Positions 1 through 64,000 of a stretch of DNA of 64,000 nucleotides are shown piece after piece. The position numbers and the translations under genes are program-made. The notes under the pieces were generated by a model. It was not told where the DNA came from and did no database searches. It saw only the letters and a program-made list of their open reading frames with translations. Source of the DNA: Ignavibacteriota bacterium (GTDB lineage: Bacteria > Bacteroidota > Ignavibacteria > UBA10030 > SZUA-254); the NCBI GenBank assembly GCA_025358305.1, contig JANYJZ010000041.1, positions 1-64,000 of the forward strand. The letters run 5' to 3'. Positions within the stretch are counted from its first letter, which is position 1. Every line of letters begins with the position of its first letter.

Positions 1-74
1 GGGAGCGCGCCCGATGCGAGCGTAAATGTGGATGCTCCAATCCCACCACTCGCCGTGATGGTCTGGCTGTAGGG
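1..74. repeat. Inverted copy of 188-261 at the left edge of the window
   Basis: The first 74 bases are the exact reverse complement of positions 188-261 inside the repeat gene that follows. At base 75 the sequence switches directly into the forward reading of a repeat unit, and in the frame of the following gene there is a TGA at 56-58. A 74/74 inverted match that ends at a repeat boundary is most easily explained as an assembly or chimeric-read artefact at a contig end. A genuine inversion within the repeat array is possible but less likely. Confidence 0.85.
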
Positions 75-3000
75 TGCGGGCAACTGACGCCAACGGCTGC
101 AACGACTCGATCGCGTACTCGCTCGCGATCAACTGTCCGACGATCACGCTTGCACCGCCGACGCTTCCTAGTGGTACGGCTGGCTCACCCTACAGCCAGA
201 CCATCACGGCGAGTGGTGGGATTGGAGCATCCACATTTACGCTCGCATCGGGCGCGCTCCCCGCGGGCATAACGCTGAGCTCCTCTGGAGCGTTGACCGG
301 CACGCCGACGGTCACCGGTGCGTTTTCGTTCAGAGTGCGGGCAACTGACGCCAACGGCTGCAACGACTCCCTCGCGTACTCGCTCGCGATCAACTGCCCC
401 GTCATCACCCTTGCTCCGCCGACGCTTCCTGCCGGCACGGCTGGTTCAGCGTATAGCCAGACCGTCACGGCGAGTGGCGGGATCGGATCATTCACATTCA
501 CGCTCGCGTCCGGTGCGCTCCCCGCGGGCATAACGCTGAGCCCCTCTGGAGCATTGACCGGCACGCCGACGGTCACCGGTGCATTTTCCTTCCGAGTGCG
601 GGCGACTGACGCCAACGGCTGCAACGACTCGCTCGCGTACTCGCTCGCGATCAACTGTCCGGTGATCACCCTAGCACCGCCGACGCTTCCGGCCGGAACC
701 ACCGGCTCGGCCTACAACCAGACCATCTCAGCGACCGGCGGGATTGGAACATCGACGTTCGCACTCGCCTCAGGTGCGCTCCCCGCAGGCTTGACGCTCT
801 CAGCTGCTGGAGCTTTGACCGGCACGCCGACGGCCAACGGTGCGTTTTCGTTCAGGGTGCGGGCGACAGACGCCAACGGCTGCAGCGACTCGCTCGCGTA
901 CTCGCTCACGATCAACTGCCCGGTGATCACCCTCGCACCGCCGACGGTTCCGACGGGAACTACCGGCTCGGCCTATAGCCAAGCCATATCGGCGACCGGC
1001 GGCAACGGAACATCGAAGTTCACGCTCACCTCCGGCGCGCTCCCGGCAGGTATGACGCTCTCAGCTAGTGGAGCCTTGACCGGCACGCCGACCGTCAACG
1101 GTACGTTCTCGTTCAGCATCACGGCGACCGATACATTTGGCTGCACGGGAAGCCTCGCATACTCTCTCACGATCGGGTGCCCGGTGATCTCGCTCTCCCC
1201 GCCGACGCTTCCGGTCGGAACCGCCGGCTCTGCCTTCAGCCAAACGATCGTAGCGAGCGGTGGCAGCGGACCCTACTCATTCTCGATATTGTCCGGCGCA
1301 CTTCCCGCCGGCATGACCCTCGCCGCGGGCGGCAGCCTGTCGGGTACGCCGACGGCGTCCGGTTCGTTCATCTTTGCGGTACGGGCGACCGATGCCAACG
1401 GTTGCAACGGCTCGCTGGGATACTCGCTGACGGTGAACTGTCCTGCGATCGCGCTCTCGCCGCTGACGCTTCCCGGCGGGCTCAACGGCATCCCGTACAA
1501 TCAGACCGTTTCCGCCAGCGGCGGCACGGCTCCGTACACGTTCACGAGCGGCGGCACCCTTCCAGTTGGGCTCGCGCTTTCGAGTGGAGGAATACTCGCA
1601 GGAACACCGACGGCGAACGGGGGCTTTTCGTTCATCGTGGTCGCACGGGACGCCAATGGTTGCTCCGATACGGTGAACTATGTTGTCAGCATCGGAAATT
1701 GCCCCGTCGCCAGCGTGTCATCGCCGTTCCCCAACGGGTCGGTCGGCCAGGCCTATTCCTCTACGATCGCTGCGAGCGGCGGCGTCGCGCCCTACACGTA
1801 TGCGCACTCGGCGGGAACGCTTCCTCCAGGTCTGACGTTCCTGACAAATCAGCTTGGAGGGACCCCGACGGCGCCCGGGAAGTACCAATTCCAGATCTCG
1901 ATCCAGGACGCGAACTTCTGTACGACCGTCTTCTCCGACACGGTGATCATCTGCGGCGCCGTGGCGCTCTCTCCCTCGTTGCCGATCCCAGCCGGCACGG
2001 CTGGCTCAGCCTACTCCCAGTCGATCACAGCTTCGGGCAGTTCCGCTCCCTACGGCTTCGCGGTGACGAGCGGATCGCTCCCGGCGGGCCTGACGCTGAG
2101 CTCCTCAGGCGCCTTGAGCGGTACGCCGACGGTCACCGGTGCGTTCTCCTTCACGGTCACGGCGACTGATGCCTTCGGCTGCACGGGGAGTCGCGCCTAC
2201 TCGCTCACGATCAGCTGCCCCGTGATTACGCTTGCACCGCCAACGCTTCCCGTTGGGACGACCGGTTCGGCCTACAACCAGACCATCACGGCCTCGGGCG
2301 GCCTCGGCACATCCACCTTCACGCTCAGTTCGGGCACGCTCCCCGCGGGCCTGGGATTGAGTTCCTCCGGAACCTTGGTGGGCACGCCGACAGTCTCCGG
2401 CGCGTTCTCGTTCAGGGTGCGGACGACGGATGCCAACGGCTGCAGCGACTCTCTGGCCTACACGCTCACGATCAATTGCGCGACGATCACGTTCACGGCG
2501 GCGCCATTACCGGCCGGCTTTCTCTCGACCTCCTATAGCACGACCGTCACTGCAACCGGGGGAACCGTGCCCATCACGTTCTCGGTGATCGGGTCGCTCC
2601 CGACCGGACTCGCGATCTCGACCGGCGGGGCCATCTCCGGCTCGCCGACCATCTCGGGGAAGTACGTCTTCACGTTGAAGGCGACCGATCTCTACGGATG
2701 CACGGTGTCGCGGCTCGATTCGATCATCATCATGGCGGCAGGCGTGACATCCGTCGCGAGCGGGGACTGGAACGCGGGTACGACATGGTCTCAGGGCGTT
2801 AAGCCGGGACCGACACAGAATGTGGTGATATCGGGTGGCAATACTGTCGCACTGAGCGCAGGCGACAGCTGTGCGAGCGTGACCGTCCTCAATGGTGGCG
2901 TCCTCGATATCGGCATCTTCACGCTCGGACTCTCCGGCACCTACACGCTCCTTCCTGGCGCGGAAGGCCGACAGTCCGCCACTAATCCCGTACCGGGCCG

Positions 3001-6000
3001 CGGCGCGACCCCCTGGCTCTTCGATGCGGCCTCGACCTATACCATCGGTGGCGCGTCGACCGGCTTTGGGATCGGCGCGGCTCCCGGCATCACCTTCGGC
3101 AATCTGAACTGGAGTACGTCCGCCGCCGCTGCGCCTCCCGCAGGCACGGTGATCATGGGGAACCTCGTTCTCAACGGTACGGGCGAGATGCAGTGCGGCA
3201 CCGGCACGACCTCCCGGACGACCACCGTCCACGGCAACGTTATCGTGAATAGCGGGACCCTCGTCGCGTCAAATGCAACGGCCCCTGCCGCAGGCGCCAT
3301 CGATATCGATGGCGACCTGACGATCAACGCCTCGGGCACCTTGCGCGGCGTCAATGCCGACGGGTCCGGTACGGTGAGGATCGGCGGCTCGCTGGTGAAC
3401 ATTGGCGGAAAGATCCGGGTGGGGGACGGCTCGGGGGATACGGGCAACTTCATCATCTACTTCAAGGGGACGGCAGCCGGAATGATCTCCCCCGGCGACT
3501 CGAGCGCGTTCCGGACGGTCGCGATCGCTCCCGGTCGTACGATGACGCTCACGGACACGTTGAGGGTGAACGCGACATACGCAGTGGTCGACAGCGGCGC
3601 TCTCTACTGCGGAACGAATACGATCGCCGGCGCGGGCGGGTTCACCATGGTCGCCGGTGCGACGATCGGGACAGGCCATCCGTCCGGCATCTCCCGGACG
3701 ACGGGCGCCGGCACGGTCAGCGTGACCGGGCCGAGGACGTTCCCCGGAGCCGGAGCCGGCTCGTTTGAGTACAACGGCACCGTGGCGCAGCTGGCGACAG
3801 ACAGCACGCTGTTCTCCGCGGCGAGACTCATCATCAACAATCCGGCGGGCGTCTCTCTCATCAACGATTTCTACGTCAGCAACCAGCTGATCCTCCAAAG
3901 CGGCACGGTGACGATGATCGGCGGAAAGGTCCTGTCCGTCGGGGCGACGGCCACCGTCCCACGCGGGAGCGGGCATGTCATCGGCAGGCTCTCGAAATGG
4001 ATCCCCGCCGGCACGAGCGTGACGCAGACGTATGATGTTGGTGATGCGACGGCCTACGCACCCGTTGATCTGACCTTCCACGACGTCACCCTCGCCGACT
4101 CGCTCATCGTCGTGACCACGCCTGGCGAGCATCCGAACCTCAGCAGCTCCGGCGTTGTCGCGTCAAGGGACATCAACCGGTATTTCACCATCGTGAACAG
4201 GGGAGTGGGGTTCGGGACGGCTGACGCGATATTCCACTTCGCACCCGGCGACGTCGACCCAGGTGCCAACACGTCCGTCTTCTTGGTGGCGAAGTACGAC
4301 GCCCCGAGCTGGATCTACCCGGCGGTCGGCGCCCGTACAGGTACGGCGACGCAGGTGACGGGCTTGACCTCGTTCAGCGATTTCGCCGTCGGCGAGGTCC
4401 TCCTCCAGACGATCAGCGTCACGCAAACAGCGAATGGCGTCATCGCGCCCGGGACGACCACGATCGTGAACGGGGCAACGCAGTCGTTCAGCATCACCCC
4501 GAACCCGGGGTTCATCGTGGACAGCGTTTTCGCCGACGGGATCTATAGGCCTGATCTCACGACAAGCGTCACCTTTACGAACGTTACCGCGAGCCATACG
4601 CTCACGGCGACGTTCGTCGCGCCGACGTACACGATCACCGTGACGCAGGGAGCGAACGGCGTCATCGCTCCGGGCACGTCCGTCGTCGCCGTGCACGGCA
4701 CTCAGTCGTTCTCCATCACACCCAACGCAGGCTATCACCTCGACAGTCTCATCGTCGACGGCGTCAGGGTTCCCGGGGCGGCGAGCTACACGTTGACGAA
4801 CCTCCGGGCGCCGCACTCCCTGAGGGCATCGTTCGTCGTCACGACGTTCACCATCTCGGTGAAGCAAGGAGCCAACGGCGTCATTGCGCCAGGGACGAGC
4901 GTCGTTCAGCAGTTCAGTTCCAAATCGTTCACGATCACGCCGAACACCGGATATCATCTCGACAGCCTCCTCGTTGACGGCGCACGGGTGGACTCGACCG
5001 TGAGCTACACGTTCAGGGCCGTTGGGGCCGCGCACACCCTCCGGGCGGTCTTTGCGATCAACGTCTACTCGTTGACGGTCTCCACCGTCGGGAGCGGGAC
5101 GGTGAAAGTTGCACCGAATCAGTCCACGTATACGCACGGCAGCGCGCTCACCCTGACGGCGCTCGCGGACGTCGGCTGGGCGTTCTCCTTCTGGAGCGAC
5201 GGCGCGAGCGGTAGCGCGAACCCGCTCGGGATCTCCATGACCTCGAACGAGAACATCATCGCCACGTTCGTCCAAGACAGCTCGTACCAGAACTTTTTCC
5301 GGAGTTTCGCTCCGGAGAGCATCATCGTCGCGAGGGACAACCACGGCTACCTCGGCAAGTCCGTGAACCGGACCCCGGACAAGGTCGATTTCAAGTTCCT
5401 CATGACGCTCCCGGCCGATTCGATCCGGCTGACGCTCCGGTTTACTGCGATCTGCTCGGGTGCGATCACGAAAGGCACGACAAAGCTCGACACGCTCTTC
5501 CGCTGGAAGAACCGCAAGTACATCACGGGTCTCGTGAAGATGCCGACCGATTCGACGATCCAGGTCAGCGGCCGTTCGGTGACGGGCCTGCCTGTCCGGA
5601 CGACCTTTGATTGGTCCACGCGGCCGGCGCACACGAAGGGGATCGTGGGGACGTACGTCGAGAACGATCCGCGACTCCCGATGCCGAACCGGGTGAACGT
5701 CCTTGAAGAGACGTTCGCGCAAGGCGGGTTCGCTTCAACCCTCGGGCTTCTCGTCGGCCTCGACAGGACGATCGACAGCTCGAGACACTTTGGGTGGCTC
5801 CTCGCTCCGCGCTATGCGGACGTCATCCGGACGCTCTACGACGCGAGGGAGGCCGTCCAGCACAAGGGTCAGCCGCGCGGCCTCGACGTCTTCCTTGACG
5901 GCAAGCCCATCATCGGGCGTCAGCGGTCGATCTATCCCACGAAGCACAATAATAAACTTCTCGCCGAGATGGTCGCGGTGAAGCTCAACATCGTCGCGAG

Positions 6001-6655
6001 CGCCTTGGAGATGATCCCTCTCGGGTTCGGCGAGCTCGTCTACAACGACGGCACGTCGAATCCGCTCAACGGCCTCATGGTGAAACAGATCGCGGCCTTG
6101 GCGGACACGCTCATGATGGGCCGGTACGCCTTCAATGTCCACCTGTTCGCGGATTCAGCGGTGTACGCGAACCTCTATGCGACCCTCGACACGATCAACG
6201 ACGCGTTCGAAGGCCCCATCGACACGGTCGACTTTGGTGCCGCCCTCCACTTGACGGGGGTGCGTCGGCTCCAGGATGTGCCCTATTTGCGCGCCGGAAC
6301 CGTGCCGCCGTCGAGGATCGTGCCACGGATCATTCCGGAGCTGGCGGAGCCCATCGGGTACCAGCTCGCGCAGAACTATCCGAATCCGTTCAACCCGACG
6401 ACAACGATCAGCTTCGAGCTGCCCATTCCGTCTCGGGTGTCGCTCAAGATCTACAACATGCTCGGGCAGGAAGTGGCGACACTGATCGACAATGAAGAGC
6501 TCGAGGACGGCACACACGACATGATCTTCAACGCGAGCGAGCTCGCCACGGGCGTCTACTTCTACCGTCTCACCGCGGAAAGCGTGGCCGACGCAAACCA
6601 GCAGGACCAGCAAGGCTACTTCACGAGCGTCAAGAAGATGCTGCTCATCAAGTAG
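74..6655 (+). CDS. Giant multi-repeat surface protein with T9SS sorting domain (5' truncated)
   Basis: About 2190 residues are visible and the true N-terminus is missing. Order of parts: ten complete putative Ig-like (He_PIG type) repeats plus one partial, residues ~1-890, each with LPAGLTLSSSGALTGTPT-like cores and an ATDANGC turn; a beta-helix-like region of the kind that begins SGDWN..TTWS (~890-1440); four divergent InlB-type repeats (~1447-1735) with ITVTQGANGVIAPGT cores; a unique ~350-residue region; and a C-terminal T9SS type A domain (~2087-2193) with [25 protein letters not shown] and a KKMLLIK end. Repeats 2-5 are spaced exactly 261 bp and are nearly identical in DNA. By family knowledge this is a cell-surface or released adhesin-like protein exported by Sec and then T9SS. 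No enzymatic domain was recognised. The GTG at 74 is only the first available codon after the inverted edge, not a real start. Confidence 0.85.
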   Translation: MRATDANGCNDSIAYSLAINCPTITLAPPTLPSGTAGSPYSQTITASGGIGASTFTLASGALPAGITLSSSGALTGTPTVTGAFSFRVRATDANGCNDSLAYSLAINCPVITLAPPTLPAGTAGSAYSQTVTASGGIGSFTFTLASGALPAGITLSPSGALTGTPTVTGAFSFRVRATDANGCNDSLAYSLAINCPVITLAPPTLPAGTTGSAYNQTISATGGIGTSTFALASGALPAGLTLSAAGALTGTPTANGAFSFRVRATDANGCSDSLAYSLTINCPVITLAPPTVPTGTTGSAYSQAISATGGNGTSKFTLTSGALPAGMTLSASGALTGTPTVNGTFSFSITATDTFGCTGSLAYSLTIGCPVISLSPPTLPVGTAGSAFSQTIVASGGSGPYSFSILSGALPAGMTLAAGGSLSGTPTASGSFIFAVRATDANGCNGSLGYSLTVNCPAIALSPLTLPGGLNGIPYNQTVSASGGTAPYTFTSGGTLPVGLALSSGGILAGTPTANGGFSFIVVARDANGCSDTVNYVVSIGNCPVASVSSPFPNGSVGQAYSSTIAASGGVAPYTYAHSAGTLPPGLTFLTNQLGGTPTAPGKYQFQISIQDANFCTTVFSDTVIICGAVALSPSLPIPAGTAGSAYSQSITASGSSAPYGFAVTSGSLPAGLTLSSSGALSGTPTVTGAFSFTVTATDAFGCTGSRAYSLTISCPVITLAPPTLPVGTTGSAYNQTITASGGLGTSTFTLSSGTLPAGLGLSSSGTLVGTPTVSGAFSFRVRTTDANGCSDSLAYTLTINCATITFTAAPLPAGFLSTSYSTTVTATGGTVPITFSVIGSLPTGLAISTGGAISGSPTISGKYVFTLKATDLYGCTVSRLDSIIIMAAGVTSVASGDWNAGTTWSQGVKPGPTQNVVISGGNTVALSAGDSCASVTVLNGGVLDIGIFTLGLSGTYTLLPGAEGRQSATNPVPGRGATPWLFDAASTYTIGGASTGFGIGAAPGITFGNLNWSTSAAAAPPAGTVIMGNLVLNGTGEMQCGTGTTSRTTTVHGNVIVNSGTLVASNATAPAAGAIDIDGDLTINASGTLRGVNADGSGTVRIGGSLVNIGGKIRVGDGSGDTGNFIIYFKGTAAGMISPGDSSAFRTVAIAPGRTMTLTDTLRVNATYAVVDSGALYCGTNTIAGAGGFTMVAGATIGTGHPSGISRTTGAGTVSVTGPRTFPGAGAGSFEYNGTVAQLATDSTLFSAARLIINNPAGVSLINDFYVSNQLILQSGTVTMIGGKVLSVGATATVPRGSGHVIGRLSKWIPAGTSVTQTYDVGDATAYAPVDLTFHDVTLADSLIVVTTPGEHPNLSSSGVVASRDINRYFTIVNRGVGFGTADAIFHFAPGDVDPGANTSVFLVAKYDAPSWIYPAVGARTGTATQVTGLTSFSDFAVGEVLLQTISVTQTANGVIAPGTTTIVNGATQSFSITPNPGFIVDSVFADGIYRPDLTTSVTFTNVTASHTLTATFVAPTYTITVTQGANGVIAPGTSVVAVHGTQSFSITPNAGYHLDSLIVDGVRVPGAASYTLTNLRAPHSLRASFVVTTFTISVKQGANGVIAPGTSVVQQFSSKSFTITPNTGYHLDSLLVDGARVDSTVSYTFRAVGAAHTLRAVFAINVYSLTVSTVGSGTVKVAPNQSTYTHGSALTLTALADVGWAFSFWSDGASGSANPLGISMTSNENIIATFVQDSSYQNFFRSFAPESIIVARDNHGYLGKSVNRTPDKVDFKFLMTLPADSIRLTLRFTAICSGAITKGTTKLDTLFRWKNRKYITGLVKMPTDSTIQVSGRSVTGLPVRTTFDWSTRPAHTKGIVGTYVENDPRLPMPNRVNVLEETFAQGGFASTLGLLVGLDRTIDSSRHFGWLLAPRYADVIRTLYDAREAVQHKGQPRGLDVFLDGKPIIGRQRSIYPTKHNNKLLAEMVAVKLNIVASALEMIPLGFGELVYNDGTSNPLNGLMVKQIAALADTLMMGRYAFNVHLFADSAVYANLYATLDTINDAFEGPIDTVDFGAALHLTGVRRLQDVPYLRAGTVPPSRIVPRIIPELAEPIGYQLAQNYPNPFNPTTTISFELPIPSRVSLKIYNMLGQEVATLIDNEELEDGTHDMIFNASELATGVYFYRLTAESVADANQQDQQGYFTSVKKMLLIK
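335..1120 (+). repeat. 261-bp tandem coding repeats (He_PIG units)
   Basis: The GTGCGGGC..CTGACGCCAACGG segment recurs at 74, 335, 596 and 857, exactly 261 bp (87 codons) apart, with few differences between copies. Later units diverge progressively. The first units look recently duplicated or homogenised, which also makes this part of the gene prone to misassembly. Confidence 0.8.
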
Positions 6656-6675
6656 TATGGAACCACCCGCTTCAC

Positions 6676-6716
6676 GGCAGAAGGCATCTCCCGAAGATCG
6701 GGGGATGCCTTCTGCC
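6676..6716 (+). terminator. Intrinsic terminator after the repeat protein
   Basis: A 17-bp stem (GGCAGAAGGCATCTCCC pairing with GGGGGATGCCTTCTGCC, one G-U pair) has a 7-nt loop and begins 20 nt after the stop codon. T-rich sequence follows a little further on, so it is a plausible rho-independent terminator for the upstream gene. Confidence 0.75.
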
Positions 6717-6727
6717 ATTCTACGGCA

Positions 6728-6757
6728 TTGGCATTTTTTCTACTTTTTCGATACGTT
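6728..6757 (+). promoter_or_regulatory. Possible sigma70-type promoter for the yjbQ operon
   Basis: TTGGCA (6728-6733) is followed after 18 nt by TACGTT (6752-6757), between the terminator and the yjbQ start. The -35 match is good and the -10 match is poor, so this is tentative. Confidence 0.3.
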
Positions 6758-6787
6758 AGTGAGAACCGAACGCACACAGGCGGGCAG

Positions 6788-7201
6788 ATGAAGACATTGA
6801 CCGAATACCTCTGGTTCGAAACGAAGAAACCGAGGGAATATATCAATATCACCGGCACGGTGGAGGAGATCCTCCGACGGAGCAAGGTGCAGGAGGGGAT
6901 GGTGCTCGTCTCGGCGATGCATATCACCGCCGGCGTGTATGTCAACGACGCCGAAAACGGCCTCATCCAGGATATCGACGCCTGGCTCGAACGGCTTGCG
7001 CCGTTCGACGCCGGGTATCACCACCACCGGACCGGCGAGACGAACGGGGACGCGCATTTGAAGAGCCTCCTTGTCCATCATGAGGTCATCGTGCCGGTCA
7101 CGGGCGGCAAGCTCGATTTCGGTCCCTGGCAGCAAATTTACTACGCGGAGTTCGACGGACAGCGTCGGAAGCGCGTCATCGTGAAAGTCATGGGGGAATA
7201 G
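6788..7201 (+). CDS. yjbQ: YjbQ family protein (UPF0047, secondary thiamine-phosphate synthase type)
   Basis: The 137-residue product matches the usual length and features of the UPF0047/YjbQ family: [18 protein letters not shown] near residue 40, a [20 protein letters not shown] segment with clustered His, and a C-terminal [13 protein letters not shown]. Members have weak thiamine-phosphate synthase activity when overproduced; the physiological role is unsettled. The ATG at 6788 is preferred over the upstream TTG at 6728, because the extra residues look like translated untranslated sequence and the family starts at this point. The next gene begins one base after the stop, so this is probably the first gene of an operon. 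Confidence 0.85.
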
Positions 7202-7202
7202 C

Positions 7203-8603
7203 ATGAAACCACGTCTACTCGTTCTCGCGTTCTTCTTCTGCGCCGTCTCGGCTCATGGACAACAGGTCATCTCGGGACGCGGGCCGTTCCGAATCGAGAT
7301 GGACGTCGCGCGGTTCGCCGCCGAGGAGTCGCAGACATACCTCGAGGTCTATTACGCCATACCGGAAGCGATCCTCACCTTCCGGGAGGATTCCGCGGCG
7401 TACAAGGGGGCGGTCCACATGCTTCTGGAAATCCGGTCGGACAGCGCCTCGGTCGCCAAGAAGGAATGGGTCGTGCCTCACGTGATGGCGGATTCGGCGG
7501 AGCGCGCCCGAGGCCAGTCCCTCATGGGGGTCGTCTCGGTCGGGATCCCCAAGGGTCAGTACCGGATCTCCGTGGCCGCCTATGACATCAACGACCCGTC
7601 GCGTAGGGACAGCATCAACGCGCCGATCTCCGTGAAGGGATACGAGGAGGAGAAGGAAGACGTGAGCGACATCGAGCTTGCCTCGAACATCCGCCAGTCG
7701 ACGAACAAAGCGTCGGTCTTCTACAAGAATACGCTCGAGGTCATACCGAACGCGAGCCGGATGTACGGCATCGGGCTTCCGATCCTTCAATACTATGTCG
7801 AGGTGTACAACCTCGCGAAGCGGCCGTCGAGCGGCCCGGCGGTCGTCCGCACCTCCGTCATCAGCGGGGCGGGGGTCGAGGTGAAGAAACAGTCCCGGCT
7901 GAAGTCGCGCCAGTACAATTCCACGGTCGAGGTGGGCTCGGTGAACCTCTCCGGTGTCGGCAGCGGGAGCTACCGACTGCGCATCACCGTCGTCGACACG
8001 ACCCGGACCCCGGAAGTGCTCCTGGCGAGCGCGGAGAAGAAGTTCTTCGTATACAGGGTCGGAAGCGCCGCCGACAGCGCCGCCGCCGCCCAAACCTCGG
8101 TTGCCGCGGGAGGGGAGTTCAGTTTCATGACCGAACCGGAGGTCGCGCAGGCATTTCGGTACGCGCAGTATATCGCCACGGAGAATGAAGAACGTCAGTT
8201 CGATCAGCTGCCGGACCTCACGTCGAAGCAGAACTTCCTCGCCGACTTCTGGCGGCGCCGGGACACGGACCCGTCCACGTCGATCAACGAGTTCAAGGCC
8301 GCCTACTATGAGCGGATCGAGTACGCGAACGAACATCTCTCGAACCGCACGAATGACGGCTGGAAATCCGACCAGGGAAGGGTCTACATCGTCTACGGGA
8401 AGTGCGACGAGATCGAGCGCGCTCCGAGCACGTCGGAATCGCTGCCGTATGAGATCTGGCACTACGACAACGTCCAGGGCGGGGTCATTTTCGTGTTCGT
8501 CGACCGGAACAACTTCGGTAATTACACCCTCGTCCATTCGACGCACCGGAACGAACTCCACAACGAGAACTGGCTCCAGGAGCAGGCGCGGAGGACAAAC
8601 TAA
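7203..8603 (+). CDS. GWxTD domain-containing exported protein
   Basis: A 466-residue protein with an N-terminal signal peptide (MKPRLLVLAFFFCAVSAHG, cleavage near residue 20). The middle section is beta-rich. The C-terminal ~130 residues contain the GWxTD domain signature, here GWKSDQGRVYIVYG, followed by YEIWHYDN and an FVFVDRNNFGNYTLVHST segment. GWxTD proteins are typical of Bacteroidota, Acidobacteriota and relatives; their function is unknown. It lies between yjbQ and lipid A-type biosynthetic genes in a tightly packed operon. The stop codon overlaps the proposed start of the acyltransferase. Confidence 0.85.
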   Translation: MKPRLLVLAFFFCAVSAHGQQVISGRGPFRIEMDVARFAAEESQTYLEVYYAIPEAILTFREDSAAYKGAVHMLLEIRSDSASVAKKEWVVPHVMADSAERARGQSLMGVVSVGIPKGQYRISVAAYDINDPSRRDSINAPISVKGYEEEKEDVSDIELASNIRQSTNKASVFYKNTLEVIPNASRMYGIGLPILQYYVEVYNLAKRPSSGPAVVRTSVISGAGVEVKKQSRLKSRQYNSTVEVGSVNLSGVGSGSYRLRITVVDTTRTPEVLLASAEKKFFVYRVGSAADSAAAAQTSVAAGGEFSFMTEPEVAQAFRYAQYIATENEERQFDQLPDLTSKQNFLADFWRRRDTDPSTSINEFKAAYYERIEYANEHLSNRTNDGWKSDQGRVYIVYGKCDEIERAPSTSESLPYEIWHYDNVQGGVIFVFVDRNNFGNYTLVHSTHRNELHNENWLQEQARRTN

Positions 8604-9529
8604 TCAGCTCGTTCCAGCACAGGGCCGAATACGTCCTCCTCGTCGCACTCCGAGGGTTCGTTCTATCGCTTCCGCTCGCAACCGCGCAGGCCTTGGGAGC
8701 GAGGCTCGGCGCGATCGCATACCGGATCATCCCGGGCCGCAGGAAGATCGCGCTTGAGAACTTGCGCCGGGCGTTCCCGGACTCGACCGAGGCGGACCGC
8801 GACGGTATCGCACGGGGCGCATTCCGGAACTACGGGATCACCTTCATCGAGCTTCTCTGGGCTCCGAATCTCACCGGGGCCTCCTTCGACCGTCTCATCT
8901 CCGCCGAGCATAAACATCTCATCAACGACCTCCACGCCAAGGGGAGGGGCCTGGTCATCCTTTCGGCCCACTTCGGGAACTGGGAACTCACGGCCCTGTC
9001 CCTAACGCACCTGAGCGGCCTGCCGCTGTCGGTCATCGTCCAGGCGCAAAACAACGAGCTCGCTGACCGGATCATCAGCGCCCACCGTTCGCTCTTTGGG
9101 AACACGATCATCCCCCGGGGCGTCGGCATCCGCGGGATCCTCAAGACACTGGATCAGGGCGGGATCGTCTTTCTCGCCGCCGACCAGAGCGGACCCAAGG
9201 AAGGGGTCTTCGTCCAGTTCTTCGGCCGGCTCGTCGCCACGCCTCAGGGGCCCGCCGTGTTCGCGCTCCGGGGCCGCGTGCCGATCCTCATGGCGTTCCT
9301 TCTCCGGACGCAAGCAGGCACCTACGAGATGTTCCTCGAGCCAGTCCCCATGGACGACCTTGAAGGGAACACCGACGCGAACGTGGCCGAACTGACCCAG
9401 CGTCACGCCGCCATACTGGAACGCGAGATTCGCGCCCATCCGGACCAGTGGCTCTGGATGCATCGGCGCTGGAAGAATACCCGCGACGCTTCAACGGAAC
9501 ATGTTCCCGCGCCCGAGGTGGCACGCTGA
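8603..9529 (+). CDS. LpxL/HtrB-type lysophospholipid (lipid A) acyltransferase
   Basis: The product contains the family core: an LSAHFGNWE catalytic motif (H-x4-E), VQAQNN, FLAADQSGPKEGVFVQFFG, and a C-terminal HPDQWLWMHRRWK. It should transfer an acyl chain to a lipid A precursor at the inner membrane. The first standard start is TTG at 8693, but the frame is open upstream and encodes the usual hydrophobic N-terminus (EYVLLVALRGFVLSLPLATA). A strong Shine-Dalgarno GGAGG (8590-8594) lies 8 nt before an ATC at 8603 that overlaps the previous TAA. I therefore place the start at this ATC, giving 308 residues, the normal family length. A sequencing error (ATG read as ATC) would explain the same pattern. 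Confidence 0.8.
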   Translation: MSSFQHRAEYVLLVALRGFVLSLPLATAQALGARLGAIAYRIIPGRRKIALENLRRAFPDSTEADRDGIARGAFRNYGITFIELLWAPNLTGASFDRLISAEHKHLINDLHAKGRGLVILSAHFGNWELTALSLTHLSGLPLSVIVQAQNNELADRIISAHRSLFGNTIIPRGVGIRGILKTLDQGGIVFLAADQSGPKEGVFVQFFGRLVATPQGPAVFALRGRVPILMAFLLRTQAGTYEMFLEPVPMDDLEGNTDANVAELTQRHAAILEREIRAHPDQWLWMHRRWKNTRDASTEHVPAPEVAR

Positions 9530-10575
9530 GCGCCGGTCGGAAATACCTCATCATCCAGACGGCATTTCCCGGCGACGTCGTCCTGACGCTGCCGCTGGCA
9601 CAGTTCCTTCAACGCGCTCAGCCCGACGCGGAGATCCATATGCTCATCGCTCCTCGCTCAGCCGATCTCCTGAGGAACCACCCTGCGGTGCACCGCGCCA
9701 TCCGGTTCGATAAGCGAGGCCGGGACGCAGGCGTCCTGGGGATCCTCAGGCTTTCCGGCATGCTGCGCAAGGAACGCTACGACTGGGCGTTCGTCCCGCA
9801 TCGGTCCTTGCGCAGTGCGCTCGTGGCGTCGCTGTCGCGGATCGGCCGCCGGATCGGATTTGAGACAAGTGCCGGACGGTTCCTTTTGACCGAGACCGTT
9901 CCGTACGTGAAACAGGACCATGAGATCGACAGGAACCTGAGCCTCCTCGGGCCGCTCGGGTTGACGCCGGAGCGCGAGCTCCCCAGGTTGTATCCGCCGA
10001 CGCAGGACGTCCGGCTCGTCGAGGGAGCCTTGCGGGGCTGGCGTCATGCGCCGGAGTTCCCGCTGGTGGCCGTCGCGCCCGGTTCGGTCTGGGCGACGAA
10101 GCGCTGGCTCCCGGAACGCTTCGCGTCGCTTTCGCAGCGACTTGTCGAACAGGGGTTCTCCGTCGTCTTGATCGGCGGGGCGGACGACGTCGAACTCTGC
10201 CGCCGGATCGCGAGCGCCTGCGCCTCCGACCGGGTCATGAGCATGGCCGGCCAGCTCTCGCTCCTCCAGTCGGCCGCGATGATCGCGAAAAGCGTGGTTC
10301 TCGTGACCAATGACAGCGCGCCGATGCATCTTGCGGGCGCCGTCGGCATCCCCGTGATCGCGATCTTCGGAGCGACCGCGCCGTCGTTCGGATTCGCTCC
10401 GACGGGGACTCGGGACCGGATCGTCGAAACGCTGGGCCTGGGTTGCAGGCCCTGCCGGATCCATGGCGGACACCGCTGTCCCATCACGACGTTCAACTGC
10501 ATGAAGAATATCACCGTCGACCGCGTCCTGGCCGAAGTGAGCGCGCTCGTCGGGACGCCGGGAGGTCTGCGGTGA
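9526..10575 (+). CDS. Glycosyltransferase family 9 (lipopolysaccharide heptosyltransferase-like)
   Basis: A GT-B enzyme of the ADP-heptose:LPS heptosyltransferase family. Visible features are KYLIIQTAFPGDVVLTLPLA at the N-terminus, GSVWATKRWLPERFA after the linker, and the donor-site segment VTNDSAPMHLAGAVGIPVIAIFG. The frame has no ATG near the conserved N-terminus; an upstream GTG (9448) lies inside the acyltransferase. The best start is CTG at 9526, forming a CTGA overlap with the preceding stop and preceded by GAGGTG (9515-9520), giving 349 residues. With the acyltransferase it suggests outer-membrane glycolipid synthesis. A segment near the C-terminus is Cys-rich (CRPCRIHGGHRC), as in many family members. 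Confidence 0.82.
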   Translation: MSAGRKYLIIQTAFPGDVVLTLPLAQFLQRAQPDAEIHMLIAPRSADLLRNHPAVHRAIRFDKRGRDAGVLGILRLSGMLRKERYDWAFVPHRSLRSALVASLSRIGRRIGFETSAGRFLLTETVPYVKQDHEIDRNLSLLGPLGLTPERELPRLYPPTQDVRLVEGALRGWRHAPEFPLVAVAPGSVWATKRWLPERFASLSQRLVEQGFSVVLIGGADDVELCRRIASACASDRVMSMAGQLSLLQSAAMIAKSVVLVTNDSAPMHLAGAVGIPVIAIFGATAPSFGFAPTGTRDRIVETLGLGCRPCRIHGGHRCPITTFNCMKNITVDRVLAEVSALVGTPGGLR

Positions 10576-11219
10576 ATCCGAACGGCAAGGCCGAAACGGT
10601 GCTTCTGGGTCCTATGACGTTCACTGCTGAGGCCCTCGACACATGCGCGGCTGCCGTCACCGCTGGCCGAGTGCTTCTCTATCCCACCGATACCATCTAC
10701 GGGCTCGGCTGCGACGCGCTCAATGCCGACGCTGTCCGGCGTGTCTACGAGATCAAACGGCGTCCCGAGACGATGCCGATGATCGTCCTGGTCGGCTCGG
10801 TCGAAGAGGCCCGCGGGCTCGCCTCTGGGATCTCGCCGAAGGTGTCGGAACTTCTCGGGGCCGTCTGGCCGGGCCCATTGACCATCCTCCTGCGGGCGAA
10901 CGCCCGGCTGTACCCATGGCTTTCCGCGGGGTCGGGGAAGATCGGGGTCCGGCTGCCGAAGCACGCGTTCTGCCGGCAGCTCATGGAAGCTTCTCGACGG
11001 CCGCTCCTGTCGACGAGCGCCAACCATTCCGGAGAATCGTACGTCGGCGACATGGATATCCTCCGGGGGATCTTCGAGAAGGAGGTGGACCTCATAGTTG
11101 AATCGGGGAGGCTCCCCGATTCGCTCCCCTCGACGATCGTGGACGGCACCGGCGACGTCCCGCGTCTCGTACGCCAAGGTGCCGTGCCGGAGGCGTCGCT
11201 GCAACGATTCTTTGCGTAG
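10572..11219 (+). CDS. tsaC: Threonylcarbamoyl-AMP synthase (TsaC/YrdC/Sua5 family)
   Basis: A 215-residue YrdC-fold enzyme that makes threonylcarbamoyl-adenylate for t6A37 modification of ANN-decoding tRNAs. Diagnostic elements are LLYPTDTIYGLGCDA, KRRPETMPMIVLV (the KR..PM nucleotide-binding signature), WPGPLTILL, VRLPKHAF and LLSTSANHSGE. The GTG at 10572 forms a GTGA overlap with the glycosyltransferase stop and has GGAGGT at 10561-10566. It is the last gene of the yjbQ-GWxTD-acyltransferase-GT9-tsaC operon. Confidence 0.92.
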   Translation: MNPNGKAETVLLGPMTFTAEALDTCAAAVTAGRVLLYPTDTIYGLGCDALNADAVRRVYEIKRRPETMPMIVLVGSVEEARGLASGISPKVSELLGAVWPGPLTILLRANARLYPWLSAGSGKIGVRLPKHAFCRQLMEASRRPLLSTSANHSGESYVGDMDILRGIFEKEVDLIVESGRLPDSLPSTIVDGTGDVPRLVRQGAVPEASLQRFFA

Positions 11220-11239
11220 TCCGGAAGATGGCTTTTTGC

Positions 11240-11268
11240 TTGAAACTGACGAGAGAAATTACTACATT
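11240..11268 (+). promoter_or_regulatory. Candidate sigma70-type promoter for tRNA-Arg
   Basis: TTGAAA (11240-11245), a 17-nt spacer and TACATT (11263-11268) lie about 80 nt upstream of the tRNA. Five of six and four of six bases match the consensus. The TPR gene downstream may share the transcript. Confidence 0.5.
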
Positions 11269-11349
11269 AAAAGCACCTAAAAACCGGTAAAATTTTCCAC
11301 ATCGCGCTGTCCATTCCGGACGTCTGATGTGGAGGAATCGGTCTCAACT

Positions 11350-11423
11350 GCGCCCGTAGCTCAGCTGGATAGAGCGACAGCCTCCGGAGCTGTAGGCCGG
11401 GCGTTCGAATCGCCCCGGGCGCA
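11350..11423 (+). tRNA. tRNA-Arg, anticodon CCG
   Basis: A 74-nt cloverleaf: acceptor GCGCCCG pairs with CGGGCGC, discriminator A; the anticodon arm is ACAGC-CTCCGGA-GCTGT, giving anticodon CCG for CGG codons; the T arm is GGGCG-TTCGAAT-CGCCC. The 3' CCA is not encoded. The D-arm region TAGCTCAGCTGGATAGAGC is canonical. Confidence 0.97.
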
Positions 11424-11452
11424 CTCACTCGATAAAAGGAACACACTCGGAC

Positions 11453-12157
11453 ATGCTGACACCCAAGAAGAAGATCTCGAAGAAGGAAATCAAAGAGGAC
11501 GCGCTCCTGACCGCCTATGCGGGCGCGACCACCTACTACTACGAGAACAAGAAGATGGTCCACTACGCGCTGACGGGCCTCGTCGTCGCGATCATCGGCA
11601 TCCTCATCTTCGTGAACAACCGCAAGGCGAGCAACGAAAAGGCCCAGCTCGAGTTCGCCAAGGTCTACTCGCTCTACGATGCGGCATCGACCGAAAAGTC
11701 GCAGTTCACCGCGGCGATCAACGGGAAGCCCGAGCAGGGGATCATCGGATTGAAGGCCATCGTCGACAACTACGGCTCCACCGAGGCGGGCGAGATCGCG
11801 CGGTTCTACCTCGCGAACTCCTACTTCCAGCTCGGCCAGTACGACGACGCGCTGAAGCAGTACGAGGACTTCAGCGGGAGCGACCCGCTCCTCAGAGCGT
11901 CGGCGATCGCCGGCATTGGCGGATGCTATGAAGGCAAAAAGGATTTCAGCAAGGCCGCCCCCCAGTTCGAGAAGGCCGCCGGCGTCCTGGCGACGAACGC
12001 GAACACCCCGGAGTACCTCAACTCCGCGGCGCGGTGCTACGGCCTCTCCGGCGACAAGAGCAAGGCGATCACGCTCCTCAAGCAGCTCAAGAAGGACTTT
12101 CCGACCTCGCAGTACGCACGGGATGCAGATCGGTTTATCAGCCAGTTCTCCGTTTGA
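11453..12157 (+). CDS. Membrane-anchored TPR protein
   Basis: A 234-residue protein with a basic N-terminus, one membrane helix (about residues 40-58, YALTGLVVAIIGILIFV) and an extracytoplasmic C-terminus made of tetratricopeptide-like helical repeats (GEIARFYLANSYFQLGQYDDALKQY, then two more). The arrangement resembles YfgM-like or BamD-like periplasmic TPR proteins that assist envelope protein folding. A specific function cannot be assigned. It begins 30 nt after the tRNA and is closed by a strong terminator. Confidence 0.8.
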   Translation: MLTPKKKISKKEIKEDALLTAYAGATTYYYENKKMVHYALTGLVVAIIGILIFVNNRKASNEKAQLEFAKVYSLYDAASTEKSQFTAAINGKPEQGIIGLKAIVDNYGSTEAGEIARFYLANSYFQLGQYDDALKQYEDFSGSDPLLRASAIAGIGGCYEGKKDFSKAAPQFEKAAGVLATNANTPEYLNSAARCYGLSGDKSKAITLLKQLKKDFPTSQYARDADRFISQFSV

Positions 12158-12177
12158 TGGTGTACGGCATGCACTAG

Positions 12178-12214
12178 AAGACCCATTCTCGTTGTCAGAA
12201 TGGGTCTTTTCTTT
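12178..12214 (+). terminator. Intrinsic terminator after the TPR gene
   Basis: A perfect 12-bp stem AAGACCCATTCT/AGAATGGGTCTT with a 7-nt loop is followed by TTCTTTTCTCTT, 20 nt after the stop codon. Confidence 0.88.
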
Positions 12215-12260
12215 TCTCTTGGTCGCTGACACTTCTCCTTATGGAATGACCGGTTCGTAG

Positions 12261-13610
12261 ATGAAGCTTGCCATCCGAAAGACACTGGCCCGGGACATCA
12301 TGCAGATCGCCACTCCCGCGATCGCTGGATTGTCGTCGCAAATGGTGGTCTCCATCGTCAACACCGCCATGGTCGGACGCCTCGAGCACACGCAGATCCA
12401 GCTGGCGGCCATGGGCCTGGGGTTTCTCGGCAACATGGCCATCACGAGCCTCTTCTCCTCCCTGAGCACCGGCACGCACGTGCTCGTCTCCCGGCGGCAC
12501 GGCGAAGGGAACCCGGTCGGGGTGGGGGAGGTCCTGAACAACTCGCTTCTCATCTGCACGCTCCTCGGCATCGTCTTCGGCGTGATCGGGTACCTCTTCT
12601 CGTACGACATCATCAATTTCTTCTCGAACGACGCCGAGGTGACCAAGGCGGGAGCCGCATACATGCGCTACCTCTTCTTCGGGCTCCCGTTCTTCCTGGC
12701 GATCGTTTCGTACCGGGGGTTCTTCTTCGGGATCGGCCATACGAAGGTGTTCATGTTCTCCGCCATTATCATCAACATCTTCAACATCATCTTCAACTAT
12801 CTTTTCATCTTCGGGGCGTTCGGTTTTCCCCGAATGGAGCTCGCGGGGGCTGGTATCGGCTCGTCGGTGAGCATGTTCCTGGGGACGATCTTCTTCGTGT
12901 TCGTAACATTTATCGGGGATTATCGAAAACAGTATAAATACTACTCGCATTTCAGGATCTCAAAGGACGTGATCTCGCAGATCGTGAAGATCTCCCTGCC
13001 GGTCTCGCTCCAGAACATCCTGATCCTGCTGGGGTTCTTGTCGTTCGTCGCCATCACCGGGATTATCGGCACGGTGGAACAGGCGGCGACGAACGTCGTC
13101 ATCAGCGCGCTCTTCATATCGATGATGCCCTGCTTCGGCTTCGGCATTGCAGCGCAAACGCTCGTCGGGCAGTCGCTCGGGAAGGGAAAGATCGATCTGG
13201 CGCATTCCTACGGATTTGAGACGGCGAAGCTCGGCACGATCTTCACGATCGTGATCGGCGCCATCTTCGTGCTCGTCCCCGACGCGGTCCTCATCGTCAT
13301 TACGACGAACGACTCCGTCATCGCCGTGGCGCGCCCCATCCTCCAGATCGCGGGGGTCGCGCAGATCTTCTACGGCGCCGGGATCATCTTCGCGAACGCC
13401 CTCCAGGCCGGCGGCGCGACCGTCTACGTCATGCTCGTGGAGGTCGTGACGCACTGGATCATCTTTCTTCCGCTCTCCTACCTGTTCGGCGTGACCTTAG
13501 GGTGGGGTCTCTTGGGCGCGTGGCTCGCGCTCCCGGTCTACATCATCACGTACACGTCGCTGAATTACATGAAGTTCCGGTCTCGGAACTGGATATCGGT
13601 CAAGCTCTAA
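12261..13610 (+). CDS. MATE family efflux transporter
   Basis: A 449-residue integral membrane protein with about 12 hydrophobic helices arranged as two related halves. MATE (MatE) family signatures include QIATPAIAGLSSQMVVSIVNTAMVGRL in helix 1, a repeated equivalent (ISLPVSLQNILILLGFLSF) at the start of the second half, and FGFGIAAQTLVGQSLGKGK. These transporters use Na+ or H+ gradients to export cationic compounds or metabolites; the substrate here is unknown. It follows a terminator and is 10 nt upstream of a SpoIIE-type phosphatase gene, so the two may be co-transcribed. Confidence 0.9.
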   Translation: MKLAIRKTLARDIMQIATPAIAGLSSQMVVSIVNTAMVGRLEHTQIQLAAMGLGFLGNMAITSLFSSLSTGTHVLVSRRHGEGNPVGVGEVLNNSLLICTLLGIVFGVIGYLFSYDIINFFSNDAEVTKAGAAYMRYLFFGLPFFLAIVSYRGFFFGIGHTKVFMFSAIIINIFNIIFNYLFIFGAFGFPRMELAGAGIGSSVSMFLGTIFFVFVTFIGDYRKQYKYYSHFRISKDVISQIVKISLPVSLQNILILLGFLSFVAITGIIGTVEQAATNVVISALFISMMPCFGFGIAAQTLVGQSLGKGKIDLAHSYGFETAKLGTIFTIVIGAIFVLVPDAVLIVITTNDSVIAVARPILQIAGVAQIFYGAGIIFANALQAGGATVYVMLVEVVTHWIIFLPLSYLFGVTLGWGLLGAWLALPVYIITYTSLNYMKFRSRNWISVKL

Positions 13611-13620
13611 AGCGCCCCTG

Positions 13621-15750
13621 ATGAACGTCTCGCACCTACGGTCCAAACTGAAGAAGGCGCTCCTGCTTGCGGGGGTGTGCTTCTTCTTCCTTGCGAAGTT
13701 CGGCGTCGACATCATCACGACGACCGGCGGCTTCGAGGCGGGCTGGCTCGACGTCGCCCGGCAGCTCTTCGCGGTGGCGGGGTTCATCTCGCTTTACTTC
13801 CTCATCGAGTCGTCGTGGAAGCGGGAACAGGGCCCGGTGCGGAAGCTCGGGTTCGCGCTCGTCCTGACGCTCGTCGTCGGCGCGGCGACCCTGTGCCTCT
13901 CGCTTGTCACCTCCGACGGGTTCGACACCAAGGGCATGACCCTGACGCCCTTGGGGTTTGACGCCGTCGTCCTGTCGAACATGTACGGCGTGGTGATCGG
14001 GACGCTCAACATCATCATCCTCCTCATCCTCCGGGACATCATCCTGTCGAAGCGCAAGAAGGGGACCAGGAGGAACTTCCTCATCGTCCTGGGGCTCATG
14101 TTCGCGACGATCGTTTCGACTCTCCCCCTGCGTCCGCTCGAACAGAGCACCATCACGATAATCATCTTTGCGCTCATGATGCTCGCGATCTTCGTGAACT
14201 CCTTCCGGCTCTCCTGGATCGTCTATTTGACCAAGCGGGAGAAGCTCATCAGCATCGCCTACGGGTTCGTCCTGTTCGTCGCTTTCATCGTGCTCTACAT
14301 CTTCACCGTGAGCGAGAGCTACTTCCTGGGACAGGCGCTCAGGTTCTACTCGCGACAGCTCACCTCGTTCATCGCGTCGGTCGAGATGTTCGCGATCATC
14401 TATTTCGGGATGACGTTCATCAGCACCCTCTTCCATCTGCCGACCGCCGAAGCGTTCGACCGCAAGACGACCGAGGTCTCCTCGCTCCATAACTTGAGCC
14501 GCCTCGTCACCCAGGTGTTCGACTTCAACGAGCTCATCGATCTCGTGACGAAGATGACCTTGGAGGTCTGCGAGGCAAAGAGCGCCTGGCTGGAGATCCT
14601 TGCGGAGCCCCCGGCGCCGACCTCCCGGCCGCTCCTCGACCAATCGGCCGGACTGCGCGCGCCGGCGATGATGGCCCTGCAGAATATGTCCCAGGAGGAC
14701 ACGGCCCTCATCCTCCAGGGGGACGGCGTCACCTTGCGGAAGCTCGCGATCGAGTCTCGCAAGCCCGTCGTCATCGACCGGGTCCGGTCCGATAAGCGCC
14801 TCGCGCATCTCGTCTCGGCGAAGACGAAGATCGATTCCATGGTCGTCGTTCCGCTGGTCTCCCACACGGGCGTCATTGGCGTCCTCTACGCGACGAAGGA
14901 GATGGAGTACGGGTTCGACAAGGAAGACGTCGACCTCATCTCGGCATTCGCCGACCAGGCGACGATCGCCATCGAGAACTCGCGGCTGATCGAGAAGTCC
15001 CTCGAACGCGAACGGCTCATGCGCGAGATGATGCTCGCCCAGGAGATGCAGCGCAAGCTCCTCCCCCAACAGCTCCCGTCGTTGACCCAGGTCGGCCTGG
15101 AGGCGCTCTCGACGCCCGCGTTCGAAGTGGGAGGGGATTATTACGATTTTGCCATGCTCGACGAACATCACTTGGGCGTCCTGGTGGGGGACGTCTCCGG
15201 GAAGGGCGTGTCGGCGGCGTTCTACATGGCGGAGATGAAGGGTATCTTCCAGTCCTTGGGGAAGATCTACCGGTCCCCGAGCGAGTTCCTCGCGAAGGCC
15301 CACGACGCCCTGGTCGGCACGATCGACCGCAGAAGCTTCATCAGTCTCATGTACGGCGTCCTCGATTTGCGGAGCGGGATCATGACCGTCGCGCGCGCGG
15401 GGCACTGTCCGATGCTTTTCGTCTCGGACGGCAAGGCGGAATACATCAAGCCGACCGGCCTGGGGCTCGGGATGGGATCGAGCGAGTTCTTCGCCAAGAC
15501 CATCGCCGAGCAGCGGATCCAGCTGCGCAAGGGCGACACCGTGATCTTCTACACCGACGGGGTGACCGAAGCGCACACGAAGAACGGCGAAGAGTTCGGC
15601 TACGATCTCCTTCTCGACGTGGCCAGGGAAGCGGGCCATCGGTCCGCCCTCGAGGTCCGCGACGCCATCATCATGGCGGTCGATACGCATATGGAGCATG
15701 AAGCGCCAGAGGACGATCTGACGATCGTCGTGCTCAAATGGCTTCAATAA
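13621..15750 (+). CDS. Membrane-bound GAF-SpoIIE (PP2C-type) protein phosphatase
   Basis: A 709-residue regulator. Residues ~10-270 hold seven or so hydrophobic segments, ~275-455 a GAF sensory domain, and ~470-709 a SpoIIE/RsbU-type Mn-dependent phosphatase with the metal motifs EVGGDYYDF (~502), GDVSGKGVSAAF (~524), FYTDGVTEA (~643) and EDDLTIVVLKW at the end. By family knowledge it dephosphorylates a STAS anti-sigma antagonist in response to an envelope or intracellular signal; such an antagonist is the next gene. A coiled linker (LIEKSLERERLMREMML) joins GAF to phosphatase. Confidence 0.9.
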   Translation: MNVSHLRSKLKKALLLAGVCFFFLAKFGVDIITTTGGFEAGWLDVARQLFAVAGFISLYFLIESSWKREQGPVRKLGFALVLTLVVGAATLCLSLVTSDGFDTKGMTLTPLGFDAVVLSNMYGVVIGTLNIIILLILRDIILSKRKKGTRRNFLIVLGLMFATIVSTLPLRPLEQSTITIIIFALMMLAIFVNSFRLSWIVYLTKREKLISIAYGFVLFVAFIVLYIFTVSESYFLGQALRFYSRQLTSFIASVEMFAIIYFGMTFISTLFHLPTAEAFDRKTTEVSSLHNLSRLVTQVFDFNELIDLVTKMTLEVCEAKSAWLEILAEPPAPTSRPLLDQSAGLRAPAMMALQNMSQEDTALILQGDGVTLRKLAIESRKPVVIDRVRSDKRLAHLVSAKTKIDSMVVVPLVSHTGVIGVLYATKEMEYGFDKEDVDLISAFADQATIAIENSRLIEKSLERERLMREMMLAQEMQRKLLPQQLPSLTQVGLEALSTPAFEVGGDYYDFAMLDEHHLGVLVGDVSGKGVSAAFYMAEMKGIFQSLGKIYRSPSEFLAKAHDALVGTIDRRSFISLMYGVLDLRSGIMTVARAGHCPMLFVSDGKAEYIKPTGLGLGMGSSEFFAKTIAEQRIQLRKGDTVIFYTDGVTEAHTKNGEEFGYDLLLDVAREAGHRSALEVRDAIIMAVDTHMEHEAPEDDLTIVVLKWLQ

Positions 15751-15789
15751 GTATCATCATTCACCACAGTACAAACCGGAGAACGCATC

Positions 15790-16146
15790 ATGAGTACTTT
15801 TAAGATCGACGTCAGGGAATCGAGCAACATTCAGGTCCTGGACCTGAAGGGGTATCTCGACGCCCACACGGCCCCCGATCTCGAGAAGGCCTTCCAGGGC
15901 CTCCTCGACGGCCAGAAATACAGGATCGTCGTCAATTGCAAGGACCTCACGTACATCTCGAGCGCCGGTCTGGGCGTGTTCATGGCGTACATCGAGGATG
16001 TCCGGAAGAACGACGGCGACATCAAGTTGTCGAACATGTCGTCGAAGGTCTACAACGTGTTCGACCTTCTGGGCTTCCCGCTCCTCTACGACATCACGAA
16101 GGATGAGTCCGAAGCGCTAAAGAAGTTCCAGACGGGAGCGAAGTAG
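15790..16146 (+). CDS. STAS-domain anti-sigma factor antagonist (SpoIIAA/RsbV-like)
   Basis: A 118-residue single STAS domain with the phospho-acceptor motif LTYISSAGLGVF (Ser57/Ser58) and the usual N-terminal IQVLDLKGYLDAHTAPDLE strand-helix. In partner switching the unphosphorylated form binds the anti-sigma kinase and frees its target. Its position between a PP2C phosphatase and an RsbW-like kinase gene makes it their likely shared substrate. The ATG follows a CCGGAGAACG ribosome-binding region. Confidence 0.92.
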   Translation: MSTFKIDVRESSNIQVLDLKGYLDAHTAPDLEKAFQGLLDGQKYRIVVNCKDLTYISSAGLGVFMAYIEDVRKNDGDIKLSNMSSKVYNVFDLLGFPLLYDITKDESEALKKFQTGAK

Positions 16147-16190
16147 CCTCCGTCCATGATATCTTTGTCATTACACTGAAAGCGACCATT

Positions 16191-16613
16191 TTGGAACTGA
16201 AAATACAAAGTCAGACAGAGAAGCTCAGCTTCGTCCGGGAGTTCGTCTCCGAAGCGGCCAGGAAGTTCGGGTTCGACGAGGAGACCGTGAGCAAGATCGC
16301 CCTCGCCGTCGATGAGGCGTGTACGAACGTCATCAAGCATTCGTACAACTACGCGACGAACAAGGAGATCGAGATCAACATCGTGACGAAGAAGTCCATC
16401 TTCGAGGTGGTCATCGTTCACCAGGGAAAGTCCTTCGATCCGGCCGCCGTGAAGGCCCCCGACATGAAGGAATACCTGAGCCATTACCGCCGGGGAGGCC
16501 TCGGCATGCATCTCATGCGCTCCCTCATGGACGGCGTGGAGTACAAGACGTCGAAGGATCAGAAGAACGAGGTGCACCTCACGAAGCGCCTCCCCGCAAG
16601 CATCGCCCGGTAG
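16191..16613 (+). CDS. RsbW/SpoIIAB-like serine kinase (HATPase_c_2), G1 box altered
   Basis: A 140-residue GHKL ATPase of the anti-sigma kinase family. The N box is clear (ALAVDEACTNVIKHSYN), as is the G2 glycine loop (RRGGLGMHLMRSLMDGVEY). The G1 box normally reads DxGxGFDP; here it is VHQGKSFDP, so the adenine-contacting Asp is His and one Gly is Ser. Nucleotide binding may be weakened, or the protein may act mainly as a binding partner. It should phosphorylate or sequester the STAS protein upstream. The start is TTG at 16191, with an in-frame ATT just before it; no strong ribosome-binding site is visible. Confidence 0.82.
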   Translation: MELKIQSQTEKLSFVREFVSEAARKFGFDEETVSKIALAVDEACTNVIKHSYNYATNKEIEINIVTKKSIFEVVIVHQGKSFDPAAVKAPDMKEYLSHYRRGGLGMHLMRSLMDGVEYKTSKDQKNEVHLTKRLPASIAR

Positions 16614-16618
16614 CACCC

Positions 16619-18385
16619 GTGCCCAAGAGCGTGAATCCGAAAACCCCCACCCGATCCCTTCCCCGGGACCGGCGCACGGCCACCGAGAGCCGCTTTGACC
16701 TCTCCTCCTTGTTCGAATTCAGTTCCATCATCAACGCCTCGCTCGATTTGAAGTTCATCCTGGGGCACTTTCTCCTGACGATCATGGGGAAGCTCCTTTC
16801 CCTCAGGGGGATCGTCCTGTTGCGGACCGACGGGGGCGCATACCGCGTCGAGACCGTGAAGGGTTTGAGCGCGGAACTCCTCGGATCATCGCGGGCCATC
16901 CGTAGCGTCCCGAACCGCATTCTCCTTCTCACTCCCGCGCTCGTGAAGAAGCACCCGTGGATGGGGTTCTTCCGCGAGTTGGGGATCGTCCTTGTGGTGC
17001 CATTGACGGCGAACGGCAAGGTCCTGGGGCTCGCCGGGTTCGCACCGTCAAGCGTCCGGGCGACGCTCTCGCGCGTCGAAACGACCTACCTTCGGTCCCT
17101 GGCCAACATCGCCGCCTCCGCCGTCGCCAAGGGGCTCGTTATCGCGGAGCTCGAGCAGAGCAACCGCCGCTTGAGCAGCAAGATCCAGGAACTCAACACA
17201 CTGTTCGAGCTCGGGAAGGAATTCAACTCCGTCCTGGACGCCGAACGCCTCATCAAGCTCCTTATGTTCTCTGTCATGGGCCAGATCGGCGCCAACCGGT
17301 ACGCCCTGTGCCTCCTTGTCGACGCGAAGATGTCGGTGGTCTCCTCGCGGCTCACCAATGAACTCCATGAGGGGGTCTGCGCCGAGTTCGACCGCCTCGC
17401 ATCACCCACGCTCGTCGCGTCGATGCGCAGGAAGCGCGACGTTCAAACGCGTGACGCGCTCACATCCGCCGGGATCGAACTCCTGGTGCCGCTCATGCTC
17501 CAGGGTGAGACCAAGGGCGTCCTCGGGCTCGGGAAGAAGCTCCAGGGGGGCGAGTACACCCCTTCGGACATGGAATTTCTCGCCTCGCTCGGGAACCTCG
17601 CCATCATCTCGATCGAGAACGCGCGGTTGTTCCAAGAAGCGATTGAGCGCCAGAAGCTCGAGGACGAGCTTCTCATCGCGAAGCAGATCCAGCGGGGGCT
17701 CCTCCCGGCGAGCCTGCCGTCGATCCCGCACTGCGCCATCGCGGCCGTCAATATCTCCTCGAAGCAGGTCGGAGGGGACTACTACGACGTCATCGCCTTG
17801 GAACGGGACCGGTTCGTCATCGCGATCGGGGACGTCTCCGGCAAGGGTGCGCCGGCGTCGCTCCTCATGGCGAACCTCCAGGCTGCCATCCGCGCGCTCG
17901 TGCCCTTGGGGCTGTCGCTCTCCGAGCTGACGAAACGCGTCAACGACCTCCTGTGCGACAATACCGGCGGGGAGCGCTTCATCACCTTTTTCTGGGGCAT
18001 CCTCGACGTCCCGGCCCGGACATTCCGCTATGTCAGCGCCGGGCATAATCCGCCGATCCTGTTCCGGAAGGACGGTTCCCGGGAGCTCCTCGACAAGGGA
18101 GGCCTCATCCTGGGCATCATGAAGGAGGCCGGCCCGTACGAGGAGGGCATGGTGAGCTTGGGGGAGGACGACATGCTCTTTCTCTACACCGACGGCGTCA
18201 GCGAGTCGATGAGCGCGGAAGGGGAGGAGTGGACCGAGGAGAAGCTCGAAGCCCTCGTCGGGTCGCACCTCCAGGACACGCCGCACGAATCGATCGAGCG
18301 CGTCACGGCCGCGGTGAAACACCACAGCCGCAATGCGCCGCAGTCGGACGACATCACGATGGTGGTGCTGAAATGGAAGCGATGA
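16619..18385 (+). CDS. Cytoplasmic dual-GAF SpoIIE-type protein phosphatase
   Basis: A 588-residue regulator with no membrane segments. Two GAF-like domains (~45-170 and ~195-350) precede a SpoIIE/RsbU phosphatase (~355-588) with GGDYYDVI (~385), GDVSGKGAPASLLMA, YVSAGHNPPILFR, LYTDGVSES (~522) and SDDITMVVLKWK. The GTG at 16619, five bases after the kinase stop, is chosen because residues encoded further upstream are only out-of-frame kinase sequence. It is a second phosphatase for the same partner-switching module, presumably responding to a soluble cue rather than the membrane signal sensed by the first one. Confidence 0.88.
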   Translation: MPKSVNPKTPTRSLPRDRRTATESRFDLSSLFEFSSIINASLDLKFILGHFLLTIMGKLLSLRGIVLLRTDGGAYRVETVKGLSAELLGSSRAIRSVPNRILLLTPALVKKHPWMGFFRELGIVLVVPLTANGKVLGLAGFAPSSVRATLSRVETTYLRSLANIAASAVAKGLVIAELEQSNRRLSSKIQELNTLFELGKEFNSVLDAERLIKLLMFSVMGQIGANRYALCLLVDAKMSVVSSRLTNELHEGVCAEFDRLASPTLVASMRRKRDVQTRDALTSAGIELLVPLMLQGETKGVLGLGKKLQGGEYTPSDMEFLASLGNLAIISIENARLFQEAIERQKLEDELLIAKQIQRGLLPASLPSIPHCAIAAVNISSKQVGGDYYDVIALERDRFVIAIGDVSGKGAPASLLMANLQAAIRALVPLGLSLSELTKRVNDLLCDNTGGERFITFFWGILDVPARTFRYVSAGHNPPILFRKDGSRELLDKGGLILGIMKEAGPYEEGMVSLGEDDMLFLYTDGVSESMSAEGEEWTEEKLEALVGSHLQDTPHESIERVTAAVKHHSRNAPQSDDITMVVLKWKR

Positions 18386-19275
18386 CCCCTCCCAACGCCG
18401 CCGTCCGGCACTGGACGGTCCTTGCCCTCCTCGAATCGACCACGGGGGTCTTCACCGAGAGGGGCATCGACAGCCCGCGTCTCACCGCGGAGCTCCTTCT
18501 CGCTCATGTCCTGGGGCTCGACCGCATCGGCGTCTACACGCATTTTGACCGCCCCGTCGACTCGGGCGAGATCACCGCGTTCCGGGAACTCGTCCGGCGC
18601 AGGATCGCGCACGAACCGGTCCAGTACATCGTCGGTGAGTCGGGGTTCATGGGGCTCACCTTCGAAGTGAACCCTTCGGTCCTCATCCCGCGGCCCGAGA
18701 CGGAACTCCTGGTGGAACGGGTCGTCGCACTGGAACAGGAGAGCCCGGGAAGCGTCCGGCACCTCCTCGACATCGGCACCGGGTCGGGGAACATCGCGCT
18801 CGCCATCCTCAGGATGGTCGCGGAGGCCACGGCGGACGCGATCGACATCAGCGCTGCGGCGCTCGAGGTCGCGGGCCGCAACGCCGTCGCGCTCGGCTTG
18901 GCCGGACGCGTCCGGTTCCTGCCCGGCGACATCTTGGCCGACACATTGTCCGGCGCGCGCGCGCCCTACGACCTCGTCGTTGCCAATCCGCCCTACATCT
19001 CCGCCGATGAATACCGCTTGGTCGAGCCCGAGGTCCGGGACTTCGAGCCCGCGATCGCCACGACCGACGGAGGCGATGGGCTGACGTTCTATCGGGCCAT
19101 CGCCCGTCATTCCCAAACGCTTTTGCGTCCCGGCGGCTTCTGTTTGGTCGAGGTCGCGTACGACCAACATGCGGCGGTCATCGAGCTTTTCCAAGAAGCG
19201 GGCATGACCGATGTGGCGGCGTTCCCCGATTATCAGGGGATCATGCGGATCGTGTCGGCGCGGGGGCGTGCGTGA
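18373..19275 (+). CDS. prmC: Peptide chain release factor N5-glutamine methyltransferase
   Basis: A 300-residue class I SAM-dependent methyltransferase that methylates the Gln of the GGQ motif in RF1/RF2. Seen: an N-terminal helical domain, PVQYIVGE, VLIPRPETELLVE, the SAM-binding LDIGTGSGNIALAI and the catalytic VVANPPYI motif. The start is either ATG 18373, overlapping the phosphatase by 13 nt, or ATG 18382 in an ATGA overlap; both retain the whole family domain. It is translationally coupled to dtd downstream. Confidence 0.93.
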   Translation: MEAMTPPNAAVRHWTVLALLESTTGVFTERGIDSPRLTAELLLAHVLGLDRIGVYTHFDRPVDSGEITAFRELVRRRIAHEPVQYIVGESGFMGLTFEVNPSVLIPRPETELLVERVVALEQESPGSVRHLLDIGTGSGNIALAILRMVAEATADAIDISAAALEVAGRNAVALGLAGRVRFLPGDILADTLSGARAPYDLVVANPPYISADEYRLVEPEVRDFEPAIATTDGGDGLTFYRAIARHSQTLLRPGGFCLVEVAYDQHAAVIELFQEAGMTDVAAFPDYQGIMRIVSARGRA

Positions 19276-19730
19276 AGGCCCTCGTCCAGCGGGTTACGCA
19301 AGCAAGCGTGACGATCGCCGGAGTCCAACATTCCGTCATTGGCCCCGGCATGCTCATTCTTCTCGGCGTGAAGACGGACGACGCCCATGAGGGCGCGGCG
19401 TACCTCGCCGAGCGATGTGCGAACCTGCGTCTATTCGAGGACGCCCAAGGAAAGATGAACCGTTCGATCGTGGAGACGTCGGGCGAAGCGCTCGTCGTCT
19501 CGCAGTTCACGCTCTACGCTGATACCCGCAAGGGGAACCGTCCCGGGTTCACCGACGCAGCGCCGCCGGAACTCGCCCAGGCGCTCTACGAAGATTTCGT
19601 CCGCGAACTCCGCGGCCGGATCGGCGACGCGAAGGTCGCGACGGGGGTCTTCCGCTCTGCGATGCAGGTGCAGCTCGTGAACGACGGACCCGTGACGCTC
19701 CTCGTCGAAAGCAACAAACAGACACCATAA
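19272..19730 (+). CDS. dtd: D-aminoacyl-tRNA deacylase
   Basis: A 152-residue DTD-family enzyme that hydrolyses D-amino acids (and glycine) mischarged on tRNA. Signature segments are MKALVQRVTQASV, GPGMLILLGV, VSQFTLYADTRKGNRP (catalytic loop) and VQLVNDGPVTLLVES near the end, the cross-subunit Gly-Pro loop region. The GTG start forms a GTGA overlap with prmC. Length is typical for the family. Confidence 0.94.
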   Translation: MKALVQRVTQASVTIAGVQHSVIGPGMLILLGVKTDDAHEGAAYLAERCANLRLFEDAQGKMNRSIVETSGEALVVSQFTLYADTRKGNRPGFTDAAPPELAQALYEDFVRELRGRIGDAKVATGVFRSAMQVQLVNDGPVTLLVESNKQTP

Positions 19731-19746
19731 AGAAAGAGCAATCACG

Positions 19747-20463
19747 ATGCTGACACTCCTCGTCGGACTATTCATGCTACTCCACCCTCAGGCCCTGACG
19801 GCTGAGACCATGGAACATTTCATCATCCGGCACGACCGGACGATCCCCGCGAAGGTCGTCCGAGCGCTCGGAAAGGCCATGGAGGCCGAGTACGACCGTT
19901 CGAGCCAGGCGCTCGGGATCACCCTGTCGCGCAAGATCCCGGTCGTCATCTACACCTCGGAGCTCCGGTTCAAGTCGGACTCACATTCTCTTGCCTTTGA
20001 CGACGGGGACGCGAAGAACGGCACGATCCACCTGTCGTATCCGGTGCTGAAGAAGGACCGGGACCTCTGGGAAGGGCTCATCGCTCGGGTCGTCTCGAAG
20101 GCCTTGATCGCCGAGGTGGTCTACTGTCCTCCGTGGCTCGCGGACGCCTACGGGCTTCGGGCCGGCGGCCAGACGCACCGGTTCGCGGACCCCGCGAGGG
20201 TCGCGATCGCGAGCTTCGGCGACCTGTTCGAGGAGTACAACAGGGCGGACCGGCCGCGCGACGTGAAGGAGGTCTTCGCGAAGCTCGGGTTCACGATCGA
20301 TTTCTTGGTCGAACGCTTCGGCGAGAAGAAGGTCCGGGACGTCTTCGCGCAGTTCCGCACCGGCAAGGACGCGGAGGAGATCTTCGCGTCGACCTTCGGG
20401 GAGCCTGTCCATGTCACCGAACAGGCATGGGCGGCGGCCCTGCGCGCATCCGCGAGAAAATGA
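19747..20463 (+). CDS. Exported peptidase-MA-like protein lacking the HExxH motif
   Basis: A 238-residue protein with a short signal-like N-terminus (MLTLLVGLFMLLHPQALTAE). The middle resembles the gluzincin 'peptidase MA-like' fold: an IPVVIYTSELRF strand, then a helix where HExxH is expected (LIARVVSKALIAEVV, no His) and a PPWLADAYGLRAGG segment corresponding to the usual P.WL.EG..EY. No zinc ligands are conserved, so it is probably catalytically dead or only distantly related. Its stop overlaps the next start (ATGA), implying co-translation with the alkaline-phosphatase-superfamily gene. Function unknown. Confidence 0.6.
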   Translation: MLTLLVGLFMLLHPQALTAETMEHFIIRHDRTIPAKVVRALGKAMEAEYDRSSQALGITLSRKIPVVIYTSELRFKSDSHSLAFDDGDAKNGTIHLSYPVLKKDRDLWEGLIARVVSKALIAEVVYCPPWLADAYGLRAGGQTHRFADPARVAIASFGDLFEEYNRADRPRDVKEVFAKLGFTIDFLVERFGEKKVRDVFAQFRTGKDAEEIFASTFGEPVHVTEQAWAAALRASARK

Positions 20464-21383
20464 AGGGTCGGCGGCCTCGGGTGATTTTCCTGTTCGTCGA
20501 CGGGGTCGGGATCGGCTCCGCCGACCCCGGGCGCAACCCGTTCGCGTCCCAGGCCCTCCCGGTCTTCCGGGAACTCGCCGGGGGGAGGATGCTTCGACTG
20601 CGCGATGCACGGCGTTTCGGGAAAGGCTCGTCCTGCGTCCCGGTGAACGCCACCTTGGGTGTCGCCGGATTGCCGCAAAGCGGGACCGGTCAGACGGCGC
20701 TCCTGACGGGCGTCAATGCGCCAAAGTTCATCGGCAAGCATTTCGGGCCGTATCCGTTTTCCACGCTCCGGCCTTTGCTGGCCGAGCGGAATATCTTCGT
20801 TCGGCTTCAGAGGAGTGGCCAACATGTCGGGTATGCGAACGCGTTCCCGCACCGGTACTTTGAATATATGGCCGCGCGCCCGGCGATGCGGGCCGCCGTC
20901 TCGTCCGCGTGGCTCGCCACGGGCCTTCCGCTGAACACGGCCGACCGGCTCGCCCGAGGCGAGGCACTCTCGGCCGATATCACCTCGGAGCGTTGGAACA
21001 GCCGCGGTTTTCCCGCCGCGCCCGTCTTGACGCCCGCGGAAGCGGGAAAGCGCCTCGCGAGGCTCTCACGGGACCATGACTTTCTCCTCTTTGAGTATTA
21101 TGAGACAGATCATGCGGGGCACTCCGGCTTGATGGAAGAGGCGCACGCCGTCCTGACACGACTGGACGCATTCCTGGGAGGGATTCTCGCGTCGATGGAC
21201 CACGCATCGACGCTCTTGCTTCTGACGAGCGACCATGGCAACCTCGAGGACCTCTCGACGAAGAGCCATACCCGGAACCCCGTCCCGCTGATCGCGGCGG
21301 GCGCAAGGCACGCGGAGTTCGTCCGGACCATCCGGTCGCTCACAGACGTGACGCCGGCGATCGTGCGGTTGCTCTCGAACTAA
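20460..21383 (+). CDS. Alkaline phosphatase/iPGM-superfamily metalloenzyme
   Basis: A 307-residue enzyme of the metalloenzyme superfamily that includes cofactor-independent phosphoglycerate mutase and phosphopentomutase. Seen: VIFLFVDGVGIG at the N-terminus (first metal Asp), the nucleophile segment LPQSGTGQTALLTGVNA, YYETDHAGHSG and LLTSDHGNLED supplying metal-binding His and Asp residues. It is shorter than iPGM (~510) and lacks that enzyme's inserted domain, so the substrate is uncertain. The ATG at 20460 overlaps the previous stop (ATGA). Confidence 0.78.
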   Translation: MKGRRPRVIFLFVDGVGIGSADPGRNPFASQALPVFRELAGGRMLRLRDARRFGKGSSCVPVNATLGVAGLPQSGTGQTALLTGVNAPKFIGKHFGPYPFSTLRPLLAERNIFVRLQRSGQHVGYANAFPHRYFEYMAARPAMRAAVSSAWLATGLPLNTADRLARGEALSADITSERWNSRGFPAAPVLTPAEAGKRLARLSRDHDFLLFEYYETDHAGHSGLMEEAHAVLTRLDAFLGGILASMDHASTLLLLTSDHGNLEDLSTKSHTRNPVPLIAAGARHAEFVRTIRSLTDVTPAIVRLLSN

Positions 21384-21446
21384 CACAGGCGACATCTTCA
21401 GCGTCACCGTCTCATCTTCCGAGAGACGTTCAGGGAGGCTTCACCC

Positions 21447-23849
21447 ATGTTTCGATACCGTCCCGCGATGAAGTTCGCGGTGCCGCTCGCATGCGGCATC
21501 ATCATCGGCTGGGAGTGGGCGTTCCCGCTGTGGGTCCCGCTCTCGGCCGCGGCCTTTGGCGCCGCGCTCTTGTACCTGTTCCGCAACTCGCCGCAGGTAT
21601 CAGGCCTCGCGCTGACAGCGCTCATCTTTTTCGCGGGGCTCGCAAAGATCACGTACGACGCGGGTAGTTCGGAGCCGGACAATGTCGGCGGGGCCGCCGC
21701 GTACCATCACCCCGTGCTCCTTTCCGGACGCCTGGTGGAACCTCCACGCTTCTCGCCGCGCGCGGTACATTTCGTGCTGGACGCTGAGACGCTCTGGATC
21801 GAACAGCGCTCATGCCCCGTCGCCGGGGGCGTCCTGGTGACGGTGCGCCGGGGAAAGGGCTACGATTCACTCCTTGCTCGGCTGACGTATGGCCGGGAGA
21901 TGACCGTGTCAGGGCTCCTGACGCCGCCCGAGGGGATGCGCAACCCTGGCGAATTCGACCGGGCCGCCTATCTCCGGCTCAACGACGTCTTCGCCGAGAT
22001 GTTCATCCAAAAACGCGACACGATCATCGCCCCCGGCGCTGTGAGCGCGCCGTCGCTCCTCGCTCGCTGGGTCTACCCGGCCCGGAGGTGGGTCGGAAGG
22101 GTGCTCGACCATTACTTCCGGGGGGAGGAGGCCGAGTTCCTCAAAGGGCTCATCATTGGTGAGAGGAGCGACATCAGCTTCGAGGTGAAGAGCGCGTTTA
22201 TCAGCGCGGGCGTCATGCACATCTTGGCCGTCTCTGGCCTTCATGTCGTCATCGTGTCGATGATGCTTCTGGTGATACTGGAGATCTTGCGGGTGCCGCA
22301 AAAAGTCCGGCTCATCCTCATGGGGCTCATTCTCACGTACTATACATTTTTCACCGGAGCGTCGGCGTCGGTGGCCCGGTCGGTCCTCATGGCCCTCGTC
22401 CTCCTGTTCGCCCCCTGGACCGAGCGCAAGGCGGACGTCTACAACGCGCTCGCCTTTTCGGCGATCGTGGTCCTGTTGGCCGATGCGCGGCAGCTCTTCC
22501 AGCCGGGGTTCCAGCTCTCGTACGTCGCCGTCTTCTCGCTCGTCTACCTCTATCCGAAGGTCGCCCGTATCGGCACGCTCCTCCCGGAACGCCTTCAGCA
22601 TTCGAAGATCCTTGGGGCTCTCGGTGCGGGGTTGGGCGTCTCGGTCGCGGCGGGGCTCGGGACGATCCCGTTTGGGGCGTATTATTTCGGGAAGATCTCC
22701 TTGGTCGGCGTCGTGGCGAATCTCGTCATCGTGCCCCTGTCGAACCTCATCCTCTGCCTCGGCATGCTGACGGTGGCCTTGGCTCCCGTTTCGGCGTGGC
22801 TTGCGGGCGTCTACGCCGCCGCGACGTCGCTCTCGACCTGGCTCCTCTTGCGGAGCGTCGAATTCTTCGCCCGAGTGCCCTACGCGTTCGTCGCCGGGCG
22901 CTTCGGCGCGGGGTTCTTCGTCGTGTCGTACGGGCTCCTTGCCCTCGGCCTGAACATCGGCCGTCCCGAGCGCAGGCCGGCAGCACTCCTCGGAACCCTC
23001 CTCGCGCTCAACGCGCTCGTCTTCGCCTCCGCGTTCGATGGACGAGAACCGGGGCTCCGGGTGACGATGGTCGACGTGGGACAAGGCGATGCGATCCTCG
23101 TGCAACTGCCCGAAGGCCACGCGATCCTCGTTGATGCGGGGCCGAGACTCAATGGCGCCGATGCGGGGGAGCGGTTCCTGTTGCCCTACCTGCGCTACCG
23201 TGGCGTGGATCGGCTCGACGCCGTGGTGGTGAGCCATCCGCACGGGGACCACCTCGGCGGCGTGCCCGCGGTCCTCCGGCACCTCCCCGTGGGGATGGTC
23301 TTCGACTGCGGCTCGGCGCTCCAAGGTGCCCTCCCGGCGGAATATGCACATCTCATCGACTCGCTCGGTCTCGCGCACCGTAACGTCCGTCGGGGGGAGC
23401 GGTTGGATCTCGTCCCCTCGGTTCGATGTTACGTCCTGTCGCCCGGTGAGGGAAGCGCGCCTGACGATACGCTCGACAACCATGCGGTCAACAACCAGTC
23501 GGTCGTCCTGCGCATCGTCTACGGCCGCACGTCGATCCTCCTTTCGGGCGATGCGGAGGTGGGAGTGGAGGAGGAGATCGCGGAGCGCTACGCCACGTTC
23601 CTCAAAAGCGACATCCTGAAGACCGGCCACCACGGGAGCAAGACGTCGAGTTCGGATCCCTATCTCGATGCCGTCAAGCCCGCGGTCGCCATGATCTCGG
23701 TCGGGGCGCGCAACACGTTCGGGCATCCGTCACCGGGGGTCTTGGCGCGCCTTGTCGGCCGGGGTGTGCGCATCCTGAGAACCGACCGGGAGGGGGCGGT
23801 GATACTCGAATCGGACGGCGCGCTATGGCACGAGGTCGCCTGGCGCTAG
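21447..23849 (+). CDS. comEC: ComEC/Rec2 family DNA-uptake channel protein
   Basis: An 800-residue membrane protein with the full ComEC plan. There is an N-terminal membrane and soluble DUF4131-like part (~1-220), the Competence domain with multiple helices (~225-500, including FLKGLIIGERSDIS and GVMHILAVSGLHVVIVS), and a C-terminal metallo-beta-lactamase-like domain (~530-800) with VVVSHPHGDHLGG, LLSGDAEV and LKTGHHGSKTSSS. It should conduct single-stranded DNA across the inner membrane during natural transformation; the C-terminal domain is a proposed nuclease. The ATG has GGGAGG 8 nt upstream. No other competence gene is nearby. Confidence 0.93.
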   Translation: MFRYRPAMKFAVPLACGIIIGWEWAFPLWVPLSAAAFGAALLYLFRNSPQVSGLALTALIFFAGLAKITYDAGSSEPDNVGGAAAYHHPVLLSGRLVEPPRFSPRAVHFVLDAETLWIEQRSCPVAGGVLVTVRRGKGYDSLLARLTYGREMTVSGLLTPPEGMRNPGEFDRAAYLRLNDVFAEMFIQKRDTIIAPGAVSAPSLLARWVYPARRWVGRVLDHYFRGEEAEFLKGLIIGERSDISFEVKSAFISAGVMHILAVSGLHVVIVSMMLLVILEILRVPQKVRLILMGLILTYYTFFTGASASVARSVLMALVLLFAPWTERKADVYNALAFSAIVVLLADARQLFQPGFQLSYVAVFSLVYLYPKVARIGTLLPERLQHSKILGALGAGLGVSVAAGLGTIPFGAYYFGKISLVGVVANLVIVPLSNLILCLGMLTVALAPVSAWLAGVYAAATSLSTWLLLRSVEFFARVPYAFVAGRFGAGFFVVSYGLLALGLNIGRPERRPAALLGTLLALNALVFASAFDGREPGLRVTMVDVGQGDAILVQLPEGHAILVDAGPRLNGADAGERFLLPYLRYRGVDRLDAVVVSHPHGDHLGGVPAVLRHLPVGMVFDCGSALQGALPAEYAHLIDSLGLAHRNVRRGERLDLVPSVRCYVLSPGEGSAPDDTLDNHAVNNQSVVLRIVYGRTSILLSGDAEVGVEEEIAERYATFLKSDILKTGHHGSKTSSSDPYLDAVKPAVAMISVGARNTFGHPSPGVLARLVGRGVRILRTDREGAVILESDGALWHEVAWR

Positions 23850-23856
23850 GACGCCC

Positions 23857-23885
23857 TTGAATCTCTCTCCATGTTTGCGTATGTT
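23857..23885 (+). promoter_or_regulatory. Candidate sigma70-type promoter for methylmalonyl-CoA mutase
   Basis: TTGAAT (23857-23862), a 17-nt spacer and TATGTT (23880-23885) lie just after comEC. Transcription from here would give a leader of about 20 nt carrying the GAGGTGG ribosome-binding site, which leaves no room for a cobalamin riboswitch. Confidence 0.5.
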
Positions 23886-23911
23886 TGTGATTATTTTAGA
23901 GGTGGACGCGT

Positions 23912-25552
<1,641 letters not shown>

Positions 25553-25571
25553 GGACCCGAAAGGCATACAC

Positions 25572-25955
25572 ATGACGGACGAGACCACACATCCCACATA
25601 CGCCAACGGCAAGATCTGCTACATCGAGATACCCTCGGCCGACGTCGGCCGGTCGGCGGCGTTCTACACGAAGATCTTCGGCTGGCGGACGCGGCGGCGC
25701 ACGGACGGTCATCTTGCGTTCGACGACACGGCAGGGGAGGTGAGCGGCACCTGGGTTACGGGAAGAAAGGCCGTAGCGGCAACCGGCATTCTCATCTACA
25801 TTATGGTGGACAACATGTCACTGGCGCTCGACGCAATCACCGCCAACGGCGGGACGGTCACTCAGCCGATGGGCATGGATGCGCCGGAGATCACCGCCCG
25901 GTTCCAAGACCCGGACGGAAACGTCTTCGGGCTCTACCAGCAGCCGAAGAAATGA
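25572..25955 (+). CDS. VOC (glyoxalase/bleomycin-resistance) family protein
   Basis: A 127-residue vicinal-oxygen-chelate protein with the paired beta-alpha-beta-beta-beta modules: ICYIEIPSADVGRSAAFYTKIFGW at the start and ARFQDPDGNVFGLYQQ at the end. It resembles the small uncharacterised glyoxalase-like members often annotated as VOC family protein; the substrate is unknown. The ATG at 25572 is preferred to the GTG/ATG codons that overlap the mutase gene. It begins 19 nt after the mutase stop, so they are probably co-transcribed, but it does not look like methylmalonyl-CoA epimerase. Confidence 0.85.
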   Translation: MTDETTHPTYANGKICYIEIPSADVGRSAAFYTKIFGWRTRRRTDGHLAFDDTAGEVSGTWVTGRKAVAATGILIYIMVDNMSLALDAITANGGTVTQPMGMDAPEITARFQDPDGNVFGLYQQPKK

Positions 25956-26014
25956 TGTCTACCGGCACCATGTCGATCACGGAAAGGGTGGCAATGCCAC
26001 CTCACTCAAGGCGC

Positions 26015-26623
26015 ATGCGTATCGTGACGCCGGTGCGCTATCCGTGGGTGCTCCTCATGCTGACACTCTCCCTCCACGCTTGCACCACCAAGCCCGCCAA
26101 CCCTTCGGGATGGACGGCCGTCGAGTCGACCGTCGGCGGGTTCAAGATCTCCCTGCCCGCGTCGTGGAAATGGATCTCCATGAACCCCGCCCAAACAGAT
26201 TCCACCATCAATGCGATCACGCGAGATCCCGCGGAACGATCGGGCATGACGAAGTTCGCGCTCGACCGGAGGGACCATCATGTGAATTTCCTTGCGGTCG
26301 ACCCGCCGCTCAAGGCCACGCTCCAACTCACCATCCTGCTGAACGAGGAAGGTCTCTCACTCGACTCCTTGGCCCGTATGTTGCGGCCCGCCATGGAGCA
26401 ACATGGCCTCTCCGGCGCCTACAAAGAAGTGGAGATCAATAGCGCCGAAGCTCAAGAGGTCATCGACTCGACATCGGCGAGTTATACGCTTCAGGTGCTG
26501 GTGAAGGGATCGCTCCACCGGGTCTACCTCCTCACCCTCGGCACCGAAGGTTCGGAGATCGACCATTACGGTCCGATGATCCGGGCCATCTCCCGGAAGT
26601 TCGAGGTCGTGACGCAACGCTAG
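26015..26623 (+). CDS. Putative lipoprotein of unknown function
   Basis: From the ATG at 26015 the product is 202 residues with a lipoprotein signal ending in a lipobox (LSLHAC, Cys at residue ~23). The mature part begins with an FKISLPASWKWISM element followed by a globular domain resembling proteins that describe themselves as PsbP-like or stress-response lipoproteins; similarity is too weak for a function. An earlier ATG at 25952 overlaps the VOC stop (ATGA) and would add 21 residues before the signal; the shorter form gives the more normal signal peptide. Confidence 0.65.
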   Translation: MRIVTPVRYPWVLLMLTLSLHACTTKPANPSGWTAVESTVGGFKISLPASWKWISMNPAQTDSTINAITRDPAERSGMTKFALDRRDHHVNFLAVDPPLKATLQLTILLNEEGLSLDSLARMLRPAMEQHGLSGAYKEVEINSAEAQEVIDSTSASYTLQVLVKGSLHRVYLLTLGTEGSEIDHYGPMIRAISRKFEVVTQR

Positions 26624-26727
26624 TCCGACCGTGCGAACCCGGCAATTCTCACCCGGGGCGCGTTTATTTGCGGTCCGGGACCCTGATCAACGGCTCCGAC
26701 AGTTCGCGCTACGAACGTCTCGAAACG

Positions 26728-26763
26728 TGAACGGCGATCCTTGGACTCTCGGATCGCCGTTCA
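26728..26763. terminator. Hairpin between convergent genes
   Basis: A perfect 13-bp stem, TGAACGGCGATCC pairing with GGATCGCCGTTCA, has a 10-nt loop and sits between the convergent lipoprotein and T9SS genes. T-runs are weak on both sides, so it is a likely bidirectional terminator or RNA-end stabiliser. Nothing else is seen in this gap. Confidence 0.6.
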
Positions 26764-26790
26764 TCTATCCACCCACGGATCACATCAAAT

Positions 26791-29700
26791 CTACTTCGTG
26801 AGCATCATCTTCTTGATGTCGGTGAATGTCCCGGCGGTCAAGCGATAGAAATACATGCCACTGGGCAACCTGCTCGCGTCGAACTCCGCAGACTTGAAAC
26901 CGGCCTCTTCGAACCCGTCAAGAACCGTCATCACCTGTCGTCCAAGTATGTCGTACACCTTCAAGGTGACATAGACGTCCGTGGGAAGTGCGTACTCGAC
27001 TCTCGTGGTCGGGTTGAACGGGTTCGGGAAGTTCTGTGCGAGGGCGAACGTGAGCGGTTTGGTGTGTGCTTCCACGGGCCTCTCGCTGGCGAAGGCATCG
27101 CCGCCGCCGCAGTTTGTGGCAGTGGTGAACGTAAATAACGTGCTGACGCCGAAGATGTCCGGACACGATGCATATTTCGACGCGACGGTCCAGCCGTACG
27201 CCGTGCTCGCCAGGAGCGTATTGACGACGAGGGAATTGGTCGAACTGTAGTAGATCGTTCCTCGCAGAGTGATCTGATACTGTGTCGCGTTCGGCACTGC
27301 TGTCCACTGCAGCGTGACCGGAGCACAGACAAGATTGGCCCCGTCCGGAGGGAACGTGAGCGTCGGCGCCCCGAGGGCACTCACCGTCGTGAAAGCGGAA
27401 GCCGCGGATTCATTGCAGCCGTAATAGTTGGCGGCAGAAACTTTCCAGAGGTAGGCCGTCCCGGCGTTGAGCACCGGGGACATCGACGTTTGACTGGTCG
27501 AGTAGAGAATCCAATTGGCGCCTCCGTCACTCGACAGGCGGACGTCGTAGAGGACCGTGCCCGAGACTGCGGTCCATGACAGGGGGGCCGTTTTGCAGAC
27601 AGCGTTATCATTGTTGACCGGGGTTAGGAGCGTCGGTGCGGTCGCGGGAGGCTGGCCGGACGTGAAATTGTAGATCGTGAATGAGTAGGTGGTGGACCAC
27701 GGACCCTCCCCAAATGAATTCACGCCCGCCGCTCTCCACCAGTACTGCGTGTTCGTCCCGCTGAAACTCAGTAGATTCGAACTCTGCGTGACTTCCGCGA
27801 CAATACAGGCAAAGTTCACATCATTGGCAACCTGAATGTGGTAGCTGCATGCGCCGGTCGTCGACGCACCCACGACGAGGGTCGTCGGCGTCGTCACACC
27901 CTGCCCGTTTCCGGGGACCGCGAGCGACACCTGGGGCGGGGGCGCGCAGGCGTAGGTCGTGAAACTGTAGAGGGCCGATGTCGCAGATCCCACGCAATTA
28001 TTCGCCGTGAGCTTCCAGGCGTACGGCTGGTTGCAGACGACGGGGAGGTTCTCCGAATAGACCACCGACGAAAAATGCTTGGGCCCGTAACCTGAAAGCC
28101 AGCTCGCTCCTCCATTGGTCGAGACCCACAGGTCAAGATTGCTCGTGTTGTTCGAGAGGCTCCAATTGAGATTCACATACCCCGTGCACCAGTTCACATT
28201 GGTCGCGGTGTTTGCAGGGCCCGACAGAATCGGAGTGCTGGGAGGGGAGGCGGTGGTGAAGCTCCTGCAGGATTGTCCCGTCCCGAAGAAATTGCCTGCG
28301 GTCACGCACCATGCGTACGTCAAGTTTGCGGCGCAGACCGGTGCCACGAACGGATCGGAGGAAGCCGTACCGAGAAGATTGTCATTTTGATCGACGATGG
28401 TACCATTGGCGTGTGTCACGGTCATATTCAGCGTTATGGCGTTGTTCATCGCTGTCCACTGCAGCGGGGACCCTGACGAGCAACAGCTGTAGTTCAAATA
28501 ATTATTCGTCGGCCAGATGGGTGCCGGCGCCGGGATGGCGCCCAGATATACGCCTTGCGTCGTCGAAGCGTAGATGGATTTCGCAGCGACGTCTACGCTG
28601 AGGCTGTTCTCCGGAGGCGGTATGACGGACTCCGTGCCCGGCAAGACGGTCCACGTCGAGCCGCCGTTCGAGGATTTATAGATCGCGGTAAGCACCGGAT
28701 AACCGCCAGGCGACGATGCAGAGACGAAGAGGTGCAACCCGTCGCTTTGCGTTGGATCCAGAACGACGGACGTTACGCCGGTCACTCCACTTCGCAGGAC
28801 CGGACTCGAGCCGTAGTTGGATGACTGATACAGGTTCCCGAGGTTGTCGCAGAAATACACATATTGAGACGCAGTCGAGTTCACGGCGACACATTTGACG
28901 TTATAATTCGCAGCGACGCTGGTAAAACTGACGCCGCCATTGGTCGAAGACAATAATCCGATGGCATTGCCGCAGCCGGCGTAGACCCGAGCGAGCGTTC
29001 CTCCGGAATTATCGATCGCTATCGAATTGACCGGAACGGACGGGCTCCCACCGAGCAATATAGGGGACCATGATGAGCCGTTGTCCGTACTACGGAAGTA
29101 ATTATACTGTGTCGCACCGCCGACGCCGGCGAACGCGATCGCCGATCCCGAGGCCTGATCGTGGGCAAGACAGAGGATATTCGTCCCATGCGAGAGCGTC
29201 AGCGACCAGGTTGTACCGCCGTCATTGGTCACGTACGCCTGCCCGGAGCTTGCGCCGGGAAGATCGAGCGACCCGCCGATATACGCGTTGTTGACGTTGT
29301 TGGAATCGACGGCCGCAGCATGCCCTTTAAAGAGATCGAGAGAGAAGACCCGCGACCAGGCACCGCCGGCATACTTGAACCCTCCCGTAGAGTCGAGCGT
29401 GGCCGCGAGGGCGGTGCCATTGGAAGCACCGACAGTGGCGACATTGGAGAGCGATGATCCGGTGCTCTTGAGAGTCCAGGCAGACCAGGCGCCGCTGGTG
29501 CGAGTACGGGAATAGACGGAATTACATGTCGCAATGTAGACGGTGATGCTGCCGGCCGGATCGGTCTGGTCGAACCCGATCTGATGGACGCATCGCCCGT
29601 CGGGACCCAATCCTGCACTTGCGTCGGACCAGCTCGACCCGTTGTTTTCGCTCATCCAAATCCCGTTATCGGTTCCAGCGTACATGAGGTTCGGATCAAT

Positions 29701-30603
29701 GGTCGAGATCTTGAGTGCCCGGACCTGCTTGGCATTGGTGAAGGGTGTGGTCGGTGCGTTCCAGTTATCCCCGTTATCCCCCGAATTGAAGAGCTTCACG
29801 GAGATGGTCGGGGCAGTATAGACCTCTTCCGCCGCCCATAAGACCCCGGTGCTCGTGTTAAAGGCTATTGCGGTGACATTGCGTTCATTCGGAGGAATAT
29901 TGTTTGACGTAAATTTAAACAGCCACGTCGTGCCGCCGTTCGTCGAACGCCACACGCCTTTCCTGAACGCGCTGCCTTCGGAGTTTACATCGGGTGCCGA
30001 CGAGTTCCCAAGGATGTTCGTTCGCGATCCGCAGACCCAGATGTATGACAGCGTGGGATGGAAGAAGATGTCGTTGATATTCGTATTTGTCGATATCCCG
30101 GTGGACTTGTCCCAGGTATCGCCGTTGTTCGAGCTGCGCCAGAGGGCCTGGTTGGAACCGGAGGTCCACTGGGATCCAATGAGCGCCACGCCGTTGTTCG
30201 TTGAAGAGGAGGATTGAGGTGCGATCCCAACGCGGTAGGGGGTTGCCGGTCCCGCCACGATCGTTGTCCAGGAACTGCCCCCGTTCGTCGACTTATAAAT
30301 GTTCGTCCCGTTCACCATCAACGCCATCTGGGGATTGTCCGCCTTGCACGTGATTGCGATCGGCGTGGCAATTGACGGATTCGCCCTGTTCCACGAGCCC
30401 CCCTGGTTTTCAGAATGCATCGCCTGAAACCTGTCCGCTGCGAATATTGTCTGGGACGCCCCTTTGCCGACAACGAGATCGATGACCTTGTTCTGCGGAA
30501 GGGGTCCATTAAGATTCAGAAAGCTTTGCGAGCGAGCTGTGACAGTCATCGAGAGGATCAGAAGACAGATAGCAAACACGGTGGTAGGCATGTACGTTCT
30601 CAT
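26791..30603 (-). CDS. Secreted beta-propeller (BNR-type) protein with T9SS sorting domain
   Basis: A ~1270-residue exported protein. After the signal peptide (MRTYMPTTVFAICLLILSMT) the first ~700 residues carry many BNR/Asp-box-like repeats of the S.NGGSSW or STNGGTTW type, as in sortilin/YCF48-like propellers. Then come three or four fibronectin/Ig-like modules (~690-1170) with W-A-V..A..Y..Q patterns, and a C-terminal T9SS type A domain (QNFPNPFNPTTRVEYALP, GRQVMTVLDG, KKMMLTK). It is likely a cell-surface or released binding protein or glycan-active protein; no catalytic set was recognised. The ATG at 30603 is chosen because the signal peptide starts there (GGGAA just upstream), not at the longer open frame. 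A palindrome sits in its promoter region. Confidence 0.85.
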   Translation of the reverse strand: MRTYMPTTVFAICLLILSMTVTARSQSFLNLNGPLPQNKVIDLVVGKGASQTIFAADRFQAMHSENQGGSWNRANPSIATPIAITCKADNPQMALMVNGTNIYKSTNGGSSWTTIVAGPATPYRVGIAPQSSSSTNNGVALIGSQWTSGSNQALWRSSNNGDTWDKSTGISTNTNINDIFFHPTLSYIWVCGSRTNILGNSSAPDVNSEGSAFRKGVWRSTNGGTTWLFKFTSNNIPPNERNVTAIAFNTSTGVLWAAEEVYTAPTISVKLFNSGDNGDNWNAPTTPFTNAKQVRALKISTIDPNLMYAGTDNGIWMSENNGSSWSDASAGLGPDGRCVHQIGFDQTDPAGSITVYIATCNSVYSRTRTSGAWSAWTLKSTGSSLSNVATVGASNGTALAATLDSTGGFKYAGGAWSRVFSLDLFKGHAAAVDSNNVNNAYIGGSLDLPGASSGQAYVTNDGGTTWSLTLSHGTNILCLAHDQASGSAIAFAGVGGATQYNYFRSTDNGSSWSPILLGGSPSVPVNSIAIDNSGGTLARVYAGCGNAIGLLSSTNGGVSFTSVAANYNVKCVAVNSTASQYVYFCDNLGNLYQSSNYGSSPVLRSGVTGVTSVVLDPTQSDGLHLFVSASSPGGYPVLTAIYKSSNGGSTWTVLPGTESVIPPPENSLSVDVAAKSIYASTTQGVYLGAIPAPAPIWPTNNYLNYSCCSSGSPLQWTAMNNAITLNMTVTHANGTIVDQNDNLLGTASSDPFVAPVCAANLTYAWCVTAGNFFGTGQSCRSFTTASPPSTPILSGPANTATNVNWCTGYVNLNWSLSNNTSNLDLWVSTNGGASWLSGYGPKHFSSVVYSENLPVVCNQPYAWKLTANNCVGSATSALYSFTTYACAPPPQVSLAVPGNGQGVTTPTTLVVGASTTGACSYHIQVANDVNFACIVAEVTQSSNLLSFSGTNTQYWWRAAGVNSFGEGPWSTTYSFTIYNFTSGQPPATAPTLLTPVNNDNAVCKTAPLSWTAVSGTVLYDVRLSSDGGANWILYSTSQTSMSPVLNAGTAYLWKVSAANYYGCNESAASAFTTVSALGAPTLTFPPDGANLVCAPVTLQWTAVPNATQYQITLRGTIYYSSTNSLVVNTLLASTAYGWTVASKYASCPDIFGVSTLFTFTTATNCGGGDAFASERPVEAHTKPLTFALAQNFPNPFNPTTRVEYALPTDVYVTLKVYDILGRQVMTVLDGFEEAGFKSAEFDASRLPSGMYFYRLTAGTFTDIKKMMLTK

Positions 30604-30741
30604 GGCGGTTCCCTCGCTGGTAATGGTTGATGGTAGAGGAGGTCGTGGCTCGTCGAAGAAGTGCTCCCATTCGATCGAGGTGATACCTTGCAATGAGTTA
30701 GGGAATTGACGCGTATTGTTCAATACCTAGTTTCCCTCCTC

Positions 30742-30759
30742 ATGGGCAGAACTACCCAT
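30742..30759. promoter_or_regulatory. Palindromic candidate operator upstream of the propeller T9SS gene
   Basis: ATGGGCA-N4-TACCCAT (18 bp, one mismatch between arms) lies 139 nt before the start codon. The TACCCAT arm fits the NarL-family heptamer TACYYMT. A matching element lies at 35228-35245, on the other side of the adjacent two-component genes. The rest of the 259-bp gap holds an untranslated leader and no other recognised signal. Confidence 0.5.
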
Positions 30760-30862
30760 CGAAGTCGTATCGGGAGTATCCGGGGCGTGGAGGAGTCGCG
30801 GGCCCCGGTTCGCAGAGGCCGCTCTGTAGAGTTGGCGAGGTGGGGGGGGAGAGGCGGGAGTA

Positions 30863-31534
30863 CTATTTCTCGATCGAGGTGATCCCTTCCCTGATGGCGA
30901 ACTTCGTCAGCTCCGCAATGCTGTGGATGTCAAGCTTTTCCATAATGTGCGCACGGTGCTTATCGATCGTTTTGGCGCTGACGTTGAGTCGAAAGGCGAT
31001 CTCCTTGCTTGTCTTTCCCTCGGCGATGAGCTGCAACACCTCGCGTTCCTTCGGGGTCAAGAGTGCGAATGCGACGAAGTTCGGGATTTCCGAAGCGACA
31101 AAGACATCTTTCTGGAAGTCGATGCCGAGCTCGGGGCTGATGTAGAAGCGATTGGCGGCGACGACGGAGATGGCCTTTGCGAGTTCCTCCGATGCGCAGT
31201 CCTTGCGCAGGTATCCGCGTGCGCCGGCACGGAGCATCTTTGCAACGAAGTGCTTGTCCAGATACATCGACAGAACGACAACCCGTACATCGGGAATCTC
31301 GTCGGTGATCTGCTGCGTCGCTTCGATGCCATTGAGGTTCGGCATCGTGATGTCCATGACGACCACGTCGGGAAGGTACTTCTTTGCGAACCGGACCGTA
31401 CTCACGCCGTCAGCGGTCTCGCCGACGATCTCGATCCCCTTGTCGCGTTCCAGAAGGGCCTTCAAGCCTTCCCGGACGATTTGATGGTCATCGGCGAGAA
31501 GGACGCGGATTCGTTTTATATGGGTCAGGTTCAT
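30863..31534 (-). CDS. NarL/LuxR-family response regulator
   Basis: A 223-residue two-domain regulator. The receiver domain has the acidic pair (LADDHQ), the phospho-acceptor Asp61 (VVVMDITMPN), the switch Ser (VLSMY) and Lys (YLRKD). The C-terminal LuxR-type HTH (about 160-215) reads LTPKEREVLQLIAEGKTSKEIA then SAKTIDKHRAHIMEKL. It overlaps the kinase gene by 4 nt (ATGA) and is certainly its partner. Targets are inferred to include the two flanking T9SS genes because both have palindromes with NarL-like half sites. Confidence 0.93.
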   Translation of the reverse strand: MNLTHIKRIRVLLADDHQIVREGLKALLERDKGIEIVGETADGVSTVRFAKKYLPDVVVMDITMPNLNGIEATQQITDEIPDVRVVVLSMYLDKHFVAKMLRAGARGYLRKDCASEELAKAISVVAANRFYISPELGIDFQKDVFVASEIPNFVAFALLTPKEREVLQLIAEGKTSKEIAFRLNVSAKTIDKHRAHIMEKLDIHSIAELTKFAIREGITSIEK

Positions 31535-34500
31535 GTTCGGTCTCCGATCGGGAATTGCACCTCGATGCGTGCTCCGCGCTCCGGATGAGAGTGGATGGTG
31601 AGTTTGCCGCCGAAATGACGCAATCGTTCGCGCAAGCTGAACAGTCCGTAGCCCCGGTGTTCCGCATCGCGCAAGTCAATCCTCTCCGGATCGAATCCCA
31701 CGCCGTCATCGGCGATCTCGATCGTGAGCGTGCCGGCCTCCGATCGTATGCTGAGCTCGACGCTGTGAGCGTGGGAGTGTTTGATGATGTTCATGAAGAG
31801 CTCCCGGACGGCGTGGTAGAGGAACGTGCGGTCATCCTCACCCTTCGGCCTGGGCCCGTGATCGGACTCGACGAGGATGAGGAGCTCGTTGCGCTCCTTG
31901 AACTGATCGATGAGCCATTCGAGCGCGTCGTCAAATGCCAATTCTCGTATGACAGGCGGGCTCAATTCGAACGTGAGGGAGCGCGTGCTCCGGATGGTGT
32001 CGTCCAATATTTTGACAATGTCCCGGATGTCGGACGGCGAATGATCGTGTTGAAAGGCATCGAGCTTGATTTTGCACAAGGCAAGCGCATGGCCGACCGA
32101 GTCATGCAGGTAGGTGGCGAAACGGGTTCGTTCGCGCTCCTCGGTGATCGAGATGTCGGAGGCGAGCGTTCGGAGTTGCGTCTGATACATCAAGAGTTGT
32201 TCTTGCACCTTCCTCCTCTCGGTGATGTCTCGGACGGTCAGGACGCCGATGCTCCGGGTGTCCGAGGGGATATGTTTGGAGATGACCTCCGTGACGAGCG
32301 CCATCGCGTCGCTCCGCGTGCAGATCAGCTCGGATGGTTCCTCAAATTCCTGTTCGATGATCCCCCGAAGCTGATCGTGTGACTCGGCCGAAAATAATTC
32401 GTGGACCGGCCTTCCGACCAGCTGAGCCGGGGAGTATCCGATGAGACGCGCGAGACTGGAATTGATGTCAATAATGATCCCTTGATCATGAAGAATGATC
32501 CCTTCAAAGGTCGCTTCTGTGAGCCGTCGAAATTTCGCCTCGCTTCGGCGTAAGGCTGCCGTGTGCCGCCGGCGTCTCACGATCGCGCTCGCCGTCATGA
32601 GGAGGACGGCAAGGGATAACAGTGCGGTCGGTATGAAGAACGCCGGCCGAAGGTAGAAGAGCTGAGGGATCGTCAACTCTCGCGAGCTTCTTCTGCCGAT
32701 GAACCCGAAGCCATCCTTCGCCTCCACCTCGAATGTGTGCGTCCCCGCACTGAGACCGGCGTACGCCTGTTCCCGCAGGAGGCTCCACGCCGTCCACGCT
32801 CCGCGATCGATCCGGTAGCGCGAGGAGATGGTCTGCGCGGCGGGAACGCCCCAGAACGACAACACCCGCCACCGCACGAGGGTCTCATCATCCTCGGTGA
32901 AGTGCTGGTCGATGACGACGATCGGAGGGGGCGAATCGGCATCATGAAGATCAAGCATCACCAGTCCCTGGCCGATCGTACCGGCGTAGAGCTTCTCGTG
33001 CGATATGACGACCGGCCAGAGAGCTCTTCCCGGGAACCCGTCGGCAGGGCTGAACCCGGCCCCGACGCCGTCGTTGAGGAGCCCCAGTCCATCGAGTGTG
33101 CCGGACCACAACCTCCCGGTGGAATCAAAACAGAGGCTCTCGACGCGGTTACTGATGAGCCCGTCGAGCGTGGAACAATACTGCGTCCGGCCGTCATCCT
33201 CAAGATACCCGATCCCAGTCCCTTCGTCGGCGAACCAGACTCGGTTCTTTTTGTCGAGCGCGAGCGCAAAGACATTCCCGCTTCGCAGGCCCTTCTCCGA
33301 AGTCCAGTGCTTCCATACGCCCTCCATCGTGCTCAAGTCTCTCGCCACGGGCTTCCAGCGATCGAGGCCCCTCTTCGTTGCGAACCAGTACGCAGAATCC
33401 GCGCTTTCAAGGAACGCGTAGACCCGACCGGAAGAGAGCCCGTCTTCTGTTCCCACGTGTCGAAACGTGCCGTCGTAGACGAAGGCTCCAGGCTGGGGAA
33501 GGGTGGAAGGGTTGCGCATCCCGAGGAACCATAGCCTTCCGCTGCGATCCTTCTGGATCCGGTGAACATTGATATCCAGCCTTTCAGAAGTGACGCGGAA
33601 GTACTTCCATGACCGGCCGTCCCACCGGTAGGCGCCCGTGAACGCGCCGCCGCTGGAGATCCATACATTGCCGTCCCGGTCCTCAGCGATCGCGGTCGCC
33701 CCGAGGATCGAAACACCGTCAATCTGGGTACAAAACGTAACCAGTGAATCTCCGTTGAGGATCGTGATGCCTCCGGCGGTCGCGAGCCAGAGCCGGCCAT
33801 CATGGGCAATCATGATCTCATTGACCCAATCCCTGAGATCCGGCGGCGAGTGAGTGAACTGCGTCCAGCGGGGAAAGGGCTGGTGATAGAGGTCGAGCCC
33901 GTCACTTGAGGCGATCCAAAGGTCGCCGTTCCGGCGAAACTTCACGCCGATGATGCGCACGAACCGGGATTGGATCCCCGTGAGTACCGTCCAGAAATCG
34001 TTGTGGCGGCGGACGACATTTCCGGTGAGGTTCACTGCGATGATATCTCCGTCATCGCTCATATCCATCGCGGTGAGATAGTAAAAGAACGGGTCGGGGA
34101 TGTACCGAGGCTCCGCGTCACCCTTCCACTCCCAGCGCCCCGGGAGTGCCTGGATACTCAGGAATCCGTCCCGGCCCGTGTTCTCCGCGAGTTCTCTGAG
34201 TTCGCTACCACCTCTGGGGCTACGGAAGGAGAGCCGCCATCTGCCTGAATCGAGTTTGTAGAAACACTGAGCGCACCACAGCCAGATGTTGCCGCTCGAC
34301 GTACGGAGAATTCGCGTATATCGATCAAACGGCACGTCGATGTTCGCCGGAAAGGGCATCACCTTGTCACCGACGAGGAGGTAGAGGGCATTGGGGCAGA
34401 GAGCAATAATGGAATCCTTGCCGCACGAAACCGCCGAAAATACCTGCTCGATCGGCAGTCGATCGAAGTGGTTCGTTGAGCCGTGGTAGAGGCGTCCATT

Positions 34501-34857
34501 CGCGATGACGATCATGCCTCCCGCGAGGTCCGGTGCAAGCTGAAAAGCGCCCGCCCCGGGCAGACCTTGTGTGCTGTCGATCGGATGCCACATGAATCCG
34601 TCAAACCAAGCGACGCCATTCGGTGTCGCAACCCAGGGAACACCCAAGGTGTTCTCGACGATTTGTGTGACATGGTTTGAGGGAAGGCCCGATTCGACGG
34701 TGAATCGTGCCCAACGCCCGGGCTCGTCCGAGAATGGAACTGTCCAGGAGATTGCCGGCGAGCTCAGGAGGAGAACAGTGAAGGCCCATCGACATATGGA
34801 TCCTCCTCCAGAACGTAAACTGCCGCCGGTGAGGCGTGCATTACGAGGAGAGTTCAC
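31531..34857 (-). CDS. Beta-propeller sensor histidine kinase (PAS, HisKA_3, HATPase)
   Basis: An ~1108-residue membrane sensor. After the N-terminal signal/anchor comes a large periplasmic seven-bladed-type propeller built of Reg_prop repeats (for example LPSNHVTQIVE, DGLSSGRVYAF, KGLRSGNVFALALD), a Y_Y_Y domain, one membrane helix (PAFFIPTALLSLAVLLM), a PAS domain (FRRLTEATFEGIILHDQG), a NarX/DesK-type dimerisation domain with the phospho-acceptor His in YLHDSVGHALA, and a HATPase (N box VRELFMNIIKHSHAH, DDGVGFD, GYGLFSLRERL). The architecture is close to the sensors that Bacteroidota use for glycans and other extracellular ligands, but with a separate response regulator. The GTG at 34857 is selected for the GAAGGTG site 5 nt upstream and the signal sequence after it. 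Confidence 0.9.
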   Translation of the reverse strand: MNSPRNARLTGGSLRSGGGSICRWAFTVLLLSSPAISWTVPFSDEPGRWARFTVESGLPSNHVTQIVENTLGVPWVATPNGVAWFDGFMWHPIDSTQGLPGAGAFQLAPDLAGGMIVIANGRLYHGSTNHFDRLPIEQVFSAVSCGKDSIIALCPNALYLLVGDKVMPFPANIDVPFDRYTRILRTSSGNIWLWCAQCFYKLDSGRWRLSFRSPRGGSELRELAENTGRDGFLSIQALPGRWEWKGDAEPRYIPDPFFYYLTAMDMSDDGDIIAVNLTGNVVRRHNDFWTVLTGIQSRFVRIIGVKFRRNGDLWIASSDGLDLYHQPFPRWTQFTHSPPDLRDWVNEIMIAHDGRLWLATAGGITILNGDSLVTFCTQIDGVSILGATAIAEDRDGNVWISSGGAFTGAYRWDGRSWKYFRVTSERLDINVHRIQKDRSGRLWFLGMRNPSTLPQPGAFVYDGTFRHVGTEDGLSSGRVYAFLESADSAYWFATKRGLDRWKPVARDLSTMEGVWKHWTSEKGLRSGNVFALALDKKNRVWFADEGTGIGYLEDDGRTQYCSTLDGLISNRVESLCFDSTGRLWSGTLDGLGLLNDGVGAGFSPADGFPGRALWPVVISHEKLYAGTIGQGLVMLDLHDADSPPPIVVIDQHFTEDDETLVRWRVLSFWGVPAAQTISSRYRIDRGAWTAWSLLREQAYAGLSAGTHTFEVEAKDGFGFIGRRSSRELTIPQLFYLRPAFFIPTALLSLAVLLMTASAIVRRRRHTAALRRSEAKFRRLTEATFEGIILHDQGIIIDINSSLARLIGYSPAQLVGRPVHELFSAESHDQLRGIIEQEFEEPSELICTRSDAMALVTEVISKHIPSDTRSIGVLTVRDITERRKVQEQLLMYQTQLRTLASDISITEERERTRFATYLHDSVGHALALCKIKLDAFQHDHSPSDIRDIVKILDDTIRSTRSLTFELSPPVIRELAFDDALEWLIDQFKERNELLILVESDHGPRPKGEDDRTFLYHAVRELFMNIIKHSHAHSVELSIRSEAGTLTIEIADDGVGFDPERIDLRDAEHRGYGLFSLRERLRHFGGKLTIHSHPERGARIEVQFPIGDRT

Positions 34858-34933
34858 TGGAACACCTTCGCGCACGTGTATCGAAAGGGGAGAGATCCAA
34901 CAGCATGGGTCACGATCGAACGCCGATCGCGCG

Positions 34934-34953
34934 TCGTGTCCGAGGAGACACGA
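34934..34953. other. Small hairpin in the leader of the sensor kinase gene
   Basis: TCGTGTC-CGAGGA-GACACGA is a perfect 7-bp inverted repeat about 80 nt upstream of the kinase GTG. It could be an operator or a leader-RNA stem. No T-run follows, so it is not a terminator. Confidence 0.35.
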
Positions 34954-35227
34954 TGCGTGCTTGGGAGAATCCTTCTGATGAGCGAGTGTCGGCGGTTGTA
35001 CCAAGGGGCGGTCATTGCACGCATGGTACTTCTTTTTTTCTCCACGTGCAACACCGAAGAGTGCGAACGAGAGTGCGCAGCGTTGCTTGCCGGGCGGCAC
35101 TAGCCTGACGATCCAGGGTTCACGGCAACTTGGAGGCTCGAGGACCGGCGTGCGCCCTCAAATAATGTTCAACCCAATCTCTCGCCGGCGCTCAAAAATC
35201 GCTGTTGTCTCGGCCGCAAGCGCCCGA

Positions 35228-35245
35228 GTGGGTAAATATACCCAT
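35228..35245. promoter_or_regulatory. Palindromic candidate operator upstream of the FG-GAP T9SS gene
   Basis: GTGGGTA-AATA-TACCCAT contains a perfect 6-bp inverted repeat and resembles 30742-30759. It lies 72 nt before the plus-strand start codon and directly next to a possible -35 element. The TACCCAT arm fits the NarL-type heptamer TACYYMT, so the neighbouring NarL-family regulator is the obvious candidate protein. Confidence 0.55.
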
Positions 35246-35316
35246 TGCATCTCTTTGCCGGGATCCGTACTATTCAATACATCTCTCCAATTTGACGACC
35301 CGACGAAAGGAGTGTC

Positions 35317-37797
35317 ATGATGTCATCTCCAGCCCGCACGTCACGCGCGCGCGTCGTCCTCTTCTCCCTTATCTTAATCGGGTCACTGACGACCAGCCTT
35401 CCGGCGCAACGATCGTTGCCTCCGTATCAGCCCTGGACCTCGCTCTTCAGGCAGTTCAAACAGACCCCCGGCTCCAAGATCACGGCTCCTCCGCATCTCT
35501 ACACGACGAACACGCATGCCGACTCGACCACGTTTACGCTCCTTCCTACGAGTTTGCCCGGAGTCTTCGTCGGTGACGCGGTCTTCATCGATTACGATAA
35601 TGACGGCGATCTCGACGTGCTCGTCTCCGGTTTTGACGGCACCGAGCCGATCACGAGGATCTACCGCAACGACGGCGGCGTCTTCACCGATATCGAGGCG
35701 GGGCTCCCGGGGATCATCTCGGAACACGGGGTTGCGTGGGGAGACTTTGACAACGACGGAGATTACGACCTCGCGGTGAGCGGTATACTCGATACGCTCG
35801 GGACGATGCCGATCACGAAGATCTTCCGGAACGACAACGGTACGTTCGTCGATATCCATGCTCCCCTCATTAATCTCCATGGCGGAGTGATCAGCTGGGT
35901 CGATTACGACATCGACGGCAGGCTCGATCTTCTCATCGCCGGCTCGCCCGATAACGGCAGTACATTTGTCACGAAGCTCTACCATAATACCGATAGTTCC
36001 TTCACCGACACGGGGTTTGAGTTCCCCGGCGTGTGGGGCGGGGCGGTCGATTGGGGAGACTATGACAACGACGGAGATCCCGATCTTCTCTTGTTCGGCT
36101 ACGGCACCCGGGGCACGACCGCGGCGCTCTACCGGAACGACGCCTCGACCTTCACCGAGGTCCCGATCCCCGCGGCCCCTGTGACGTACGCCGCCGCTTC
36201 CTGGGGAGACTATGACAACGACGGCAAACTCGATTTCGTCATCTCGGGCGACCCCTCGGGCCCGGAAAATAACTACGCCGCGCTTTACCATTGCACGGGT
36301 CCGGGCTCGTTCACCTTCGTCCCCACGACGCTCCCGTCGATCAACGCGGGGTCCGTCGCCTGGGGCGACTACGATAATGACGGCGATCTCGATCTTGCGA
36401 TCAACGGCTGGCTCAACGACTCGGTCAATGTGACGAAGATCTTCCGCAACGACGGCGGTGGGATCTTCACGGACATCGACGCGGACCTCCCCGGTCTTTG
36501 GTGGGGCTCGGTCGCCTGGGGGGACGTCGATAACGACGGAAGGCTCGATCTTCTCATCAGCGGGGGGATGGGACCGCAAGAGTACATGGTCCGCTATAGC
36601 GGCGGGCCGCCCCACGGACCGATCGAACCGATGACGCTCATTTATCATAACAACACCCCTGTCGCGAACGTGCGCCCGGCCGCTCCGACCGTGGCCGGGA
36701 CCGCCGTATCCGGCCCCGATGTGACGCTCTCCTGGGGTGGAGGGAGCGACGACAAGACCCCGCCGAGCGCCTTGACGTACAACTTGCGCGTCGGCACGGC
36801 GCCGGGACTCTCCGATGTCGTCGCTTCTTCCTCGAACGAAGCGAGCGGCTACCGCAGGGTACCGAAGACCGGCAACATGAACCACCGCGGATCGGTCTCG
36901 CTGAAGAATCTCCCCAATGGCACCTACTATTGGGGCGTCCAGTCGGTCGATAATGCCTACGCGGGCTCGGCCTTCCATAGCGTACAGCAGTTCATCGTCG
37001 GCCCGAGTACCGCGTCCGCCTGGCATCTCGTCTCGGTCCCCGGGACGTACCTTGACCGGCGTCCGAGTGTGCTCTATCCGTCGGCGCTCGCGAACGCATA
37101 CGGTTACGAGAGTGGTTCAGGTTACTACGCCGCCGACACGCTCGAAAATGGCGCCGGGTATTGGTTGCAGTTCCCGCCGGCATCGGATCCCGCGATCTCG
37201 TCGGTGGGCGGAGCGCTGCCATCTGTGGCCGTCACCGTGAAGAAGGGATGGAACCTCATCGGATCTGTCAGCTCGGCGGTGCCGACCGTCTCGGTGACGA
37301 GCGATCCGCCCGGCCTGACGACGACGAACTTCTTCGGGTATGACGGCGCGTATTCGGTCGCGCCGAGCATCGAACCGGGCCGCGCGTACTGGGTCAAGGT
37401 CTCGGACGACGGAACGCTCGAACTCTCGTCGAGCGACGCTGCATCACATGCCGGGGCGAGGATCCAGATCGTCCCAACATCCGAGATGCCCCCCGGGGCA
37501 CCGGTTGTTGTCGCGACGCCTCGTGAGATACCCACTCGGTTTGCCCTCGGGCAGAATTACCCGAACCCGTTCAATCCCTCGACGTCGATCGCGTACGACC
37601 TGCCGGTCCGCGAACACGTCACGTTAATGGTCGTGGACCTTCTCGGACGTGAGGTTGCGACGATCGTCGATGGACCCGAGGACGCAGGAACGCACACCGT
37701 CCGATTCGACGCATCCCATCTCGCCTCCGGGGTCTATCTGTACCGGATCAGCGCGGGGAAATTTATGGATGTTCGGAAGATGTTGCTGCTCAGGTAA
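35317..37797 (+). CDS. FG-GAP/VCBS-repeat secreted protein with T9SS sorting domain
   Basis: An 826-residue exported protein with a signal peptide (cleavage near LPAQ, residue ~31). Seven FG-GAP/VCBS repeats follow (~85-440), each with a Ca-binding DYDNDGDLD-like loop and the ring [12 protein letters not shown]. Then come an Ig/FN3-like module (~450-560), a paired [10 protein letters not shown] module (~565-715) also present in the T9SS protein at 43825-46920, and a T9SS type A domain ([35 protein letters not shown]). Such proteins form integrin-like Ca-dependent propellers and usually bind surfaces or polymers. Start: tandem ATG codons preceded by AAAGGAG. It is divergent from the sensor kinase. 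Confidence 0.88.
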
Positions 37798-37817
37798 GGC
37801 GACATGTTCGGAGTGAC

Positions 37818-37854
37818 GCGAAGCCCCCAGGAGTTTGATCGACGGGGGCTTCGC
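37818..37854 (+). terminator. Intrinsic terminator between convergent genes
   Basis: An 11-bp perfect stem GCGAAGCCCCC/GGGGGCTTCGC begins 20 nt after the FG-GAP stop codon. Only a short T-run follows; it may also serve the convergent gene ending at 37908. Confidence 0.65.
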
Positions 37855-37907
37855 TATTGATGGGCCGTCGGCGGCATGCCGATGGGGGGGGGCTGTGGGG
37901 AGTGGAA

Positions 37908-38618
37908 TCAGTCTCTGATCCTAAGTTCCTCGTCTCGTATCACGCTGCCGTCATCGGCCGAGACGAAGTACCGCCTCGTATCGCTTCCTCCCTCCACAGT
38001 GATCTTCCATACAAGGTGATACGAGATCCCATGCTTCTTCTCCTGCGCCAAGATCACGAGTCGCGGAGATTCGCTCCCTTCTCTGATCGTGCCGCCGAGA
38101 TGCGACTGGGCGATCTCGATCGCTCGGTCCCGGGACACCCGAGCCTCAAGGCTCAGCTCCACGCCCGGATAGATCTTCGCTGTCAGGCCATTGATATCGC
38201 CGCGAGGCCCGATGTCGAAGAACAGGCCGCTCTCCTCGATCGGCACGCCGCGAACATACTGCTCAAACCGGACGTGCCAGCCGCCGGCGGCGCTGAAGAT
38301 CTGCCGCGCTTTGTAGTTGCTGGGATCTATCCCGAGAATGCCGGCGTACTGCGTGAACATCTTCACCGCCAGACTGTCGACGGTGAGCTGGTTGAGCCGG
38401 TCCTCGGAGAGACCGTAGGTCCTCGTATGCTCGGAGAACCCCGAAATGCCCGTGATGATGCCGTTCTTCTCGTTCCGCATGAGCTGCACCGGCCGCCCGT
38501 GAGGGTCCATCACCCATGTATTGGATGGAACCTGTTCTGAGGCTCCGTCCGGGCGGGCGCCATGACACGCAATGACACAGAGTGCCGCAATCAGGTAGTG
38601 CCAGTCTTTCACGTCCAC
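37908..38618 (-). CDS. Stand-alone FTP/PepSY propeptide-like lipoprotein
   Basis: A 236-residue protein with an N-terminal signal ending at an ALCVIAC lipobox (Cys ~18). The mature chain looks like the propeptide of thermolysin-type (M4/M36) metalloproteases: an FTP-like domain (about 90-150; GILGIDPSNYKARQIF, WHVRFEQYVRGVPIEESGLFFDI) followed by a PepSY-like domain (~160-230; RDRAIEIAQSHL, YHLVWKITVEGG, RRYFVSADDGSVI). The protease domain is absent and no stop-interrupted remnant follows before the terminator. It may inhibit or assist a protease in trans, or be a truncated relic. Confidence 0.7.
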   Translation of the reverse strand: MDVKDWHYLIAALCVIACHGARPDGASEQVPSNTWVMDPHGRPVQLMRNEKNGIITGISGFSEHTRTYGLSEDRLNQLTVDSLAVKMFTQYAGILGIDPSNYKARQIFSAAGGWHVRFEQYVRGVPIEESGLFFDIGPRGDINGLTAKIYPGVELSLEARVSRDRAIEIAQSHLGGTIREGSESPRLVILAQEKKHGISYHLVWKITVEGGSDTRRYFVSADDGSVIRDEELRIRD

Positions 38619-38666
38619 CTCTGAGTGAATGCTGGAGAAGGAGAAGCGGGGCGCGTAGTATCGCTC

Positions 38667-39323
38667 TTACGCCAGCGATGAAGGACAATCCGCGCTCACG
38701 ACGCACGAGGCGCACTCGGGGCTCCTTGCCTTGCAGACCGCCCTTCCGTGCAAGATCATGAGGTGCGGAAAGACGATCCAGTCCTTCTTCGATATGAGCG
38801 CCATGAGGTTCTCCTCGATCTTCTCCGGTGTTTTCGCTCTTGAAAAACCGAACCTGCCGGAGAGCCGCGCCACATGCGTGTCGACGACGACGCCCGCCGC
38901 CTGGCCGAACGCATTCCCCAAGACGACGTTCGCGGTCTTGCGGCCGACCCCCGGAAGCGCGGTGAGCTCCTCCATCGTTTCGGGCACCTTTCCGGCGTGG
39001 ACCTCCACGAGCCGCCTACAGCAGCCGATGATGTTCTTCGCTTTCGCGCGGAAGAACCCGGTCGAATGGATCGCTTTTTCTAACACGTTCTGCGGCACAC
39101 GGGCAAAGTCCGCGGGCGTGCGGTAGGTTTGAAAAAGTTCTCGCGTCACGATATTGACCCTTTGGTCGGTGCACTGCGCCGAGAGGATCGTCGCGATCAA
39201 GAGTTCGAACGGGTTCGTGTGCAAAAGCGCCGTCCCGGGTCCCGGATAGGCGCGCTTGAGACGCCGGACGATGCGCCGGGAGCGTTCGACGAGCTCCGGC
39301 AAGGATTCCTTCTTCTTCGTCAC
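38667..39323 (-). CDS. nth: Endonuclease III (Fe-S DNA glycosylase/AP lyase)
   Basis: A 218-residue HhH-GPD glycosylase for oxidised pyrimidines. Seen: LLIATILSAQCTD, the helix-hairpin-helix LPGVGRKTAN with catalytic Lys129, VVDTHVARLSGR with catalytic Asp148, and the four-Cys cluster C-x6-C-x2-C-x5-C near the C-terminus. Its start overlaps the end of the LiaF-like gene by 4 nt, so the two are translationally coupled. Confidence 0.95.
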   Translation of the reverse strand: MTKKKESLPELVERSRRIVRRLKRAYPGPGTALLHTNPFELLIATILSAQCTDQRVNIVTRELFQTYRTPADFARVPQNVLEKAIHSTGFFRAKAKNIIGCCRRLVEVHAGKVPETMEELTALPGVGRKTANVVLGNAFGQAAGVVVDTHVARLSGRFGFSRAKTPEKIEENLMALISKKDWIVFPHLMILHGRAVCKARSPECASCVVSADCPSSLA

Positions 39324-39904
39324 GAGATGGGGGAGACTTCTTCGACGCGCGTGGCGCCGAACACGTGCGAGATATAGACCGTGAGGGTCCCTTCGGCGCC
39401 GGCGAAGGATGGGGATTCGACGCGTGAACGTGTCGCGAACCCGCCTTTCGTCTCGCCGAGGACCGTCATGCTGCCGAAGGTCGTCGTCGCCTCCACGGCG
39501 TAGGGCGCGCCTTTCGGCAGGAGGATGGTCGAACTCCCGAACACGCTGTGAATCCGAAGCTCATGCCGGCCCGCTGCGACCTTCACGCCGGAAAGGTCGA
39601 TCCGGGCGTCGCCCATGAGCGTGGAGACCGACCCCCCTTTGAACGACTCGGAGCTACTGGCGGCCACGACGTCGCCGAAGACGTTTGACGCGTGGAAGAG
39701 GTCCGCGGCCGAGGCCGAGCCGGCCGGCGCCGGGGCCATCGCGGGCGCGGCGCGGTGCTTCATGACGATATTGAGGCCGAAGAGGATCAACGCGACCGGC
39801 CAGAACGTGCCGACGATGTCGTCGAAATTGGCGTAGCCGAGGTTGTCGAGGAGGAGGATGCCTCCGAACGCAACGAGCGCGATCCCCCAGTAGAGGTTTT
39901 TCAT
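39320..39904 (-). CDS. LiaF-like membrane protein (DUF5668 plus LiaF-type C-terminal domain)
   Basis: A 194-residue protein. Two short membrane helices (NLYWGIALVAFGGILLL and FWPVALILFGLNIV) form a LiaI/DUF5668-like anchor, followed by an Ala/Pro linker and a beta-rich domain (~70-190) with repeated FG(D/S).. turns such as NVFGDVV, SVFGSSTILLPKG, TFGSMTVLG and HVFGATRV, as in the C-terminal domain of LiaF-type cell-envelope stress proteins. In Firmicutes such proteins restrain a sensor kinase; here no LiaRS genes adjoin it. The role is inferred only as envelope-related. Confidence 0.75.
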   Translation of the reverse strand: MKNLYWGIALVAFGGILLLDNLGYANFDDIVGTFWPVALILFGLNIVMKHRAAPAMAPAPAGSASAADLFHASNVFGDVVAASSSESFKGGSVSTLMGDARIDLSGVKVAAGRHELRIHSVFGSSTILLPKGAPYAVEATTTFGSMTVLGETKGGFATRSRVESPSFAGAEGTLTVYISHVFGATRVEEVSPIS

Positions 39905-39911
39905 CGGTGTC

Positions 39912-41677
39912 TCACGATTTATTGAGAAATTGCGCGACGTGTTTCAGATCGTACGCGTTGACGACGTCCTTCTTGGCGAGCCACCCTTTCCGGGCGATGC
40001 CGACGCCGTAGGAGACGTCCGCGAGTCCTGCGGTGGCGTGGGCGTCGGGGTTAATGGAGATCTTCACGCCGCGCTCCTTCGCGAACCGAACCAGGCGCCA
40101 GTCGAGGTCGAGGCGCATCGGATGGGCGTTGATCTCGATGATCGTCCCGTTGTCGCCGGCGGCCTTGATCACCTCGGTCATATTGACCGGGTAGCCGTCC
40201 CGTTGCAGCAACAGGCGGCCCGTCGGGTGGCCGAGCATGGTGACGTACTTGTTCGAGATCGCTTTGATGACGCGCTTCGTCGCCTCGGCCTCAGTCATGT
40301 TGAACTTCGAGTGGACCGACGCTACGACGTAATCGAACGACGCGAGGATCGCGTCGCTCCAGTCGAGCGACCCGTCGCCGAGGATGTCCACTTCCGTGCC
40401 TTTGAAGATGCGGAACTTCGTGTTCTTGGCGTTCAAGGCGTCGATCGCCTTCTGCTGCTCCTTCACGCGCGCCGGTGAGAGCCCCCGAGCGTAGGCCGCG
40501 ACCTTGCTGTGGTCGGCGATGCAAGGTACTCCCAGCCGAGGGATTTGGCCGCTGCGGCCATCTCCTCCAAAGTGTTCGTGCCGTCGCTGTAAGTCGTGTG
40601 GCAGTGGAACGTCCCCTTGAGGTCCTCTTGCGTGATGAGCTCGGGGAGCGTGTGCCCTGCAGCCGCCTCGAACTCGCCCATGTTCTCCCGGAGCTCGGGC
40701 GGGACGAAGTCGAGCTTTAATGCGGCGTAGATCTCCTGTTCGGACTCGCAGTGGGGGAGGCGCTTCTTCTTGGTTGCCGCGTCGTCGACGTGGGAAAAAC
40801 TGTATTCATTCAGACTCCAGCCGGAGCGCCGGGCACGCGAGCGCATCTCGACGTTGTGTTCCTTGCTCCCGGTGAAGTAATTCAAGGCGAACGGGTACTC
40901 CTCGGGCGTGATGATCCGAAGGTCGCACGGGATGCCGCTCTTCAAAAGGATGCTTGATTTGGTGGCGCCGTTGGCGACGACCGATTCGACATCGTCCAAG
41001 GTCGTGAAGCGCTTCATGATCTTTGGGGCGTCCTTCGTCTTGGCCGCGACCAGGATGTCGATATCGCCGATCGTTTCCTTCCGGCGGCGCAGGCTTCCCG
41101 CGACCTCGCACTGGACGACGCCGGGAAGCTCCCCTAAGGCCTCGAGGATCCGGTCGGCGGCCGTGCGCGCGTGGGAGTAGAGATGCTTGTCGGCGTGCTT
41201 GGAGAGCCGTTCGATGCTCTGGAGTATGTTCAGTTCGGTCTTCTCGCCGAACCCGTCGAGAGAGGCGAGCTTGTGGGCCTCGACCGCCTTTTTGAGTCCC
41301 GCGATGTCCTTGATCTTCAGCTTGTCATGGAGGATCTTGATCCTCTTCGGTCCGAGTCCCTGGAGCCGCATCATCTCGAGGAGTCCGGGGGGGACGGATT
41401 TCAGGAGCTTCGCATGCTCGGCGATCTTCCCGGTCGTGACCGCTTCGATGATGATGTCGGCGAGACCCTTGCCTATCCCCTTGATCTCATGGATCTCGCC
41501 GGAATCGATCATGGCGGCCAAGTCGCCGCCCAAGGCGCCGATCGTGCGCGATCCGTTGTGAAAGGCGATGCACTTGAACTTGTTCGCACCGAGGAGTTCG
41601 AGGAGCGTCCCCATCTCGTCGAGGGCGTCGGCGATCTGTTGCCTGGTCATGGTGGATGGTCCGCTCGTCTTCGTCAT
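39912..41677 (-). pseudogene. polX: DNA polymerase X/PHP protein, broken by a one-base deletion
   Basis: Two adjacent minus-strand frames together make one PolX of about 585 residues. The N-terminal part (41677 to ~40525) has the helix-hairpin-helix 8-kDa domain, the polymerase palm (AGSLRRRKETIGDIDILVAA) and the start of the PHP domain (FHCHTTYSDGTNTL). The C-terminal part continues in another frame down to 39912 with the remaining PHP metal motifs (KGTEVDILGDG, VASVHSKF, EINAHPMRLD, INPDAHATAGL). Near 40521-40524 the minus strand reads CTTGCATCGCC; inserting one G (CTTGGCATCGCC) restores an intact YLGIADHSKVAAYARGLSPAR junction. Either the gene is inactivated, making a truncated polymerase, or this is a consensus error. 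The two frames overlap by 4 nt (40463-40466). A possible alternative start is at 41650. Confidence 0.85.
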
Positions 41678-41746
41678 GTCGGGATGATCAGAATCGTGTC
41701 AGAGTGGAGTGTCGCGTACGGACAAGGGCGGCCCTTCATAGCGGCG

Positions 41747-42751
41747 CTAGGCCGCGAGCGTGTCGCTTTCCTCGAGGCAGAGCCCCCGGGATCGCTCGTC
41801 GACGTACCGGTCGAGCGCGGTGAGGATCGGTGCGAGCTCGGTATAGCGCATCATCTCGGCCCGGAGCTTCGAGATCCCCGGCTGGCCGTGGAGGTAGCCG
41901 CTGTAGTGCTTCCGGAACTCGAGGACCGCGCGCGGTTCCCCCTTGTAGACGACGGAGGTGGTGAGGTGGTCCTTGAGGGCGCTCATGCGCTCCTCGAACG
42001 ACGGCTCGGGGAGCAGGACGCCGGTTCGCAAGTAGTGCTTGATGTGGTTGAAGATCCAGGGGTTGTTGATCGCCGCCCGGGCGATCATGACCGCGTCGCA
42101 GCCCGTCTCGGTGAAGACCGTCAGGGCGATCTCCGGAGTATTGACGCTGCCGTTGACGATGATCGGGATAGCCACGGCCTCCTTGACCTTCCGGATGAAG
42201 GAGTAGTCGGGCTCGCCCGAGTGCCCCTGGGCCCTGGTCCGGCAGTGGATCGTCAGAGCCTGTGCGCCGGTGCCTTCGACCATTTTGGCGACCTCGACGA
42301 TGTTGATCGAGTCATGGTCCCATCCAAGCCGCGTTTTGACCGTGACCGGGATCGAGACGGACTTGACGACGGCGGAGATGATCCGTTCCATCTTCGGGAG
42401 GTCCTTCAGAAGCCCCGCGCCCGCGCCGGAGCCGGCGATATTCTTCACCCAGCAGCCGCAGTTGATGTCGATGAGGTCGGGCTGGAGCGCGGCGGCCATC
42501 TCCGCCGCACCTCCCATGGAGGACTCCTGGCCGCCGTAGATCTGGATGCCAAAGGGGCGCTCCTCCTCGAGGAAGCGCATCTTCAGGGCGGTCTTCTTGG
42601 AATTGCGCACGAGGCCTTCGCAGTTGACGAACTCCGTGTACGTGATGTCCGCGCCGAGGCGCTTGCAGACGAGCCGGAAGGAGATGTCGGTGACGTTCTC
42701 CATGGGGGCGAGGAGCACCCCCTGCGATATGTCGATTTTGCCGATTTTCAT
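41747..42751 (-). CDS. dusB: tRNA-dihydrouridine synthase (DusB type)
   Basis: A 334-residue FMN-dependent reductase that makes dihydrouridine in the tRNA D-loop. Seen: VLLAPMENVTDISFR at the barrel start, IDINCGCWVKNIAGSGAGAGL holding the catalytic Cys, VTVKTRLGWDHD, LTIHCRTRAQGHSG, IIVNGSVNTPE, and AVMIARAAINNPWIF. The TIM barrel is followed by the usual helical C-terminal domain. The upstream region (42752-42900, 149 bp) is A/T-rich near the start codon; no promoter is convincing there. Confidence 0.92.
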   Translation of the reverse strand: MKIGKIDISQGVLLAPMENVTDISFRLVCKRLGADITYTEFVNCEGLVRNSKKTALKMRFLEEERPFGIQIYGGQESSMGGAAEMAAALQPDLIDINCGCWVKNIAGSGAGAGLLKDLPKMERIISAVVKSVSIPVTVKTRLGWDHDSINIVEVAKMVEGTGAQALTIHCRTRAQGHSGEPDYSFIRKVKEAVAIPIIVNGSVNTPEIALTVFTETGCDAVMIARAAINNPWIFNHIKHYLRTGVLLPEPSFEERMSALKDHLTTSVVYKGEPRAVLEFRKHYSGYLHGQPGISKLRAEMMRYTELAPILTALDRYVDERSRGLCLEESDTLAA

Positions 42752-42900
42752 GATGTGAATAGGTAAAATTATTCAAAAAAACGGAGGAATCCAAATGCGA
42801 GTCGGATCGAGGCTGTAGCAAGGGCCGTTGCGCGATCTCCAACGGAGGGGCCCGGAAGTGTCAGATGCGAGGATGCGCGTGAACCGGGCCGAGCAGTCCT

Positions 42901-43257
42901 TCACAGGTCGAGGGAGATTCTCAAAGCCCGGTCAACTTCAAGAATCTTCGAAGGCGAGAGGGTGCCGATCTTTTTTCCCAATCTCTTGGTCGTGTCGATT
43001 GTTCTGAGTTGACCGCAATTGACGTAGCTCGCCTCCGGGATCCCACCGTCACCAGCGTTAAGAAGGACAAGAATTGGAAACGGTGGCACACCATCCCTCA
43101 TGCTCGAGACGGGGGCAACGATCGTCAGCGGGCTGAATCGGTTGCCGACATTGTTTTGAATGATCACGGCGGGTCGCTTCTTTTTGATCTGCGGCCCCAC
43201 GGTTGGATCGAGGTGTACCCAGTACATATCCCCTCGTCGGATCAGTGTCTCGGCCAT
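42901..43257 (-). CDS. MazF/PemK-family toxin endoribonuclease
   Basis: A 118-residue PemK-like RNase with the family core RRGDMYWVHLDPTVG (Arg in the first strand, Asp in the loop), KKRPAVIIQNN, a TIVAPVSS strand, and YVNCGQLRTIDTTKRL with the conserved Q-R-TID. It should cleave single-stranded mRNA when free of antitoxin. The ATG at 43257 overlaps the end of the antitoxin gene by 16 nt, the usual order and coupling for these pairs. The longer frame to 43278 is a run-on. Confidence 0.9.
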   Translation of the reverse strand: MAETLIRRGDMYWVHLDPTVGPQIKKKRPAVIIQNNVGNRFSPLTIVAPVSSMRDGVPPFPILVLLNAGDGGIPEASYVNCGQLRTIDTTKRLGKKIGTLSPSKILEVDRALRISLDL

Positions 43258-43580
43258 TCCGCGTCCGCTGCCTCCCATTCCTTGTTGAGTTGAGTATTAG
43301 CTGCAGAGTGTGTCCTGTATCCTTGTTCAAGAGCCTCCTCAAGCGCATTCTTTTCGATCTTGAGGATATACTCTTTCACAGCCTCCCGGATGAGACCGCT
43401 TTTCGTCGTGTGGGAAGCTCGAGCAGCTGAAGAGATCTCTTGATCGAGCTTGCTCGATGCGATGAAATTGATCCTCGTCTCCTTGTCTGGTGTGACACCG
43501 ATCGGCGACGTCCTTTGGCTTTTGACGCGAATGGCCGTCTTTTGCGCTGTCTTCTTCATCATCTTCGATCCCTTGTTCAT
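43242..43580 (-). CDS. Ribbon-helix-helix antitoxin of the MazF pair
   Basis: A 112-residue protein: a basic N-terminal tail (~1-30), a ribbon-helix-helix-like segment (DKETRINFIASSKLDQEISSAARA then KSGLIREAVKEYILK), and an acidic C-terminal helix (LEEALEQGYRTHS..KEWEAADAEWPRH) that would fill the toxin groove. It should bind the toxin and, with it, repress its own promoter; an excellent palindrome lies just upstream. Met1, Met7 or Met8 could be the start. Confidence 0.85.
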   Translation of the reverse strand: MNKGSKMMKKTAQKTAIRVKSQRTSPIGVTPDKETRINFIASSKLDQEISSAARASHTTKSGLIREAVKEYILKIEKNALEEALEQGYRTHSAANTQLNKEWEAADAEWPRH

Positions 43581-43602
43581 GGATACTCTCTATGCAATAC
43601 AT

Positions 43603-43621
43603 TACATATATAATATATGTA
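43603..43621. promoter_or_regulatory. Palindromic operator of the toxin-antitoxin promoter
   Basis: TACATATA-TAA-TATATGTA is a perfect 8-bp inverted repeat 22 nt upstream of the antitoxin start, followed by a second half-site-like TATACATATA. Its A/T content stands out from the GC-rich surroundings. Position and symmetry fit autoregulation by an RHH antitoxin. Confidence 0.7.
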
Positions 43622-43759
43622 CAAATATACATATAGTTAAGCTCTATCATTCGTCACCGGGGCTCCTTCTCGGTGCGTCGATATGTGCGCCGTAAGGAAG
43701 ACCCGGGAGATTCTCTAGATTTCGTGCGATATCGGTACTCACGTGTACGGGCAGGAAAA

Positions 43760-43801
43760 AAAGCCCGGGCCGCGCTTTCGCGCGGCCCGGGCTTTCATAG
43801 A
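43760..43801 (-). terminator. Strong intrinsic terminator of the T9SS gene
   Basis: A perfect 15-bp stem AAAGCCCGGGCCGCG/CGCGGCCCGGGCTTT (43760-43795) with a 6-nt loop; on the minus strand it runs into a row of T residues. It lies 30 nt beyond the stop codon at 43825. Confidence 0.92.
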
Positions 43802-43824
43802 ACGAAGGGAGCTTCTCGAGAATG

Positions 43825-46800
43825 TTACTTCAAGAGAGAGACCTTCCTGGAATCAGTAAAGTCGCCCGCGGTCATGCGGATGAAGTAGATGCCGGAAGGC
43901 ATCGTCAGGCCTTGCGCGTCCTTGCCGTTCCATTCGAGAGTGTAGGACCCTTCGGCCTTCTCGCCGTCGAGGAGAGAGACGATCTTCCGTCCGAGAATGT
44001 CATAGACGGAGACCTCGACCTGCGACGTCTTCGCCACATCGACGCGGAACCGGGTCGACGGGTTGAATGGATTCGGATAGTTCTGCGAGAGCGCGAACTC
44101 CTTCGGCGTCGTGCCTGCGGCGAGCCGGATGACGACAGACTTCACTCCCGCATCGGTGATGAGCTTCGATCCGGTGCCGGTCATAACGCCGGTTTTCCCG
44201 CCGGCCACGAGCGCAAAGGAGCGCCGTTCAGCCGAACCGTTGATCGTCCAGGAGACCGTCACAGGATAGGCCGCCGATTGGATGCTGATCGGAAAGTCGA
44301 CCGCCTTGTCCGTTTGGGCCGGATACGTTTCGACCATGCGTCCCGACGTGCTAAAGCGCGCATCGAAGCCGCCCGCCGGCGGAGCCGGAGGCATCTCATA
44401 GTAGCCCAAATCGGTCTTGAGGGACTTCTCGTCGCCGAAGTAGAGCGTTTGGGACTGGCCCTGAGCGTCGCGAACGGTCACGCTGTTCATGTCGCCGAGG
44501 CCGATCTCCGCGGCCGTCGGGGTCGCCTTGGGGGCCATGGCGGATGCGGTCAGGGAGAGCGTACCGGCGCCCGTCACCTTCACCCAGTATCCTTTGCCGG
44601 GTTCGAGCGCGGTGGCGACGGAATAGCCGTTCAAGTAGCCGTAGTACGGAGAATTGATCGAGGTCGTGCCGCCGCCGGGCGTGATCGTGCCCGTGGGCAC
44701 GAAGCCGGAGACCGACCCGATCATGTTCCACTTGTCCTGGACAGCGAGAACGAGGTTCGCGACCCAGTTGGCCCGTACGTTCCCTGCGCGCGAGCTCCCC
44801 GTGAACTTCATCCAGTAGCCGGGGCCGTTGGCAAGCGTCGTCTGGGCGTTGTATCCGGCGCCGTACGAGTAGGCCGCGGAGGTGGCCTCGGGGAAGAGGT
44901 GCGTCTTAGCGTAGTTCGCGTCCGACGGCGTGCCGGAGACCGATACCATGTTCCAGCCGTCGGCGACAGAGGTGCCGACCGTCGGAATGAACCGCACGCA
45001 CCAGTTGTCGCGCGGCTTCGTCTCATAGGGGTTGATCTGGTTGTTCAGGAAAACGTACGGCTCGGGATGTCCGACGCTCGACGTGTCGTACTGCATGCCG
45101 ACCAAGGCCGCGCTGTCGAGGCCGTTGAACCCCGCGCTTTTGTACTGATATTCGACTGAACCGTCCAAACGGTGGAGGATGACCCGGAACGTCGTCACGT
45201 CGGAGGTGGAACCGGTCGTATTGAACGTTCCGATGGAGTCCCATTCCACGATGAACTGGTTGGGATCGGTGTTGTTGCCGACGCGAATGTGCCCGAACGT
45301 CGTACCCGCTCCGGCCGTGTCGTGGAGGATGAAGTCCGCCCAGAACGGGGCGATGAACATCCTCGGCATGCCGCTGAGGTTCGTCGTATCCGGCCGGCCG
45401 TGGCGCACGGGTGAATAGGGAAGGTCCCAGCCCGAGGTCGCGAAGCCGTTCGCATTCACGTCGCTTGTGTCAAGGGCGGTCTTCGTCAGCCCGATAGCGC
45501 CGTTGACGCCGACCCAGGCGTAGCGGAAGGTGTCGCCAAAGACGATATAATTACCGCCCATGTCGAACGGACCCGCAGACCCGTCGTCGCCGGGCGTTCC
45601 GCTTGAGCCGACGTTGTGCGGGTTGAAGAACGAGGTGTAGGGGATGCTCGCGCCGTTCCCGCTGATGTCCTGCGGCGTGCAGGACGCCGCGGTGTCGATG
45701 GTGTACCAGCCGTTGCCGAACTCGGCCACCTTGTAGGTGACCCCCGCGGTCGAGTCGATCGCCCCGTCGAGGTCGGTGGAAACGAGCTTATACTGAACGG
45801 TAGTGCCGGCGTTGAATCCCGGGAGGGTGCCTTCCCAGGTCTGGCCGCCGAGATTGATCATCGAGATGTCGCTCGGGGGGGCATTGTTGACGCTGTACCG
45901 GATCTTTGCGGAGGCAACGCCTGCGTTGCCCGGGTTCGCCGGGTTGCAGTCCTCAATGTCGGCGGAGACGGCCCTCGCTCCGGTGCTGAACGTCGTCGGG
46001 AGGTGATCGAAGTCAAGGAAGCGCGGCGGGATGTTCGAGGTGACCGTCATCGTGTACCAGATCGAGATCTGGAAGTCGCCGCGGGCAACCCAGCCTTTGC
46101 ACGCGAACCCGGCCTGGAACGTCACCACGTGCTCATAGAATTTCCAGTTCTGCGTCGCGAGTTCGTTCGGCTGGGGGGACGTGCCGAACCCCGTCGTGAG
46201 GTCGTTCGTCAGACCGCCGGCACACGGCTCGCCGTGCTCGCCGTTGATGCGGAAATTGATCAAGATCTTTTGGCCAACGGTCACCGTCGGCTTGCCGAGG
46301 AGGTCGAGGTCCGCGAAGTTCACGGTGTTGGCATGCGTGACGGCGGGGAAGCCGCCGAAGCCCCAGATCTCCCCCAAGGTCGGCGGAAACGATGGCCCGT
46401 GCGGCGCAGAGGTGTCGACCGTGCTGTGCCACGGCCCGGTCGCCTCCTCGGGGAAGGCGGCGACGCCGTTGTCGGCGTCGTTCGTATTATCGTAGTATCC
46501 CCAGCAGGTGCTGCTGCTCGGGAGCGGATAGCCGTTGTATCCCGGGCCGTGGCCCGGGTAGACGGCGGAATTGTGGACCCGGAGGAAGAGCGTCGAGTCG
46601 GCAGCGCAGACGAAGAGCGCGTTCCAGTAGATGGAGTCGATCGTGCCGTTGGCCGGGACGATGAACCAGGAACCGATGACGTCCTTGTGGAAGCCGATGT
46701 GGCCTCCGGTGGCGGGGAACTTGTCCGGGCTGAAGCCAAATGTGGCCTTGTCCGTGCAGACCGCCGCGTCGGCGCCGACGAGGCCGTGCATCCGTGCGAC

Positions 46801-46920
46801 CTGAAGGGCGCTCTTGCCCTTCGGGATCGGGTAGTAGTCCCCGGCGGGCGTCACAACGATGCGCTCGTCCGCGAGGAGGGTCCCGATGAACAGGAAACAA
46901 CAGAGGAACAAAGTTTTCAT
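43825..46920 (-). CDS. Large secreted T9SS protein with nidogen-like and GWN-repeat modules
   Basis: A ~1031-residue exported protein. The signal peptide is MKTLFLCCFLFIGTLLA. The N-terminal third is unassigned; it is followed by an Ig-like part and a region resembling nidogen-like domains (~430-630; FRYAWVGVNGAIGLT, MFIAPFWADFIL, FIVEWDSIG). Next come two copies of a GWNM(V/I)..SG module (~650-800), related to one in the protein at 35317-37797, a beta-sandwich, and a T9SS type A domain ([37 protein letters not shown]). Probably a surface or matrix protein. The ATG at 46920 is chosen for the signal peptide and the AGGA upstream. Confidence 0.85.
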   Translation of the reverse strand: MKTLFLCCFLFIGTLLADERIVVTPAGDYYPIPKGKSALQVARMHGLVGADAAVCTDKATFGFSPDKFPATGGHIGFHKDVIGSWFIVPANGTIDSIYWNALFVCAADSTLFLRVHNSAVYPGHGPGYNGYPLPSSSTCWGYYDNTNDADNGVAAFPEEATGPWHSTVDTSAPHGPSFPPTLGEIWGFGGFPAVTHANTVNFADLDLLGKPTVTVGQKILINFRINGEHGEPCAGGLTNDLTTGFGTSPQPNELATQNWKFYEHVVTFQAGFACKGWVARGDFQISIWYTMTVTSNIPPRFLDFDHLPTTFSTGARAVSADIEDCNPANPGNAGVASAKIRYSVNNAPPSDISMINLGGQTWEGTLPGFNAGTTVQYKLVSTDLDGAIDSTAGVTYKVAEFGNGWYTIDTAASCTPQDISGNGASIPYTSFFNPHNVGSSGTPGDDGSAGPFDMGGNYIVFGDTFRYAWVGVNGAIGLTKTALDTSDVNANGFATSGWDLPYSPVRHGRPDTTNLSGMPRMFIAPFWADFILHDTAGAGTTFGHIRVGNNTDPNQFIVEWDSIGTFNTTGSTSDVTTFRVILHRLDGSVEYQYKSAGFNGLDSAALVGMQYDTSSVGHPEPYVFLNNQINPYETKPRDNWCVRFIPTVGTSVADGWNMVSVSGTPSDANYAKTHLFPEATSAAYSYGAGYNAQTTLANGPGYWMKFTGSSRAGNVRANWVANLVLAVQDKWNMIGSVSGFVPTGTITPGGGTTSINSPYYGYLNGYSVATALEPGKGYWVKVTGAGTLSLTASAMAPKATPTAAEIGLGDMNSVTVRDAQGQSQTLYFGDEKSLKTDLGYYEMPPAPPAGGFDARFSTSGRMVETYPAQTDKAVDFPISIQSAAYPVTVSWTINGSAERRSFALVAGGKTGVMTGTGSKLITDAGVKSVVIRLAAGTTPKEFALSQNYPNPFNPSTRFRVDVAKTSQVEVSVYDILGRKIVSLLDGEKAEGSYTLEWNGKDAQGLTMPSGIYFIRMTAGDFTDSRKVSLLK

Positions 46921-46968
46921 GGCGTTCCTTTCAAGTGAAAGATCGTGATACCCTCCCGGTTCTGCCAA

Positions 46969-46997
46969 AGTATCGGATAATTTAGTCTTATTGTCAA
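46969..46997 (-). promoter_or_regulatory. Sigma70-type promoter for the T9SS gene at 46920
   Basis: On the minus strand TTGACA (46992-46997) is followed by a 17-nt spacer and GATACT (46969-46974), about 50 nt before the start codon. The -35 is a perfect match. This is one of the clearest housekeeping-type promoters in the window. Confidence 0.7.
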
Positions 46998-47011
46998 GGG
47001 GGAGGCAAGAA

Positions 47012-47035
47012 AAATCCCGGCGCATGCCGGGATTT
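47012..47035 (-). terminator. Intrinsic terminator after the isocitrate dehydrogenase gene
   Basis: AAATCCCGGC-GCAT-GCCGGGATTT, a perfect 10-bp stem, is followed on the minus strand by a T-run. It is the first terminator downstream of the aromatic super-operon. Confidence 0.88.
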
Positions 47036-47097
47036 CGCAAAGATGGGGGGTATTTTGGGGGCTCTCGAACCCTTTGGACCGAGCGAATACGGGCGCG

Positions 47098-48114
47098 CTA
47101 CGCTACTTCCATGGCCTTGATGACCGCATCGGCCATCTCCACCGTCGTTGCAGACTGGGCGGGGTTGAGGTCGCGCGTCGCGGTCGTCCCTTCCTTGATC
47201 ACGCGTTCGACCGAGCGCTGGATCCGGTTCCCGGCGACGGATTCGCCGATGTGGTGCAGCATGAGGGCGGATGCGAGGATGAGCGCGCACGGGTTGGCGA
47301 TGTTCTTCCCGGCGATGTCCGGGGCGCTGCCGTGGACCGCCTCGAACAGGGCTACCTTGTAGCCGATGTTCGCCCCGGGGGCGAGGCCGAGGCCGCCGAC
47401 GAGCCCGGAGCAGAGATCGGACAGGATGTCCCCGAAGAGGTTCGTCGTCACGATGACGTCGAACTGCTGCGGGTTCATGACGAGCTGCATGCACATGTTG
47501 TCGATGATCTTGTCGTTCGTCTCGATCTCCGGGTACTCCTGGGCGAGCTTTCTGCCGACGTCGAGGAAGAGCCCGCCGGTGAACTTCAGGATGTTCGCCT
47601 TGTGGACGATCGTCATCTTCTTCCGGTGGAACTTGCGCGCGTATTCGAACGCGTAGCGCAAGATGCGCTCGGAGCCCGCTCGCGTCACCACCCCGATCGT
47701 CTCGGCCGCGCTCTTCGCCGGGTCGATGTAATGCTCGATGCCCGCGTAGAACTCTTCGGTGTTCTCCCGGAAGACGAGCAGGTCGAGGTTCGGCCAGTGG
47801 GTCTTGAGACCTTCAAAGGATTTCGCGGGACGGATGTTCGCGTAGAGGTCGAACTCCTTTCGCAAGGCGACGTTGACGCTCCGGAACCCGGTGCCGACGG
47901 GCGTCGTGAGGGGCCCCTTGAGGGCGACGGCGTTGCGCTGGATCGACTCGATGACCTGCCCGGGGAGGGGGTCGTGGTAGAGTTCCATGGCGCGCAAGCC
48001 CGCGTCGAAGCGTTCCCATTCGATCTTTACGCCGGTCGCTTCGACGACGCGCAGGGTTGCTTCGGTAATTTCCGGGCCGATACCATCCCCGGGGAGGAGT
48101 GTCACAGTGTACAT
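47098..48114 (-). CDS. NAD-dependent isocitrate dehydrogenase-like enzyme (IDH/IMDH family)
   Basis: A 338-residue beta-decarboxylating dehydrogenase that oxidises a 2-hydroxyacid, probably isocitrate to 2-oxoglutarate. Seen: LLPGDGIGPEI, TTPVGTGFRSVNVALRK and LYANIRPAKS (substrate site, closer to isocitrate than isopropylmalate dehydrogenases), LVFRENTEEFYAGIEH, VIVTTNLFGDILSDL (metal Asp) and EAVHGSAPDIAGKNIANP. Homoisocitrate or isopropylmalate activity cannot be excluded; no leu genes adjoin it. It begins 44 nt after tyrA without an obvious terminator, so it may be the last gene of the super-operon. Confidence 0.82.
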   Translation of the reverse strand: MYTVTLLPGDGIGPEITEATLRVVEATGVKIEWERFDAGLRAMELYHDPLPGQVIESIQRNAVALKGPLTTPVGTGFRSVNVALRKEFDLYANIRPAKSFEGLKTHWPNLDLLVFRENTEEFYAGIEHYIDPAKSAAETIGVVTRAGSERILRYAFEYARKFHRKKMTIVHKANILKFTGGLFLDVGRKLAQEYPEIETNDKIIDNMCMQLVMNPQQFDVIVTTNLFGDILSDLCSGLVGGLGLAPGANIGYKVALFEAVHGSAPDIAGKNIANPCALILASALMLHHIGESVAGNRIQRSVERVIKEGTTATRDLNPAQSATTVEMADAVIKAMEVA

Positions 48115-48158
48115 GGGGTCATCCTTGGTTGAAGAAGTATCAATTTACAAAAAAATAC

Positions 48159-48911
48159 TCACTTCGACAAGGCGAGATGTTCGAGGAGGCGCCGGCACTC
48201 CCGGACGATCGAGGGGGCGACGCGCCGAGCGAACCGGTTGTACCGGTAGATGTCGCGAAAGAGTTCCGGGGCGTCGTTCGCGGAGGCCTGGATGATCGTC
48301 CGGAGGAGGAGCGCGTTCGGCGTCGAGAGCGCCGCCCGTGGACGAACGACCGGCGCGAGGGCACGTCCGATGAACTGCGTGACAAAGAGCGTCGAGGCCA
48401 TGGCGCGGTCGTGGCCGGCCGGCGTGGACCGAACGACGGTGAGGCCCCGCTTTCGCAAGTAGCGCGTGACCGAGAGGAGCCGCTTCGCCCTAAGGCGGAC
48501 GGGGAACAGGACGACCCGGTGGCCGGAGAGGCCGCGTCGGGCGCTGTCGGGGCCGAACAGGGGGTGAAGCCCGAGGATCTCCGCCGACCGGGGGAGGAGC
48601 TCCCGCATCCAGAGAACCGGCTTCTCCTTCACCGCGCACACTTCCACGACGAGCGTGCCGGGGGTGACCAAAGGGGCGATCGCCTTGAGGACGCCCTGAA
48701 GTTTGCCCACAGGCAGGGCGAGGATGATGACCTTCCGACTGGCCGCTTCGGCGAGCGATACCTTCCTGACGCCGGGGTAGGACACGCCCATCGGGTCTGA
48801 TGCAGAGATGCGGAAGTCCCTGCAGAGTTCCCTCGCCAGGAGCTTGCCGAACCGTCCGAACCCGATGATGGCGATCTCTTTCTTCACAGGCGGCTTCACG
48901 ACCGGCCTCAC
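48159..48911 (-). CDS. tyrA: Prephenate/arogenate dehydrogenase
   Basis: A 250-residue TyrA-type dehydrogenase of the tyrosine branch. Seen: the nucleotide-binding IAIIGFGRFGKLLARELC, LALPVGKLQGVL, VEVCAVKEKPVLWM and the catalytic region GLHPLFGPDSARRGLSGHRVVLFP. There is no chorismate mutase domain; it lies instead at the end of the preceding aroC gene. The GTG at 48911 forms a GTGA overlap with that gene's stop; the long open frame further upstream only reads aroC out of frame. The substrate (prephenate or arogenate) cannot be told from sequence alone. Confidence 0.88.
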   Translation of the reverse strand: MRPVVKPPVKKEIAIIGFGRFGKLLARELCRDFRISASDPMGVSYPGVRKVSLAEAASRKVIILALPVGKLQGVLKAIAPLVTPGTLVVEVCAVKEKPVLWMRELLPRSAEILGLHPLFGPDSARRGLSGHRVVLFPVRLRAKRLLSVTRYLRKRGLTVVRSTPAGHDRAMASTLFVTQFIGRALAPVVRPRAALSTPNALLLRTIIQASANDAPELFRDIYRYNRFARRVAPSIVRECRRLLEHLALSK

Positions 48912-50239
48912 TTCTGGACGGAGCGGGAGTTCGTAAAGATCTCGCGGAAGATCCTCCGCAAGAAAGCCGGATCCAAGCCCGACTCGGCGGCAAGAGCGAG
49001 GCGCTTGGCAAGGATCTCGCGCTCGCGCTTCGGGTCCGAGATGGGGAGCCGGCGCTCGCGCTTCCACGCGCCGACGCCGCGGACGAGGTCCTGGCGCTGG
49101 CCCAAGAGGAGCATGAGCATGTCGTCGATGAGATCGATCTGTTCGCGCAACCGGCCGATCGACCGCTTCGACCGCAGGCTCGCCTGGCGCATGAGATGCT
49201 CGGCCAGGACGAGCGCGATCATCGATTCGACGACAGGAACGATCCGGGGACAGAGGCACGGGTCATGACGGCCTTCGACCGAGATGGACCGTTTGCGGCC
49301 CTTCACATCGACGGTCTCCTGAGCCTTGGGGATCGACGAGGGGGGCTTCACCGCGACTCGCACGACGATCTCCTCGCCGTCGGAAATGCCGCCGAGGATC
49401 CCCCCGGCGAAGTTCGTGCGCGTCCGGACGCGGCCGGTCATGCGCTCCTTGTAGAACGCGTCATTGTGCTCGCTCCCGCGCATCCGCGCCGCAGCGAACC
49501 CGGAGCCGATCTCGAACCCCTTGACGGCCGGTATGGAGAGGAGAGCCTTGGCGAGGTCCGCCTCGAGCTTGTCGAAGACCGGATCGCCGAGCCCCGCGGG
49601 GCAGTTGCGCACGACGGCTTCTACTATCCCGCCGACGGAGTCCCCTTGGGCCTTCACCTTGAGCACTCTGCGGAGCATCTTTTTTGCGGCGACCGGATCG
49701 GCGCAGCGCATGGGGTTCTTCTCGATCTCCTTGAGGTCGCGCGTCACGGCGCGGATGCCTCCCGCCTCGGTCGTGTAGGCGTGGATCGTGATGCCGCGAC
49801 GATCGAGGATCTGACGTGCGATGGCGCCGGCACCGACCCGGCCGGCGGTCTCGCGGCCGGAGGAGCGCCCGCCGCCGCGGTAGTCCTGAATGCCGAACTT
49901 TGACAGGTAGGTGTACGCTGCGTGGCCGGGCCGAAACATGTCCTTGATCGCGTCGTATGCCTTCGAGTTCTGGTCCTTGTTCCAGATGAGAAGGCAGATC
50001 GGCGTCCCAAGCGTCCTGCCGCGGAAGATGCCGCTCACGGCGTGGACCTCGTCGGTCTCGTTCCGAGAGGTCGTTGCTTCACTTTGGCCCGGACGCCTCC
50101 GGTCGAGTTCGTGCTGGACGGCCTCGAGGTCGATCTTCATGTTCGGACGGACGCCGTCGATGACGACGCCGACGGCGCCGCCATGGCTTTCGCCGAACGT
50201 GGTGATCCGAAAGAGGGATCCCAATGCATTGCCCGCCAT
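48908..50239 (-). CDS. aroC: Chorismate synthase fused to an AroQ-type chorismate mutase
   Basis: A 443-residue bifunctional protein. Residues ~1-352 are chorismate synthase (EPSP to chorismate, FMN-dependent): GSLFRITTFGESHG, DYRGGGRSSGRETAGRVGAGA, the NFAGGILGGISDG loop and the RHDPCLCPR signature. Residues ~357-443 are an AroQ chorismate mutase: RLREQIDLIDD, a GQRQDLV..GAWKRER helix pair and ISDPKREREIL. Residues matching the E. coli mutase Arg11, Arg28, Lys39, Asp48, Arg51, Glu52, Ser84 and Gln88 can all be placed (the last two in NSRSVQ). It would make chorismate and pass it to prephenate for TyrA, encoded 4 nt downstream. The ATG is 5 nt after the aroA stop. Confidence 0.92.
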   Translation of the reverse strand: MAGNALGSLFRITTFGESHGGAVGVVIDGVRPNMKIDLEAVQHELDRRRPGQSEATTSRNETDEVHAVSGIFRGRTLGTPICLLIWNKDQNSKAYDAIKDMFRPGHAAYTYLSKFGIQDYRGGGRSSGRETAGRVGAGAIARQILDRRGITIHAYTTEAGGIRAVTRDLKEIEKNPMRCADPVAAKKMLRRVLKVKAQGDSVGGIVEAVVRNCPAGLGDPVFDKLEADLAKALLSIPAVKGFEIGSGFAAARMRGSEHNDAFYKERMTGRVRTRTNFAGGILGGISDGEEIVVRVAVKPPSSIPKAQETVDVKGRKRSISVEGRHDPCLCPRIVPVVESMIALVLAEHLMRQASLRSKRSIGRLREQIDLIDDMLMLLLGQRQDLVRGVGAWKRERRLPISDPKREREILAKRLALAAESGLDPAFLRRIFREIFTNSRSVQK

Positions 50240-50243
50240 AGCG

Positions 50244-51527
50244 CTACTCTCCTGTCGTTTCCAATGTGGTGAACTCGTCCCAGAACCGCGGGAACGATTT
50301 TGCGACGCACGCCGGGTGCGAGATCGCGACCCCGGCGAGTGCGAGTCCGGCGACCGCGAAGCTCATCGCGATCCTGTGGTCGTGGTACGTTTCGATCTCG
50401 GCGCCGTGGAGCGCCCCGGGCCGGATCACGAGGCCGTCGTCGAGAAGGTCCACCGACGCGCCGAGCTTGGAGAGTTCCGCCTGGATCGCTTTGAGGCGGT
50501 CGGTCTCCTTGTAGCGCAGATGGGCGATGTTCCGGATCGTCGTTGGCCCCTCGGCGAAGAGCGCGACGACGGCGAGGGTCGGGACGCAGTCGGGCATGGC
50601 GTTCATGTCGGCCTCGATGCCGTGCAAACTCCCGCCCTTGAGCTCGAGCGCGTCCTGGTGCGGCTGCGCCGTGCAGCCCATGGCGACGAGGAGCTCGATG
50701 AACCGGACGTCGCCCTGGAGCGAGGCCCCTGAGAGTCCGGGGACGAGGACCGTGCCGCCGGTGACGGCCGCCGCGGCGAGAAAATAGCTTGCCGAGGAGG
50801 CGTCGGGCTCCACGAGGTAATTGCGCGAGGTGTAGCGCCGGGTGTTTCCCACGCGGTAGCGTCCTCGGGCGGAGGCGTCGGCATCCACTTCGGCGCCGAA
50901 CGCGCGCATCACATTGAGTGTCATGTCGATGTACGGCTGCGAACTTTGCGCTCCTTCGACCTCGATCTCGACAGGGTCCCGGGCGTACGGGGCGGCCAAG
51001 AGGAGCGCCGAGAGGTACTGGCTGCTCTTGTCCGCGCGCACCGTGATCCTGCCTCCGGCGAACGTGCCCCCTTCGACCGTCACCGGCGGAAATCCCCCGC
51101 TGCTCGAGGTGCGGACGCCCGCGCTCGCGAGCCCTTCGAGGAGGTCGCCGATGGGTCTGAGTTTCATCTGCGCGTCACCGGTGATCGTGGTCGCGCCTGT
51201 GGCGAGCGCGGCGAGCGCGGTGAGGAACCGGAACGTCGTGCCGGCGTTCCCCATAAAAAGCGGCTTCTTCGGCGCCGTCAAGATGCCGCCGGTTCCCATG
51301 ACGAACGATTCGGCGGCTTCGGCGCCGATCCTGACGCCGAAGGCGACGAGCGCGCCGGCAAGATAGTTCGTGTCCTGGCTTTTCGAGGGAGCGCTCAGGA
51401 CGGAGCGTCCCGCCGAGAGCGCGGCGCAGACCAGGGCCCTGTTCGTGAAACTCTTCGACGGCGGGACGCGCAGCACATGGTCGACGGTCTTCGCCCGTCG
51501 GATGAGGCGCGGCGGGGTCTTCGTCAT
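50244..51527 (-). CDS. aroA: 3-Phosphoshikimate 1-carboxyvinyltransferase (EPSP synthase)
   Basis: A 427-residue enzyme joining shikimate-3-phosphate and PEP. Seen: RVPPSKSFTNRALV at the N-terminus, MGNAGTTFRFLTALAAL (PEP site, with Gly-Asn-Ala-Gly), MNAMPDCVPTLAVVALFAEG and LRYKETDRL, then DHRIAMSFAVAGL. The ATG at 51527 is in an ATGA overlap with aroDE; the longer open frame upstream is the aroDE gene out of frame. Confidence 0.94.
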   Translation of the reverse strand: MTKTPPRLIRRAKTVDHVLRVPPSKSFTNRALVCAALSAGRSVLSAPSKSQDTNYLAGALVAFGVRIGAEAAESFVMGTGGILTAPKKPLFMGNAGTTFRFLTALAALATGATTITGDAQMKLRPIGDLLEGLASAGVRTSSSGGFPPVTVEGGTFAGGRITVRADKSSQYLSALLLAAPYARDPVEIEVEGAQSSQPYIDMTLNVMRAFGAEVDADASARGRYRVGNTRRYTSRNYLVEPDASSASYFLAAAAVTGGTVLVPGLSGASLQGDVRFIELLVAMGCTAQPHQDALELKGGSLHGIEADMNAMPDCVPTLAVVALFAEGPTTIRNIAHLRYKETDRLKAIQAELSKLGASVDLLDDGLVIRPGALHGAEIETYHDHRIAMSFAVAGLALAGVAISHPACVAKSFPRFWDEFTTLETTGE

Positions 51528-52945
51528 CCCGACCATTTCATGAAGATGTTCGACTGGAGCTCGGCCTGGTGGTTGAAGAACTCCATGCCGGAGATGATCT
51601 TGCAGCCGGCGGCCTCCGCCTCGAGGAGGAGCGGGGTCATCGGCGGGTTGTAGACCGCGTCGAAGACGATCATCTCCTTCCGGAAAAACGCCTTCGGGAC
51701 GAGGCTCTTCTTGTGGTCCGGCGACATGCCGACCGGGGTGCCGTTCATGAGGATGTCGGGCTGGATCGACGCGAGCGCGCTCATCGGGGCGCTCTCGCAT
51801 CCCAAGGCGAGGGCGAGGGCGTGCGCCTTCTCCTCGGCACGGCCGACGATCGTCACCCGGGCGCCGTTGAGGATCGTCGCGTATGCCATCGTCTTCGCCG
51901 TCGCGCCCGTGCCGAGGATGACGACCTCCTTGTGACGCAGCGCGGTGCGCTTCTGCAGGAGGTCGGCGATCGCGGGGAGGTCCGTGTTGTAGCCGACGAG
52001 CTTCCCTTTGCGAACGATGACGGTGTTCACTGCGTCGAGGTTCTTCACCTCCCCCTCGATCTCGTCGAGGAGAGGGATGATCGCCTGCTTGAAGGGCATC
52101 GTGATGCTGAGGCCCGCAAAGAGGTCGCGGTAGGTGCGCAGGAACCCCTCCAGGTGGTTCACAAGAAAATTGACGTAGACGGCGTTCACGCTCGAACGCT
52201 GGAAGATCGCATTGTGGAGGAAGATCCCCTTGCTCTGCGAGACGGGGTTGCCGACGAGGCCGAAGATCTTCGTGCGGCGGTTGTAGCCGGCGACGGCGAA
52301 GATCTTTCTGAGGTCGTCCAACACGAGCTGGCCCGGGGCCGTGCAGGCCTCCTCGTCCTCGGCGCCGTAGGTGAGGAACCCGCCGAACACTCCTTGGAGG
52401 ATCCGGCTGATCTGGCCGTGCTCACCCATGCAGAGGCCGATGATCTTCTTGTCGGCCTTGCTCACGTTCTTGACGATGTCGAGCATCCGGCGGTTGTCCC
52501 CGATGTCCCGGGCCATCGTCGCAAGCTTGATGATGTCGGCGCCGGTCCCGAGGATCTTCTGGCAAACGGCGTCGAGTCCCGACGGCGTCTCGTCGAAGTT
52601 GTGGTACGACACGATGATCTGGGTGTTCCCCCGAGCGTCGATGAGGGGCCGGAGGACGTCCGGCCCGTAGCTCAGCTCCACGTCGATGTACTCGGCCCCC
52701 AGGGCGATGGCCTGGGAGAGGATCGCGAGCTGGTCCTTCGGCGTGCCGCGGAACTTTCCTCCTTCCTCCTTGCGCCGGTTGGTGATGATCACCTTGGGCC
52801 GAGGGCGTTGGAGGAGCTTTTCGAGTTTCAGGTCGGCGATCCCGTCGACGCGGATCTCGATGAGATCCGCCGGGTGCGACCCCTGTTTGAGTTTTGCCCG
52901 GGCTTCCTGGATCGTCCCGGGAGCGACGGAGAGGCAGAGCTTCAT
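51524..52945 (-). CDS. aroDE: Fused 3-dehydroquinate dehydratase (type I) / shikimate dehydrogenase
   Basis: A 473-residue bifunctional enzyme for two consecutive shikimate steps. Residues ~1-215 are type I AroD: IEIRVDGIADL, IIVSYHNFDETPS (catalytic His) and ADIIKLATMA (Schiff-base Lys). Residues ~225-473 are AroE: FGLVGNPVSQSKGIFLHNA (shikimate site), LSITMPFKQ (catalytic Lys), GYNTDLPAI, VVILGTGATAKTMAYA (nucleotide loop), LMNGTPVGMSP and the final GMEFFNHQAELQS. The same fusion order is known in plants and some bacteria. It overlaps both neighbours by 4 nt. Confidence 0.94.
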   Translation of the reverse strand: MKLCLSVAPGTIQEARAKLKQGSHPADLIEIRVDGIADLKLEKLLQRPRPKVIITNRRKEEGGKFRGTPKDQLAILSQAIALGAEYIDVELSYGPDVLRPLIDARGNTQIIVSYHNFDETPSGLDAVCQKILGTGADIIKLATMARDIGDNRRMLDIVKNVSKADKKIIGLCMGEHGQISRILQGVFGGFLTYGAEDEEACTAPGQLVLDDLRKIFAVAGYNRRTKIFGLVGNPVSQSKGIFLHNAIFQRSSVNAVYVNFLVNHLEGFLRTYRDLFAGLSITMPFKQAIIPLLDEIEGEVKNLDAVNTVIVRKGKLVGYNTDLPAIADLLQKRTALRHKEVVILGTGATAKTMAYATILNGARVTIVGRAEEKAHALALALGCESAPMSALASIQPDILMNGTPVGMSPDHKKSLVPKAFFRKEMIVFDAVYNPPMTPLLLEAEAAGCKIISGMEFFNHQAELQSNIFMKWSG

Positions 52946-54030
52946 GGCGTGCAGTGCTTCATGATGGTGGAATGGGTGACGGGTATGCCGTGCCGCGCCG
53001 CGCCGATCCGGCGCAGAAGCGTGTAGTGGACGGTGCCGCCGGTGGCCTTCTTGTCCCGAGCGGTGTAGGGGAGGAGTTCCTCGAGCGTGACACGTGCCGG
53101 GAGCGTTGTCGGCAGGGCGTAGAGTCCGAGAAGCGCCACGAGACGCGCCGCGTCCCGGGCGGAGGCGAGCCCCATGCCGGCGGAGAGCTCCGCCTCAACG
53201 GCCATGCCGATCGCGACCGCTTCCCCGTGGAGCATCGTGTAGCGCATCCGCGCCTCGAGGGCGTGGCCGATCGTATGGCCGAAGTTGAGGAGACGTCTGG
53301 GGCCCGCCTCGCGCTCGTCCTTCTCGACGAGTGCCGCCTTGAGCTCGCACGAGCGCTGGACGATCACCCGGAGACACGATGGCTCCTTCCGCAAGATCCG
53401 CCGGGCGTTCTTCTCCAGGTAGGCGAAGAGCGTCCGGTCGAAGATCGCCGCACATTTGACGACCTCCGCCATGCCAGCGCGGAACTCCCGGTCCGGAAGC
53501 GTCCGGAGTGTCGCGAGATCGATATAGACCATGCGGGGCTGATGGAAGGCCCCGAGGAGGTTCTTGCCGAGGGGATGGTCGACGGCGACCTTCCCGCCGA
53601 CGCTCGAGTCGACCTGCGCGAGAAGCGTCGTCGGGATCTGGACGTACGCGATGCCTCTGAGGAGCGTTGCCGCAACGAACCCGGCGACGTCCCCCACAAC
53701 CCCGCCCCCGACGGCGATCAGGAGCGCGTCGCGTGTCACGCCGCGCGCGAGCATCTCGTCCTCGATCCGGTCGCGCGTTGCACGGGTCTTCTGCGCCTCG
53801 CCCGCCGGGAACGCGAGGACCGGGACCTGCTCGCCCTCCTGGCGGAAGGACCAGGCAAGCGAACGCGCGTAGAGCGGCTCGACGTTCGTGTCCGTGATGA
53901 TGAACTTCCTCGCCGCCGGCCAGCGCTTCCGGATGTCCTTCGCGGCCCGAGCGATGCTTGTGCCGATGACGATGTCGTACGAGTCGTCGACCGTCTTGCG
54001 GAGCCGTATGGGGAGCCGAGTCGGTCTCAT
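52942..54030 (-). CDS. aroB: 3-Dehydroquinate synthase
   Basis: A 362-residue NAD- and zinc-dependent enzyme converting DAHP to 3-dehydroquinate. Seen: FPAGEAQKTRAT, VGGGVVGDVAGFVAATLLRG (NAD site), PTTLLAQVDSSVGGKVAVDH, GMAEVVKCAAI, and the metal ligands in LLNFGHTIGHALE and LHGEAVAIGM. The start overlaps trpA by 4 nt. Confidence 0.95.
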   Translation of the reverse strand: MRPTRLPIRLRKTVDDSYDIVIGTSIARAAKDIRKRWPAARKFIITDTNVEPLYARSLAWSFRQEGEQVPVLAFPAGEAQKTRATRDRIEDEMLARGVTRDALLIAVGGGVVGDVAGFVAATLLRGIAYVQIPTTLLAQVDSSVGGKVAVDHPLGKNLLGAFHQPRMVYIDLATLRTLPDREFRAGMAEVVKCAAIFDRTLFAYLEKNARRILRKEPSCLRVIVQRSCELKAALVEKDEREAGPRRLLNFGHTIGHALEARMRYTMLHGEAVAIGMAVEAELSAGMGLASARDAARLVALLGLYALPTTLPARVTLEELLPYTARDKKATGGTVHYTLLRRIGAARHGIPVTHSTIMKHCTP

Positions 54031-54821
54031 GGCGTCGGGGCGTCGAGGCGCTCGCGGACCGAGCGGGTGAACGCCCGGGCCTCGTCGGGCGTGCCAGTGG
54101 CGAGGATCTTGATGAGCGCGCTGCCGATGACGACGCCGTCGGCCGTATGGGCGGCATCGCGCGCGTCCTCGGGGGTCGCGATCCCGAACCCGACCATGAG
54201 CGGGTGGTTCCGGGCATGCGTCCTGGCTCGGTCCATGAACCCGACCGTCGAGGCCGCCACGCCGGTTCGGGCGCCGGTGACCCCGGCGACGGCGACGCAG
54301 TAGAGGAACCCGCTCGTCGCCTCGTCAAGGAGCTTGAGGCGCTCGTCGGAGGTCGTCGGCGCCGCGAGAAGGACGCTTGCGAGGCCGTGCTGGTGTGCGA
54401 GCGCGCGGTACTCGCCGCTCTCCTCGAGCGACAGGTCGGGAATGATCGTCCCGTCGATCCCGACCGACGCGCACGTCTGGACGAACCGCGTGGCGCCGTA
54501 GGCGTAGATGGGGTTGGCGTATCCCATGAGGACCAACGGGATGTTGGAGGCGGCGCGGACCTCCCTGGCCATCTGGAAGGTCCGTTCGAGCGTCATGCCG
54601 TTGGCCAGAGCGACCGAGGAACTCTCCTGGATCGTCGGGCCGTCGGCGATCGGGTCGGAGAACGCGATGCCGAGCTCGATCATGTCGGCCCCGGCGCGCT
54701 CGAGCGCCAGGATCAAGGGCACGGTCGTTTCGAGTGTCGGGTACCCCGGCGTGACGTAGAGCGAGAGGACCTTGCGGCCTTCCGACTTGCGGAGCGCGAA
54801 GAGGGGTGCGAGCCGGTTCAT
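54027..54821 (-). CDS. trpA: Tryptophan synthase alpha chain
   Basis: A 264-residue TIM-barrel that cleaves indole-3-glycerol phosphate to indole. Catalytic Glu and Asp are in [20 protein letters not shown], with [30 protein letters not shown], the phosphate-binding GVTGAR and [11 protein letters not shown] also visible. It overlaps trpB by 4 nt and forms the alpha-beta complex with it. Confidence 0.95.
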
Positions 54822-56026
54822 GCCGTTCGGGACCTCGCGAGGCCGGCGGTGATGGCGGGGAGGTCCTTTTCCCCCCTCCCTGAGAGGTTCACGACAACGA
54901 TGGTATCTTTCTGGGTGTCGGGCATGAGCGTCTCAAGATACGCTATGGCGTGGGAAGTTTCAAGCGCGGGCAAGATCCCCTCAAGCCGCGCAAGCCGCAA
55001 GGCCGCGTCGAGCGCCTGGGAGTCGGTGACGCTCGCGTAGGTGGCGCGCCCCATATCGCGCAGGTAGCTGTGTTCCGGGCCGACGCCCGGATAGTCGAGT
55101 CCCGCCGAGATCGAGTGGGCCGGCGAGATCTGGCCGTCCTCGTCCTGGAGGACGTAGCTGTACGAGCCGTGGAGGATGCCGGGGGTGCCCATGGTGAGCG
55201 TCGCGGCGTGCTCGCCCGTCGTGATGCCGCGGCCCGCCGCCTCGACGCCGATGAGCGCCGTCGCTTCCTCGAGGAAGGGGTGGAAGAGTCCCATGGCGTT
55301 GCTCCCGCCGCCGACGCATGCCAGGAGGATGTCGGGGAGGCGGCCTTCGCGCTCCATGGACTGGACCCGGACCTCGCGTCCGATGACCGACTGAAAGTCC
55401 CGGACCATCATCGGGTAGGGATGGGGTCCGACGACCGAGCCGATGACGTAGAACGTGTCGTCGACGTTCGTCACCCAGTCGCGCAAGGCCTCGTTCGTCG
55501 CGTCCTTGAGCGTCCTGGTGCCCGCATGGACGGGGATGACCTCCGCGCCGAGGAGGCGCATTCTTGTGACGTTGATCTCCTGCCGCGCCATGTCCTCCGT
55601 TCCCATGTAGACCGCGCACGAGAGGCCCATCATCGCGGCGACGGTCGCCGTCGCCACCCCATGTTGCCCCGCCCCGGTCTCGGCGATGATCCTCGGCTTG
55701 CCGAGCATTTTCGCCAGGAGGATCTGTCCCACCGTGTTGTTGATCTTGTGCGCCCCCGTGTGGCAGAGGTCCTCACGCTTCAAGTAGATCTTCCCGCGGC
55801 CGAAGCGCTCCGAGAGCCGCTTCGCGTGGTAGAGGGGCGTCGGCCGGCCGACGTACTCCTGGAGCAGCCGGTCGAAGTCGCTTCGGAACGCTCGGTCCGA
55901 CCGCGCGGACACGTACGCCCTTTCGAGCGTCTTCAAGGGCGTCATGAGGGTCTCGGGGACGAACATGCCGCCGAACGCGCCGAAGTGCCCCCGCTCGTCG
56001 GGCAGCGCGGCCTGTGCGGGCGTCAT
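54818..56026 (-). CDS. trpB: Tryptophan synthase beta chain
   Basis: A 402-residue PLP enzyme joining indole and serine. Seen: [34 protein letters not shown] with the PLP Lys, [14 protein letters not shown], the phosphate-binding [12 protein letters not shown], and [12 protein letters not shown]. It is a standard TrpB1 by length and motifs. It overlaps aroF by 4 nt. Confidence 0.96.
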
Positions 56027-57069
56027 GGGAGCGCCTCCGCGCCTGCGTGGGCTGGGGTGAACGTCCGGTCCATGATCGGGGCGAGCTGCTCGAGCTTGTC
56101 CAAGAGCCGCTTCATCTTTGCGGGTTTGAGCGACTGGTAGCCGTCGGAGAGCGCCATCGCGGGGTCCTGGTGGACCTCGACGATGAGCCCGTCGGCGCCG
56201 GCCGCGATGGCCGCCAGGGACATCGCCATGACGCCGTCCCAGACGCCGATGCCGTGGCTCGGGTCGACGATGACCGGGAGGTGCGAGAGCTTCTTGATGA
56301 TCGGTATCGCGTTGAGGTCGAGCGTATTACGGGTGGCGGGCTCGAACGTCCGGATGCCCCGCTCGCAGAGGATGACGTTGTAGTTCCCGCCGTTGAGGAT
56401 GTACTCTGCGGCCATCAGGAGCTCCTCGATCGTGGCGGCCAGGCCCCGCTTCAACAGGACGGGCTTCCGGATGTCGCCGAGAGCCTCCAGGAGGGAGTAG
56501 TTCTGCATGTTCCGGGCCCCGACCTGGAGGATGTCGGCGCACTCGGCGACGATGGGGAGTGTCTCGGTGTCCTTCACCTCTGTGACGATCCTGAGGCCCG
56601 TGGCGTCCTTCGCGTCCTTGAGGTACTGCAGGGCCTCATCCTTCAGTCCCTGGAAGGAGTAGGGGGAGGTCCGGGGCTTGTACGCCCCGCCGCGCAGGAA
56701 CTTCACCCCCTGGCTCTTCAGGGCGAAGGCGACGTCGATGATCTGCTGCCGGCTCTCGACCGAGCAGGGCCCGGCGATAACGGCGAGCTCTCGGGCGCCG
56801 ATGGGCTCCCCGTCCACACGGACGACGGTATTCTCCGCCTTGACGTCGCGGCTGACGAGCTTGAACGGCTTCGAGACGGGGATCGCCTCGACGACGCCGG
56901 GGAGGTTGAGGAACATCTCGGGGTCGAGCTTCCCCTGGTTGCCGGTGATGCCGATCGCGAGCCGCTGTTCCCCTGGTATCTCGTGGGGCGTAAAGCCGAG
57001 CTTCGAGATCCGTTCCTTGACGCGGTCGATGTCCTCGCGTTCCGCGCGGAGCTTCATGACAATGAGCAT
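56023..57069 (-). CDS. aroF: 3-Deoxy-7-phosphoheptulonate (DAHP) synthase, type I-beta
   Basis: A 348-residue first enzyme of the shikimate pathway. A ferredoxin/ACT-like N-terminal domain (~1-75; [16 protein letters not shown]) precedes the barrel: [75 protein letters not shown] and [15 protein letters not shown]. The N-terminal domain is the usual site of allosteric control in this subfamily. It lies 12 nt downstream of trpF inside the super-operon. Confidence 0.95.
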
Positions 57070-57081
57070 GGTGTTGTTCCT

Positions 57082-57705
57082 TTAGTGCAGTGAGTCGTGA
57101 TGGTGACGTAATCGTTCAAAGAGCAGTGTCACGCGCCCATGGTCTTTCACGCCCGGCGAGGCCTCGACGCCGCTGTTGACGTCGACGGCATAGGGGAGGA
57201 CGCTCCGGGCGGCCCGGACGACCGTATCGGGCGTGAGCCCGCCGGCGAGGTAGAGCGGATGGAAGGCCTTCATCGCAAGGGCGACCGCCGTGTCGGCCAT
57301 GACGCCGGAGCCCCCGTACTGGCCGTCGGCCGCGCCGTCGAGCATCGCGGCGGCGACCGCAAAGTCGCGGGACATGAGCGACTCTGACGGCTCGGTGAAC
57401 CGAAACGCCTTGATGACCGGAAGGGGGTAGCCGGTGCAATCCTCGGGAGATTCATCGCCGCTGAGCTGCAGGGCGCGGATCCCGGTCCTCGCGATGACGC
57501 GCTCGATCTCGCCACGCGCCGCATTGACGAAGACGCCGACAGGCGTCACGTACGGGGGAAGTTCCGCGATGATCGCCGCGGCCGTCTCCGCGGAGACGGC
57601 GCGGGGGCTCTTCTCGTAGAAAATGAACCCGAGCTCGTCCGCCCCCGCCCGAGCGCAGAAGAGCGCGTCCCCGGCGTTCGTCATGCCGCAGATCTTCACC
57701 TTCAC
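57082..57705 (-). CDS. trpF: Phosphoribosylanthranilate isomerase
   Basis: A 207-residue TIM-barrel. Seen: VKICGMTNAGDA with the catalytic Cys, GADELGFIFYEKSPRAVS, VGVFVN, IRALQLSGDESPE, YLAGGLTPDTV, and the catalytic Asp in YAVDVNSGVEASPGVKDHG. It overlaps trpC by 4 nt as a separate gene, not a fusion. Confidence 0.95.
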   Translation of the reverse strand: MKVKICGMTNAGDALFCARAGADELGFIFYEKSPRAVSAETAAAIIAELPPYVTPVGVFVNAARGEIERVIARTGIRALQLSGDESPEDCTGYPLPVIKAFRFTEPSESLMSRDFAVAAAMLDGAADGQYGGSGVMADTAVALAMKAFHPLYLAGGLTPDTVVRAARSVLPYAVDVNSGVEASPGVKDHGRVTLLFERLRHHHDSLH

Positions 57706-58490
57706 TGGGCAGCCCCCTCGAGGAGTTCCCGAAGCGCGCCGCCCGGGGAGTCCGCCTTCATGCAGTATTCGCCGATGAGGGCCGAGCGTATCCCGGCGTC
57801 GCGCAGGCGGAGGAGGTCCGCCGGGCCCGCAACGCCGCTTTCGCTGACGACCGTGACGTCCGGGGGAAGGAGGCGCGAGACCCGTATGGCGTGGTCCTTC
57901 CTGATGGTGAACGTCCTCAAGTCTCGGTTATTGACGCCGATGAGCTTCATCCTGTCGGTGTCCAATATATCGATCTCCTTCTCCTCATACAATTCCACGA
58001 GGCACTGCAAGCCGAGCTCGAACGCCGAGGCGAAGAGTTCGGCCAAGTGGCCCCGGTCGAGGATGGCCGCGATCAAGAGCACCGCGTCGGCGCCCGCCGC
58101 CTTCGCTTCGGCGACCTGGTATGGGTCGATGAGAAAGTCCTTCCGCAAGAGCGGAAGCGCGGTCCTCGCTCTGACCTCTGTGAGGTCCGAAAGCGATCCG
58201 CGGAAGAACGTTGCGTCCGTCAGGACCGATATCCCAGCGGCGCCGGCGGCCGTGTAGGCCTCGGCGATACCTGCGGGGTCGGCGTCTGTGCGCAGTTCTC
58301 CGGCCGATGGGGAGGAGCGCTTGATCTCGGCGATGATCCCGAAGACCGGCGCCGTGACGAGCGACGACCGAAGGTCGGACGTCGATCGTCCATACAACGG
58401 CGAATCCTGGAGCCGGGAGGACGGGACGTCGCGTTTGCGCCGGGAGATCTCCGAGCGCTTTTCCTCCACGATGCGGTCGAGGATGTTCAT
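57702..58490 (-). CDS. trpC: Indole-3-glycerol-phosphate synthase
   Basis: A 262-residue TIM-barrel that decarboxylates and cyclises CdRP. Seen: MNILDRIVEEKRSEI, IIAEIKRSSPSAGELR (catalytic Lys), ISVLTDATFFRGSLSDL, PLLRKDFLIDPYQVAEA (second Lys), LIGVNNRDLRTF and VSESGVAGPADL. The ATG at 58490 makes an ATGA overlap with trpD; upstream codons in frame only read trpD in the wrong frame. Confidence 0.95.
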   Translation of the reverse strand: MNILDRIVEEKRSEISRRKRDVPSSRLQDSPLYGRSTSDLRSSLVTAPVFGIIAEIKRSSPSAGELRTDADPAGIAEAYTAAGAAGISVLTDATFFRGSLSDLTEVRARTALPLLRKDFLIDPYQVAEAKAAGADAVLLIAAILDRGHLAELFASAFELGLQCLVELYEEKEIDILDTDRMKLIGVNNRDLRTFTIRKDHAIRVSRLLPPDVTVVSESGVAGPADLLRLRDAGIRSALIGEYCMKADSPGGALRELLEGAAQ

Positions 58491-59497
58491 CGGTTCGTGT
58501 ACTCCCGGAGTGCGTTGAGTTTTTGGAGCGCGCTCCCGGAATCGATCGACTCCGCCCCGAGCGCGACCCCTTCGGGGAGCGTCCGAGCCCGGCCGGCCAT
58601 CAAGAGGGCCGCCGCGGCGTTCGCCAGGACGACGTCTCGTCCCGGGCCCTTCTCGCCGGAGAGGATCCCGCGCGCGATCCGCGCATTCTCTTTGGCGCCG
58701 CCGCCGGAGAGGCTCTTCGCCGCCAGAGGTTCGAGTCCGAACGACGCATGGGACAGCGTGTCGGTCGCGGCTGCTTTCCCCCGGGCGAGCGTATAGGACC
58801 GCGTCGGCGCACTGAGCGAGATCTCGTCCAGGCCGTCCTCGCTGTGCACGACCATGACGGCGGCCGGTTGGAGCGCGGCGAAGACCGAGGCGAGAAGTTC
58901 CGCCGCTCGCGCGCTGAAGGCGCCGGCGAGCTGGCGCTGGACCCGGGCGGGGTTCGTCAAAGGCCCCAGGAGGTTGAAACAGGTCTTGATGCCGAGCTCG
59001 GACCGTGGCTTTGCGGCGTGGCGCATGGCGGGGTGGAACAAGGGCGCGAAGAGGAACCCGATGCCCACCGTATTGATGCACGCCTCGACCTTCTCTGGGG
59101 AGATGTCGATATTGACGCCGAGTTCCTGGAGGAGGTCGGCGCTGCCGCACGCGCTCGAGACGGAACGGTTCCCGTGCTTTGCGACGGTGACCCGCGCGCC
59201 GGCCACGACGAACGAGGCGACCGTCGAGATGTTGAACGTGCCGGTGCCGTCGCCGCCCGTCCCGCAGAGGTCGACGGCGTCGGGGTCGTCGAGGCGGACC
59301 CTGACGGACTTCTCGCGCATCACGGCCACGAACCCGGCGAGTTCTTCGGCCTGTTCCCCCTTGAGTTTCAACGCGACGAGGAACGCGGCGATTTGGGCCG
59401 GCGTCGCGTCCCCTTCCATGATCGTGCGCATGGCGCAGGAGGCCTCGTCGTGCGTCAGGTGCGCCCCCTCGGTGACCTTCCGGATATGCTCCTTCAT
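58487..59497 (-). CDS. trpD: Anthranilate phosphoribosyltransferase
   Basis: A 336-residue transferase of PRPP onto anthranilate. Seen: DLCGTGGDGTGTFNISTVAS (PRPP loop), VAKHGNRSVSSACGSADLLQELGV, FAPLFHPAMRH and LLGPLTNPA. The ATG at 59497 is in an ATGA overlap with trpG and has AAAGGAG upstream, which is preferred to the longer frame. Confidence 0.95.
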   Translation of the reverse strand: MKEHIRKVTEGAHLTHDEASCAMRTIMEGDATPAQIAAFLVALKLKGEQAEELAGFVAVMREKSVRVRLDDPDAVDLCGTGGDGTGTFNISTVASFVVAGARVTVAKHGNRSVSSACGSADLLQELGVNIDISPEKVEACINTVGIGFLFAPLFHPAMRHAAKPRSELGIKTCFNLLGPLTNPARVQRQLAGAFSARAAELLASVFAALQPAAVMVVHSEDGLDEISLSAPTRSYTLARGKAAATDTLSHASFGLEPLAAKSLSGGGAKENARIARGILSGEKGPGRDVVLANAAAALLMAGRARTLPEGVALGAESIDSGSALQKLNALREYTNR

Positions 59498-60072
59498 GAG
59501 AGCTCCTTTCCGTCGGAGAGCCAATTGGCGATGATCCTCGCCCCTGCGGGAGTGAGGACCGATTCGGGGTGGAACTGTATCCCCTCGACCGGAAACTCTC
59601 TGTGCCGGACGCCCATGATGACGCCGTCGGGGGTCCTCGCGCTCACGACGAGCGCCGAAGGAAGACCCTCCTCGGCGATGACGAGCGAATGGTACCGGGC
59701 GGCCGGAAAGCCCTGCTCCAACCCCCGAAAGATCCCTCGGCCGTCATGATCGATCGTGGAGGTCTTCCCGTGGAGGAGGCTCGGGGCGTGGACGATGGCG
59801 GCCCCGTACGCCGCACCGATGGCCTGGTGCCCCAGGCAGACCCCCAGGATGGGGACCGTGGGCCCAAGCGCCCGAATCAGCGCGACCATGCAGCCGGCGT
59901 CCTCCGGCCGCCCCGGTCCCGGGGAGAGGAGGATGCACGCGGGCGCCAAGCCGGCGACGGCCGCGGCGTCGAGGTCGTCGTTCCGGACGACGCGGATGTC
60001 CCTCGTGTGCGCCCCCAAAAGGTGGACGAGGTTGTACGTGAACGAATCGTAGTTGTCGATGACGAGGATCAT
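59494..60072 (-). CDS. trpG: Anthranilate synthase component II (glutamine amidotransferase)
   Basis: A 192-residue class I amidotransferase supplying ammonia to TrpE. Seen: LVIDNYDSFTYNLVHLLG, the oxyanion segment LSPGPGRPEDAG, the nucleophile in VPILGVCLGHQAIG, and the catalytic His and Glu in VEGIQFHPESVLTP. The 4-nt overlap with trpE implies balanced synthesis of the two subunits. It could also serve p-aminobenzoate synthesis; no pabB is nearby. Confidence 0.95.
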   Translation of the reverse strand: MILVIDNYDSFTYNLVHLLGAHTRDIRVVRNDDLDAAAVAGLAPACILLSPGPGRPEDAGCMVALIRALGPTVPILGVCLGHQAIGAAYGAAIVHAPSLLHGKTSTIDHDGRGIFRGLEQGFPAARYHSLVIAEEGLPSALVVSARTPDGVIMGVRHREFPVEGIQFHPESVLTPAGARIIANWLSDGKELS

Positions 60073-61532
60073 GACTCGATCCCTTCGGCCAATGTGAGCG
60101 CCTCGACCAGGGCTCGCCCCTTGTTGATCGTCTCCCGGAACTCGGCCTCTGGGTCGGAGTCCGCGACGATGCCCGCGCCGGCCTGGAGGGCGATCCGGCC
60201 GCCGGCGGAGACCAGGGTCCGGATGGCGATGCACATGTCCATGTTGCCCGAGAAGTCGAAGTAGCCGACCCCGCCAGCGTAGAGGCCCCGGCGGCTCCGT
60301 TCGAGCTCGTCGATGATCTCCATGGCGCGGATCTTCGGGGCGCCGGAGACCGTCCCGGCCGGGAAGGCCGCCCGGAGGAGGTCGACCGCCGTGCGTCCCG
60401 GCTCGAGCGTCGCACGGACGCGCGACGCCAAATGCATGACGTGGGAATATTTCACGATGCCCATGAACTCGTCGACCCTGACACTTCCGAGTTCGGCGAC
60501 GCGGCCCAAGTCGTTCCTCCCGAGGTCGACGAGCATGACGTGCTCGGCGCACTCCTTCGCGTCGGAGCGCAGCTCGGTTTCCAGGAGGAGCTCTTCGGCG
60601 TCGGTCGCGCCCCGGGGGCGCGTGCCGGCGATGGGGAACGTCTCGGCGAGCGTCCCTTCCTTCCGGACGAGGATCTCCGGGGAGGAGCCGATAACGTGAA
60701 CTCCGCCGAAGTCGAGGTAGTACATGTAGGGCGACGGGTTGACGACGCGCAAGGCACGGTAGACGTTGAAGTCGTCCCCCGTGCACGGGGCGGTGAAGCG
60801 CTGGGAGAGGACGACCTGGAAGATGTTCCCCTGCCGGATATGCTCCTGGGCCCGGGCGACAATCGCGAGGAACTCTTCCTTCGTCGTCTCGGCCGTCAGG
60901 GCGCCTCTGTCGGACGAGAATCGGCCCGCACGGGCGGTCGTGTCCTTGAGCGCCCGTTCGTTCAGCGCGATCTCCTTCCGGGCGTTCTCATACGCTCTGG
61001 CGAGATGGGCCGGATCGGGCTCGATGACGTTGACGATGATGGTGATCTGGTGCTTCCGGTGGTCGAAGGCAAGGACCGTCGAGAAAAGCCCGAGAACGGA
61101 ATCGTCCGCGTCCAAGGAGCGCGGCTTGCCCGCAGGCAGGCGTTCGATGTACCGGACCGCGTCGTATCCGATGTACCCGACCCATCCGCCGGTGAACCGT
61201 GGGAGCGCGGGGACAGGCGGCTGGCGGTAGCGCGCGGTGAGGGAACTGAGCTCGGCAAAGAAGTCCTGGGCGCCCGAGCGGTCGCGGCCGTTCTCGGTCA
61301 CCGTCGTCACCGTGCCATCGCACCGGATCATGGCGACCGGGTCGCGGCCGATGAAGGAGTACCGGGCGAGCTGTTCGGTCCCCTCGACGCTCTCAAACAG
61401 GAACGAAGACCGGGCCCCCGCGCGAAGGCGCACGTAGGCCGAAACCGGCGTAAGCGTGTCGGCCAGGAGGGTCCGGGTGACCGGGATGACGTTGTACTCC
61501 CGGGCGAGCGATATGAAGGTGTCGAGTTCCAT
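60069..61532 (-). CDS. trpE: Anthranilate synthase component I
   Basis: A 487-residue chorismate-utilising enzyme making anthranilate. The N-terminal region contains the feedback motif FLFESVEG (Ser48 in the position of the Trp-binding LLES Ser), suggesting Trp inhibition. The catalytic domain shows GNIFQVVLSQRF, PSPYMYYLDFGG, SSPEILVRKEG, PIAGTRPRG, LLETELRSDAKECAEHVMLVDLGRNDLGRV and GTVSGAPKIRAMEII. The ATG at 61532 is taken as the start; the extra 15 codons upstream would fall in the attenuator. It is the first structural gene after the leader. Confidence 0.95.
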   Translation of the reverse strand: MELDTFISLAREYNVIPVTRTLLADTLTPVSAYVRLRAGARSSFLFESVEGTEQLARYSFIGRDPVAMIRCDGTVTTVTENGRDRSGAQDFFAELSSLTARYRQPPVPALPRFTGGWVGYIGYDAVRYIERLPAGKPRSLDADDSVLGLFSTVLAFDHRKHQITIIVNVIEPDPAHLARAYENARKEIALNERALKDTTARAGRFSSDRGALTAETTKEEFLAIVARAQEHIRQGNIFQVVLSQRFTAPCTGDDFNVYRALRVVNPSPYMYYLDFGGVHVIGSSPEILVRKEGTLAETFPIAGTRPRGATDAEELLLETELRSDAKECAEHVMLVDLGRNDLGRVAELGSVRVDEFMGIVKYSHVMHLASRVRATLEPGRTAVDLLRAAFPAGTVSGAPKIRAMEIIDELERSRRGLYAGGVGYFDFSGNMDMCIAIRTLVSAGGRIALQAGAGIVADSDPEAEFRETINKGRALVEALTLAEGIES

Positions 61533-61553
61533 CGTGTTGTGGTATAAAACGCA

Positions 61554-61589
61554 GAAAAGCCCTTCCTGGCGATCCAAGAAGGGCTTTTC
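61554..61589 (-). terminator. Attenuator terminator hairpin (3:4) upstream of trpE
   Basis: On the minus strand GAAAAGCCCTTC and GAAGGGCTTTTC form a perfect 12-bp stem. TTGG/CCAG in the loop can extend it to about 16 bp around an ATCG tetraloop. A modest T-rich tail (TGCGTTTTAT) follows, 22 nt before the trpE start. Its 5' arm and loop overlap the sequence needed for the antiterminator. Confidence 0.85.
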
Positions 61590-61667
61590 GGAAAAAATAA
61601 AAGCGAATTGCTAATCCATTCTTTTCACGCCGCGAGCAAAGGAATCACCCCACCACCAGTAACGGCG
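61568..61667 (-). promoter_or_regulatory. trp attenuator alternative RNA structures (1:2 and 2:3)
   Basis: Region 1 (CGCCG, 61663-61667, just before the Trp codons) can pair with region 2 (CGGCG, 61628-61632). Region 2 extended (61616-61631: GGCG, AAGAA and GG blocks) can instead pair with 61568-61583 (CC, TTCTT and CGCC blocks), which would destroy the terminator. A ribosome stalled on the Trp codons covers region 1 and favours the antiterminator; one that reaches the stop codon covers region 2 and lets the terminator form. This is the standard trp attenuation logic, read here from complementarity by eye. Confidence 0.75.
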
Positions 61668-61706
61668 ATATGCATCAGGGGGCGCGATGGAATAGATGTT
61701 CTGCAT
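61611..61706 (-). CDS. trpL: trp leader peptide with three consecutive Trp codons
   Basis: A 31-codon ORF with ATG at 61706 and TAG at 61611-61613. Codons 17-19 (61658-61650) are TGG TGG TGG, inside the peptide segment RRYWWWGDSF. Three adjacent Trp codons in a short ORF directly before a terminator-like hairpin and trpE is the hallmark of ribosome-mediated trp attenuation. No Shine-Dalgarno is visible, and the predicted transcription start falls at or within a few bases of the ATG, so the mRNA may be leaderless. The stop codon sits right beside region 2, as in the enterobacterial trp leader. Confidence 0.88.
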   Translation of the reverse strand: MQNIYSIAPPDAYRRYWWWGDSFARGVKRMD

Positions 61707-61711
61707 AGTGT

Positions 61712-61740
61712 ACGATACAAAGATTTCAGGAAGATGTCAA
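61712..61740 (-). promoter_or_regulatory. trp operon promoter
   Basis: Minus strand TTGACA (61735-61740, perfect -35), a 17-nt spacer and TATCGT (61712-61717, four of six). It ends 5 nt before the trpL ATG, placing the start of transcription at about the A of the ATG. Confidence 0.75.
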
Positions 61741-61757
61741 GGGGAAAATGCGGGGCA

Positions 61758-61849
61758 GGTCAGATGGCGTAAAGTCCATTTTGGTTGCATCGATCGTCTC
61801 AAGAAGAGTGATGTGGCACCGACTGTAGATCAAATTCGACCATCTGACC
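61758..61849. repeat. Inverted repeat upstream of the trp promoter
   Basis: GGTCAGATGG (61758-61767) and CCATCTGACC (61840-61849) are perfect 10-bp inverted copies separated by 72 nt. They lie in the 185-nt gap between DUF420 and the trp promoter and could be a 3' RNA structure of the upstream transcript or a pair of protein sites. No T-run supports a simple terminator. Nothing else is seen in the gap. Confidence 0.4.
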
Positions 61850-61925
61850 ATCGGTTGAACAGATGCAATATAGCAGAGAAAGATGGAAAGTTCAATGCCG
61901 AGGCGGAGCCTCTACGTGTTCCGAT

Positions 61926-62342
61926 TCAGGCGTACCAGTGATACAGCATAAAATACACGATCACACCCGTCACCGACACGTACAGCCAGATGGGGAAGGT
62001 CCACCGGGCGATCGCCTTATGAAGCGCGAACTTCGCCGCCAGGCCCCGGCGCAAGGTCACAATGACCATCGGCACGATGGCCGCGGCGAGGATCGTATGG
62101 GTGGTGAGGATCGTAAAATAAAGGGTCCGGACCGGCCCCACGCCCGTGAACCGGGTCGAGCCGTGGATCGCGTGGAAGGTGAGGTACGAGACGAGGAACA
62201 GGACCGAGACGGTGACCGCAGAGATCATCGAACGCTTGTGGAGCTTTCGGTCGCCTCTGGCGATCGCGAACCGGCCCAGGAGCAAGAAGACCGCACTTGC
62301 GGAGTTGAGGCAGGCGTTTAGTGTCGGGAGGTACTCGGTCAC
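61926..62342 (-). CDS. DUF420 family membrane protein
   Basis: A 138-residue protein with four membrane helices and the family's conserved His residues (HKRSMISAV, SYLTFHAIHG, TTHTILAAA, LHKAIARWTFPIWLYVSVTG). DUF420 proteins (YozB/CtaM-like group) are found with cytochrome oxidase assembly genes. Here it overlaps the SCO gene by 4 nt, consistent with a role in the respiratory chain, which is an inference. Confidence 0.85.
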   Translation of the reverse strand: MTEYLPTLNACLNSASAVFLLLGRFAIARGDRKLHKRSMISAVTVSVLFLVSYLTFHAIHGSTRFTGVGPVRTLYFTILTTHTILAAAIVPMVIVTLRRGLAAKFALHKAIARWTFPIWLYVSVTGVIVYFMLYHWYA

Positions 62343-62938
62343 GCGCCGGACTTTTTGGCGAGCGCGCGGGCGTCGCGCACGAGGTGCTTCATCTCCTGTT
62401 CGTCCTCGCTGTTGTAGTAGCCGCGGATGTTCGCACGTGCGTCGACCAGAACGAACTTCTGGCTGTGGATGATGGCGTCGTCCCCTTCAGTGTCGAGCCC
62501 AAGGTGGTACCCCTCCCGGACGAGGGTGAAGATGGCCTTCTTGTCCCCGGTGAGAAAGATCCACTTGCCCGGCACGGCGCCGTACCCCTTAGCGTACGCC
62601 GCCAAGACCTCCGGCGTGTCGGTGACGGGGTCGACGGACGTAGAGACGAACTGGATGAGCCGGTCGCCAGCGAGCTCCTGCTGGAGGGACGCCATCTTCG
62701 TGCTCATCATGGGGCAGGTGCCGGCGCAGCTCGTGAAGATGAAATCTTGGATGGTCACCCTTCCCTCGAGCTCGGTCCGGGAAAAAGGCGCCCGAGTCTC
62801 CGTCATGAACGAGAACTCCGGCACGCGGCTGACAATCGGCAGCGCCGGCGCGGGCGGCACATCAACGTACCACGCGGCCAGGGCCGAAGAGAGGACGACG
62901 GCTGCGAGGATGAACGCTGACGGAATTCGCCGGGTCAT
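62339..62938 (-). CDS. SCO1/SenC-type copper chaperone
   Basis: A 199-residue thioredoxin-fold protein with an N-terminal signal/anchor (IPSAFILAAVVLSSALAAWYV). The copper motif CAGTCPMM (C-x3-C) and the distal His in IIHSQKFVLVD are intact. It should deliver copper to the CuA site of a cytochrome c oxidase, or act as a thiol reductase for it. The ATG at 62938 lies 2 nt after the permease stop; the longer frame upstream reads the permease out of frame. Confidence 0.92.
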   Translation of the reverse strand: MTRRIPSAFILAAVVLSSALAAWYVDVPPAPALPIVSRVPEFSFMTETRAPFSRTELEGRVTIQDFIFTSCAGTCPMMSTKMASLQQELAGDRLIQFVSTSVDPVTDTPEVLAAYAKGYGAVPGKWIFLTGDKKAIFTLVREGYHLGLDTEGDDAIIHSQKFVLVDARANIRGYYNSEDEQEMKHLVRDARALAKKSGA

Positions 62939-62940
62939 CG

Positions 62941-63744
62941 TCAGCTCTTCGAGCGCTGATTGACGAGCATCGACGAGCCGGCGAACGTCACCAGCGCGAA
63001 AAGGGTCGTCACGCCGAGGTTCAAGGCCAAGGGACCGAGATCGGACGTGGCCGTGTGCGGGGCCATGTAGAGCCCTTGGCGCAAGGCGGCGACGCCGTAG
63101 GTGAGCGGGTTCGCCATCATCGCCGTTCCGAGCCACCCTGCGGCGCCCGACGCCGGGAAGAGGGAGCCCGACAGGAGCCACAAGGGGATGAGGAACAGGT
63201 TCATGATCGCGTGGAACCCCTGGGTGGAGTCCATCTTCCACGCGATGAGGAACCCGAGCCCCGTCAGGCCGAACGCGATGAGAAAGAGCGTGAGGATGAC
63301 GATGAGGAACGACGTGACGCTGAGCGTGATGCCGATACAGGGCGTCAGGATTAACAGGAGCGCCGCCTGTCCGAGGGCGAGTGCGGTGCCGCCGAGGATC
63401 TTGCCCATGACGATGCTCGACCGAGGGACGGGAGCGACGATGACCGACTGAAGAAACCCTTCCTTGCGGTCCTCGATAATCGACATCGTCGAGAAGATCG
63501 ACGTGAATAAAATAATAAGCACGATCGTGCCGGGGAAGAAGTACTCGAGGTAGTTCATCTCCGGCGGGGCGCTCGGATGCCGGAACGAGCCGGAGAGGCC
63601 AGAACCGATGAGAAACCAGAAGACCAAGGGGGAGCCGATGACCCCGATCATCCGGCTGCGCTGACGGATGAACCGGACGAGCTCCCGGCGGGCGAGGGAG
63701 AACGTCGCCAGGAAAAAGTACGACACACTGAAGTTGGTGTTCAT
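62941..63744 (-). CDS. ABC-2 type transporter permease
   Basis: A 267-residue permease with six membrane helices and the ABC-2 membrane core (FFPGTIVLIILFTSIFSTMSIIEDRKEGFLQSVIVAPVPRSSI, GFLIAWKMDSTQGFHAIMNLFLIPLWLLSGSLFP). The substrate is unknown; comparable permeases lie next to SCO genes and are sometimes tied to oxidase maturation or drug export. Its start overlaps the ATPase gene by 4 nt. Confidence 0.9.
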   Translation of the reverse strand: MNTNFSVSYFFLATFSLARRELVRFIRQRSRMIGVIGSPLVFWFLIGSGLSGSFRHPSAPPEMNYLEYFFPGTIVLIILFTSIFSTMSIIEDRKEGFLQSVIVAPVPRSSIVMGKILGGTALALGQAALLLILTPCIGITLSVTSFLIVILTLFLIAFGLTGLGFLIAWKMDSTQGFHAIMNLFLIPLWLLSGSLFPASGAAGWLGTAMMANPLTYGVAALRQGLYMAPHTATSDLGPLALNLGVTTLFALVTFAGSSMLVNQRSKS

Positions 63745-64000
63745 TCGCGTGCCTCCGCGTTCCAGAACTGGTGGCCGGTCTTCCGGATGAAGACGTCCTC
63801 GAGGGTCGGCCGGGAGAACATGACCGAACGGATCCTGCCCGGGAACGCGCCCACCAAGGCGGGGATGAATTCCGCCCCACCGGCGCGTTCGACGTGGATC
63901 TTTGCGTCGATGACGGCGGGAGCGCCTCCGAATTTCTCACGGATCTCGGCGGCGAGCTCCGCCGGGTTCTCCGCGTCGATGGTGACGATGTCCGCGCCGA
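63741..64000 (-). CDS. ABC transporter ATP-binding protein (C-terminal part, truncated by window)
   Basis: Only about 86 residues at the C-terminus are in the window, ending in SRPTLEDVFIRKTGHQFW, the typical PSLEDVF..LTG tail of ABC-2-partner ATPases. The Walker motifs lie beyond the right edge. It is coupled to the permease by an ATGA overlap. Confidence 0.85.
   Translation of the reverse strand, partial: GADIVTIDAENPAELAAEIREKFGGAPAVIDAKIHVERAGGAEFIPALVGAFPGRIRSVMFSRPTLEDVFIRKTGHQFWNAEARE

Follow-up and report, generated by a model that had tools for sequence, protein, structure and literature searches.

Two matching palindromes in the bacterial DNA analysed here (a stretch of 64 kb, hereafter the window) are best read as a genuine pair of operators, confined to this locus, for the response regulator whose gene lies between them; the regulator would bind by the -33 promoter element and activate the two adjoining genes for cargo of the type IX secretion system (T9SS). 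We assign this reading a probability of roughly 0.74. It draws on the exactness of the sites, their rarity, their conservation beside an orthologous regulator and a promoter spacing common to related loci. The original prediction, made from the window alone, is as a whole partly supported; the position of the operators relative to the promoters, an additional box at site 1 and a wider family of private operators go beyond it. The features concerned are the following:

26791..30603, minus strand: target 1, a sortilin/BNR-like T9SS cargo gene with a Por_Secre_tail (domain search)
30692..30700, minus strand: putative -7 region of site 1, TAACTCATT, 20 nt past the TTG (a match to ATTG-N20-TA)
30721..30738, minus strand: second box of site 1 (O2), GAGGGAAACTAGGTATTG, whose last bases are the putative -33 TTG; kept in genome G006 at an equal distance from O1
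30742..30759, minus strand: site 1, candidate operator O1, ATGGGCAGAACTACCCAT on the forward strand and ATGGGTAGTTCTGCCCAT when read towards the BNR gene
30863..31534, minus strand: NarL/FixJ response regulator (receiver and GerE domains, helix SAKTIDKHR)
31531..35100, minus strand: open reading frame of the sensor histidine kinase (Reg_prop propellers, PAS, HisKA_3, HATPase_c)
35228..35245, plus strand: site 2, candidate operator O1, GTGGGTAAATATACCCAT
35245..35275, plus strand: putative promoter of site 2, with the -33 TTG (35245-35247), a 20-nt spacer and TACTATTC (35268-35275), fitting the CC-N0..3-ATTG-N20-TA of sister loci
35317..37797, plus strand: target 2, a T9SS cargo gene with FG-GAP repeats and a Por_Secre_tail (domain search)

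That the palindromes flank a kinase and regulator operon and adjoin two T9SS cargo genes, as originally predicted, is borne out by the gene order and by the C-terminal Por_Secre_tail sorting domain in both cargo proteins (2.4e-9 and 1.3e-8). The BNR/sortilin-like gene, regulator and kinase all lie on the minus strand, in this order, and site 1 falls between the stop of the regulator and the BNR/sortilin-like gene, while site 2 lies beyond the kinase, upstream of the divergent FG-GAP gene on the plus strand. The regulator combines a Response_reg domain (1.4e-27) with a following GerE domain (8.2e-20), which places it in the NarL/FixJ family, and the kinase carries the Reg_prop repeats, HisKA_3 and HATPase_c domains of a propeller sensor kinase; its true start is probably downstream of the start of its open reading frame (31531..35100, minus strand).

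Sites 1 and 2 are the only exact matches to RTGGGYA-N4-TRCCCAY in the 64-kb window, which confirms the claim that no other such elements occur there. Among 100 dinucleotide-preserving shuffles of the window the mean was 0.02 matches, and none (0/100) reached two. The arms of site 1 fail to pair at one position, where C stands opposite A. In the bacterium's own genome (3.21 Mb) the motif is matched exactly three times, as opposed to zero times for a reversed control. The third match (G000:C25:158956; L069:4450-4482) is the core of a perfect 11-bp hairpin, GCGGGTGGGCA-TGCG-TGCCCACCCGC, which is terminator-like, lies outside long open frames and mimics the operator pattern; it looks unrelated to the window operators. 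With up to two mismatches allowed, the genome holds 46 matches and the control likewise 46, so that no wider regulon is visible and the set is local; a wider regulon in this genome was rejected on these counts. Our inspection of the two-mismatch places covered 13 outside the window (L001, L004-L015), with 31 others beyond it; 12 of the 13 overlap open frames of at least 120 codons and the remaining one is a hairpin. It is highly improbable that the palindromes are chance inverted repeats or RNA hairpins such as terminators and attenuators. Such an origin would agree with the control-level abundance of the relaxed pattern and with the hairpin at the third exact match, but not with the result of the shuffles, with the lack (by eye) of a T-run after either site, or with the retention of the site in G006 together with a conserved extension of 21 nt, described below. 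A search for repeats in both intergenic regions found nothing.

The strict form RTGGGTA-N4-TACCCAY was searched in 98 genomes of the order, where it occurs three times: at window site 2, at a coding site in G003 beside apparent type I restriction genes (by eye), and at one place in G006; its reversed control has four matches in the same genomes. G006 also encodes the closest regulator among the 98 genomes, an orthologue with 65% identity in which the core of the DNA-contacting helix, SAKTIDKHR, is identical to that of the window regulator. Relatives found by a search of genome contigs showed, among the matches listed, at most 53% identity and were left out of further comparison. The strict match in G006 is situated about 2.2 kb from the regulator orthologue and precedes two genes that run towards this orthologue. 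In an ungapped comparison with site 1, the operator agrees at 12/18 positions (the free N4 counted) and the 21 nt after the palindrome at 16/21, while the flanks, with 8/25 upstream and 6/29 further downstream, are not conserved. This pattern delimits a conserved block of about 40 bp, composed of the operator, 3 nt, GAGGGAAACTA, two differing bases and TAT. Moreover, the G006 promoter has TATCATTC as far from its operator as TAACTCATT is at site 1. The two G006 targets are a short T9SS cargo and a protein of 447 residues that has no clear match in Pfam; since they differ from those in the window, the operator appears to follow the regulator rather than the target. Conservation in relatives, which the original prediction had named as a check on both sites, is seen for the window operator beside one orthologue in one other genome.

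The Bacteroidota housekeeping promoter is described, in the sections of the literature that we cite, as TTTG near -33 and TAnnTTTG at -7 (PMC7366714, PMC6847099). Compared with this sigmaA-type promoter, both window sites present ATTG-N20-TA, and their -7 tails, TACTATTC and TAACTCATT, fit in part only, the match consisting of TA plus a T-rich tail and nothing more. Site 2 reads GTGGGTAAATATACCCATTG-N20-TACTATTC and ends in CCC-ATTG-N20-TA, the palindrome reaching as far as the -33 TTG. At site 1 the order is operator, GAGGAGGGAAACTAGGTATTG, N20, TAACTCATT; here ATTG-N20-TA is placed behind the second conserved box, which takes the -33 position, and 18 nt separate the palindrome from the TTG downstream of it. 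The distance from operator to promoter thus differs between the two sites. At site 2 the ATTG-N20-TA elements point, by eye, to the FG-GAP gene only. The suggestion that site 2 could also serve the promoter of the kinase operon is not supported and was rejected, as no ATTG-N20-TA is discernible by eye on the minus strand there and the G006 kinase has no strict match upstream of it, the only one in that genome lying elsewhere.

A comparable layout recurs at sister loci. We compared 41 loci with family regulators (the window, 20 and a further 20), drawn from the top-ranking regulator matches apart from three with a lower rank; some of the sister loci were read by pattern only. Behind many sister regulators stands an element with CC-N0..3-ATTG at its end and TA 20 nt further on; among these regulators are the paralogues on C6 and C41, two of the three sister kinase-regulator pairs in the same genome as the window (C39, C6, C41). 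With a spacer of 20 and a short T-rich tail required after the TA, the pattern is found in the sense direction at 16/41 loci and in antisense at none, and every other spacer from 12 to 29 at no more than two of the 41. Spacers of 19-21 (CC-N0..3-ATTG-N19..21-TA) after the regulator give 20/41 loci in sense, 2 in antisense, 3 reversed and 1 reversed antisense, and block shuffles of the 41 loci gave a mean of 3.56 and a maximum of 10. A stricter pattern with a GG arm is present at 13/41 loci, where the remainder of that DNA would predict 0.51. These counts are not independent tests, because the promoter grammar and operator types B and D (see below) were first recognised by eye in the 41 loci. 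Nearer to independence are the count of type B in whole genomes, with a control of 0, and a test on 40 further, more distant loci (the next-best regulator matches outside the set), where the stricter pattern occurs in sense at 4/40, one of which looks coding, and not at all in antisense or reversed. A generic dyad search near the sister loci was too noisy to give a usable result. In one sister locus, operator-and-promoter-like elements are found both at the start of the regulator open frame and just after the regulator gene (L157:9532-9571 and L157:10378-10414), and this pairing could reflect autoregulation.

This arrangement would suit an activator in contact with the polymerase at the -33 region, and activation is what we infer. 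The palindromes could instead be the regulator's operators in a repressor or dual regulator, where the covered -33 element blocks the polymerase; site 2, whose operator touches the -33 TTG, would suit this, and NarL itself is described, in the part of PMC4549865 used here, as repressing from sites near the start. We nevertheless consider repression unlikely, in view of the palindrome of site 1, 18 nt away from the TTG, and of the 20-nt spacing, which stays constant between sister loci whose operators vary and fits activator contact. In the activator reading that we prefer, the periplasmic propeller kinase would phosphorylate the NarL/FixJ regulator, a dimer of which would bind ATGGGTA-N4-TACCCAT: at site 2 on an operator directly abutting the -33 TTG of the FG-GAP gene promoter, and at site 1 on an operator roughly two turns of the helix more upstream, where a second and weaker box fills the -33 position. 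As a class II activator, the bound regulator would bring RNA polymerase to both promoters, so that a single sensor would turn on two surface proteins and hardly anything else.

Each with its own sequence, elements resembling operators are also found at the matching spot beside sister kinase-regulator pairs, and their comparison reveals three clear operator types, A, B and D. Type A comprises the window and G006, whose regulators form a clade (100/99). Type B, AATCATGGWWTCCNNGATTG with at most one mismatch, occurs at 15 places in the 98 genomes (control 0), eight of which are beside a family regulator; three more lie within 1.5 kb of a T9SS tail, and four have neither kind of neighbour; two of these four look like one orthologous coding site. 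In the window's own genome, type B is found only beside that genome's own paralogue on C39. Type B regulators do not form one clade, their branches being poorly resolved. Type D, AGGGTNAANACCCTATTG, is present at all three loci (in three genomes) of another regulator clade (100/99). In L051, the sister of clade A, the -33 position is occupied by AGGGAAACTCCCCATTG, a sequence similar to box O2 of site 1. These differences bear on whether another DNA-binding protein uses the window palindromes, with the adjacent two-component pair as a bystander. Palindromes of this kind do suit many dimeric regulators, but the strict site is nearly absent from the 98 genomes except beside the regulator and its G006 orthologue, and the operator type varies between sister regulators, which makes a bystander quite unlikely. 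The same two observations uphold the predicted small, local regulon of a regulator and two cargo genes. As separate observations, inverted repeats of the CCCCACGATTTATCGTGGGG type recur in intergenic units 700 nt after the regulator of L159, and CGCAAGCTNAAGCTTGCG is repeated three times, about 49 nt apart, at L050:14726-14841, with similar palindromes in other loci of the same genome.

Among solved NarL/FixJ structures, VraR (5hev), NarL (1a04), DesR (4ldz) and DevR/DosR (3c3w) are closest to the window regulator, sharing a receiver and a GerE/LuxR helix-turn-helix and matching over nearly the whole chain, while the target genes and the operator sequence differ. We take the helix residues of DosR to differ from those of the window regulator as well. 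The original prediction had likened the arm TACCCAT to a NarL heptamer (TACYYMT in its own consensus), and the string does resemble the heptamer of the engineered NarL 7-2-7 site TACCCCTAAAGGGGTA, in which TAC stands at the outer ends and the arms are 2 bp apart (PMC4549865, in the part cited). The argument fails, however, on geometry: the window arms stand in the opposite order, with TAC inside, around a 4-bp spacer, and membership among NarL 7-2-7 operators is ruled out. The spacing GGG-N8-CCC is instead that of DosR (DevR), for which the cited part of PMC6448022 gives the consensus box GGGACTTNNGNCCCT. Like DosR, the window has an inverted GGG...CCC with eight bases between (GGG-TANNNNTA-CCC), realised as GGG-TAAATATA-CCC at site 2 and GGG-CAGAACTA-CCC at site 1; the bases between differ, with inner TA...TA in the window and ACT... 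in DosR. A functional parallel is offered by PorXY-SigP and PorA of Porphyromonas gingivalis, in which, as far as the cited portion of PMC7712824 describes, two-component control is tied to type IX secretion and the kinase receives a signal from a surface protein that bears a CTD. That system controls the genes of the secretion machine via an ECF sigma factor, whereas the NarL-type regulator of the window appears to control two adjacent cargo genes.

Free-standing proteins of about 90-110 residues that resemble a T9SS sorting tail and have no obvious signal peptide are encoded no more than about 1 kb behind the regulator gene at 17/41 sister loci (L053, L054, L055, L056, L058, L059, L060, L061, L063, L151, L152, L154, L155, L158, L160, L161 and L162), several of them directly behind the operator; the window has none. 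The two that were tested match FlgD_ig or Por_Secre_tail weakly.

With a common promoter layout and differing operator sequences, each sister pair would address its own targets. Tentatively, these may be parallel insulated circuits, each composed of a propeller kinase, a NarL-type regulator, a private -33 operator and T9SS surface proteins, in which operator and regulator helix change together and cross-talk is avoided, and which may report on or adjust the protein coat of the cell surface. We found no description of such circuits in the open-licence PMC literature; the kind of system is known, and its organisation around T9SS cargo seems to be undescribed in that searchable literature. To our knowledge, the targets of the propeller sensor kinase class are mostly unknown, and the window provides a concrete candidate regulon for this class at the level of single bases. 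Several paralogous pairs per genome, each with its own operator at a common promoter position, would form a natural series in which to follow how the DNA specificity of NarL-type regulators changes.

Follow-up and report, generated by a model that had tools for sequence, protein, structure and literature searches.

Does the trp operon of this member of the Ignavibacteriota carry, upstream of trpE, a ribosome-mediated attenuator that responds to the charging of tRNA-Trp, as the original prediction proposed? We addressed this question in a window of 64,000 nt (positions 1 to 64,000 of contig JANYJZ010000041.1, assembly GCA_025358305.1), in which all features described here lie on the minus strand. 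The operon consists of ten genes, trpE, trpG, trpD, trpC, trpF, a DAHP synthase gene, trpB, trpA, aroB and a fused aroD-aroE, and holds the complete trp pathway. Its first gene, trpE (anthranilate synthase component I, 60069..61532, ATG at 61532), matched TIGR00564 above the cut-off, and the genes that follow (51524..60069) were assigned from NCBIfam matches and open reading frames. Since the DAHP synthase gene, aroB and the fused aroD-aroE belong to the operon, one Trp-sensing leader would also control the entry into the shikimate pathway, which would make the element a control point for both the shikimate and the tryptophan pathways in these bacteria.

In the direction of transcription, the region is ordered as promoter, 5 nt, leader ORF, 21 nt, terminator hairpin, 21 nt and trpE ATG. 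The promoter TTGACA-N17-TATCGT (61712..61740; TTGACA at 61740-61735, TATCGT at 61717-61712) has the 17-nt spacer that had been claimed and matches the consensus at 10/12 positions, and the trpL-like leader ORF (61611..61706; MQNIYSIAPPDAYRRYWWWGDSFARGVKRMD followed by TAG) likewise has the 31 codons and the three consecutive Trp codons described for it, TGG TGG TGG at codons 17-19 (61650..61658), the predicted stall site. A short ORF carrying consecutive Trp codons is therefore located between a promoter and the first trp gene, and an intrinsic terminator between its stop codon and trpE, as in an attenuator. The terminator hairpin (61554..61589, tail UGCGUUUUAU) has a 4-nt loop and a stem of 16 consecutive pairs including one G-U; the first 12 pairs from the base are Watson-Crick, so that the perfect 12-bp stem of the original prediction is present within a longer one. 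The full terminator has an energy of -26.4 kcal/mol, and its U tract is interrupted (UGCGUUUU) and is a good one only with the CUUUU at the base of the stem included. Altogether, the 173-nt leader RNA folds with -61.8 kcal/mol, compared with -45.0 +/- 3.9 in shuffled sequences (z -4.3). The hairpin is a good terminator by itself, which would also suit a fixed partial terminator accompanied by an incidental ORF, setting a constant level of trp transcription or ending an upstream or short transcript with no sensing of Trp.

In an attenuator, the RNA just past the Trp codons should form an antiterminator exclusive with the terminator, and such a structure was found. Its 5' strand is region 2 (GGCGUGAAAAGAAUGG, 61616..61631), a block in the last leader codons that is conserved as GGYG..ARAGAANGG in 6/6 aligned members of the window's family, and its 3' strand is region 3 (CCCUUCUUGGAUCGCC, 61568..61583), made up of the 5' arm and loop of the terminator and the first bases of its 3' arm. 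Region 2 is complementary to the 5' arm plus the loop (CCcUUCUU-GGAU-CGCC), the family antiterminator being composed of GGYG:CRCC, ARGAA-type purines:UUCUU and GG:CC with one fixed mismatch; in the window GGCG:CGCC replaces the GGUG:CACC of 5/5 relatives, a compensatory change from U-A to C-G. When the RNA downstream of a ribosome positioned at the Trp codons was folded alone, this antiterminator was the minimum-energy structure (-13.3 kcal/mol). Being weaker than the terminator, it makes the outcome dependent on timing. As a plain duplex between region 2 and the terminator 5' arm, the pairing in the window sequence is no better than chance (z 0.01), which favors the fixed terminator and had first suggested that there was no antiterminator at all; this reading was overturned once the terminator loop was included. 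The claimed complementarity between regions 2 and 3 is thus clear with the loop and does not hold for the 5' arm taken on its own.

The same relationship extends through the phylum. When the partners were swapped by permuting loci, 0/2000 permutations reached the observed pairing, both with the 5' arm alone and with the loop, a result that is to be read as co-variation and not as a probability because the loci are related and not independent; within family f1 alone the permutation had no power, as the f1 terminators are nearly identical. Together with the compensatory pair of the window's family, this phylum-wide co-variation of partners supplies the covarying stems that were to be sought in relatives, and it argues against a fixed terminator. 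In Balneolaceae-like and several other families, codons soon after the Trp run form a perfect complement of the 5' arm, with most z values between -3 and -5, and the antiterminator of the window is weaker than that of the Balneolaceae-like relatives. Families f5 and f12, from the class of the window, use the same antiterminator logic with different letters: in L102, L093, L091 and L095, region 2, located near the leader stop, is not confined to the 5' arm but pairs with the loop of the terminator and the flanks on either side of it, with 13 consecutive pairs in L102. The median position of region 2 is 28 to 10 nt upstream of the leader stop, mostly within the footprint of a terminating ribosome.

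The pairing of regions 1 and 2, also part of the original prediction, presents a different picture. Without a ribosome, the fold of the leader in the window is dominated by a helix of at least 15 pairs that joins region 2 to codons 4-9, the possible region 1 (61681..61697); at -22.6 kcal/mol it is strong, and it was equalled in 6% of shuffles. Similar pairing is found in L031 and L032, of the window's family, where 1% of shuffles equal it. Across 104 leaders, however, 1:2 pairing was barely above shuffled sequences (mean z -0.28; 16% at p <= 0.05), so that the comparison within the phylum lends the helix no support as a general feature. The footprint of a ribosome halted at the Trp codons would begin downstream of most of the helix's 5' strand. 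Folding with a stalled ribosome, a check proposed at the outset, hence gave two answers: the downstream RNA alone folds into the antiterminator, but with region 1 available for pairing, the model still favors the 1:2 helix even when a ribosome is masked at the Trp codons. Judging from the model, the helix may represent an off state in the absence of translation.

Regarding the start of the transcript, the -10 element of the window ends 5 nt from the leader AUG, and transcription usually starts about 7 nt past the -10 hexamer; the leader mRNA is for this reason probably leaderless or nearly so, with the RNA polymerase predicted from the -10 position to start at the AUG or adjoining it. The original prediction had not touched on this point. 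Five relatives of the same family keep the promoter as CTTGAC...TCTTCGTATCNT. Promoter-like sites (score >=8/12) were found upstream of 66/105 leaders, and 35 of these sites end 5-10 nt upstream of the AUG, where shuffles would yield 0.85. A predicted leaderless leader is worth noting because leaderless mRNAs are rare in Bacteroidota: two transcriptome studies give 5.5% of mRNAs in Flavobacterium psychrophilum (PMC9723704) and about 3.7% of 5' UTRs shorter than 10 nt in Bacteroides thetaiotaomicron (PMC7366714).

Taken as a whole, the parts of the element, their conservation and the co-variation of regions 2 and 3, which the sequences and their comparison provide directly, lead us to regard it as a classical ribosome-mediated trp transcription attenuator, with a probability of about 0.9. 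We infer from them the following course of ribosome stalling, termination and response to Trp. RNA polymerase would start at or beside the leader AUG, and a ribosome would load on the probably leaderless mRNA and, following the polymerase, translate the leader peptide. When charged tRNA-Trp is scarce, the ribosome would wait at codons 17-19, leaving region 2 free to pair with the 5' arm and loop of the terminator; the terminator would then not form, and trpE and the downstream operon would be read. With ample charged tRNA-Trp, the ribosome would reach the stop codon and cover region 2, the hairpin would form, and transcription would end about 20 nt upstream of trpE. Since an ORF with three Trp codons and a terminator hairpin precede it, the trp operon is probably fully read only when charged Trp-tRNA is low.

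How widely this arrangement is shared was assessed by locating trpE, with TrpE as the query, in 296 genomes from the phylum plus 60 close relatives, and then in 30 further genomes. An ORF encoding three consecutive Trp residues was found in 63/116 regions upstream of trpE, against 0.0 in Markov shuffles, and one encoding two in 79/116, against 4.1; the conserved TGG runs looked for in relatives are accordingly present. Counting as an element a Trp-run ORF followed by a terminator 15-65 nt past the leader stop, and excluding the truncated loci L053 and L054, we found leader and terminator upstream of trpE at 102/143 Bacteroidota loci and in 29/42 sampled families; the fractions come from loci picked mostly by best TrpE match, which sample the phylum unevenly, and the placement of these loci in Bacteroidota was made by matches to labelled records. 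Of the 8 loci from the window's own family, 7 had the element, and the eighth (L035) has only 333 nt upstream. Furthermore, a covariance model built from five relatives of the same family, with the window excluded, gave 59.8 bits for the window copy and identified it as the sole strong match in the whole genome (E 1.2e-12; next 0.054). Retention of trpE without the leader in relatives, which was to speak against the proposal, does occur in the order of the window, in f4 (0/4) and most of f2 (2/7 have the element), but in a different upstream context, and the element is also absent from f8, f24, f19, f26, f37 and f41; families devoid of it likely reflect loss or another control. At L046, L047, L049, L052 and L055-L058, of f4 and f2 and without a Trp leader, trpE is preceded, sometimes across a long gap, by a gene that we labelled by eye from its sequence as threonine-aldolase-like. 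Beyond the phylum search, among 79 named trpE loci sampled across phyla, leader-like ORFs with three consecutive Trp occurred only in L119 (Balneolaceae) and L122 (Bacteroidetes), and one gammaproteobacterial record, L196 (SWRWW), was also plausible. Three members of f30 share 73-80% TrpE identity with a named Balneolaceae record, and f30 is thus probably Balneolaceae.

What is kept across the phylum is the TGG run, the spacing from leader stop to terminator and the complementarity between region 2 and the terminator, while the peptide flanking the Trp run differs between families; this agrees with the proposed sensing of Trp-tRNA. A fixed terminator next to an incidental ORF would not account for a Trp run whose presence, position and spacing to the terminator persist in 29 families as the flanking peptide varies, and we regard it as very improbable. 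The same comparison bears on a leader of the TnaC type, in which free tryptophan would be sensed through nascent-peptide arrest instead of tRNA charging. Here too a Trp-containing leader peptide precedes a Trp-related operon, but TnaC-type arrest requires conserved residues around the arrest site, whereas the families studied here have the Trp run alone in common, and TnaC controls a catabolic operon via Rho, whereas the operon in the window is biosynthetic and has an intrinsic terminator; of the alternatives considered, we give this one the least credit. A main role in trans for a short RNA or the leader peptide, with attenuation secondary, would resemble the one proposed for Sinorhizobium meliloti rnTrpL/peTrpL, and the predicted leaderless start and predicted terminated short transcript are shared with rnTrpL (PMC7298713). 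The variation between families of the peptide outside the Trp run speaks against a shared role of this kind, which we consider slightly less probable still than a fixed terminator. Searches for other known regulators found neither TrpR (Trp_repressor, PF01371) nor TRAP (TrpBP, PF02081) in the whole genome, nor a T-box RNA (Rfam) in the window. The same genome, rated 100% complete, had no match to hisG (TIGR00070) or leuA (TIGR00973), and the organism is possibly auxotrophic for histidine and leucine.

By its sequence-testable features other than 1:2 masking, the attenuator of the window is a member of the Escherichia coli type. Like E. coli trpL, it has a leader ORF with consecutive Trp codons directly upstream of trpE, a region 2 between these codons and the leader stop, and an antiterminator opposed to an intrinsic terminator. 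It differs from trpL in a predicted leaderless start that leaves no room for a Shine-Dalgarno site, in an antiterminator that takes in the terminator loop, in a 1:2 helix that is not generally conserved and in the TrpR not found in its genome. The trpL-trpE(G) system of S. meliloti offers a parallel in two respects, namely a trpL transcript whose 5' end is its ATG, a start only predicted for the window, and attenuation without Trp-dependent transcriptional repression (PMC7298713); it belongs, however, to another phylum and has a leader of 14 aa against 31 aa in the window, whose operon comprises the complete pathway plus shikimate genes.

Leader-peptide attenuation is taught on the basis of Proteobacteria. 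Our results extend its trp form over much of a further phylum, the Bacteroidota. The remark that such a leader is much less familiar in an FCB-type organism was fair, but the element is no oddity there. In the same phylum, the F. psychrophilum and B. thetaiotaomicron transcriptomes give hints in general terms of leader-peptide-like attenuation, as short peptide leaders upstream of amino-acid operons or within long 5' UTRs, and the available parts of these papers describe no trp leader, antiterminator or its spread (PMC9723704, PMC7366714). The trp leader of Bacteroidota thus appears hardly described, and an earlier specific prediction in older literature is possible. We lean slightly towards an old leaderless trp attenuator of Bacteroidota, of early origin, present in most families, devoid of a 5' UTR and, in several lineages, with an antiterminator that draws in the loop of the terminator and the beginning of its 3' arm; if so, it would rank among the chief Trp-specific controls of the phylum, as a leader family that Rfam lacks. 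A trp attenuator across much of Bacteroidota predicts that transcription-translation coupling is tight enough there for attenuation, in a phylum whose studied species lack Shine-Dalgarno sequences (PMC9723704), and the element could serve as a simple in vivo reporter of such coupling and of leaderless initiation. Searches of Rfam, Pfam and NCBIfam recognized neither the leader RNA nor the leader peptides, and the Rfam model RF00513 (Trp_leader) had no match in the window at its gathering threshold or even at E up to 1. The leader of one relative (L025:1380-1491) did match RF00513 over its full length, but its 34.3 bits fall short of the gathering score, 41.
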